Below, piece after piece: positions 1 to 35,619 of a DNA stretch of 35,619 nucleotides. The notes below the pieces were generated by a model that saw nothing but the letters and a program-made list of their open reading frames with translations, searched no databases and was not told where the DNA came from. The DNA is from Methanoculleus sp. (GTDB lineage: Archaea > Halobacteriota > Methanomicrobia > Methanomicrobiales > Methanoculleaceae): contig JASGMC010000011.1 of NCBI GenBank assembly GCA_030156625.1, positions 1 to 35,619 of the forward strand, written 5' to 3'. The translations under genes were made by a program, and so were the position numbers. Each line of letters starts with the position of its first letter. The first letter of the stretch is position 1.

Positions 1-429
1 CTCCGCGCCGCCGGTGCCGACGAGATCAAGTACAACGTCGAGACGATGGACCCGGACGTCTTCGCGCGGGTCTGCCCGGGCCTCTCCCTTCCGTTCATCC
101 TCGACGCACTCGCAGGGGCGGTGGACGTCTTCGGGAGGGGTACTGTCTTTTCGAACTTCATCATCGGCCTCGGCGAGGACGACGAGACGGTCAGAGACGG
201 CGTCGCCCTTCTTGCGAAGATAGGCGTCATCCCCATCCTCCGGCCGATCTCCGCCTCGCCCCTCCGGGCAGGCGAGATCACCGTCGAGCGCCCTTCCGCG
301 GAGCGGCTTCTCCGCCTCGCGGCGATGACCCGCGATACACTGGAACGGCACGGTCTTGATCCCCGGCGGGCGAAGACGATGTGTCTTCCCTGCACCGGGT
401 GCGATCTGACGCCGTTGCGGGACGTATGA
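1..429 (+). CDS. Radical SAM family protein, C-terminal part (5' end outside window)
   Basis: The reading frame is open from base 1 to a TGA at 427-429, so only the last 142 residues are present. The fragment looks like the second half of a radical SAM TIM-barrel of the biotin-synthase type. It has a KYNVET-like strand near the window start, a F-x-N-F-I-I-G-L-G-E strand/loop, then I-P-I-L-R-P-I-S followed by a conserved-looking A-S-P-L. The C-terminus carries a cysteine cluster (C-L-P-C-T-G-C) that could bind a second metal site. The CX3CX2C motif that would prove radical SAM chemistry lies upstream of the window, so the substrate cannot be named. It reads toward the 3' end of the metal ATPase (convergent). 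Confidence 0.6.
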   Translation, partial: LRAAGADEIKYNVETMDPDVFARVCPGLSLPFILDALAGAVDVFGRGTVFSNFIIGLGEDDETVRDGVALLAKIGVIPILRPISASPLRAGEITVERPSAERLLRLAAMTRDTLERHGLDPRRAKTMCLPCTGCDLTPLRDV

Positions 430-678
430 GGGGCATCTCACGCAGAAGATCTCCCCGGCCCCGCTCTGTTGCAGATGCGGCCGGCCCGAGCATCCGCTAT
501 CCGGCAGAACCTCTGCTGCATCTCATCGGATATCGCGTGGGCCATACATGCCTTTGTGCAAACCGTCTCCCGGGATCGGAGGCCGTCTCGAGATGAAACC
601 CGACCGCCCCCCCCTGCACCGGAGCATTGCGGCTGCCGTCAAAAATACGATTCCAATCGGGGTGAAGAGTTAGACCGG

Positions 679-2595
679 TTACCGCTTCACCATCCGAAGC
701 CCATTCGCAACCGCGAGCAGTTCCGACCCTTCGTGAAAGACCACGGCAGCGGCTATACCGAGAACGCCGAGAAGGGCGCCCGGGATCATGATCGCAAGCA
801 CCGCAAGCGAGAAGACAATATTCTGATTGGATACAGCCAGGGCTTTTTTTCCGAATGCAATGGCCTCCGGTACCTTGGACAGGTCGTCGGCCATCAGAGC
901 CACATCTGCCGCTTCAATCGCCGCATCAGTGCCGACCGTCCCCATTGCAATGCCGACGGTCGCCCGGGCGAGCGCCGGGGCATCGTTGATACCATCGCCG
1001 ATCATGACCACCGCACTGTATTTCTCCTTCAGCGATTCGATGGCAGCGGTTTTGTCTTCGGGCTTCAGGTCCGATCTGATGTCATCGATCCCGAGATCGG
1101 CGGCAACAGCTCTTGCGGTAATCCCATTGTCACCGGTTAGCATGATCGTTGCAATCCCCATCGCATGGAGTTCTTCGATCATCGTCTTTGCATTCGGCCG
1201 GACCTGGTCCCGCACCGCGATCATGCCCAGGATCTCCTCTTCTGTTCCAACAGATATGACCGTCTTTCCTTCAGCCCGGAGCCAATCGATCGTACGCCGG
1301 GTTCCCGCATCCAGGGATACACCGGTGAAATATTCCGGCCGGCCGGCAAAGTAAGGGGTTCCCCCGATAATTGCAGTAGCAGCCTGCCCGGGAAGAGCAC
1401 ACGCATCCACCGCTTCGTACGGCTGGATGCCGCCCGTCTCCGCATGTTTCACGATTGCCCGGCCGATCGGGTGATCGGAGCAGCGCTCGATAGTATACGC
1501 AATCCGGAGAACTGCCGGATCGTCACCATTCAGCGGAATAATGTCGGTCACACCCGGGGTCCCGGTCGTAAGAGTCCCGGTCTTGTCGAACGCAACCGCC
1601 TGCGTCTTCCCGAGATTCTCCAGGTGGATACCTCCTTTGATGAGAATGCCGTGTTTGCCCGCGGAACCAATACCCGCTGCAACGGCGACCGGTGTGGACA
1701 TAACGAGTGCACAGGGTGCTGCCGCTACAAGGAGCACAACGCCACGAATCGCAAGCTCGTCGAACGGTATACCGAAGAATGGAGGGACAACGATGAGAAT
1801 GAGCGATACGAGGAAGACCGCAGGCGTATATTTCCGCCCGAACTTCTCGATGAAGGCCTGAGTCTTTCCCTTCTGCTCCTGCGCCTCTTCGACCATGTGG
1901 ATCATACGGGTGAGGGTGTTGTCGCTGAACGTGGCCGTTGCCCGTACTGTCAGGGCACCCTCACCGTTGACGGTTGCAGCAAAGACCTTCATGCCCTCCT
2001 GTTTCTCCGCGGGAACGGATTCACCGGTGACCGCGGCCTCATTGATACTCGACCGGCCTTTCACGATGATTCCGTCCGTGGGTATGCCTGCACCGGGTTT
2101 CACGAGAAACAGATCCCCGACCTCGAGCTGTTCGGCGGGGACCACCTGTTCGGCCTTGTTCCTGATCATGACCGCTTCCTTCGGCGCAAGATCGAGCAGT
2201 TTCCGGATCGATGCCCGCGTCCGGGCGTAGGTGATATGTTCCACGCCTTCGGCTGCAGCGTACAGGATGACCAGTGCCGCGGCCTCTTCCCAGAGCCCGA
2301 GCACGATCGCCCCCAGCGTGGCGGCGATCATCAGCATCTCGATGTCAATTGCATGCTCGTGGATCAGCTCTTCAAATCCCTCCAGAGCCCAGTGATATGC
2401 CCCGATGAGGATGGCGACAAAGAATAACTGGTTCACGGCCGGTTCCGGGATAACCCCGAGAGAACCGAGAAGGAATCCGGGTACTGCGATACCTGCTGCT
2501 ATCAGCGCGTTGCGGAGCGGGGGAAAGCCATACCATTCCCCTTCATACGCACCGTCATCATCACAACCGGATTTTTTTGAACAGGAATGACCCAT
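679..2595 (-). CDS. Heavy-metal translocating P1B-type ATPase
   Basis: An integral membrane pump of 638 residues that would export (or import) a transition metal at the cost of ATP. Visible motifs, numbered from the ATG at 2595: TGES actuator loop (190-193), an A-P-C metal-site motif in the membrane helix (293-295), the phosphorylation loop DKTGT (D337), a GDGxNDAPAL hinge and a C-terminal helix containing H-E-G-S. The HEGS helix and the lack of a classical N-terminal heavy-metal domain resemble the P1B-4 group (Co/Ni/Zn/Fe) more than the CPC copper pumps, but the metal is not certain. The N-terminus has a short Cys/His/Asp segment (MGHSCSKKSGCDDD). The start at 2595 is preferred over an ATG-less extension to 2646 because GGGAG lies about 10 nt upstream. 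Divergent from an HxlR regulator that probably controls it. Confidence 0.88.
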   Translation of the reverse strand: MGHSCSKKSGCDDDGAYEGEWYGFPPLRNALIAAGIAVPGFLLGSLGVIPEPAVNQLFFVAILIGAYHWALEGFEELIHEHAIDIEMLMIAATLGAIVLGLWEEAAALVILYAAAEGVEHITYARTRASIRKLLDLAPKEAVMIRNKAEQVVPAEQLEVGDLFLVKPGAGIPTDGIIVKGRSSINEAAVTGESVPAEKQEGMKVFAATVNGEGALTVRATATFSDNTLTRMIHMVEEAQEQKGKTQAFIEKFGRKYTPAVFLVSLILIVVPPFFGIPFDELAIRGVVLLVAAAPCALVMSTPVAVAAGIGSAGKHGILIKGGIHLENLGKTQAVAFDKTGTLTTGTPGVTDIIPLNGDDPAVLRIAYTIERCSDHPIGRAIVKHAETGGIQPYEAVDACALPGQAATAIIGGTPYFAGRPEYFTGVSLDAGTRRTIDWLRAEGKTVISVGTEEEILGMIAVRDQVRPNAKTMIEELHAMGIATIMLTGDNGITARAVAADLGIDDIRSDLKPEDKTAAIESLKEKYSAVVMIGDGINDAPALARATVGIAMGTVGTDAAIEAADVALMADDLSKVPEAIAFGKKALAVSNQNIVFSLAVLAIMIPGALLGVLGIAAAVVFHEGSELLAVANGLRMVKR

Positions 2596-2693
2596 GAGGT
2601 AAATCTCCCGGTGGTTACCGATAATTTTCTGATAGATAGTATACATTTAGTAGTTGATAAGCAGAAAAGTAACGGAGCAGATAGGTAGTATCC
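2596..2693. promoter_or_regulatory. Divergent promoter region with a 14-bp direct repeat
   Basis: This 98-bp AT-rich gap separates the ATPase (minus) from the HxlR gene (plus). Two near-identical direct repeats, GATAGATAGTATAC (2631-2644) and GATAGGTAGTATCC (2680-2693), match at 12 of 14 bases and start 49 bp apart. The first overlaps a TATA-like GTATAC on the ATPase side; the second abuts the HxlR start codon. This is the expected place for a regulator that controls both genes. The assignment as operator is inference. Confidence 0.4.
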
Positions 2694-3098
2694 ATGGAGA
2701 AACTGCAGACCGCGAAGACGAACATCTGTTTCTGCCCGTTATTCGGGATCCTCGATGTCGTGGCAAAGAAGTGGGCGCTGCTCATCATAGCGATTCTCGG
2801 AAACGAAGGCGAGAAGGGGTTCAACGAATTGAAACGGGAACTCGGATGTATAGGTCCAAAGCCGCTTTCAGACACGCTGAAGAGACTTGAGCAGATCGGA
2901 CTGTTAAGCAGAAGTGTCGTGGCGACCTCGCCACCCACGGTGAACTATTCACTAACGCAGGACGGTCGGGAGCTGCGGGAACTCCTGATCCCGATGCTGA
3001 TCTGGGTATCGGAACGTGGCGGGCAGCAGGCACCGAACTGCCCGATCAAGGCCGGGAACAGTCCGGTGTCCGCAGACGGTGCGGATAGAATACGGTGA
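2694..3098 (+). CDS. HxlR-family winged-helix transcriptional regulator
   Basis: A 134-residue DNA-binding protein of the HxlR/MarR-like winged-helix type. The core is typical: an N-terminal C-x-C-P segment, then I-L-D-V-V-A-K-K-W before the first helix, F-N-E-L-K-R-E-L, the recognition region P-K-P-L-S-D-T-L-K-R-L-E, and the wing ending in Y-S-L-T-Q-D-G. HxlR proteins are usually dimeric redox- or ligand-responsive regulators, and several use an N-terminal cysteine. Here there are cysteines at about residues 12, 14 and 46 and one near the C-terminus (A-P-N-C-P). The gene is transcribed away from a metal-pumping ATPase, so control of that pump by metal or thiol status is a fair inference. The C-terminal tail (about 20 residues) beyond the domain is not recognised. 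Confidence 0.85.
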   Translation: MEKLQTAKTNICFCPLFGILDVVAKKWALLIIAILGNEGEKGFNELKRELGCIGPKPLSDTLKRLEQIGLLSRSVVATSPPTVNYSLTQDGRELRELLIPMLIWVSERGGQQAPNCPIKAGNSPVSADGADRIR

Positions 3099-3463
3099 CG
3101 GGTTCTACCGAGACCCGCCCCACTGCCACATATATCCGCAGATCCTGTCCGGGATCTCTTCTACCGGATTACCGATAGATCGTCTGAAAGCGGGTCGGTG
3201 CAAACATTTCCACGGGAGCGATACATCCCCACCTGAAGCCTCCCCTCCCGATCCCCGAGAGCGGGATGGAAGATCTGCTCCGGGTACCAAACGCTTATCC
3301 TCCGCAGAGGGTTTCTCCAAAGCCGGTATCGTCAGGGGCGCGCGGGGGGCACATGACGGCGACCCCAGGGTCGGCACACCATTTCCAGAACCGCGAAACA
3401 GGGGTCTCGCCGCCATGCGACGTGTGAAGCGGCGGGGGGTTCATCGCCCCGGGAACACCCCGG
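3099..3463. other. Intergenic stretch, no gene supported
   Basis: Some 365 bp lie between the HxlR stop and the end of the next minus-strand gene. Open frames occur on both strands but have the low-complexity Arg/Pro/Gly composition expected of GC-rich non-coding sequence, lack good ribosome sites and show no recognisable motif. I see no tRNA, CRISPR or clear repeat here. Confidence 0.5.
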
Positions 3464-3811
3464 TCATCCGGTGCAGCCGCCCTCGTCCTCGAGGTGCTGC
3501 AGGAGCAAGAGAGCGGTCTCCCGCCCGAGCCGGTCTGCCGTGAAGACAAGAAAGAGTTCGAGATACTCGACCGGGACGCACCCGAGGCTCTCGCTCCCGT
3601 CCCGGATCAGCCCGAGGAGGTAGCGGAGGTCGTCGTCGTCGAGCCGCTCCAGCCGACGGGCGAAGTCCTGGCCGTCCGTTGCGTAGTGGTTTGCGAGCGG
3701 CGGGAGAATCGAACGGCAGGGACCCCCGAAGCCCGTGCAGATCGTCCCCGAGGATTCAGGGGCAACCTTTTTCAGGATCGCACGATCCAGTTCTGTCAGA
3801 ATACGCGGCAT
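3464..3811 (-). CDS. Conserved-looking hypothetical protein (115 aa)
   Basis: I do not recognise this protein. It is an acidic, Leu-rich, mostly helical polypeptide of 115 residues with a V-A-P-E-S-S-G-T-I-C segment and a second Cys nearby (G-G-P-C), and further Cys at G-C-V-P and at the C-terminus. It looks genuine because the ATG at 3811 is preceded by GGAGTGATCC, a near-perfect match to the archaeal ribosome-binding consensus, at suitable spacing. The amino-acid composition is also balanced, unlike the shadow frames around it. It is divergent from nadA; a possible minus-strand TATA (CTATAAG, around 3896-3903) and the palindrome at 3856-3867 lie in the shared upstream region. No function can be assigned. 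Confidence 0.6.
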   Translation of the reverse strand: MPRILTELDRAILKKVAPESSGTICTGFGGPCRSILPPLANHYATDGQDFARRLERLDDDDLRYLLGLIRDGSESLGCVPVEYLELFLVFTADRLGRETALLLLQHLEDEGGCTG

Positions 3812-3855
3812 TCGGGATCACTCCGGTCGGCGCCGCCGGGGGCAGGCCGAAAGAT

Positions 3856-3867
3856 TCACAATTGTGA
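3856..3867. promoter_or_regulatory. Palindromic operator-like site TCACAATTGTGA
   Basis: A perfect 12-bp inverted repeat lies between nadA (start 3905) and the divergent 115-aa gene (start 3811). It is close in sequence to the two palindromes in front of the tRNA-Cys/pscS operon (12913-12930 and 12943-12958), all sharing the core ACAATTGT. Its position, 38 bp upstream of the nadA start and just downstream of a possible minus-strand TATA/start site, suits a repressor site. The binding protein is unknown. Confidence 0.45.
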
Positions 3868-3904
3868 TTCACCCACTAGTACCAGTTACCTGCGCTTATA
3901 GGTT

Positions 3905-4846
3905 GTGATTACGATCTCCACTCCGGACACCCACCAGGATACAGCAGAATTACGCAGGCAGATCAACGCACTGAAGGCCGAGCGTGACGCAACAATCCTC
4001 GCGCATAACTACCTGGTCCCCGAGGTGCAGGATATCGCCGACCTCGTCGGGGACTCGCTCGAACTCGCACGGGCGGCGGCGACCCTCGATAGCGAGGTCA
4101 TCGTCCTCTGCGGCGTCGACTTCATGGTCGAGACGGCCGCGATCCTCTCGCCGGCAAAGACCGTCCTTCTCCCCGCGGCCGACGCATGCTGCCCGATGGC
4201 GGAGATGGTCACCCCCGGCGAGGTCCGGGTGCTCCGTGAGCGGTTCCCGGATGCCGCCGTGGTCGCCTATGTCAACACCTCCGCTGCGGTCAAAGCGGAG
4301 AGCGACATCTGCTGCACCTCCGCAAACGCCGTCGCCGTCGTCGAGTCGCTCGCGGCAGAGCAGGTGATCTTCCTCCCCGACAGAAACCTCGCCCGTTACG
4401 TCGCACGGTTCACCGAAAAAGAGATCCTCCCCTGGGACGGCTACTGTATCGTCCACGACCGGATGACGGCCGGTGAGGTGACAGCCGCCCGCCGTGCTCA
4501 CCCGGACGCCGAGGTGCTCGTTCACCCCGAGTGCCGGCCCGAGGTGATCGACCTTGCCGATCACGTCTTCTCTACCTCGGGGATGGTGCGGTACGCCTGC
4601 GCAAGCCCGGGACGGGAGTTCGTCATCGGCACCGAGGTCGGGCTCCTGCACCAGCTCGAAAAGAAGTGCCCGGGGAAAATCTTCTCCCCCCTCTCGAATA
4701 AGGCGGTCTGCGTCAACATGAAGAAGACCGATCTCGCAAAGGTGCTTGCGGCCCTCGAGCGGCTCAATCCGCGGGTGACGGTCCCGGAGGAGACCGCCGT
4801 CCGGGCGCGGACGGCAATCCGGCGGATGCTGGACCTTCCCCGGTAG
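3905..4846 (+). CDS. nadA: Quinolinate synthase (NadA)
   Basis: Catalyses condensation of iminoaspartate with dihydroxyacetone phosphate to quinolinate in de novo NAD synthesis, using an oxygen-sensitive [4Fe-4S] cluster held by three cysteines. The 313-residue protein has the usual length and the full motif series: A-H-N-Y near residue 33, P-E-V-Q-D-I-A-D, G-D-S-L-E-L-A, G-V-D-F-M-V-E-T and H-P-E-C. By comparison with characterised NadA proteins the cluster ligands should be C96 (in D-A-C-C-P-M-A), C180 (G-Y-C-I-V-H) and C268 (A-V-C-V-N-M-K-K). The start is a GTG at 3905 with an AGGT just upstream; no better ATG exists. No nadB/nadX or nadC is adjacent. The upstream palindrome links its control to the sulfur operon that converges on it from the right. 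Its stop is 8 bp from the end of cysE. Confidence 0.95.
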   Translation: MITISTPDTHQDTAELRRQINALKAERDATILAHNYLVPEVQDIADLVGDSLELARAAATLDSEVIVLCGVDFMVETAAILSPAKTVLLPAADACCPMAEMVTPGEVRVLRERFPDAAVVAYVNTSAAVKAESDICCTSANAVAVVESLAAEQVIFLPDRNLARYVARFTEKEILPWDGYCIVHDRMTAGEVTAARRAHPDAEVLVHPECRPEVIDLADHVFSTSGMVRYACASPGREFVIGTEVGLLHQLEKKCPGKIFSPLSNKAVCVNMKKTDLAKVLAALERLNPRVTVPEETAVRARTAIRRMLDLPR

Positions 4847-4854
4847 GGCCGACT

Positions 4855-5808
4855 TCAGAATTCCCTGAGAACATCCCTCTGGCTGAAAAACCGGTCCCAG
4901 TCCCAGGGCTCGTCGAGCACCCGGACCTCGACGTCCCGGACGCCGCTTACGTCGAGCACCCGGCGTCGGACCCGGTCGGTAAGGTAGTCGACGAGCGGGC
5001 AGGCGGCGGTGGTCAGGACCATCTCCACGAGCACCGAGGAGTCCTGAACGGTGATCCCCTTGATCAGGCCGAGGTCGACGACGTCGATCCCGACCTCCGG
5101 GTCGATCACTTCTTTAAGCGCCGCCCGGATATTCTCCTCGATCGCGATCTCCTCCTGCCGTTTACCGCCAACCAGTCCCGACCGCTCCACCGCCCGGAGC
5201 CGCTCCTCGATCCGGTTCTGCCGGTCGAGAATGCGGCTGACCACCCGGAGCATCGGGTCGGGGAGGTCGCCGCGGTCGAGTCTCTCCTGGCCCTTCCGGC
5301 ACTTCGGGCCGGCGAGCCTGCCCGGAACGCCCACGACCGTCGCACCGGCAGGGACGGGGTGGACGACGACCGAACCCGCCCCGATCTTCGCCCCGCGCCC
5401 GACGGTGATGGGACCGAGGACACTCGCCCCCGACCCGATGACGACGTTATCCTCGATGGTCGGGTGCCGTTTCGTCCGTTCGAGCGCGGTGCCGCCGAGC
5501 ACCACGCCCATGTAGATCAGGACGTCGTCGCCGACCTCGGCGGTCTCCCCGATCACGACGCCCGATCCGTGGTCGATGAAGACGCGGCGGCCGATCTTCG
5601 CGCCGGGGTGGATCTCGATCCCGGTCAGCGCCCGCGAGATATGGGAGACGAACCGGGCCGGGAAGTAGAGCCGGCGGCGATAGAAGGCATGCGCGATCCG
5701 GTGCGCCCAGATGGCGTGGAGACCCGGGTAACAGCAGATCACCTCGAGCGTCGACCGGGCTGCCGGGTCTTTTGCAAAGACTGTCTGGATATCTTCCCTG
5801 ATGCTCAC
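4855..5808 (-). CDS. cysE: Serine O-acetyltransferase fused to a DUF59/MIP18-like domain
   Basis: The N-terminal part (about residues 1-190) is a CysE: a short helical region with Y-P-G-L-H-A-I-W, then left-handed beta-helix hexapeptide repeats including [13 protein letters not shown] and [11 protein letters not shown], ending in V-V-G-V-P-G. It should make O-acetylserine for CysK. A charged coiled-coil-like linker follows ([12 protein letters not shown]). The last 85 or so residues resemble a DUF59/MIP18 (SufT/PaaD-like) domain: [16 protein letters not shown] and T-T-A-A-C-P-L. The start is taken as GTG at 5808, preceded by GAGGAGG. An ATG at 5835 would overlap cysK and has no ribosome site. 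Last gene of the sulfur operon, 16 nt after cysK. Confidence 0.88.
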
Positions 5809-5824
5809 TGCGCCTCGATCCTCC

Positions 5825-6757
5825 TCATTCTGCATTGAAGAGATCCGTCGAGAGATACCGCTCGCCGGTATCCGGGAGGATCACGACGATCACCTTCCCC
5901 TCGTAATCCGGCCGGCGGGCGACCTCACAGGCGGCGTGGACAGCCGCGCCCGACGAGATGCCGGCAAGGATCCCCTCCTTCCGGGCGAGCAGGCGGCTCA
6001 TCGCGAAGGCGTCCGCGGAGGTGACCCGGAGAACCTCGTCGACAAGATCGGTCCTGAGAACGCCCGGCACGAAACCGGCCCCGATCCCCTGGATACGGTG
6101 CGGCCCGGGCGATCCGCCGGAGAGGACGGGAGACTCCGCCGGTTCGACGGCAATTGCCCTGAAAGAGGGTCTTCGCGCCTTGAGGACCTCGGCAACCCCG
6201 GTGATCGTCCCGCCTGTCCCGACGCCTGCGACCACGGCATCGACGGTCCCGTCGGTGTCCCGCCAGATCTCCTCGGCCGTCGTCCGGCGGTGGACGGCGG
6301 GGTTCGCCGGGTTGTCAAACTGCCGGGGCACGAAGTAGGCGTTCGGCTTCCCGGCGGCGATCCGGGCCGCACGGCTGACCGCCCCCGTCATACCCTCGGC
6401 TCCGGGCGTGAGAACCACCTCGGCGCCCAGCGCTGCGAGGAGTTTTCGCCGCTCCACGCTCATCGTCTCGGGCATCACCAGCACGAGCGGGTAGCCGCGG
6501 GCTGCACAGACGAACGCGAGTGCAATCCCGGTGTTGCCGCTCGTCGCCTCGACGATCGTCGTCCCCTCCCGGATCTCGCCAGTTCGTTCGGCTTCATCGA
6601 TCATCGCGACCCCGATCCGGTCTTTCACGCTCCCCATCGGGTTGAATGACTCCACCTTGGCGAGGACCGTCGCCCGGGAGCCTTCCGTCACCCGGTTCAG
6701 CCGGACGAGCGGGGTGCCCCCGATCGTCCAGGTGATATCATGGTATATCCGTCCCAT
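5825..6757 (-). CDS. cysK: Cysteine synthase (O-acetylserine sulfhydrylase)
   Basis: A fold-type II PLP enzyme of 310 residues that replaces the acetate of O-acetylserine with sulfide to give free cysteine. Motifs from the ATG at 6757: T-P-L-V-R-L-N near the start, S-V-K-D-R with the PLP lysine at K45, the substrate-binding loop E-A-T-S-G-N-T-G, the phosphate-binding G-T-G-G-T and a C-terminal G-I-S-S-G-A-A. Three close starts exist (TTG 6766, ATG 6763, ATG 6757). The last is preferred because AGGAG lies 10 nt upstream and the protein then begins M-G-R-I-Y as is usual. It lies 20 nt after thiI and directly before cysE, its partner in substrate supply. Confidence 0.94.
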
Positions 6758-6777
6758 CCGCATCAATCTCCTATCCG

Positions 6778-7926
6778 TTACTCACGCATGTTGTGGGCCG
6801 GCCGCATCCTGAGCGTTTCCACGTCCCCGGCATCTCCCACCGCTTCCTCCAGGGTACTGACCGCCTCGATCGCAGCGGCGGTGGAGGGGCGTGCCGGCAC
6901 CGCTCCGCACCCGCAGGCAGGGGCGATCGATGCCTCGAACGTCCCGATCTCGCGGGCGAGCCGGATTGCATCTTCCTTGTCGAACGCGATCAGCGGCCGG
7001 TAGACCGGGATCGTCGCCGCATCGGTGAGCACCATCAGGTTGTCGAGGGTCTGCGACGCGACCTGCCCCATCGACTCGCCGGTGACGAACCCCTTTGCCC
7101 CTTCTCTCCGGGCGATCTCGGCGGCGATCCGGTACATCCGCCGCTTGCAGAGGAGGCAGGTGTAGCGCTCCTGCCCCCGTTCCTCAAGCACCCGCCGTGC
7201 CCGGGCGAGGTAGCCGTCCTCTACGACCAGGAGTTCGATATCCGGCTGGTAGCGCCGGAGGGCCTCGACCGTGGCCTCTGTCCGGGCGAGGTTCGTCTCA
7301 TCGAGATAGCCTTCGAGCCCGACGTAGAGCGGGACGATCCGGCACCCGCGCTTCATCATCATGAAGGCCGCAACCGGTGAGTCGATGCCGCCGGAGACGA
7401 GCGCGACGAGCGCCCCCTCGACGCCGAGCGGGATGCCGCCGACGGCCGGGATCTTCCGGTCGAAGAGGTAGCAGGTCCCGTCCCGGATCTCGACGAAGAT
7501 CTCCCGTCCCGGGTCGTCGAGATCGACGCGGAGGTGCGGGTGCTCCGCCCGGACCAGGTTCCCGAGCCGTTCTGCGAGATCCTTGGAAGTAAATGAGTGC
7601 TTCCCAACGCGCCGGATCCGGAGGGCGAAGGTCGCAGCCTCCGCGATACCGTGACGTTCGGAGAACGCGAGGAGACCCTTCGGGAGATCGTCGAGCGGCA
7701 CGGCGTCGCAGAGCGAGAACGAGACGATCCCGAAGACGTTCCTGAGCACCTCCGGGTCGACCTCCCCTTCGAGCCATATCCTCCCGCGCTCCCGCCGGGG
7801 CTCGGCATCAGGAAGCACCCGCCTGATGTTCCGGATAAGGGTCTTCTCCCACTCCCGGCGGACGGGCTCCGACTTGAGGAAGACCTCGGAGTAGCGCACC
7901 AGCCAGACCTGCTCTGTATCGATCAT
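6778..7926 (-). CDS. thiI: tRNA 4-thiouridine synthase (ThiI)
   Basis: Adenylates U8 of tRNA and replaces the oxygen with sulfur. The 382-residue protein has an N-terminal ferredoxin-like/THUMP region (about 1-165), then a PP-loop ATPase with S-G-G-I-D-S-P near residue 180. Like archaeal ThiI proteins it lacks a rhodanese domain. It has a C-L-L-C pair (C257, C260) and C-terminal cysteines in A-C-G-C-G (C338, C340), which fits the methanogen form reported to use a Fe-S cluster held by three cysteines. The ATG at 7926 overlaps the stop of the DUF1894 gene (ATGA), so translation is probably coupled. Sitting among Cys and Met synthesis genes, it shares their sulfur source. Confidence 0.92.
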
Positions 7927-8213
7927 CGCTTTCCTCCGGGTCTGCCCTTCTGCCCGAGTCGTTCGACCTCCTCATCCCCCGGCACCCGGATCAGGAATGT
8001 CCCGTAGCAGGGTTTGGTGAAGGGGAAGACGATGAAGGTATCCTCCACCCCGACGGCGATCGGCGGGACCCCGATGGTATGCGTATCGAATATCGCATAC
8101 CCCGGGTCGACGTAGTAGACCTCGCGGCAGCGCTTCTCCACCGCCGTCCGGCACTCCGCGAAGGAGGCTCCCCGGAGGAGGATCTCCGGGTTCAACTCGT
8201 CGATGCACGCCAT
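7923..8213 (-). CDS. DUF1894-like methanogen protein (96 aa)
   Basis: A small protein of 96 residues resembling the methanogen-specific DUF1894 family; the family name is from memory of its character and neighbour and needs a profile check. It has cysteines at residue 3 (M-A-C-I-D), in A-E-C-R-T, in K-R-C-R-E and in K-P-C-Y-G. The middle is rich in beta strand and aromatic residues (V-Y-Y-V-D-P-G-Y-A-I-F). The start ATG at 8213 has GAGG 7 nt upstream and overlaps the end of the DUF1890-like gene by 22 bp; its stop overlaps the thiI start. Position between metX and thiI suggests a role in sulfur handling, but no function is established by the sequence. Confidence 0.75.
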   Translation of the reverse strand: MACIDELNPEILLRGASFAECRTAVEKRCREVYYVDPGYAIFDTHTIGVPPIAVGVEDTFIVFPFTKPCYGTFLIRVPGDEEVERLGQKGRPGGKR

Positions 8214-8677
8214 CCGAAGACCTCGTCGATCCCTTTCTTCAGTTTTCCCGGGTTGTGGACCGCCTTCTCCACGACCGTTTCACAGGGAAAATCAACCTGC
8301 GCCGCGAGCTCCCCGGCGTTCCGGCCGAAGACGACGACGACGAGACGCGCTTCCGGGAGCAGGTAGCGCATCGAGGCGGCGTACGAGATGCCGGCATCGT
8401 TATGGGCGAATACCACGCAGAGGCCGGCGTCTCTCTTCCCCTCTGCGACCTCCCCGATACAGCGGTCGAGGTCGACGGTCTTTCCGATGTAGCGCTTCTT
8501 CCGGTCGGAGACGCGGAGGAGACCGAGAACCGAGGGGTTTCCGGCAGTGACCACGTCGTAGCCTTCTTCACCGAGCCGGCCTGCAAGGTAGAGGCCGATC
8601 GCCGCCTGCACCGGAACCTCCGGGCACCCGAAGACCAGGAGGGCCTGCTCGTTCTTCTGTAATTCATTCTGGGTCAT
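8192..8677 (-). CDS. DUF1890-like methanogen protein (161 aa)
   Basis: A 161-residue alpha/beta protein resembling methanogen-specific DUF1890. It starts with a strand and loop V-F-G-C-P-E-V-P-V-Q, then G-Y-D-V-V-T-A-G-N-P, a middle L-C-V-V-F-A-H-N-D-A-G and a late strand L-V-V-V-V-F-G-R. The alternating strands and helices suggest a Rossmann-like or flavodoxin-like fold. Three to four Cys are present (G-C-P, D-R-C-I-G, L-C-V, F-P-C-E). The ATG at 8677 overlaps the metX stop as ATGA, with AGGA 8 nt upstream; an ATG at 8683 is less likely. Expression is clearly coupled to metX and the DUF1894-like gene. Confidence 0.75.
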   Translation of the reverse strand: MTQNELQKNEQALLVFGCPEVPVQAAIGLYLAGRLGEEGYDVVTAGNPSVLGLLRVSDRKKRYIGKTVDLDRCIGEVAEGKRDAGLCVVFAHNDAGISYAASMRYLLPEARLVVVVFGRNAGELAAQVDFPCETVVEKAVHNPGKLKKGIDEVFGWRASTS

Positions 8678-10143
8678 GCGCATCGTCCTATCAGCGTGCT
8701 GATGGCATCGCTCGATATGAGGCCGATCACCCGCCGGTCGGCGTCGACGACGGGAAGGGCCGATATCGAACGTTCTTCCATCCTTCGAGCGGCCTCCGTG
8801 ACCGGTTCGTCCGGCGCGGCGGTGACGACCGAGCGGGACATGATCTCGTCGAGGCTCCCGTACCGGCAGGCGACCGCTTTCGCGATGTCCCAGGAGGTGA
8901 CGATCCCGGCGAGATCGCCCCGCTCGGCGAGGACGGGGAGGTGGTTGACGGCGTTCTCGATCATGATCCTTGCTGCGTCGTGAATGGACGCCTCCTCAGC
9001 GATGGTCGGGACACCCGCCTCCATGACGTCCCGGACGAGCAGGTGGTCGAGGAACGTGCCGATGAGGTAGTTCATCTGCCCGTCTTCGAGGAGGAAGGCA
9101 TCGTGCCCGTGGTTCGACCGGATCTCGCAGTACTGGACGTTGATACCGTTCGCGGCCAGCGCATTGGTGATCTCCTCCGACTGGTAGGGCGGGTAGAGCC
9201 AGTCGGAGGAGACCGAGACGACCAGGAACGAGGCCTTCGTCCCGGCAAAACCGGCGGCGAGCGAGTCGTCCACGGCGAGGTCGAAGTAGTCGAGCGCCCG
9301 GGTGATGTAGAGATAGGAGTTGGCGTCGAACCGCCGGGTGAAGGTGTCGCCCTGGTGGTGGAGGTAACTCTCGACCTGGAACTCGGTGGAGAAGCCGTAG
9401 CCGACGGTGCTGCGGCCCTGCAGGTTACGCCCGAACTTCTCGCACATCGCCCCGTCCGAGAGGTAGGTGATGTGCCCGATCATCCGGGCGAGCCTGAGCC
9501 CCTGTACCGGGGGGCGTTCGCCCGGGTAGCCCCCGCCCGCCCACGCGGGGTCGGCCATGATCGCCTGCCGCCCGACCTCGTTGAAGGCGATCTGCTGGGC
9601 GGTCGAGCGTGCGGTCGTGGCGATGGCGATCACCTTTCGGACCGCCTCGGGGTAGGCGACCGCCCACTGGAGCGCCTGCATGCCCCCCATCGAACCGCCT
9701 GCCACCGCGGCGAGGCAGTCGATCCCGAGATGCTCTATCAGTCGTTTCTGCGCCCGGACCATATCCCGGACGGTGATCACCGGGAACGCCAGAGCGTAGG
9801 GCCGGCCGGTCGCCGGGTTGACGGAGGCCGGCCCGGTCGAGCCTTTGCACCCCCCGATGACATTCGAGCAGACGACGAAGTAGCGGTCGGTGTCGAAGGC
9901 TTTTCCGGGACCGATGACGCCGTCCCACCACCCGGGCCGGGTTTCGCCGTCGTGAAAACCAGCCGCGTGGGCGTCGCCGGAGAGGGCATGGCAGATCAGG
10001 ATCGCGTTGCTCTTCTCCCGGTTCAACCGGCCGTAGGTCTCGTAGGCGATCGTCACCGGCGCGATAACCGCACCGCTCTCGAGGGTGAGGGGCTCGGGGA
10101 AGGTGGCGTGCTCCGTCCTCACGGTTCCGACCGACCCCGCCAT
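8674..10143 (-). CDS. metX: Homoserine O-acetyltransferase with C-terminal CBS pair
   Basis: An alpha/beta-hydrolase of 489 residues that acetylates homoserine with acetyl-CoA, providing the substrate for MetY. Motifs: C-H-A-L-S-G-D near residue 51, N-V-I-G-G-C-K-G-S-T-G-P around 94-104, the nucleophile elbow G-G-S-M-G-G-M-Q (S151), S-S-D-W-L-Y-P-P for the acid and N-H-G-H-D-A-F for the histidine. After about residue 370 follow two CBS motifs (V-R-D-V-M-E-A-G... and I-M-S-R-S-V-V-T-A...), an adenosyl-ligand-binding module that could sense AMP, ATP or SAM. The ATG at 10143 is 4 nt after the metY stop; the longer frame upstream is only the metY shadow. The stop overlaps the next gene. Confidence 0.93.
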   Translation of the reverse strand: MAGSVGTVRTEHATFPEPLTLESGAVIAPVTIAYETYGRLNREKSNAILICHALSGDAHAAGFHDGETRPGWWDGVIGPGKAFDTDRYFVVCSNVIGGCKGSTGPASVNPATGRPYALAFPVITVRDMVRAQKRLIEHLGIDCLAAVAGGSMGGMQALQWAVAYPEAVRKVIAIATTARSTAQQIAFNEVGRQAIMADPAWAGGGYPGERPPVQGLRLARMIGHITYLSDGAMCEKFGRNLQGRSTVGYGFSTEFQVESYLHHQGDTFTRRFDANSYLYITRALDYFDLAVDDSLAAGFAGTKASFLVVSVSSDWLYPPYQSEEITNALAANGINVQYCEIRSNHGHDAFLLEDGQMNYLIGTFLDHLLVRDVMEAGVPTIAEEASIHDAARIMIENAVNHLPVLAERGDLAGIVTSWDIAKAVACRYGSLDEIMSRSVVTAAPDEPVTEAARRMEERSISALPVVDADRRVIGLISSDAISTLIGRCA

Positions 10144-10147
10144 AGCG

Positions 10148-11443
10148 TTACACCCCGTCGAGCGCCCGGCCGAGGTCGTCGATAATATCCTCGATATCCT
10201 CGGTGCCGATGGAGAGCCGGATGTAATCGGGAGTGACGCCGGTCGCGAGCTGCTCTTCTGCCGTGAGCTGCTGGTGCGTGGTCGTCGCCGGGTGGATGAC
10301 GAGACTCTTTGAGTCCCCGATGTTGGCCAGGTGCGAGAAGAGCTTGAGCCCCTCGATGAATGTTTTGCCCTGCGCCTCCCCGCCTTTGACCCCGAACCCG
10401 ACGATCGGCCCGAAGGCCCCGCCGAGGTACTTCTCTGCAAGCGCATGGCTCGGGTGCTCGGGAAGCCCCGGGTAGTTCACCCACGCGACTTTCGGATGAC
10501 CTTTCAGGAATTCTGCGACCGCCCGTGCGTTCTCCCCGTGGCGCTGCACCCGGAGGTGAAGTGTCTCGAGCCCGAGCAGGAAGAGCCAGGCGTTGAAGGG
10601 GGAGAGCACCGCCCCGGTGTCCCGGCCGAGTTGGACGCGGATCTTGAAGGCCAGCGCGACGTTGCCGAGCCCCGGGAAGTCTCCGTACGTATCCCAGTAC
10701 TTCAGCCCGTGGTAACCCGGATCGGGCTCGGTGAACTCGGGGAATTTCCCGTTATTCCAGGCGAAGTTGCCGGAGTCGACGATAACGCCGCCCATGGAGT
10801 TTCCATGCCCGCCGACGAACTTCGTCGCCGAGAGGACGACGATATCCGCCCCGTGCTCGATCGGCCGGACGAGCCCCACCGCGGTGGTGTTGTCGACGAC
10901 GAAGGGAACGCCTGCCTCGTGGGCTACGCTCGCGATCGCCGCGAAGTCCGGGATGTCGAGCTTCGGGTTTCCGATCGACTCCGCGTAGATCGCCCGGGTT
11001 CTGTCGGTTATCGCCGCCCGGAACGCCTCCGGATCGGTCGAGTCGACGAAAACGACCTTCCGCCCGAACTTCGGGAAGGTGTAGTTGAAGAGCTCGTAGG
11101 TGCCGCCGTAGAGGTTATCCGCTGCGACGATCTCGTCGCCCGGCCGGGTGACCGCAAGGAGGGCGTAGGTGATCGCCGCCTGGCCGGAGGCGGTTGCAAC
11201 TGCTGCCCGCCCTCCTTCGATCGCCGCGATGCGCTTTTCAAAAACATCGGTCGTCGGGTTCCCGAGCCGGGTATAGAGGTACCCGGGCTCTTTGAGGGCG
11301 AAGAGGTTCGCGGCGTGCTCGGTGTCTTTGAAGACGTACGACGTCGTCTGGTAGATCGGCACCGTTCGCGACCCGGTGGTCGGATCGGGTTCCTGTCCTG
11401 CATGCAATGCAAGGGTTCCTAAGTTGAATGCTTTGTCTGTCAT
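10148..11443 (-). CDS. metY: O-acetylhomoserine sulfhydrylase (MetY)
   Basis: A 431-residue PLP enzyme of the Cys/Met-metabolism family that makes homocysteine from O-acetylhomoserine and sulfide. It shows T-L-A-L-H-A-G at the N-terminus, Y-T-R-L-G-N-P-T near residue 57, G-G-T-Y-E-L-F, S-I-G-N-P-K and the PLP-lysine motif [11 protein letters not shown] (K208). The long segment between residues 220 and 300 (with N-N-G-K-F-P-E-F-T and Y-W-D-T-Y-G) is typical of sulfhydrylases rather than cystathionine gamma-synthase. The start is the ATG at 11443, 11 nt after the pscS stop. Pairing with metX four bases downstream gives a two-step route to homocysteine. Confidence 0.93.
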
Positions 11444-11454
11444 GGGATCTTCTC

Positions 11455-12819
11455 TCATTCTGTTACGGGTAGTTCGTATTTCTCGGCGATCTCGGTGAAC
11501 GCACCGGCGAGGTAACGGATCTGCTTCCAGGACAGACCGTAGGTGTTGAGCTTCCAGGTGCGTGTCGCTCCGGCAAACTCGCCGACGATACCTCGCTTCG
11601 AGAGTTCGTCGGAGAGGAAGAAACCCCTGCGCTTGTGCGTCCGGGCGACGGTATCGAAGCTCCCGGTGGTGTCGATCTTCGAGAGCGTATGTTTTCTCGG
11701 ATACTCCGAGAGAACCCTGCTCCCTGCTATCGAAAGGAGTGTATCGATGAAGTAATTCGACTTCTTCACCTCCTCGTCCCACCGGAGCGTGCGCTCCTTC
11801 ACGGTGGGGAACGATGCCATCATCGAGAGCAGCGTCCCCCCCATCAGCGTGCACCCGAGGTTCTCGACCTCCTTGATCCCGAATGTCCGCCCGGTGACGT
11901 CGCCGGTCATCGCGGTGGTCCGAAAGACCCGCGGCGCCCACTCGGCGGTGGCGGCAAGGACCCCGGACGGAGCAGGGGAGGCCATGCTCTTGTGCCCGGA
12001 GCCGACGACGAAATCGGCCCCGATCGCTTTGCCGTCGACGGGCATGACGCCGACGGTGTAGGCGCCGTTGAGGAGGAAGGGAACGTCGTACTGGTGAGCG
12101 ACCTTCGCGATGCCGGCGACGTCGTGAACGTTCCCGAACTGGTAGTCGACGTGGTCCATCATGATGAGCGCTGGATTCCGCCCGGTCTCACGCCGGACAT
12201 CCTCGATTTTCTCGGCGGTGGCGTCGGGGGTGACGAGGTTCTGCTTCGAGAGCCCGACCTCCCTCACCACGCCGCCCGCCGCTTCGACGGCCAGGAACTC
12301 CGTGTAGTGGGCGAGTGCCGAGACGATGACCGGGTCGCCCTTCTCCACGAGCGTGGAGGCGACCGCCTGGAACCCCCGGCGGGCGCCGGGAACGACGCGG
12401 ACCGTATCCATGTTCAGGAACCGGGCGAGATCCTCGTGGAACGCCGCGATGGGGGGCTTTGTGATCTTGTCGAGGCGGAACGGCTTTCGGCAGGCGTCGC
12501 AGGTGGAGTAGCCGTCGCCGTAGGCGATGAGCGCCTTCCGGGCTTCGAGAGTCAGGCGGCCGGCGGCCTGGATGGGCTGGATGTTGATATATGCCTCTTC
12601 CCGGTTCCGGATATCGAGGCTGCCCGCGATCTTCGTGACCGCAGGGGTCCCGGTCCCCGCCTCCAGGTCGTCGAGGATGGCCCGGACCCGGGCGACACCC
12701 TCGCGGATGGCTCGCTCCTCGTCGGGCCCGGGACCGGTCGGGAGCGCCTCCCGGAGCACTTCACGGATATCCTCGAGCGCAAAGAGCGCTTCGAACGTCT
12801 TCTGAACCTGTTCTTTCAT
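11455..12819 (-). CDS. pscS: Sep-tRNA:Cys-tRNA synthase (SepCysS)
   Basis: Converts O-phosphoseryl-tRNA-Cys to Cys-tRNA-Cys using a PLP cofactor and a sulfur donor, the second step of tRNA-dependent cysteine synthesis in methanogens. Key features of the 454-residue protein: the conserved C-D-A-C pair (C107, C110) followed by R-K-P-F, the PLP-lysine motif G-S-G-H-K-S-M-A-S (K277) and C323 in N-L-G-C-T, matching the three cysteines known to matter in the family. It is about 60 residues longer at the N-terminus than the compact M. jannaschii-type enzyme. The extra helical segment may correspond to the SepCysE-like domain described for some SepCysS proteins. GAGGT lies just upstream of the ATG, in the 12 nt between the tRNA-Cys 3' end and the start codon. 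Confidence 0.95.
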
Positions 12820-12831
12820 GGGGATACCTCA

Positions 12832-12903
12832 AGCCGAGGCCCGGAGTCGAACCGGGATGGAGCTGATCTGCAGTCAACCGCGTAGCCGTTCCGCCACCTC
12901 GGC
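12832..12903 (-). tRNA. tRNA-Cys (GCA)
   Basis: A full cloverleaf of 72 nt folds on the minus strand. It has acceptor GCCGAGG/CCTCGGC, a D arm closed by GCG/CGC, anticodon stem GTTGA/TCAGC with loop CTGCAGA (anticodon GCA at 12869-12871), T stem CCCGG/CCGGG with loop TTCGACT, and discriminator U73 as expected for tRNA-Cys. No CCA is encoded. It lies immediately upstream of pscS and is preceded by a TATA box and two palindromes, so it is the first gene of the sulfur operon. Confidence 0.95.
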
Positions 12904-12912
12904 AGGATGTGG

Positions 12913-12958
12913 GATTAACAATTGTTAATCTTACCCATCATAGATAACAATTGTGAAT
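12913..12958 (-). promoter_or_regulatory. Two palindromic operator-like sites in the tRNA-Cys/pscS promoter
   Basis: GATTAACAATTGTTAATC (12913-12930) is a perfect 18-bp palindrome. GATAACAATTGTGAAT (12943-12958) is a second, slightly imperfect copy centred 29 bp away. Both share the core TAACAATTGT with the nadA site at 3856. The outer one touches the TATA box and the inner one falls just after the predicted transcription start (about 12936), classic positions for repression in archaea. The regulator is not in the window as far as I can tell. Confidence 0.6.
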
Positions 12959-12965
12959 ATTTATA
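12958..12965 (-). promoter_or_regulatory. TATA box of the tRNA-Cys/sulfur operon
   Basis: TATAAATA on the minus strand with a purine-rich AAGG directly upstream (BRE-like). The expected start site about 25 nt downstream falls near 12936, some 33 nt before the tRNA 5' end. Confidence 0.6.
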
Positions 12966-13078
12966 CCTTAGGGTCACGCCATGCGCCGACGAGGACGGAA
13001 ACGCAGCGCCCTCCCCGGGGGAGGAGAATAAAGAGGCAGGCCAGACCCCGACGTGCCGGCCGAAGATGCACGCGCAGG

Positions 13079-13648
13079 TCAGAAAGCCAGGCGGACGAGC
13101 CCCATCGTCGCCGCCATGACCACGACGATCGCGATCGCCCATCCGGCAAGCATGCAGAGGAGCGAGGTGATCCGCGGGTACTGGAAGGCCCAGGCGACGA
13201 CCGGGGTTCCGTAAAGGGCTATCCCGGGGATCCAGATGACCGGGATCAGCATCAGGGCTCCATAGCGCTTCAGGTAATCGATACTCCCGGTCTTTGCATC
13301 AATCTTCGAGAGAAAACCCTGGATCATCCGGGAACGCCCGGCAAAGATGTCGCAGACCTCGAAGATGCCGACCAGAACGGCAGCGGCCACCGATGTCAGG
13401 AAGACCAGGACGACCGCCGGGTGCAGCCCGAGCGAGAGGGCGACGACGGCCGCGGCCGCCTGGAGGAGGAGGGTCGATCCGATGAGGGCGAAGACCGCTG
13501 CAGGGGACACCCCAACGGCGAGGCCGAGAAGGAGCGGAATCACCAGGATAAAGAGGAGCACGAATGCTGCGGCTCGCGCTATCCGGAACCGGCAGGTGCC
13601 CTGGGAGAGAGCCCGCCCGCATGCCTCGACGGCAGCAACCCTGACCAT
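13079..13648 (-). CDS. Small multi-drug export-like membrane protein (COG2426/PF06695-like)
   Basis: A 189-residue integral membrane protein with about five hydrophobic segments: roughly residues 25-45, 50-70, 78-98, 132-152 and 160-185. The loop before the fourth helix (Y-L-K-R-Y-G) and the following P-x-I-W-I-P-G-I-A-L-Y-G-T resemble the putative small multi-drug export protein family, whose real substrate is poorly known. It is on the same strand as the tRNA-Cys operon. Its 3' end is about 115 bp upstream of the TATA box, so it seems to be a separate unit. The family call is from motif impression only. Confidence 0.65.
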   Translation of the reverse strand: MVRVAAVEACGRALSQGTCRFRIARAAAFVLLFILVIPLLLGLAVGVSPAAVFALIGSTLLLQAAAAVVALSLGLHPAVVLVFLTSVAAAVLVGIFEVCDIFAGRSRMIQGFLSKIDAKTGSIDYLKRYGALMLIPVIWIPGIALYGTPVVAWAFQYPRITSLLCMLAGWAIAIVVVMAATMGLVRLAF

Positions 13649-13890
13649 TGTTCTCCTGTGTACCCCGGAGGTAGATGAACCTGCGCACCGGGACTGTCCC
13701 GGGCAACCCTGGTGGAGACGAATAATCTACCTGCACCCGGTGTTAAGTGACTGTGCTTTCTGTTCCCGGTGCGGGTCGAGAGCCGGTGCCTGCGGCCGCA
13801 GGTGCGAACCGGGGCGGTGACCGACCGACAGCGGGAGAGACGATGTAAAAGAGCCAGGTTTTTATCCCGGGCAGACCTACACCCACGTTT

Positions 13891-14181
13891 ATGAGCGAGA
13901 CTGAAGGTCGCTTTGAACAGGGGCGGTGGGTCCCCAACCCCCCCCCTGCACCGGAAGAGGAGCCGGCACCGGCCTCCCCCACCGTCGACGAACGTATGCA
14001 GGAGGCATCCCAATCGGTCCGGAAGGCGGTCAACGATGTTATGAACGCGGGCCACCACCTCCTGGGGACGCCCGAAGGACACGAACGTATCGAGCAGGCG
14101 GCACGGAAGGCCGGGGAAGACCTGGAGCGGGCGATCGACTCCTGGGCGGAGTCCGCACGGCAGGCCTTAGGGAGACGGTGA
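13891..14181 (+). CDS. Small acidic hypothetical protein (96 aa)
   Basis: Not recognised. The first 35 residues are acidic and Pro-rich (R-W-V-P-N-P-P-P-A-P-E-E-E), the rest is an amphipathic helix region (V-D-E-R-M-Q-E-A-S-Q-S-V-R-K-A-V-N-D and A-A-R-K-A-G-E-D-L-E-R-A-I-D). It looks like a soluble, largely helical protein without Cys. A TATA-like TTTTTAT at about 13858-13865 lies 26 bp upstream of the ATG, so the transcript may be nearly leaderless. The 3' end overlaps the convergent hydrolase gene by 15 bp. Confidence 0.65.
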   Translation: MSETEGRFEQGRWVPNPPPAPEEEPAPASPTVDERMQEASQSVRKAVNDVMNAGHHLLGTPEGHERIEQAARKAGEDLERAIDSWAESARQALGRR

Positions 14182-15039
14182 GAGGCCCGAGAGGTACCCC
14201 GTGACGCGGGCGACGACCTCGGGGTTTCTCGGCAGCATGATGTGGCAGTAGCGCTCCGGGTGCCGGGCCAGGTTCCCGGGGTCTGCCGGGAGCACGTCCA
14301 CCCCTGCCCCGGGGAGGTATGAGTCGGTGTGGGGAACGATGCCGTCACCGGCGTAGGTCGTCCGCCACTCGCCTTCCGGACCGATCTCCCAGGTTTTCCC
14401 GCCGAAGGCCGGGAAGAACGCCGGGGTCGCGGTGAGGTTCGCGCCGAGGACGATCCGGTAGGCGATGTCGTCACGGGTCCCGGCGTCCCGGAGCGCCGCA
14501 ACGGTCCTGCTCCCGGGCCGGAACTCCTGGACGATGGTGTCCTCCTGGGGGTCGTAGTCCTGCGGCACGAAGACCCCTGCGAGGCGCCGGATAACCTCCG
14601 GACCCCGTTCGGGGTCGTTGAAGAGTTCGGCCATGGCCGAGCCGTTGTTCGGCGGGCCGATCCCGACCAGGAGCCGGACCTGTTCCTCCCGGTCGTCGCC
14701 GTCGAGGACTTCGAGGAGGTACCGGGCGATGCACGTCCCCATCGAGTGGCAGACGACATCGACCGGGCCGCCGTACCCGGTCTCCTCCCGTTTTGCGCGG
14801 ATGTAGTCCCGGAGAGCGAGGGCGATCGTCTCCGTCCCGGCACCCTGCATTGCGGTGTGGTCGAACCTCCAGATGGGGACCGCGGCCTCCGTGAGCCCCG
14901 GGGTGAGGCGGTTCCAGATGCCGGGATGGCTCCGCCACCCGTGGACCAGGACGACCGGGCATCTGTGGTTCGTCAGGATGGTAGCACGCCTCCCCGCGGC
15001 AAGCAACGGTTCATTTATCCATGATTTGATGCTATCCAC
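14167..15039 (-). CDS. Lipase/esterase-like alpha/beta hydrolase
   Basis: A 290-residue alpha/beta hydrolase similar to triacylglycerol lipases. It has the oxyanion strand V-V-L-V-H-G-W near residue 32 and the nucleophile elbow V-C-H-S-M-G-T around residue 98. A late G-D-G-I-V-P-H-T-D segment is typical of the acid region of lipases, and C-H-I-M-L near residue 265 holds the likely catalytic His. There is no signal peptide, so it should be cytoplasmic. Substrate unknown. It converges on the 96-aa gene (15-bp overlap) and lies 17 bp from the end of the helicase gene's unit. Confidence 0.82.
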   Translation of the reverse strand: MDSIKSWINEPLLAAGRRATILTNHRCPVVLVHGWRSHPGIWNRLTPGLTEAAVPIWRFDHTAMQGAGTETIALALRDYIRAKREETGYGGPVDVVCHSMGTCIARYLLEVLDGDDREEQVRLLVGIGPPNNGSAMAELFNDPERGPEVIRRLAGVFVPQDYDPQEDTIVQEFRPGSRTVAALRDAGTRDDIAYRIVLGANLTATPAFFPAFGGKTWEIGPEGEWRTTYAGDGIVPHTDSYLPGAGVDVLPADPGNLARHPERYCHIMLPRNPEVVARVTGYLSGLSPSP

Positions 15040-15056
15040 GATGTAGGTTTCGGCCG

Positions 15057-18000
15057 CTATCCAACCACCATCTTATTCGCTTTCAGGAAGAAGCCCGGCG
15101 GCATCGGGTGATCGAGTTCCCAGGTGATGCTCATCGGCCGGCTCCCTTCATGGGAGAGATACCGGGCGGTCCCGAGGAAGAGATACGGCTGCGTGACGCC
15201 GTCGACCCTGTTGTACTCGCGGACGAAGAGGAGGATCTTGTTCCCCTGCTGTTCGTGCTCGATGTAGCGCTGACCGGTCGGTGACGACGCGGATGTGGTG
15301 CTCTGCGACTGCCAGTGGAAGAGGTTCTCGTTGACCGCGTAGTCCTTGTACATCGTTGTGGGCGAGTAGTGTTCCTCGGTCTTATTCAGGGTGACCAGGA
15401 GTACATCGGCCTTCTTATCCTCCAGGTACACAACCCCCTCCCGGCTGCCCCCTGCCGGTTTTCGGGTCAGTGTATAGTGGCCGAGTGCTGCAAAAGCCTG
15501 GGCCCGGGTGTAGGCAGCGTGGAGTTCGAGGGCGTTCTCGAAACCAAGGTCGACAGGTTTTGGGAGGAACTCGATATGTGCCCCGTTGTATTCCAGGAGG
15601 TCGCAGATCTCGCGCCGGATTTCTTCATATGCGAAGAGATCGGAGAAAATCTCTTCAATACCCATATTCTCGTCACGAAGAGGTACATCGCTGAGCGAGT
15701 AGTAGAAGAGTGCCAGCATGTTCTTCTCGCGGTCCGAGAGGGCCGCAGGGGAGTAATGGCAGGGATCGGAGAGCGCGGCCCTGATGAAGCGGATTGCTTC
15801 AGGCGAATTCAGTGTCGCCAGCCTGATTGCGGCGGTCCTGGGGAAGAGGCGTTCATCCGCGTAGGCCTCCGGGTATACGCCCGCCTCTGCGGCCAACGAA
15901 CAGAACGTGCCCCTCCGGTAAACATCAAGAGGCTGCAGGCTGTAACGCTGGAGGAACTTCTTGAAAGTGAGGGGTTCGCCGGTCTCATCTTCAAACGAGC
16001 GGATCTTGCGGATGAGCGTGGCCCTATTCGTTATGTTTGCCCTGATGTTTGCAAGAACCCTCTCCCGGGCCTTCTCCTCGAAGTGGATATAGCAGCCCTT
16101 CGGAAGCGAGTAAGAGTCGCGAGAGACCTGTTCTACCAGGGTTCTCCCGCCGGGAGAGAGAAGCGCTGCAATCCTCTCGCCGAACGGGAAGTTTTTGTTG
16201 TGATGCCCAACAAAGTCAAGGGCCGTCAGGCACTCCTTCCTGTCCGAGAGACGGAGCCCCCGCCCAAACTGCTGGATAAAGACCGTGAGGCTCTCGGTGG
16301 GACGCAGGAAGAGGATGGTGTTCACCTCGGGGATATCAACGCCTTCGTTGTAGAGGTCGACGACGAAGATGAAGTGGATCTTCCGATCGACCAGCCGCTT
16401 CTGGATGGTGGAACGTTCTTCCCGCGAGCTCCCGCTATGAAGGCAGGCCGCAGGGATACCCGCCCCCTGGAACGCTGCAGCCATATACTCGGCGTGCTCA
16501 ACGGAGACGCAGAACCCGAGCCCGATGATCTCGTGGAGATCGGTCGTGTAGTCCTGCACGGCCCTGATGATCAGGTCCGCCCGCTGCTGGTTCCCGGTGT
16601 AGAGCCTGGAGAGCTCGGCGGGGTCGTAGGTTCCCCGCTTCCAGGGTACGGTATCGAGGTCGACAACATCGGTGACACCGAAGTAATGGAATGGGGCGAG
16701 CAGCTTCCGGTTGATTGCCTCAGGAAGCCGGATCTCAGCGGAGATCTTTTCGTTGAAATACTCGAGAATGTCAAGATTGTCCATGCGTTCCGGTGTCGCG
16801 GTGAGTCCGAGGAGGACTCCCGGGGTGTAGTGAGTGAGCAGCCTCTGGTATGAGGGCGCAGCGGCATGATGGAACTCGTCGACGATGATCATGTCGTAAT
16901 AGTCCGGAGGCGTGATCTTCGGGAGGTTTCTGCTGTTCAGACTCTGGATTGAGGTGAAGAGATGCTCGATCTGCGCAGGCTCGCTCCCCCCGACCAGGAG
17001 ATCCCCGAAGTTCTGGTCTTTGAGAACCCCCCGGAAGACCTGGATGCTCTGTTTCAGGATTTCCTCACGGTGAGCAACGAAGAGCAGACGGGGATATTCC
17101 CCTGGCCTCTGGATGAGGCTTTTGTAGTCGAACGCAGATATGACCGTCTTCCCCGTCCCGGTGGCGGCGACTATGAGGTTCTTGTAGTTGTTGTGCAGTT
17201 CCCGCTCCGCCTTCAGCCGCTCAAGGATCTCTTTCTGGTAATAGTAGGGCCTGATATCGAAGACCGGACGAAGATCGAACTCACCCCGCTTCTCCTTTGA
17301 GAGAGCACGCTGCAACCGCTCCCGGCTCTCCGGGGTGTATTCGACGAACTCCGGGTCTTTCCAGTAGGTCTCAAACGTCTTCTCGATCCTCTGGATGATG
17401 TCATATGAATCCTGCTCGGTGACCTTGACATTCCACTCAAGGCCGCTTGTTATCGCGGGGTTCGAGAGGTTAGATGACCCGATATAGGAGGTGGAGAAGC
17501 CGTTGTCCCTGTGGAAAGTGTAGGTCTTCGCGTGAAGCCGGGTTCTGTCGGTATCGTAGGATATCCGGACAGTGGTGTTCCGAAGGGCTGCAAGGGCCTC
17601 GACCGCCTTGATATCAGTTGCCCCGGTGTACGAGGTCGTGATCACCCGAAGCTGGCCATGCCTGACAAATTCTTTTAAATCGTCGAGAATCAGCCGGAGC
17701 CCGCTCCACTTGATGAACGAAATGAGGAGGTCGACACGATCAGCGGTCCGGATCTCCTTCCTGAGTTCATCCACGAGCCCGGGCTCTCCTGGAGACCCGG
17801 TGAAGAGGCTGCTCTGCGCGATAGAAGTCTCGGGGCGGGTGGGTGCAGTAATATTAAGCGCAGAGAGGCGATTGCGCTCCACAAGGGCGAGCAATACCTT
17901 TGCTTCGGGCGTGATCTTACACCGTTCAAGATTTTTATCTCGTAGTTCAGTACCGAGGTGTTCGATGAGGCGGTTGCAGATCAGGACCTGCTCTTCAAGC

Positions 18001-18191
18001 GAGGCTCCTGCCTCATCGGCAGACAGAAGAGCCGTTCGGATGACCTTCGCGAGGTGTCGGGAGAGAACGGTCTGGGGATCGAAGCGCACAAGAGGGTCTT
18101 TAAAGACTCTCCCTTCCTTTTCCGGACCGGAGAGTTTCGATGCAAGGTATTCGCTGATGACCTGCTCGTAAATCCCCGGGGACGGTTCCAT
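15057..18191 (-). CDS. PLD-nuclease / superfamily 2 helicase / DUF3427 protein
   Basis: A protein of about 1044 residues with three parts. First is a phospholipase D-like (HKD) nuclease domain, with H-A-K at 220-222 followed by G-S-S-N-L-S. Next is a superfamily 2 helicase: Q-K-E-I-L near 319, Walker A T-G-T-G-K-T around 344-349, D-E-F-H at 438-441, L-T-A-T-P near 463, and the motif VI Q-Q-F-G-R-G-L-R. The C-terminal region resembles DUF3427. Such proteins occur patchily in bacteria and archaea, in genomic islands and near defence genes, and act on DNA in an unknown way. The start is ambiguous: ATG 18191 (GGGAT just upstream), 18200 and 18245 are possible. The gene looks less GC-rich than its neighbours, which hints at transfer. 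Confidence 0.88.
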   Translation of the reverse strand: MEPSPGIYEQVISEYLASKLSGPEKEGRVFKDPLVRFDPQTVLSRHLAKVIRTALLSADEAGASLEEQVLICNRLIEHLGTELRDKNLERCKITPEAKVLLALVERNRLSALNITAPTRPETSIAQSSLFTGSPGEPGLVDELRKEIRTADRVDLLISFIKWSGLRLILDDLKEFVRHGQLRVITTSYTGATDIKAVEALAALRNTTVRISYDTDRTRLHAKTYTFHRDNGFSTSYIGSSNLSNPAITSGLEWNVKVTEQDSYDIIQRIEKTFETYWKDPEFVEYTPESRERLQRALSKEKRGEFDLRPVFDIRPYYYQKEILERLKAERELHNNYKNLIVAATGTGKTVISAFDYKSLIQRPGEYPRLLFVAHREEILKQSIQVFRGVLKDQNFGDLLVGGSEPAQIEHLFTSIQSLNSRNLPKITPPDYYDMIIVDEFHHAAAPSYQRLLTHYTPGVLLGLTATPERMDNLDILEYFNEKISAEIRLPEAINRKLLAPFHYFGVTDVVDLDTVPWKRGTYDPAELSRLYTGNQQRADLIIRAVQDYTTDLHEIIGLGFCVSVEHAEYMAAAFQGAGIPAACLHSGSSREERSTIQKRLVDRKIHFIFVVDLYNEGVDIPEVNTILFLRPTESLTVFIQQFGRGLRLSDRKECLTALDFVGHHNKNFPFGERIAALLSPGGRTLVEQVSRDSYSLPKGCYIHFEEKARERVLANIRANITNRATLIRKIRSFEDETGEPLTFKKFLQRYSLQPLDVYRRGTFCSLAAEAGVYPEAYADERLFPRTAAIRLATLNSPEAIRFIRAALSDPCHYSPAALSDREKNMLALFYYSLSDVPLRDENMGIEEIFSDLFAYEEIRREICDLLEYNGAHIEFLPKPVDLGFENALELHAAYTRAQAFAALGHYTLTRKPAGGSREGVVYLEDKKADVLLVTLNKTEEHYSPTTMYKDYAVNENLFHWQSQSTTSASSPTGQRYIEHEQQGNKILLFVREYNRVDGVTQPYLFLGTARYLSHEGSRPMSITWELDHPMPPGFFLKANKMVVG

Positions 18192-18317
18192 ACATCCCAT
18201 TTGGGGGAGGGGTAAAAAAATGGCTCTGTTATGTTCCGGCCTCATCGTATCGGGTCGGGGAGGGGGCCTGAACCCGCGTAATCAGGACTGCAAGTCCGAT
18301 CCAGAAACGCCCTCTGG

Positions 18318-18659
18318 TTAACTCACCTCGACACTGTGCCGGTACGTCCTGCCGACGTCCCCGTCCAGCGTGAGGCTGACCTTCTCCGTCTCCCCCGAGG
18401 GGATGGAGATCACCGTCGAGACCTGGTCCCGGACAAAACCCTTCTCTTCATCGATCAGTTTCATCGTCACGGTGACGTCGCCGTCGCCCCCGTCGTTCTG
18501 TATCACCGCGTTCACGTTATATCCGAGCCCCTTGGACAGGCTGATATCCTTGATCATGGAGTCCTCCACGACCCTGGGGTTGGGGCCTGGCGGCCCCATA
18601 CAACCGGCCGTCAGGACGAGCGCCGCAGCCAGACCGAGAATAAGGATTCGCTTATTCAT
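18318..18659 (-). CDS. Small archaeal lipoprotein
   Basis: A 113-residue secreted protein. The N-terminus is a lipoprotein signal: M-N-K-R, a hydrophobic stretch of about 14 residues, then L-T-A-G-C with Cys at about residue 20. The mature part is short and predicted beta-rich, with V-N-A-V-I-Q-N-D-G-G-D-G-D-V-T-V-T and a late G-E-T-E-K-V-S-L-T-L-D-G-D. This is the pattern of small immunoglobulin-like/CARDB-like domains that carry a protein at the cell surface. Function unknown. Confidence 0.72.
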   Translation of the reverse strand: MNKRILILGLAAALVLTAGCMGPPGPNPRVVEDSMIKDISLSKGLGYNVNAVIQNDGGDGDVTVTMKLIDEEKGFVRDQVSTVISIPSGETEKVSLTLDGDVGRTYRHSVEVS

Positions 18660-18798
18660 GGCATGTATTGCTCCGGAGCGATATAAGAATACATACGAAC
18701 CATCGGGTTACATTCATGGGTTTAAATCAGAATTTTCGGACGAATACAGGGGATAATGGGCAGATGGAACCCCACTTCAACCGCCAGCCACAGGGGGT

Positions 18799-20004
18799 TC
18801 ACCGGCCCCGGTATCTCGACCGGACCCTCTCCGGGAGAACATACTGCTGGAAGACCTGCTCGAAGTAGCGATCCGTCATCCCGGCGATGAAGTCCCTTGC
18901 GCATTCCTCCGGTGCCGCAGCAGCGATGTAACCCCGGGATACCCACGGCGTATCGATGAGGTCTTGATAAACCGGCGAGTTCTTGCGCCCCTCCTCGATA
19001 TCCTCAAGAATGTGCTCGAAGAGATGCCGGAACATAAACCGGATCTTTCCTTCGTTTCTCAGGAGTTTTTTGTTCCCGTAGATGTGGTTCATGTTGAACT
19101 CTTTGAACGCCGCCACACACGCCGACGCCTCCTCTGAGAAGGCGATGCAGTCGGTATCGTAGCTCACGGCGATGATGTCCCGGATCAGGATATCGAGCAC
19201 TCTTTGGTTGACCTCGCGGAAGTCCTCCTTTCTCCTCCCGGCGATACCGAAGACGCGCATGCAGTTCTCCGGGAAGTCCGCGAGATCATCGTCCCCGATG
19301 ACCTCGACCTCGAGGGCGTCCGCAAGGTCGCGGCCGAGGTAGGAGATGCTGTCGGCACACCTGACGACGCACCCCTCGGCGGTGAGAGGGAGCGCGTCGC
19401 CCCCGGCCTCGATCCTCTGCAGTTTCTCCGCAAACGAATCCCAGCGGGCCTCGCCCTCGACCGTGAGACTCCGGTCGTGGGCCTCGCCGTTGTGGCAGAG
19501 GATCCCGTCCAGCACCTGCAGCGTGAGGTCGCAGTCCTCGACGGTGTCGAGGAACCGGACGCTCTGGACGTTGTGCCGGAACCCCCCGATGTTGTGCTCG
19601 GTGCAGAGTTCGTCGAGGAACTTCTCCCCGAGGTGCCCGTAGGGCACGTGGCCGATGTCGTGGCCGAGCGCGATCGCCTCGATCAGGTCCTCGTTCAGGC
19701 CGAGGGCTCGTCCGATCGTCCTCCCGATCTTTGACGCGAGCTGGACGTGGAGGACGCGGTGGGTGATGTGGTCGTTCTCGACCAGGTAGAAGACCTGGGT
19801 CTTGTCGATGTAGCGGGCGTAGGCCTTCGAGTGGACGATCCGGTCGGCGTCCCGGAAGAACGGCGGCCGGATCACCGGCTCCTCGCGCTTGCGGCCGGAC
19901 CTCCTGAGGTAATCGGCGTTCCGGGTCGCCCGGGGGGAGAGGAGCGATTCGCGATCGGCCATGCTTTCGGCCATCCGGTCAAAGGTACTCTGCGGGATCT
20001 CCAT
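18799..20004 (-). CDS. dGTPase-like HD-domain phosphohydrolase
   Basis: A 401-residue HD-superfamily protein similar to dGTP triphosphohydrolases. Visible are the R-D-A-D-R-I-x-H-S-K-A-Y-x-R segment (about 51-64), the metal-binding histidines in D-H-I-T-H-R-V-L-H (79-86) and the H-D pair in G-H-D-I-G-H (H115, D116). A downstream A-D-S-I-S-Y-L completes the HD set. These enzymes remove triphosphate from dNTPs and can control nucleotide pools or restrict phage; which role applies here is not shown. The ATG at 20004 has a strong GGAGG 7 nt upstream. Confidence 0.88.
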   Translation of the reverse strand: MEIPQSTFDRMAESMADRESLLSPRATRNADYLRRSGRKREEPVIRPPFFRDADRIVHSKAYARYIDKTQVFYLVENDHITHRVLHVQLASKIGRTIGRALGLNEDLIEAIALGHDIGHVPYGHLGEKFLDELCTEHNIGGFRHNVQSVRFLDTVEDCDLTLQVLDGILCHNGEAHDRSLTVEGEARWDSFAEKLQRIEAGGDALPLTAEGCVVRCADSISYLGRDLADALEVEVIGDDDLADFPENCMRVFGIAGRRKEDFREVNQRVLDILIRDIIAVSYDTDCIAFSEEASACVAAFKEFNMNHIYGNKKLLRNEGKIRFMFRHLFEHILEDIEEGRKNSPVYQDLIDTPWVSRGYIAAAAPEECARDFIAGMTDRYFEQVFQQYVLPERVRSRYRGR

Positions 20005-20060
20005 CAGGCATCCTCCAGCAAGGAGTTCTCGGGCGGGAGAGGGATAGGGTTTTCTCTTCC

Positions 20061-20180
20061 GGTCAGGCCGTGGCCGCCGGAGACCGGTCAGGCCGTGGCC
20101 GCCGGAGACCGGTCAGGCCGTGGCCGCCGGAGACCGGTCAGGCCGTGGCCGCCGGAGACCGGTCAGGCCGTGGCCGCCGG
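20061..20180. repeat. 25-bp tandem repeat, 4.8 copies
   Basis: Four perfect 25-bp units starting at 20061, 20086, 20111 and 20136, plus a 20-bp partial unit at 20161-20180. No spacers, so not a CRISPR. Each unit holds a GTG (20070, 20095, 20120, 20145, 20170) and a GGAG 12 nt before the next GTG, and the unit has no stop in any plus frame. Because 25 is not a multiple of three, each GTG is in a different frame. The repeat runs directly into the RibD-like coding sequence. Confidence 0.97.
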
Positions 20181-20629
20181 ACGATCCTCGCCCCCTCTGC
20201 GTCATCGTCGACAGCAGGGGCGTGCTAAAAGGTCTGCTCCACTTCTACCGGAACATGGAGCATACGAAAGACGTCGTCGTCCTCGTCTCGGAGGCGACGC
20301 CGGAGGACTACCTCGACTACCTCCGCGAGCGGGAGTACCTGTTCATCCGGTGCGGCATGGATCGGGTGGACCTCCGGGGTGCTCTCCGGGAGCTCGGAGA
20401 GCGGTTCGGGATCGCGCGGGTGGTCTCCGATTCCGGCCCCGATTTAAACGACGTCCTGATCCGGGAGGGGATCGCGGACACGATCAGCCTGATCGTCCAC
20501 CTGGTCATCGTCGGGGATGGGAAGAAGAAACTCTTCGGCCGGGCCGGGGGACGGGTGGCGCTGGAACTCCAGAAGGTCGTGCCGATGGAGCAGGGCACGG
20601 TCCACCAGGTGTACGCCGTGAAGAAGTAG
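20120..20629 (+). CDS. RibD-like reductase, N-terminally truncated
   Basis: From about 20181 the frame encodes the C-terminal part of a RibD/dihydrofolate-reductase-like protein. It starts at D-P-R-P-L-C-V-I-V-D-S-R-G, then has V-V-L-V-S-E-A-T-P-E-D-Y, R-V-D-L-R-G-A-L-R-E-L, V-V-S-D-S-G-P-D-L-N-D-V-L-I-R-E-G and a C-terminal I-V-H-L-V-I-V-G. In intact homologues some 60-80 residues precede this point and hold the nucleotide-binding start; here they are missing and replaced by the tandem repeat. The S-G-P-D-L-N replaces the usual S-G-G-T-L-N, another sign of decay. Translation could only begin at the in-frame GTG 20120 of repeat unit 3. Either a decayed gene or one silenced by repeat length; I favour a degenerate gene. 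Confidence 0.6.
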   Translation: MAAGDRSGRGRRRPVRPWPPDDPRPLCVIVDSRGVLKGLLHFYRNMEHTKDVVVLVSEATPEDYLDYLREREYLFIRCGMDRVDLRGALRELGERFGIARVVSDSGPDLNDVLIREGIADTISLIVHLVIVGDGKKKLFGRAGGRVALELQKVVPMEQGTVHQVYAVKK

Positions 20630-20954
20630 AGGGGCGGGACGGCGCCCGGGCAAGAGGAGATCGTTCGGCCCCTCCCATCTCTTTTCCGGGATGCGGTTCT
20701 CCGCGGTGGCCGGGCGACTGCAGCAGGCCTCCTCAGGAGGGAATTCCCGGGCATTCAGGCGGCATTGCCATGCTCTCCGGCACGTGCCATACAGATAGTG
20801 CGGAATTGCTTTATCATAATAGAAGGTACCACCACTTTGCAAGCCTGCAAGTACCAGGTGCTGTCCGAACCCCGTTTCACCTGCTGAAAGCCCCGGGGAG
20901 AATCCGTCTTCCGCGAACCATGTCCGCGCACACGCCACCGCCAGTAGTTATGTC
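20630..20954. other. Intergenic region before the histidine kinase
   Basis: No gene is supported. A compact inverted repeat (CCTCCT-C-AGGAGG, about 20729-20741), followed closely by the palindrome GGGAATTCCC, may end transcription of the RibD-like gene. Near 20811-20822 a TTTATCATAATA stretch could serve as TATA element for the histidine kinase, leaving a leader of over 100 nt. Confidence 0.35.
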
Positions 20955-21011
20955 ATGCCGTCGCTATCGCACGGCACTCAGGGAGATGCATCTCTTTTGC
21001 GGGGGATAGCC

Positions 21012-21965
21012 TTGAACGAGAAATCCAGGTCCGCCAGCATGCTTCTTGCGCTTGGAAAAGTCGCCGCAATCACGCTTCTGCTGATGAGCGCATTCCAGCT
21101 CGCGAAGACGTTCTTTTACCCGAATATCACCATCATAGAGACCCACATCAGCACCGTCGCCTTCACCACCCTGCTCGCCGTGTTCGCCGCGTTCTTCGTC
21201 TTCCGCAACCAGCAGAGTCTCCTCAAGGCGATGACGGCCGAGGTGCGCGAACGCAGGAGAGCGGAGAGGGAACTCCGGTGCAGCACCGACGAACTCGCCC
21301 GGCTCCACCGGCAACTGGAGGATTCGCACCGGGAGATAAGCCTGTATCTCGATATACTGACGCACGATATCCGGAATACCGAGAACGTCTCGAACCTCTA
21401 CGCCGACCTGCTCGCCGAGACCCTGGAAGGAGAGCCGGCCGACTACGCGGAGAAACTGAAGCGCAGCATCCATAAGAGCATCGAGATCCTGGGGAACGTC
21501 TCCACCATCCGCCGGATTCACCAGGCCACCTCCGGGCTTAAAGAGGTGGACCTCGATACGGTGGTCCAGAGGGAGATCGAGCAGTTCCCCGACACCCGTA
21601 TCCGGTATGAAGCATCTTCCCGCCGGGTGTGCGCGGACGACCTTCTCTCGGAGGTCTTCGGAAACCTCATCGGCAACGCCGTCAGGCACGGCGGGCCCGG
21701 GGTCGAGATCGCCATCCGGGTCGAGGGGCGGGACGGCGAGATGCTGGTATCCGTCGAGGACACCGGGGCCGGCATCCCGGACGCGGACAAGCAGGCGGTC
21801 TTCCATCGCTACGAGCAGAAGAGGCGGGGGGTCGGGGAAGGGCTCGGGCTGTACCTGGTCCAGATCCTGGTGGAGCGCTACCACGGCCGCATCTGGGTCG
21901 AAGACCGGGTGCCGGGCCGCACGGAGGAGGGAGCGGCGTTTCGGTTCACGCTGCAAAAAGCGTGA
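21012..21965 (+). CDS. Membrane-bound sensor histidine kinase
   Basis: About 317 residues from a TTG at 21012 (GGGGGAT just upstream). An ATG at 20955 gives 336 residues but lacks a ribosome site. Two membrane segments lie at about residues 11-31 and 47-64, with only a short outside loop. A coiled-coil stretch R-R-R-A-E-R-E-L follows, then the H-box D-I-L-T-H-D-I-R-N with the phospho-acceptor H118. The ATPase part has N-box G-N-L-I-G-N-A-V-R-H-G, G1 D-T-G-A-G-I-P and G2 G-V-G-E-G-L-G-L-Y-L-V. It lacks an obvious sensor domain, so sensing may be in the membrane. No response regulator is adjacent (orphan). Confidence 0.85.
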   Translation: MNEKSRSASMLLALGKVAAITLLLMSAFQLAKTFFYPNITIIETHISTVAFTTLLAVFAAFFVFRNQQSLLKAMTAEVRERRRAERELRCSTDELARLHRQLEDSHREISLYLDILTHDIRNTENVSNLYADLLAETLEGEPADYAEKLKRSIHKSIEILGNVSTIRRIHQATSGLKEVDLDTVVQREIEQFPDTRIRYEASSRRVCADDLLSEVFGNLIGNAVRHGGPGVEIAIRVEGRDGEMLVSVEDTGAGIPDADKQAVFHRYEQKRRGVGEGLGLYLVQILVERYHGRIWVEDRVPGRTEEGAAFRFTLQKA

Positions 21966-22020
21966 GAGACGGAGAGGGCCCTGCTCGCATCAGGAAGGCG
22001 AACTCGGCTGATGGGGGTAT

Positions 22021-22052
22021 CCGGTCGGCGGCACGGTGCCGCCGAAGACCGG
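22021..22052. terminator. Strong inverted repeat between convergent genes
   Basis: TCGGCGGCAC-G-GTGCCGCCGA forms a perfect 10-bp stem with a one-base centre (22025-22045), flanked by CCGG arms at 22021 and 22049. It sits in the 343-bp gap between the histidine kinase (plus) and the Kef antiporter (minus) and could act as a bidirectional end signal, though there is no T-run. The remainder of the gap (21966-22308) holds nothing else I can support. Confidence 0.4.
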
Positions 22053-22308
22053 CAGATTCGATCGTCCCGACAATGTCGGCGCACCTATCCGATGAAGAGC
22101 TGCGAGCAGGCCCGGGTTTGTGCAGGGAGCAAAGGGAAACCTACGATCTCCTGGTCGATTACCGCATGAGTTATACCTTTTCATTCCGGATCGGGGATAG
22201 GGCAAAGGACCTGGAACAGAGCCCTGCCGATCACCGGATGGAACGGTTCGGGGATGATCCGATCTGGAGGCAACGAATCGCCTCTTCGCGATACACCCCA
22301 AAACGTCC

Positions 22309-24333
22309 CTATGCCGGAGTCCCTTCCTCTCTCGGGGGCGCCTGGAAAAGGACGGACGCCCGTGCCACAGGCTCGGGCGCGCCCAGGACGATGACGATAT
22401 CGTTGGGCAGGATCTCCGTCTCCCCGTCCGGATTCGTGATCGTCTCCTCTCCCCGCAGGACGGCGAGGACCAGCACGTCGTGTCTTCTGCGGAGGTTGAT
22501 CTCCCCGAGCGTCTTCCCCGCCACCGGGGCGGCCGGGTCGATCGTGTAGGTGACGATGCTCACGTTGGAGAGCCGGTAGACCAGATCCGTGAACGTCGGC
22601 GGGTGCTCCTGCGGGTTGCGGAGCATCTGGTAGGTGTCCGAGCGGATCTCAGCCGTCAGTCCCTCGATCCGGTCCTTCGGGATGAGGTATTTGTTCAGCA
22701 CCCGCGTGAAGATCTCCAGCGACGTCTCAAACTCCTCCGGGACCACCTCGTTGGCCCCGAGATCCTGCAGGGGCGCCACCTCGATGAGGTAGCGGGTTCG
22801 CACGATGATGTAGAGGGACGGGTTCAGGCGGCGGCAGGCCTCCACGATCTTTCGGGTCGAGACGGGATCGTTGATCGCGATCACGGCGATACGGGCGGAC
22901 TCGATATCGGCGTGCACCAGAACCGTCTCCGTGGTGGCGTCACCGTAGTGGATGGGCTCGCCGAGCGCCCGCTCTTTTCGCACGGTCTCGGGATTGATCT
23001 CGATGATGACATACGGGATCCCGCCGACTTTCGCCGCTCGCGCAAGGTTCCTCCCCGTCACGCCGTAGCCGATGATAACCACGTGTTCCCTGAGGTGCTC
23101 GCGCTGGGGCTCCTGTACGGGGCGGCGTGCATCGAGGGCCCGGTGGAGGAACCCGACGCGGCGGAGGCGATCGGAGAGCATCGGTCCGCCGCCGATGACG
23201 AAAGGCGTCACGGCCATCGTGATGAGGGCGGTCACCAGGAAGAGCTGGTAGCTCTCGGGGGAGAGAATGCCGTAATCAAGACCGCTCCTTGAGAGGATGA
23301 AGGAGAACTCTCCCACCTGGGCAAGGGCGAGCCCGACGAGGGTGATGGTGCGGATGGGGTAGCCCAGAACCACCGGAACCACGGCGGCGATCACTCCCTT
23401 TGCGACGATCACGCCCACGATCAAGAGGAGCACCTGTCCGAGGTGCTCGAGTAAGAACCCCACGTCGAGCAGCATCCCCACCGAGACAAAGAAGAAACTC
23501 GTGAAGATGTCGCGGAACGGCACGATGCTGCCGAGGGCCTGATGGCTGTACTCCGACCGGGAGATCAGGAGTCCGGCGAGGAGGGCGCCCAGAGCGAGCG
23601 AGATCCCGGCGAGCGAGACGAGCCAGGCGACGCCGAAGCACGTCACCACGATGAAGAGAAGGAAGAGTTCGCGATTCCTCGTTCTCGCTATCTGGTAGAG
23701 GAACCAGGGGACCCCCCACTTTGCGGCCACCACGAGGATGACGAGGATCAGGATGTCCGTGGCGAGTATCGACGAGAGGGACTCCATGCTGAGCGCCTGC
23801 ACTGCCGCGGGTGCGGAGATGCTTGCGAGGAACGGTATGGCCATGATCATCGGGATGGCGATGATGTCCTGGAAGATCAGGACCCCGAGGGTGATGTTGC
23901 CGTGCGGGGTGCTCATCTCCCCCCGCTGGTGGAGGATCCGGAGCACGACCGCGGTGCTGGAGAGGGCGAAGAGGAAACCCAGAAGGACGGCTTCCGCAAA
24001 CGGCAGCCCGAGGAGCGTCGCGACGGAGAAGGAAACCAGAAACGTCAGGAAGACCTGGATCGATCCGCTGATGAGGAGCATGTTGCGCATCTGCCAGAGG
24101 TGGGCGAAGGAGAACTCGAGACCGATGGTGAAGAGCAGCAGGATGATCCCGATCTCGGCAAGGATGTTGACCTCTTCGAGCGACTGCACGATGCCGAGCC
24201 CGTTCGGCCCGACGATGATGCCCGTCAGGATGAACCCGACCAGCGGCGGGATGCGCAGCGGGTTGAAGAGCAGTCCGACTATGAGGGAGATTCCGAAGAT
24301 AAGGACGATGGCGTTCAGGATTTGCAGTTCCAT
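22309..24333 (-). CDS. Kef-type cation/proton antiporter with TrkA-N and TrkA-C domains
   Basis: A 674-residue CPA2-family transporter. About twelve membrane helices fill residues 1-385, with L-F-T-I-G-L-E-F near residue 68, the F-Q-D-I-I-A-I-P helix near 150 and V-G-E-F-S-F near 345. After a linker comes a Rossmann RCK/TrkA-N domain that starts V-V-I-I-G-Y-G-V-T-G and binds NAD(H), ending near residue 540. The last 80 or so residues are a TrkA-C domain (V-A-G-K-T-L-G-E-I-N-L-R). It would move K+ or Na+ against protons under ligand control. Start ATG 24333 directly precedes a clear first helix. No glutathione-type regulator gene is adjacent. Confidence 0.92.
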   Translation of the reverse strand: MELQILNAIVLIFGISLIVGLLFNPLRIPPLVGFILTGIIVGPNGLGIVQSLEEVNILAEIGIILLLFTIGLEFSFAHLWQMRNMLLISGSIQVFLTFLVSFSVATLLGLPFAEAVLLGFLFALSSTAVVLRILHQRGEMSTPHGNITLGVLIFQDIIAIPMIMAIPFLASISAPAAVQALSMESLSSILATDILILVILVVAAKWGVPWFLYQIARTRNRELFLLFIVVTCFGVAWLVSLAGISLALGALLAGLLISRSEYSHQALGSIVPFRDIFTSFFFVSVGMLLDVGFLLEHLGQVLLLIVGVIVAKGVIAAVVPVVLGYPIRTITLVGLALAQVGEFSFILSRSGLDYGILSPESYQLFLVTALITMAVTPFVIGGGPMLSDRLRRVGFLHRALDARRPVQEPQREHLREHVVIIGYGVTGRNLARAAKVGGIPYVIIEINPETVRKERALGEPIHYGDATTETVLVHADIESARIAVIAINDPVSTRKIVEACRRLNPSLYIIVRTRYLIEVAPLQDLGANEVVPEEFETSLEIFTRVLNKYLIPKDRIEGLTAEIRSDTYQMLRNPQEHPPTFTDLVYRLSNVSIVTYTIDPAAPVAGKTLGEINLRRRHDVLVLAVLRGEETITNPDGETEILPNDIVIVLGAPEPVARASVLFQAPPREEGTPA

Positions 24334-24423
24334 TTCCGGCTCCCGTGCTTCGTCCTACCTGTTTTCAGTTTAAGCCACATCTAGGTATCGGGCCGTCCGG
24401 GTGCCGGCCGGAGAGTACCGGTT

Positions 24424-24615
24424 TCACTCCTGCTTCGCGGCCGCAAACCCGGCCAGAAGCACCCCGAAGACGCAGAAGACCAGGCCGAGCGTCCCGGTGC
24501 TGAACCCCGTCGGCGGCGATCCGATGAAGTAGTAGGGTGCGGCCGAGAAGTGCAGGACGAACGCGATGCCGAGGAGGGAGAGGGTGATTGCCAGCGTGCC
24601 GATATCGTTTGCCAT
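24424..24615 (-). CDS. Small membrane protein (63 aa)
   Basis: Sixty-three residues with two strong membrane helices: about 8-26 (T-L-S-L-L-G-I-A-F-V-L-H-F) and 40-59 (T-L-G-L-V-F-C-V-F-G-V-L-L-A-G-F). They are joined by a short loop (P-Y-Y-F-I-G-S-P-P-T). The start ATG 24615 has only weak ribosome-site sequence, but the hydropathy pattern is too regular for a chance frame. Family and function are not recognised. It lies upstream of, and on the same strand as, the Kef antiporter, 90 bp away. Confidence 0.6.
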   Translation of the reverse strand: MANDIGTLAITLSLLGIAFVLHFSAAPYYFIGSPPTGFSTGTLGLVFCVFGVLLAGFAAAKQE

Positions 24616-24739
24616 GGGATTTCGGAAGGGGGGTGGGTGATGGTGGGTTATCCGTTTTTTGGATTGCTTGTTGTTTGAGGATGAACCCTTTCGAACTTAA
24701 TACAGTAGATAATCGCTTTCTTAACCAATTTAGAGCAAG

Positions 24740-24927
24740 AAGTTGTCCCAAAACGCTGTTACCGGGAGGGGGACACCCCCTCCCGGACCCTCCCCCGAGT
24801 GGCGATATCCAATGGAAAGCCGTTTCACCCTCCTGGCTCAGGATGTGGCTCAGATGGTGGATACCTGAGAAGTAAGGGCTCCGATTAGGGTATACCGAAG
24901 GTTCGGAGATCTTTTTGGGATGACCTC
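24740..24927. repeat. Probable MITE-like remnant related to the neighbouring IS5 element
   Basis: The left edge (AGTTGTCCCAAAAC, 24740-24753) and the right edge (TTTTTGGGATGACCTC, 24912-24927) form inverted repeats that share TCCCAAAA/TTTTGGGA with the ends of the adjacent IS element (24949 and 25792). The 188-bp interior has no gene. It holds a perfect 11-bp stem, CCGGGAGGGGG-ACA-CCCCCTCCCGG (24762-24786). This is the layout of a non-autonomous element moved by the IS transposase. The ends are matched only by eye. Confidence 0.45.
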
Positions 24928-24948
24928 CAAAAGAAGTTTCGAAACATA

Positions 24949-25792
24949 GAGGTCGTCCCAAATCTATAAGACCTCTTAGATAATACTCCGGGGTATGGCC
25001 TTCCGGGAAATTGACGACGATCTCTGGGAAATTATCCGGAAACACCTCCCTCCAACAAAGCCGCACATCGGCCGACCCCGGCGTGACCCCCGCGGGTTGT
25101 TCAACGGCATCCTGTACGTCCTGACCACCGGCTGCACCTGGCACGATGTTCCGGCGAACTACGGCACCAAATCAACGGTTCACCGGTACCACCTTGAATT
25201 ATGCGAGAAGGGGGTGTACCAGGCGATCTTCCTCGACCTGCTCCAATCCGGGTATGAGATCCGATAGATCGACCTCTCACACTGTTCTACCGATACCAAG
25301 GATATTCAGGCTAAAAAAGGGGATCGACCGGCTATGATGGCTATAAAAAGGTAAAGGGGAACAATCTGAGTGCTCTGGTCGATCGGAATGGTCTCCCGCT
25401 TGCCTGCACGGTTTCACCTGCCAATGTCCATGATTCCCGGCTTTACGAACCACCCCTCAAAATATTTGAGATTCCCGATGTTCAGGATCGCCCCTCGATC
25501 ATCTCCGCAGATGCAGCCTACGATGCCCGGGAGATTCGCCAGTACAACCGGAAACGAGGAATCAAAAGCAATATCCCGGTCAACCGGAGATCCCGGAGAC
25601 ATCCGAAACGAGGGAGGCCATTCTGGTTCGATCCGGAACTCTACAAGAAGCGCGGTGCCGTTGAACGGTTCTTCAGCTGGATTGAGGCATTTAAGAAGAT
25701 CACTCCCCGATATGAACGCTATGAGCACTCATTCTTCGGGTTGATTCAGTTAGCATGTGCCATGATGGTCTGGAGGGTTTTGGGATGAGTTC
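24949..25792 (+). mobile_element. IS5-family insertion sequence (decayed)
   Basis: About 844 bp bounded by imperfect terminal inverted repeats: left GAGGTCGTCCCAAATC (24949-24964), right, read inward, GAACTCATCCCAAAAC (25792-25777). They agree at 12 of 16 positions. It contains a single transposase region in two frames. The size fits short IS5 relatives. I could not identify a clear target duplication. Confidence 0.7.
24995..25788 (+). pseudogene. IS5-family transposase, broken by a stop and a frameshift
   Basis: The first part (24995-25267) encodes the usual N-terminal domain, with H-I-G-R-P-R-R-D-P-R and T-G-C-T-W-H-D-V-P, then ends at a TAG (25265-25267). The same frame continues past that stop with I-D-L-S-H-C-S-T-D-T-K-D up to an A6G4 run at 25313-25322. 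Beyond this the protein resumes one frame back (G-Y-D-G-Y-K-K-V-K-G), with D-A-A-Y-D near 25510 and the final R-G-A-V-E-R-F-F-S-W and L-A-C-A-M-M-V-W-R, to the TGA at 25786-25788. A -1 slip at the A run may be programmed, as known in parts of the IS5 family. The earlier TAG still makes this copy inactive. Confidence 0.85.
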
Positions 25793-25876
25793 GGTGTATG
25801 TCTTGGAAAGATCCGCCGATAAAAATCGTTATTCGGCTTCGGCACATATTGTAGCCTCAGTATGCATATATACATG

Positions 25877-25904
25877 GCCTCGTTAAGAGGCAAATATTTT
25901 TTTT
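25877..25904 (+). terminator. Hairpin followed by T-run
   Basis: GCCTC-GTTAA-GAGGC (25877-25891) is followed after five bases by eight T (25897-25904). It resembles an intrinsic terminator reading rightward after the IS element. The surrounding 25793-26072 is AT-rich and otherwise shows no gene. Confidence 0.4.
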
Positions 25905-26072
25905 GCACCTTGTGAGGCATGAAGCAATAGGTAGCAAGCTAAAGCGCTTTCATTTAGATCATATGGACGAGTGAGATGAAGTGTTTATGAGGGGAGAAAG
26001 TGTTGTGCGCTTAGACTCATCTTCTTCATTGATGGCTTTCACGATGATCCTGAAGGAGTTGTTCGGTTTGGA

Positions 26073-26146
26073 TGGGCCTGCCCGGATTCGAACCGGGGAT
26101 CTTCGCCGTGTAAGGGCGACGTCATGACCGGCTAGACCACAAGCCC
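26073..26146 (-). tRNA. tRNA-Val (UAC)
   Basis: A complete cloverleaf on the minus strand: acceptor GGGCTTG/CAGGCCC (one G-U pair), D arm GTC/GAC with an AGCCGGTCA-type loop, and anticodon stem TCGCC/GGCGA with loop CTTACAC giving anticodon TAC. The T arm is CCCGG-TTCGAAT-CCGGG and the discriminator is A. No CCA is encoded. No good TATA box at the right distance is evident. Confidence 0.93.
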
Positions 26147-26325
26147 CGTGGATGCCTTATAGTGTTTTGCACCGTGACGGATAAACGTGTTGCCTGTCGG
26201 GGATTCCGGTGCCATTGCCTGTGTGCCCTCCTGTGCTTCACTGCTCCCGTTCGCAGGGATGCTCCACGCAGCCTCTGGATACTTGCCGGTTGGGAATGGG
26301 TTGGCGATTCTCCCCCACCCCACCC

Positions 26326-26564
26326 GGCCTTCGGCCTCCTCCTCCGCACCTTCGGTGCTCAAACTCCTTCCCCTGCGGGGAAGTCGTTCCCCGCCCCAAG
26401 GGGCGGGGGCAGTGCGTGGCGATAAACGGCCGGCGGCACGGCGGTCGTTCGAGCACCGTCAGGTGCGCAGCAGGATGCTCCTTCTGGAGCATCGTTCGAG
26501 CACCGTCAGGTGCGCAGCAGGACGCTCCTTCTGGAGCGTCGTTCGAGCACCGTCAGGTGCGCAG
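26326..26564. repeat. Array of nine perfect hairpins including a 47-bp tandem repeat
   Basis: Stem-loops in order: 26326-26336 (GGCC), 26346-26358 (GCACC/GGTGC), 26367-26383 (CTTCCCC/GGGGAAG) and 26389-26408 (CCCCGCCCC/GGGGCGGGG). Then a 47-bp unit at 26447 repeated at 26494 and partly at 26541. Each unit holds GCACC-GTCA-GGTGC, and the two full units also hold an 8-bp stem with loop TTCT (26474-26493; 26521-26540). The two 8-bp stems differ by a paired change (T-A to C-G). No protein is supported here. It lies between tRNA-Val and the end of mch. Confidence 0.85.
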
Positions 26565-26693
26565 TCCCATTGAAGGCCGCATGACGGGATATGCGCGACA
26601 TTCCGATAGGGAACAGTTTGCCCGGAGCACCCTGCAGAGATGCCCCTCTGTAAAGAGTTGAGGAAACGTATCGACAAAGCCTAAAAAAGGAGT

Positions 26694-27641
26694 TCAGATA
26701 AACCCGAAGGACTTCAGCGTCACTTCGGGGTTGACTGCTCCCACGTGGTAGACCTTGCCCTCGGAGAGCTCGTTGATGACCACCTCGGCCGGGGAGAAGA
26801 GCGAGGTGTCGATCTGGTAGAAGTCGAAGTTGGCTTCCTTGAAGATATCGTAGAACGGTTTTCCGTATCCCTTGGACTTGTTGCTCGGGATCCGGTCCAG
26901 GTAGTCCTTGATCTCCGGGGCGTTCATCGTCAGCATGATGCTGCCGTGGTAGATCGTCGCGTCGTTGGTGCAGCCCATCGCCTTCGTGCCGTCCTTCTTG
27001 ACGGGGGCGATCGGGGCGTGGCCGATACCGGCGGAGATCTTTCTCGTATCGAACCCGAGTTCGTTCAGCTTGTAGATCGCGGTCTCGACGCAGCGGCCCG
27101 CTACCTGGATCGAGCCGACGAGCGAAGCCGTGGGAGCGACGACCGCGCAGGTGTTCGCCACGTCCACGTTGCAGGCCTCGGCGATGTTCTCCATCACGCC
27201 GGCGTTCGGGAGGTGGTCGCTCTCGAGGCAGATGACCGCGTAATCGAACTCATCCTCGTAGTCGATGACCTCGTAGGTGTGCTTGGGCTTCAAGGAGAGC
27301 GCCCGTGCGGGGCCGCTGCCCATGGCGAAGTACTTGTTGACGTTGACCGTCCAGCCTGCCTTCTGTGCGCCGAGGCATGCAATGGACGGGAAGTCGGTGC
27401 TGACCTCGATGAACGGGATCGGTATGTCCCTGATCCGGCCCATGGTGATGTCTACCTCGCCGAGCCCGCCCATGCAGATCTCGGTGAAGCGTCTTCCCGT
27501 CAGGTACCCGCCGGTCGTGCTGACGCCGCAGTCGACGATGCGTGCGCCGTTGTCGAGCTCGTGCGGGACGGCATGAAACTCCTCGGCGTATTCGAAGAGT
27601 TCCTCAAAAATATCCAGTGCCAGTTCGTTCACGCTGAGCAT
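26694..27641 (-). CDS. mch: Methenyltetrahydromethanopterin cyclohydrolase (Mch)
   Basis: Interconverts N5-formyl- and N5,N10-methenyl-tetrahydromethanopterin, the third step of CO2 reduction to methane. The 315-residue protein has the family's length and motifs: L-S-V-N-E at the start, V-D-C-G-V-S-T-T-G-G-Y, G-L-G-E-V-D-I-T, D-F-P-S-I-A-C-L-G-A-Q-K-A-G-W, the Y-F-A-M-G-S-G-P-A-R-A stretch, A-P-T-A-S-L-V-G-S-I-Q-V and G-H-A-P-I-A-P-V. The ATG at 27641 is chosen because GAGG lies 8 nt upstream; an in-frame ATG-like start at 27665 lacks one. It lies 49 nt downstream of orc1/cdc6 on the same strand with no clear TATA between them, so read-through is possible. Confidence 0.96.
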   Translation of the reverse strand: MLSVNELALDIFEELFEYAEEFHAVPHELDNGARIVDCGVSTTGGYLTGRRFTEICMGGLGEVDITMGRIRDIPIPFIEVSTDFPSIACLGAQKAGWTVNVNKYFAMGSGPARALSLKPKHTYEVIDYEDEFDYAVICLESDHLPNAGVMENIAEACNVDVANTCAVVAPTASLVGSIQVAGRCVETAIYKLNELGFDTRKISAGIGHAPIAPVKKDGTKAMGCTNDATIYHGSIMLTMNAPEIKDYLDRIPSNKSKGYGKPFYDIFKEANFDFYQIDTSLFSPAEVVINELSEGKVYHVGAVNPEVTLKSFGFI

Positions 27642-27690
27642 GTGGAAAACCTCATCAGAATACAAACGGTGGGGGAACAGATAAGGATTA

Positions 27691-28833
27691 TCAAATCGAT
27701 TGCTCGTGCCCCAGGTGCTCCAGCACGCGTCCGGGGTCGTAGCGGAGACTGATCAGCCTCGTCCGCCCCCTTCCCTGGCGGTAGTGGAGGTTCAAGAGCC
27801 GCATCGAATCAAACTTCTGGATCATCTCGTAGAACTTGGTGTAGCTGACCGCCACCTGCTCTTTGACGAAACGGTAGACGTCGCCGGCGTTCATCTCCTT
27901 ATCGTCGCTGGCCGACATCTCTGCGATCCCGGCCAGCACCTCCCGCTCCTCGGCCTTGAGCGCCCGGAGCGAGAACGCGAGGTGGAGGTACCGGGAGACC
28001 TCGTACGCCTTGCATACGTCCTCCCGCTCGACGGAACGGCGTGCCTCCCGCTCGGCGTTCAGGGCCGCACGCTTCAGGAGGTCGATACCGACGCGGAGGT
28101 CGCCGCTCTTCATCGTCTGCTCCACCACGAGGTCCAGCGTCTCGGGCCGGATGACGTTCGGGTAGAGCCCCTGCAGGACCCGCTCCTCGAGAATGCCGAA
28201 AACCTCCTCCTCCGAGTAAGGGGGGAAGTAGATCTCGGTGGGCCGGAAGACCGATGCCACCCGGGCGTCGACCTCGCTTTGAAGGGTGACGGACATATCG
28301 CTGACGATGGCAATCACGCCGGTCCGGACGCCCGGATAGGCCTCGTGCGAGCGCAGCAATGGATAGAGCACCTGGTTGATCTCGTTCTCGTAGAGGAGGT
28401 AGTTTGCGTCGTCGAGCGTCACGAGGAGCACCTGCTCCTCCCGCTGCAGGACCCGGGCTATGGCGTCGAAGACCTGCTTGAACGACGTGCCCGACGCCGG
28501 CGGCGGGTGCCCGGTGACCCGACGATAGATCTGGGAGAAGATGGCGAACCTGGTGTTGTCGATCTGGCAGTTGATGTAGACGGGGATGAGTTTCTTCGTG
28601 GCCTCCTCGACATCGGCGAGGATTTTCCTGACGCTCGTCGTCTTCCCCGTCCCCGGGAGGCCCCGGCAGATGGTGTTGAGGGGCCTTGCTCCCCGCATGC
28701 CCGGCCTGACCTGGAACGCGAGTTCCCGGATCTGGGCGTCACGGTGGTTGAACTGCTCGGGGACATAATCGATCTCGAAGACTTCGGGATCCCGAAAGAG
28801 CGTCTCGTCCCACATGAGCAGGTTCTTCTTCAT
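27691..28833 (-). CDS. Orc1/Cdc6-family replication initiator
   Basis: An AAA+ protein that binds origin repeats and loads the MCM helicase. From the ATG at 28833 it has 380 residues: Walker A G-L-P-G-T-G-K-T (58-65), Walker B L-V-T-L-D-D-A-N (D141, D142), sensor 1 I-A-I-V-S-D-M-S, sensor 2 G-D-L-R-V-G-I-D and a C-terminal winged helix (A-G-D-V-Y-R-F-V-K through R-L-L-N-L-H-Y). The upstream frame to 28998 is not used: the TATA box at 28857-28864 lies inside it and GAGG sits 8 nt before 28833. I looked for origin recognition repeats in the short flanks and found none, so an origin here is not supported. Confidence 0.92.
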   Translation of the reverse strand: MKKNLLMWDETLFRDPEVFEIDYVPEQFNHRDAQIRELAFQVRPGMRGARPLNTICRGLPGTGKTTSVRKILADVEEATKKLIPVYINCQIDNTRFAIFSQIYRRVTGHPPPASGTSFKQVFDAIARVLQREEQVLLVTLDDANYLLYENEINQVLYPLLRSHEAYPGVRTGVIAIVSDMSVTLQSEVDARVASVFRPTEIYFPPYSEEEVFGILEERVLQGLYPNVIRPETLDLVVEQTMKSGDLRVGIDLLKRAALNAEREARRSVEREDVCKAYEVSRYLHLAFSLRALKAEEREVLAGIAEMSASDDKEMNAGDVYRFVKEQVAVSYTKFYEMIQKFDSMRLLNLHYRQGRGRTRLISLRYDPGRVLEHLGHEQSI

Positions 28834-28856
28834 TACACAATCCTCGGATACGGTAG

Positions 28857-28864
28857 TATTTATA
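28857..28864 (-). promoter_or_regulatory. TATA box of orc1/cdc6
   Basis: TATAAATA on the minus strand, with GGAGGA just upstream as a possible BRE. The predicted start about 25 nt downstream falls within a few bases of the ATG at 28833, which would make the transcript (nearly) leaderless even though a GAGG motif is present. Confidence 0.55.
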
Positions 28865-28907
28865 TCCTCCAGGTTTTTGTTTCCCCATCGCGCGGACCCT
28901 GCAGGAT

Positions 28908-29468
28908 TTACGGCTGTTCCATGCACTTCTTGCAGAGAGTCTTGTTCATAAAGAGCCGGGAGAGCTTTGCCTGTGACTTCGTCACTTCCGCTCCACACAT
29001 CTCGCAGACACCCTCCGCCGGAGCGGCGGACGGCTTTTCCGTGGCGGGTTCCGGGGCAGCCTCCGGCTGTGCCGGGGTCTTCTCCTCCGGTTTTGCGGGC
29101 GGTTGGGGGATCCGGGGCGGTTCCGGGGCCGGTGGAATAGCCGCTTCGATGACCTCGGGTGGAGGGCAGGCCTTCTTCTCTGCCTCCTCCCGGGGCGCCG
29201 GTTCCGCCGGCTCGGGAGCCTTCTCCTCCCGGGCGGGTGCCTGCGGAGTTGCAGGCCTGGCCGCGAGAACCCGCCGCCGGTACGCATCCACGCGCTCGGC
29301 CGTCGCCTGATCGCCGCGCCCGAGCCGGGAAAGGATCCCGTCGAGGAACGTGATAAGGTCGTCCACATCCTCGTGGGTCTCTACATCCCCCTCGACCTCG
29401 AGGCGGAGGTTTTCGTAGTTCTCGAGGTTGATGGTGATCCCGATGGTGACTTCCTTCTTGCTGGACAT
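28908..29468 (-). CDS. Zinc-ribbon protein with Pro/Ala/Glu-rich linker
   Basis: 186 residues in three parts. About 1-75: a folded alpha/beta region (V-T-I-G-I-T-I-N-L-E-N-Y-E-N, then V-D-D-L-I-T-F-L-D-G-I-L). About 76-150: a low-complexity linker rich in Pro, Ala and Glu. The end is a zinc ribbon with C-E-M-C and C-K-K-C pairs about 20 residues apart. I do not recognise the family. The start at 29468 (M-S-S-K-K-E-V) is favoured over 29525 because a TATA box lies 25-32 nt upstream. It sits upstream of orc1/cdc6 on the same strand but each has its own TATA. Confidence 0.75.
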   Translation of the reverse strand: MSSKKEVTIGITINLENYENLRLEVEGDVETHEDVDDLITFLDGILSRLGRGDQATAERVDAYRRRVLAARPATPQAPAREEKAPEPAEPAPREEAEKKACPPPEVIEAAIPPAPEPPRIPQPPAKPEEKTPAQPEAAPEPATEKPSAAPAEGVCEMCGAEVTKSQAKLSRLFMNKTLCKKCMEQP

Positions 29469-29492
29469 ATATTCCAGTAAATATTGTATTCC

Positions 29493-29500
29493 ATTATATA
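29493..29500 (-). promoter_or_regulatory. TATA box of the zinc-ribbon gene
   Basis: TATATAAT on the minus strand, 25-32 nt before the ATG at 29468, so transcription should begin at or next to the start codon. There is no convincing ribosome site, which agrees with a leaderless mRNA. Confidence 0.55.
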
Positions 29501-29773
29501 CAATTCCACCGGCGACCCGCAACACACCGCTATTCGGTCAGTCCGGCCATCTTTCCCCGCCCCCTGCATCGGAAACGGTCCGGGCCGCCGACTGCCGGTA
29601 CGGTAGAAACGGGGTTTTATCCCGGGCATTCCGGCCGGTTCCCGTGCCGTTTTCCGCCCGATTTTTTTGAAATTCGGCGTCTCGCGGATATATGGCTGTT
29701 TCCTCTCCAATTGATTTTTATATTCCCATAACTATACGGGGGGTGAGGTTCCCGACAGATATGCCCGAGGAGC

Positions 29774-31315
29774 ATGATGATTACCCGCCTGCATGAAAAA
29801 CCGGCAGACCCGCCCCGGACACGCCCTCCCTGCACGGAACTGGCGGTCGGCGTGATTATCACCCTCCTGCTGGTCCAGGGCGTTGCTGCAGCACCGGTGG
29901 CGCCACTCGTTGTGGCGGCAGGCGACAGCAGCCCTGCGGCGAAGGCACGGGCGGACTACGCCTGTGACGGCCTCGACGACCAGGTGGAGATCCAGGCGGC
30001 GCTCGCGGCGCTGCCGGACGGCGGCAGGGTCACCCTGACCGAAGGCACGTTCAACTGTTCGGGAAGCATCGTTCCCGCCGCCGGGACAACGGTCAAAGGC
30101 CAGGGGCCGGAAAAAACCTCGCTCGAGTTCAGCCGGAACGGGATATTCAACGTCTCGGAGGAGCGCGTGACCCTGGACGGGTTCCGTATCGCGGGGTCCG
30201 GCTACGTGAATGCAAGTACGGATACGGTCCTCGATCTCGGCCAGTGGCTTGGCGTGCTCACCGTCTATGCGAGCCACGCGAAGATTCACAACGTCACGGG
30301 CACTGCCGATTCGAGCATCCAGGCCGTCTTTCTCCTGCTCCACAACCCGAACGTCTACGCCCCCGTCCTCGAAGACGTCGAGTTCGTCGACTGCCGGGCC
30401 GTGGACACCGGAACCTACGGGTTCCTCCACAACGCCTGGGGGTCGGAGAACACGACGATCAAAAACATCAGCTACGAGAACTGTGCCGCGATCAACTGCG
30501 GCAGGAACGGGGCGTTCAACCCCTGGGTGACCGGGTTCGACTTTGCGGAATTGAACGACATCGAAGGCCTCCGGGTGACGGACTGCCTCGCCGAAGGCAG
30601 CCTGGAGTCCGGGTTCCACTTCGAGTGGAACCCGGCGAAGCGGGACTGCGTCTTCATCAACTGCACGGGCAGGAACAACGGGCAGAAGCCCTGTCCCGAG
30701 GACTACCTGCTGGGCGACCCGGACTTCTTCGGGGCCGGTTTCCACCTCCCCGGGGGGCAGGTATCCCTGGTAAACTGCCGGGCCGAGGGGAACGGTGCGT
30801 TCGGGTTCTTCGTCGTCAACCCCGACGGCATGCTCCTCTACAACTGCACCGAGAGCGGAACCGGGCGTGATTCGGTCATCGCAAAACCCATCTCCTACTG
30901 TATCCTCCAGTCCCTGCCGGTCTCGAGGAACCCGTCCATCGTGATGGATCACTGCCGGAGCCTCGATTCGAACGGCTGGGCTCTCTTCGTCTGCGGCACG
31001 AACAACGCGCTCGTCAGGGAATTCACCATGACCAATCCGGCGGGTATCGACGGTATCGGGGCGATACTCGGGTGCCCCTCCGGCGAACTCCCGGTGAACT
31101 CAACGATCGATGCGGGCGTCTCCAACTCGATCATCGACCTTGCAGCATCGGGAGACCGCCCGCAGACACTGGTGTACATCGTGAACAACAGGAACGTCAC
31201 GTATTCCGGGAGGGTCGCCTCCGATGCCGCCCGGCCGGTGGTGGTCGAGTGGACCCTCGCGGGGGGTGCGGACCTGACCGATCTGGAGGTGCTGCCGGCC
31301 GGAAGCACGGCATAA
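29774..31315 (+). CDS. Secreted right-handed beta-helix protein, paralogue 1
   Basis: 513 residues. After a positively charged N-terminus, a hydrophobic segment (about 24-40, V-G-V-I-I-T-L-L-L-V-Q-G-V-A-A-A) should act as signal peptide. The mature protein opens with V-V-A-A-G-D-S-S-P-A-A-K-A-R-A-D-Y-A-C-D-G, a signature of pectate-lyase-like beta-helix proteins. It continues with repeated short strands and Asn/Cys/Gly turns, for example Y-G-F-L-H-N-A-W-G, N-C-A-A-I-N-C-G and E-S-G-F-H-F-E-W. It is probably a cell-surface or sugar-binding/cleaving protein; no catalytic site is proven. GAGGAG precedes two adjacent ATG codons (29774, 29777). No C-terminal anchor is visible. First of three tandem paralogues. 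Confidence 0.85.
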   Translation: MMITRLHEKPADPPRTRPPCTELAVGVIITLLLVQGVAAAPVAPLVVAAGDSSPAAKARADYACDGLDDQVEIQAALAALPDGGRVTLTEGTFNCSGSIVPAAGTTVKGQGPEKTSLEFSRNGIFNVSEERVTLDGFRIAGSGYVNASTDTVLDLGQWLGVLTVYASHAKIHNVTGTADSSIQAVFLLLHNPNVYAPVLEDVEFVDCRAVDTGTYGFLHNAWGSENTTIKNISYENCAAINCGRNGAFNPWVTGFDFAELNDIEGLRVTDCLAEGSLESGFHFEWNPAKRDCVFINCTGRNNGQKPCPEDYLLGDPDFFGAGFHLPGGQVSLVNCRAEGNGAFGFFVVNPDGMLLYNCTESGTGRDSVIAKPISYCILQSLPVSRNPSIVMDHCRSLDSNGWALFVCGTNNALVREFTMTNPAGIDGIGAILGCPSGELPVNSTIDAGVSNSIIDLAASGDRPQTLVYIVNNRNVTYSGRVASDAARPVVVEWTLAGGADLTDLEVLPAGSTA

Positions 31316-31576
31316 GGGTCCGGGGAACCCGGTTCCTTAAGGCAGCACGTGCAAAAGTTCAACCTTTCCGGGGCCGGAAACCCTGCCGTTTCCTCCCCGG
31401 ACTTTTGAGCCGGACCTTCCGGCGGGAGCGGGTCAGGTAAATCCTTAAATGGTACTTCTGTGCCATAGGGGTATGAGCCGGGTAGAAGGGGTTACGGTCT
31501 CTCTCGATCCCGTGTCCGGGCAGCCTCATACAATACCCTGGCGGCATCGAAGAAGTAACGGGCAGGTCACGGTTCC

Positions 31577-33232
31577 ATGTCGGAAAGACTACATCTGGGG
31601 GCCAGAGGCAGACGCATTCTCATCGCCGTCGCGATCATACTCACGGTGATCGCCGCCGTCGTGCTGGTTCTGCACTTTTATCCGCCGGTACCGGTGCCCC
31701 CGCCCCCCCCTCCCCCGCCGATCACCCCGATTCCCACGACGCCGGCGGTGCCCCCGGAGGTTCCCGGACCGACGGTCGTCGTCGCGGCAAGCGACAGCAG
31801 TTCCGCGGCGAAAGCCCGGGCGGACGTCGTGTGCGACGGTACCGACGACCAGCTCGACATCCAGAAGGCGATCGATTCGCTGCCGTCGTCGGGCGGCACG
31901 GTCGCTCTCCTGGAAGGCACGTTCAACTGCGCCGGGAGCATCTACCCCGCCGCGAACTCCATGCTTCGCGGGGAAGGGCCGGATGCAACGTTCCTCGAGT
32001 TCAGCCGGAACGGGCGGCTCCTTGTCTCGCAGGAATCCGTCACGCTCTACAACTTCCACATCCGGGGCACCGGCTATCCGCAGATCGAGCCCGACCGGTG
32101 GCTCGGCGTGGTCACCATCTACGCGAGTCACGCGAAGGTCCTGGCCGTCGAGGGGACCGCGGATGCAACCACCCAGGCGGTCTTCCTCCTGCTGCACGAC
32201 CCGGACGTCTATGCGCCGACCCTGGAGGACGTCGAGTTTATCAACTGCAAGGCCGTGGACGCCGGGACCTACGGGTTCCTCCACAACGCCTGGGGAACGG
32301 CCAATAAAGTGATCCGGGACGTCCGCTACGAGAACTGCGCCGCGATCAACTGCGGTAGGAACGGGGCGTTCAACCCCTGGGTGACCGGGTTCAACTTTGC
32401 GGAGTTAAACGACATCGAGGGCCTCCGCGTGACGAACTGTCTTGCCGAAGGCAACCTGGAGTCCGGGTTCCACTTCGAGTGGGACCCCGAGAAGCGGGAT
32501 TGCATCCTCACAAACTGCATCAGCAGGAACAACGGGCAGAAAGACTACCCGACGAAGCCCTACGTCCAGAGCGACATGTCCACCCACTACTTCGGGTGTG
32601 GTTACTATGCCCCCCGGGGTGACATCACCTTCATCAGCTGTTACTCCGAGGGGAACAGTCGGCATGGGTTCTACGCGACGAACGGCGGCAAGCTCTACAG
32701 TTGCGTCGACAAATGCGTCGGCGCCGGGAAGACCGATTACCGGCTCATCCAGCCGGCTTCGTTCTACGCCGCCCCGACCCGGTCGATAGCCCCGTCCCTG
32801 GTGCTCGAGAACTGTTCGAGCATCGATTCGCACGGCTACGGTCTCCATATCGATCTCGCAAGCGACGTCTGGATCAAGAACTTCCGCCTGGAGAATCCGG
32901 CCGGGATCGACGGCAAGGCAACAAACCTTGGCGGGTCACAGGGTGGGCCGCTGGCCAACTCCGTGGTGAACATCTATGCGTCGGGCGACCGGGCTGAAAC
33001 GTTGATCTGGGCCAGGAATAACGAAAATGTCGAGTACTCCGGCCGAATTGTCTCGGACTCGGCAAAGCCGTTCGTGATCGAGGGCGACCGCACCAGAAAC
33101 GTCCGGATCAAGAACATGGAGATCGTCTCCGCAAGCCTCACGCCGTTCACCAACGGTGTGATCCTCACAAACACGGTGCCTGCGGGAGCCGTGACGTTTG
33201 AGAACGTGGCGGTCACTTCCGGGGTGCCGTGA
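31577..33232 (+). CDS. Membrane-anchored right-handed beta-helix protein, paralogue 2
   Basis: 551 residues. The N-terminus is a signal anchor (R-R-I-L-I-A-V-A-I-I-L-T-V-I-A-A-V-V-L-V-L) followed by a Pro-rich spacer (P-V-P-V-P-P-P...) that would lift the domain off the membrane. The rest is a beta-helix domain closely similar to paralogue 1, with V-C-D-G-T-D-D-Q-L-D-I-Q-K-A, Y-G-F-L-H-N-A-W-G-T, N-P-W-V-T-G-F-N-F-A-E-L-N-D and a C-terminal half shared more closely with paralogue 3 (D-M-S-T-H-Y-F-G-C-G-Y-Y-A-P). The ATG at 31577 has AGGT about 11 nt upstream. The gap before it (31316-31576) shows a TTAAATGG that may be a weak TATA. Confidence 0.85.
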   Translation: MSERLHLGARGRRILIAVAIILTVIAAVVLVLHFYPPVPVPPPPPPPPITPIPTTPAVPPEVPGPTVVVAASDSSSAAKARADVVCDGTDDQLDIQKAIDSLPSSGGTVALLEGTFNCAGSIYPAANSMLRGEGPDATFLEFSRNGRLLVSQESVTLYNFHIRGTGYPQIEPDRWLGVVTIYASHAKVLAVEGTADATTQAVFLLLHDPDVYAPTLEDVEFINCKAVDAGTYGFLHNAWGTANKVIRDVRYENCAAINCGRNGAFNPWVTGFNFAELNDIEGLRVTNCLAEGNLESGFHFEWDPEKRDCILTNCISRNNGQKDYPTKPYVQSDMSTHYFGCGYYAPRGDITFISCYSEGNSRHGFYATNGGKLYSCVDKCVGAGKTDYRLIQPASFYAAPTRSIAPSLVLENCSSIDSHGYGLHIDLASDVWIKNFRLENPAGIDGKATNLGGSQGGPLANSVVNIYASGDRAETLIWARNNENVEYSGRIVSDSAKPFVIEGDRTRNVRIKNMEIVSASLTPFTNGVILTNTVPAGAVTFENVAVTSGVP

Positions 33233-33336
33233 CGGCCCGTGCGTGGACCCGATATCCTGGCGGGCGGTGTGCCGCCGAATCCTGCTCAAAGCCGGATAAC
33301 CGGCGTTTATCCCCGGCCGATCCCGTTGCGGCCGGG

Positions 33337-33372
33337 GTGCGGCAGGGGGTGCGGCAGGGGGTGCGGCAGGGG
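33337..33372. repeat. 12-bp tandem repeat, three copies
   Basis: GTGCGGCAGGGG occurs three times head to tail in the intergenic region behind paralogue 2. No role is evident. Confidence 0.85.
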
Positions 33373-33419
33373 GGGTGGCTGCCGTCCCGGCTGGCCGGTG
33401 GCGGCGGTCTTTGCATTTC

Positions 33420-33719
33420 AAGGATTTTTATAAAATTAAGTAGATTATATCTCATATCCGGGGCCTGTTAACCCGTCAGAAATACTCCCCGGGACCTCCG
33501 GCCGGGACGGGCATTCACCGTGCCACACGCGCTAAAGTTTGATATTTTATTTATATATTTCTATTTTCGCTCGAGTTTTGGAAAGAATTGAAACAAGCGA
33601 TTATCTCTGAAATAAGTTGCCCGTTTGTGATTTAAAAAAATGTGGATCGTTTATTCAATTTAAAAAACATTTTAAATTACGATTATCAGATAATGCAGTA
33701 TCTCCCAAGAGGTGAGATA
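33420..33719 (+). promoter_or_regulatory. AT-rich leader/promoter region of paralogue 3
   Basis: The 486-bp gap 33233-33719 changes sharply near 33420 from GC-rich to AT-rich (runs such as TTTATATATTT and TTTAAAAAAA), unlike any other gap in the window. Likely elements: a TATA-like TTTAAATT around 33671-33678, and the perfect palindrome ATTATC-A-GATAAT (33682-33694) between it and the probable start site near 33700. A perfect ribosome site AGAGGTGA precedes the ATG at 33720. No gene is supported inside. Confidence 0.45.
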
Positions 33720-35619
33720 ATGCGAGATAGACGGACAACGAAGCTTCTTATTGTAGTGTTCCTGATTGTCGGGCTCGTCCCGATTGTCGGGGCGCTCGAA
33801 GCGACCCCCAACACGATTGTCGCGGCAAGCGACAGCAGTGCGGCCGATAAAGCAGCGGCCGACTACGTCTGTGATGGGGTCAACGATCACGTGGAGATCC
33901 AGGCAGCACTGAACGCCCAACCCTCATCAGGCGGTGTTGTCCTCCTCTCCAGTGGCACATACAACTGCGCCGGGATCATTGCTCCCAAAGCAGGCTCCAC
34001 TCTCATGGGGGAAGGTGAATCGGAGACATACCTCGTGTTCACCCGCGACGGACGCATCAACGTCGACCGTGAGTACGTCACGCTGGACGGGTTCCACATC
34101 AAGGGAACCGGCTACAGTAGCGGCGTCAAGTGGCTCGGCGTGATGAACATCCGTGCAAGCCACGCGAAGATCCACAACATCACGGGTACCGCGGATGCGA
34201 GCATTCAGGCGGTTTACCTCCTGATTCACGATCCGACGGTATACGCTCCCACCCTGGAGGACGTCGAGTTCGTCAACTGCAAGGCCGTGGACACCGGGAC
34301 CTACGGGTTCCTGCACAACGCCTGGGGTTCGACGAACAAGACGATCAAGAACGTCCGTTACGACAACTGCGCCGCGATCAACTGCGGCAAGTACGGGCAG
34401 TTCAACCCCTGGATCACCGGGTTCGACTTTGCGGAGTTAAACGACATGGACGGCCTCCGGGTGACGAACTGTCTTGCGGAGGGCAACCTGGAGTCCGGGT
34501 TCCACTTCGAGTTCGATCCCACGGTGACGAACGCGGTTCTCGAGAACTGCGTGAGCCGCAACAACGGGCAGAAAGCCTTCCCGACGAAGGCTTACAACCC
34601 GAACGACATGTCCACCCACTACTTCGGGTGCGGCTACTACGCCCCGAACTGTGACGCGACGTTCATCAACTGCGTCGCGGAGGGCAACTCCATGAACGGG
34701 TTCTACACGACGAACGGCGGCAAGCTCTACAACTGTGTCGAGAAGGACACCGGCATCGGGAGAACCGACTTCTCCTACCGGGTGCCCGCCGGCTACTACA
34801 GCATCCCGAGCCGCTCGGTCAACCCCTCCACAGTAATGGAGAACTGCACGAGCATCAACTCGAACGGCTACGGCCTCCAGGTCGACCTCGCGAACAACGT
34901 GAAGATCCGGAACTTCCACCTGGTCGATCCGATCGGCTACAACGGCAAGGGTTCGAGCCTCGGCGGCACGAACGGCCAGTTCGACAACGCCGAAGTGAGC
35001 ATCTATGCATCCGGCAACCGCGTGGAGACGCTGGTCTGGGCGAAGGAGAACATTAACACCGTCTTCTCCGGTCAGATCGTCTCCGACGCCGCGAAGCCGT
35101 TTGTGATCGAGGGCTACAGGACCAAAAACGTCCTCGTGAAGGATATGGAGATCGTCTCCAGGACCCTCCCCGCCAGCTCTTCCGGTGTGACCGTCGTGAG
35201 CACGGTTCCGGCCGGTCAGGTGACCCTCCAGAACGTGAAGGTGACGTCCACCGGTTCGCCGGTACCGACCCCGACCGTCACGGTTCCCGCTCCGACGCCG
35301 ACCCCCACCACGCCTGCCCCCTCCGGGAAGCCTGACCTCGTGGTGACCGACATCTCCTGGGCGCCGGCAAACCCGGCCTCCGGGGATGCGGTGACGCTTA
35401 AGGCCACGATCAAGAACCAGGGTGACGCCCCCACGCCTGCGGGCGCGAAGCATGGCATCCTCTTCACGTTCGATGACGGGGCCGCCGGGTCCGGCGTCTG
35501 GTCCGATGCCCACACCACGCCGATTGCTCCGGGTGAATGGGTCACCCTGACCGCGAACGGCGGCTCGGCCGGTGCAACCTGGAAGGCCGTCGAAGGCACG
35601 CACACCGTAAAGGCCAACG
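33720..35619 (+). CDS. Secreted right-handed beta-helix protein with CARDB-like domain, paralogue 3 (3' end outside window)
   Basis: Open from the ATG at 33720 to the window edge (633 codons). A signal peptide is clear (T-K-L-L-I-V-V-F-L-I-V-G-L-V-P-I-V-G-A-L). The beta-helix domain (about 35-505) matches paralogues 1 and 2 throughout, including V-C-D-G-V-N-D-H-V-E-I-Q, Y-G-F-L-H-N-A-W-G-S and H-Y-F-G-C-G-Y-Y-A-P. A Thr/Pro linker follows, then a CARDB-like domain starting K-P-D-L-V-V-T-D-I-S-W and containing V-T-L-K-A-T-I-K-N-Q-G-D. CARDB domains are common in archaeal surface proteins and mediate adhesion or assembly. The strong ribosome site and long AT-rich upstream region suggest high or regulated expression. 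Confidence 0.88.
   Translation, partial: MRDRRTTKLLIVVFLIVGLVPIVGALEATPNTIVAASDSSAADKAAADYVCDGVNDHVEIQAALNAQPSSGGVVLLSSGTYNCAGIIAPKAGSTLMGEGESETYLVFTRDGRINVDREYVTLDGFHIKGTGYSSGVKWLGVMNIRASHAKIHNITGTADASIQAVYLLIHDPTVYAPTLEDVEFVNCKAVDTGTYGFLHNAWGSTNKTIKNVRYDNCAAINCGKYGQFNPWITGFDFAELNDMDGLRVTNCLAEGNLESGFHFEFDPTVTNAVLENCVSRNNGQKAFPTKAYNPNDMSTHYFGCGYYAPNCDATFINCVAEGNSMNGFYTTNGGKLYNCVEKDTGIGRTDFSYRVPAGYYSIPSRSVNPSTVMENCTSINSNGYGLQVDLANNVKIRNFHLVDPIGYNGKGSSLGGTNGQFDNAEVSIYASGNRVETLVWAKENINTVFSGQIVSDAAKPFVIEGYRTKNVLVKDMEIVSRTLPASSSGVTVVSTVPAGQVTLQNVKVTSTGSPVPTPTVTVPAPTPTPTTPAPSGKPDLVVTDISWAPANPASGDAVTLKATIKNQGDAPTPAGAKHGILFTFDDGAAGSGVWSDAHTTPIAPGEWVTLTANGGSAGATWKAVEGTHTVKAN

Follow-up and report, generated by a model that had tools for sequence, protein, structure and literature searches.

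Hairpins between mch and tRNA-Val in Methanoculleus belong to a dispersed, probably mobile family of double-hairpin DNA units

The cluster of hairpins that lies between mch and tRNA-Val in Methanoculleus sp. is probably a stack of non-autonomous mobile DNA elements, each a double hairpin, that are dispersed through the genomes of the genus. Movement would occur at the level of DNA, by an enzyme acting on the shape of the hairpins. The evidence comes from the grammar of the units, the pairing of their stems, their copy number and the junctions that they make with the surrounding sequence.

The cluster and its surroundings

The window analysed is the whole 35,619-nt stretch of contig JASGMC010000011.1, and in it the cluster (26326–26564) sits between two minus-strand genes (Table 1); a Cdc6-like gene is also found in the window. 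Together with mch it identifies the DNA as that of a methanogenic archaeon, and the repeat family, which is shared with named records, points to Methanoculleus. The conserved block next to tRNA-Val lies outside the repeats and is probably the tRNA promoter, and the U-tract past the mch stop is probably the mch terminator, both judged from sequence. The tRNA-Val neighbourhood of the cluster looks incidental, and neither tRNA-Val nor mch would play a part in the explanation of the units proposed here.

The nine hairpins described in the first-pass annotation are real. A hairpin scan identified eight perfect hairpins with stems of at least 5 bp and loops of 3–5 nt within the cluster, and the 4-bp GGCC-TTC-GGCC is the ninth, whilst 1000 dinucleotide shuffles of the same stretch gave a mean of 0.85 hairpins and a maximum of 4. 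The predicted RNA fold of the cluster has a z of -6.15. The richest other 239-bp stretch of the window, near 33081, holds 6 hairpins; the region 33041–33373, second in hairpin richness, adjoins a 12-bp tandem repeat, GGGGTGCGGCAG. A 25-bp perfect tandem repeat of 4.9 copies is present at 20059–20181.

The right-hand part of the cluster is an array of three tandem 44-nt units on the minus strand with a CTG trinucleotide before each. The 47-bp period noted earlier is made up of the 44-nt unit plus CTG, and the number of units is three and not two. Within the array the stems GATGCTCC/GGAGCATC and GACGCTCC/GGAGCGTC do differ, as first reported, by a paired T-A to C-G change, and the GCACC/GGTGC stem is confirmed as occurring four times with two loops (TTC once, GTCA three times). 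The CCCCGCCC and CTTCCCC hairpins belong, with the first GCACC stem, to a separate structural part that has the opposite orientation to the array. Since the second hairpin of the array units opens with CGAC/CGAT instead of CTCC, we regard the array as a variant form.

Unit 1, CG[CACC-TTC-GGTG]CTC-AAA-CTCC[TTCCCC-TGC-GGGGAA]GTCG-TT, is flanked by parts of a larger host repeat, CCTC on one side and CCCCGCCCC on the other; the copy of this repeat at 26310..26424 reads CCCCACCCC..GGCCTTCGGCCTCCTC / CCCCGCCCC..GGGGCGGGGGCAGTGCGTGGCGATA. Complete copies of this host repeat elsewhere have the inverted ends TATCGCCACGC/GCGTGGCGATA. Copies without an inner unit are found at L027, L032 and L035, and in others, for example L014, L021, L042 and L145, the place beside TATCGCC holds units. 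The end motif occurs 31–32 times in each of the two genomes in which it was mapped (G003 and G020), and in these no parent transposon was identified. This host repeat of the units, ~200 bp long and MITE-like with inverted ends CAGTGGACCGTGGGGATATCGCCACGC, is seen at L015, L032 and other loci. A second dispersed palindromic repeat, CTTCGCGNNCTTCGCGGCTTCGCGTGAG, often hosts units as well; it is seen in the spacers L062, L065, L071, L072, L074 and L082 and also at L033, L038 and L040.

Table 1 Features of the tRNA-Val/mch spacer and its two flanking genes, in window coordinates
Feature	Position	Strand	Basis
tRNA-Val(TAC), left neighbour	26073..26146	-	ARAGORN; Rfam
Block upstream of tRNA-Val (putative promoter)	26147..26195	-	conserved in alignment of seven orthologous spacers
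Larger host repeat, incomplete copy, split by unit 1	26310..26424 (about)	+	copies in own genome
GGCC-TTC-GGCC hairpin of host repeat	26326..26336	.	sequence
Unit 1	26345..26388	+	family grammar; site empty in L068, L070
CCCCGCCC-CAAG-GGGCGGGG hairpin of host repeat	26389..26408	.	hairpin scan
Array unit 3: B hairpin CACC-TGAC-GGTG, linker, degenerate second hairpin	26424..26467	-	
CTG separating array units 3 and 2	26468..26470	-	
Array unit 2: B hairpin and GATGCTCC-AGAA-GGAGCATC	26471..26514	-	
CTG separating array units 2 and 1	26515..26517	-	
Array unit 1: B hairpin and GACGCTCC-AGAA-GGAGCGTC, paired change against array unit 2	26518..26561	-	
CTG ahead of array	26562..26564	-	
Perfect hairpins, stem at least 5 bp	26346-26358, 26367-26383, 26389-26408, 26453-26466, 26474-26493, 26500-26513, 26521-26540, 26547-26560		
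A-run on plus strand, U-tract directly past mch stop (putative terminator)	26683..26688	-	kept in most orthologous spacers
mch, methenyltetrahydromethanopterin cyclohydrolase, right neighbour	26694..27665	-	Pfam PF02289

Unit grammar, stem pairing and spread

The unit is a double hairpin of the form 5'-CG[B stem-loop-stem']CTC-NNN-CTCC[A stem-loop-stem'](G/A)TCG-NN-3', mostly 42–44 nt long. Hairpin B is CACC/GGTG as a rule, with AAGACC, AAACCC, AAACTC and AAAACGC and their complements also found. The stem of hairpin A takes 19 perfectly paired forms among 154 units that were located by the linkers and the B 3' arm only, and 86 of the 154 have perfect 5-bp stems. Position by position, 136, 147, 100, 146 and 141 of these units are paired, against means of 68, 79, 41, 115 and 81 and maxima of 83, 96, 55, 125 and 98 in shuffled controls; the copies share descent and the counts are not counts of independent events. 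Single mismatches are found in 43 A stems, of which 29 are C.C, nearly all at the third position, and these third-position mismatches match a recurrent allele, TGCCC-TTC-GGCCA. The other single-mismatch stems include five of G-T and four of A-C type, small numbers that show no bias of G-U over A-C. Pairing is thus kept in the copies elsewhere, and the random, unpaired stem changes that the first-pass annotation had named as contrary to its reading were not found in the 154 units. Compensatory evolution of hairpin B was considered and rejected: 135 stems are consensus, eight carry single unpaired changes and none a compensated single-pair change. Hairpin A, together with a single orthologous GCACC/GCATC hairpin, therefore carries the argument from covariation.

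In its own genome (2.16 Mb, 82% complete) the 251-bp cluster region has matches at 58 places, and its first 105 bp have matches in 26 of the 41 genomes searched. The core motif CGCACC-N3-4-GGTGCTC-NNN-CTCC matches 143 times in the own genome, 77 forward and 66 reverse, whilst the reversed motif used as a control gave no match there. It is present in 32 of 35 Methanoculleus genomes, and the copy number per genome runs from 0 to ~150, the highest counts being those of the unit-rich part of the genus. Across the order (199 genomes) it occurs in just three other genera, with 10 copies in one genome, which is of the same family, and one or two in each of the remaining two. Among the matches listed in a scan of named genomes, most are to Methanoculleus and to Methanomicrobiales or Euryarchaeota MAGs, and the single matches in unrelated bacteria look like chance. 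Spread by viruses was discarded, the nine single matches in a viral collection being so few that they may be background. In the literature searched, a body that lacks most subscription journals, no description of the family was found apart from a satellite list discussed below, and the family is apparently undescribed so far.

Empty sites, nesting and flanking repeats

The orthologous tRNA-Val/mch spacers vary in length between about 110 and 785 bp, and many are without the cluster. The unit-1 site is empty in L068 and L070, holds one unit in L059 (own genome), L063 and L066, and holds two in L069. Of the 328 positions that the spacers L069 and L070 share, 321 are identical; the former has 92 inserted bases, which amount to two units. 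Nesting is also seen, in which a unit occupies the loop of another A hairpin and leaves the stem around it intact, as in GGGCG[...]CGCCC and TTCCC[...]GGGAA. Dispersed copies, presence or absence at orthologous sites and nested insertions together support the replicating palindromic repeat family that had been offered earlier as one of two readings. A more general rule, insertion at the centre of any palindrome, was rejected, the flanks being no more palindromic than shuffled ones; we therefore claim insertion only into the hairpin loops of other units.

A 3-nt direct repeat, with the three bases left of CG equal to those after GTCGNN, flanks 30 of 135 units against 10.6 expected and a maximum of 20, and the excess is seen at one offset only. 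With tandem and repeated contexts removed, 14 of 86 units have the repeat against 7.2 expected, a number reached in 22 of 5000 shuffles; exact duplication is absent from the other 72. Predicted empty sites were found elsewhere for 7 of 14 units as against 4 of 200 control joins. This is moderate evidence that the 3-nt repeats are target duplications, often eroded or replaced. No insertion was caught within a strain or population.

Units also occur in the own genome within an open frame of 844 aa, a HerA-like ATPase gene (PF01935; L030:866-3400, minus strand), at about 1969-2078 in a low-complexity linker (compare L218, L220 and L225). A similar insertion is found in G045. The gene is also encoded in two relatives, G048 and G043, where the flanking sequence is present and the units are absent.

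Mechanism, alternatives and known systems

An enzyme supplied in trans would, on the mobile-element reading, recognise the hairpin shape and the linkers on DNA, and copies would be inserted by way of a short staggered cut, often into hairpin loops that earlier copies form. Slippage or recombination involving neighbouring units may afterwards build up tandem arrays like the 47-bp one. Two processes could keep the stems paired as they change, templated (quasipalindrome) correction or selection for mobility by way of the DNA hairpin, and the data fit both. We suggest tentatively, as something possible but rather doubtful, that the units represent a class of archaeal mobile DNA in which hairpin shape and short linkers are recognised and not stem sequence, loops of the element's own copies are targeted with a 3-nt stagger, the enzyme belongs neither to the Y1 transposases nor to the reverse transcriptases, and the stems drift freely while remaining paired.

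Searches for a mobiliser found no Y1 transposase (Y1_Tnp, PF01797; IS200-type) and no reverse transcriptase (RVT_1, PF00078) in the own genome (G000, incomplete at 82%) or in nearly all unit-rich relatives; both searches gave matches in control genomes. The exceptions are the unit-rich G010, with two Y1 genes, and G012 and G048, with reverse transcriptase. Both Y1/RAYT and reverse transcriptase were rejected as mobilisers, given that almost every unit-rich genome lacks them. Most of the genomes of the genus that carry Y1 genes are unit-poor (G002, G014, G021 and G024, as against G000, G003 and G020), a pattern that may only reflect clade membership.

Spread without transposition is unlikely in our judgement. 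The units would in that case be hairpin satellites, multiplied only through slippage in replication, template switching and gene-conversion-like exchange among existing repeats, and quasipalindrome correction would give the paired stem changes. Tandem forms with a 45–47-bp period (L036, where it is 45 bp, and the array in the window) would suit such an origin, as would the position of most units in or beside other repeats, the mosaics, the absence of exact flanking duplication from most units and the pairing of stems with no wobble bias, but it accords poorly with the clean two-unit insertion between near-identical spacers, the 3-nt repeats at exactly one offset, the units in the linker of a gene that is free of them in relatives and the presence of both orientations genome-wide.

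The first-pass annotation had also considered selection on an RNA structure, which finds no support here. That the cluster is a structured RNA, or an element for transcript processing or termination in the mch/tRNA-Val region with stems selected for RNA folding, is very improbable: the strong fold (z -6.15) and paired stem changes would be expected of it, but no Rfam covariance model matches, the cluster lies outside the predicted mch and tRNA-Val transcripts (past the U-tract and upstream of the promoter block), it is missing from many orthologous spacers, the family is found in both orientations and very different contexts, and intermediates show no excess of G-U (5 versus 4). We give just as little credence to repeats of the REP/BIME type moved by a host IS200/IS605-like (RAYT) transposase. 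The units resemble these in being short, dispersed, clustered palindromes with conserved bases at the hairpin foot, and REPs in palindromes are known for some species (PMC3733652), but Y1_Tnp is distributed as described above, the stem sequence is not conserved and there is no GTAG tag.

In anatomy the Methanoculleus units are closest to elements of the mitochondrial DNA of fungi and sponges, namely the double-hairpin elements (DHE) and repetitive hairpin-forming elements (Paquin et al. 2000, cited in PMC2800124 and PMC10085805). In these, as in Methanoculleus, the repeated unit is two adjacent hairpins, short and GC-rich, dispersed between genes and sometimes inside them, present or absent in relatives and without a known enzyme. 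The Methanoculleus units are chromosomal and archaeal, and the likeness is one of anatomy, with no sequence homology claimed. They differ further from the Allomyces elements, reported to lack flanking duplications (PMC2800124), in their excess of 3-nt flanking repeats, and from the sponge elements, in which stem sequence is kept and loops vary (PMC2800124), in having stems that vary yet stay paired.

Among prokaryotes the REP super-families are closest. The units meet broad descriptions of MITE- and REP-like sequences as a dispersed, multicopy, short palindromic repeat with presence or absence at orthologous sites, and like REP, REPIN and BIME sequences they are often clustered, but they depart from them in tag and in Y1 association. 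They are archaeal and asymmetric, with two hairpins and a free stem sequence, and the constant bases are CG, CTC, CTCC and GTCG in place of the RAYT-REP GTAG at the hairpin foot, which is absent. CGTC-tagged REPs, which have no associated transposase and belong to a survey listing bacterial phyla only, are similar in that none was found for the units (nearly all unit-rich genomes being without Y1); each is a single palindrome with an 8–9 bp stem, an unpaired CGTC tag and a CCA-like tail (PMC3733652), whereas the units have two hairpins, 4–7-bp stems and a GTCG or ATCG foot. Rickettsia palindromic elements also lie within reading frames left open, but are about 150 bp long and hit many genes (PMC10969869), against 42–44 nt and, so far as observed, a location outside genes for most units, with one coding case examined. 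With prokaryotic MITEs (PMC10969869) the units share small size, multiple copies, probable non-autonomy and, in a minority of units, putative short flanking duplications; the unit, which begins and ends as CG...CG-NN, has no terminal inverted repeat and no parent transposon was identified, the MITE-like inverted ends belonging to the larger host repeat and not to the unit. In the same genus, a list in PMC6749651 includes 45- and 51-nt satellite families of Methanoculleus marisnigri. The entries give these as satellites only, with neither hairpin unit nor dispersal, a comparison by description; a 45-bp period also occurs in the unit array L036, and the 45-nt satellite may be a tandem form of the double-hairpin units.

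The paired stem changes call for caution, in that such changes within repeats can mimic a conserved RNA while reflecting a DNA element. If the units are mobile, they would be a chromosomal, archaeal counterpart of the double-hairpin elements of mitochondria, for which the mode of movement is itself unsettled. Their hosts are free-living and some are in pure culture, and with sharp junctions, empty sites and stems that are free but paired, shape recognition and target choice are directly testable in this family.
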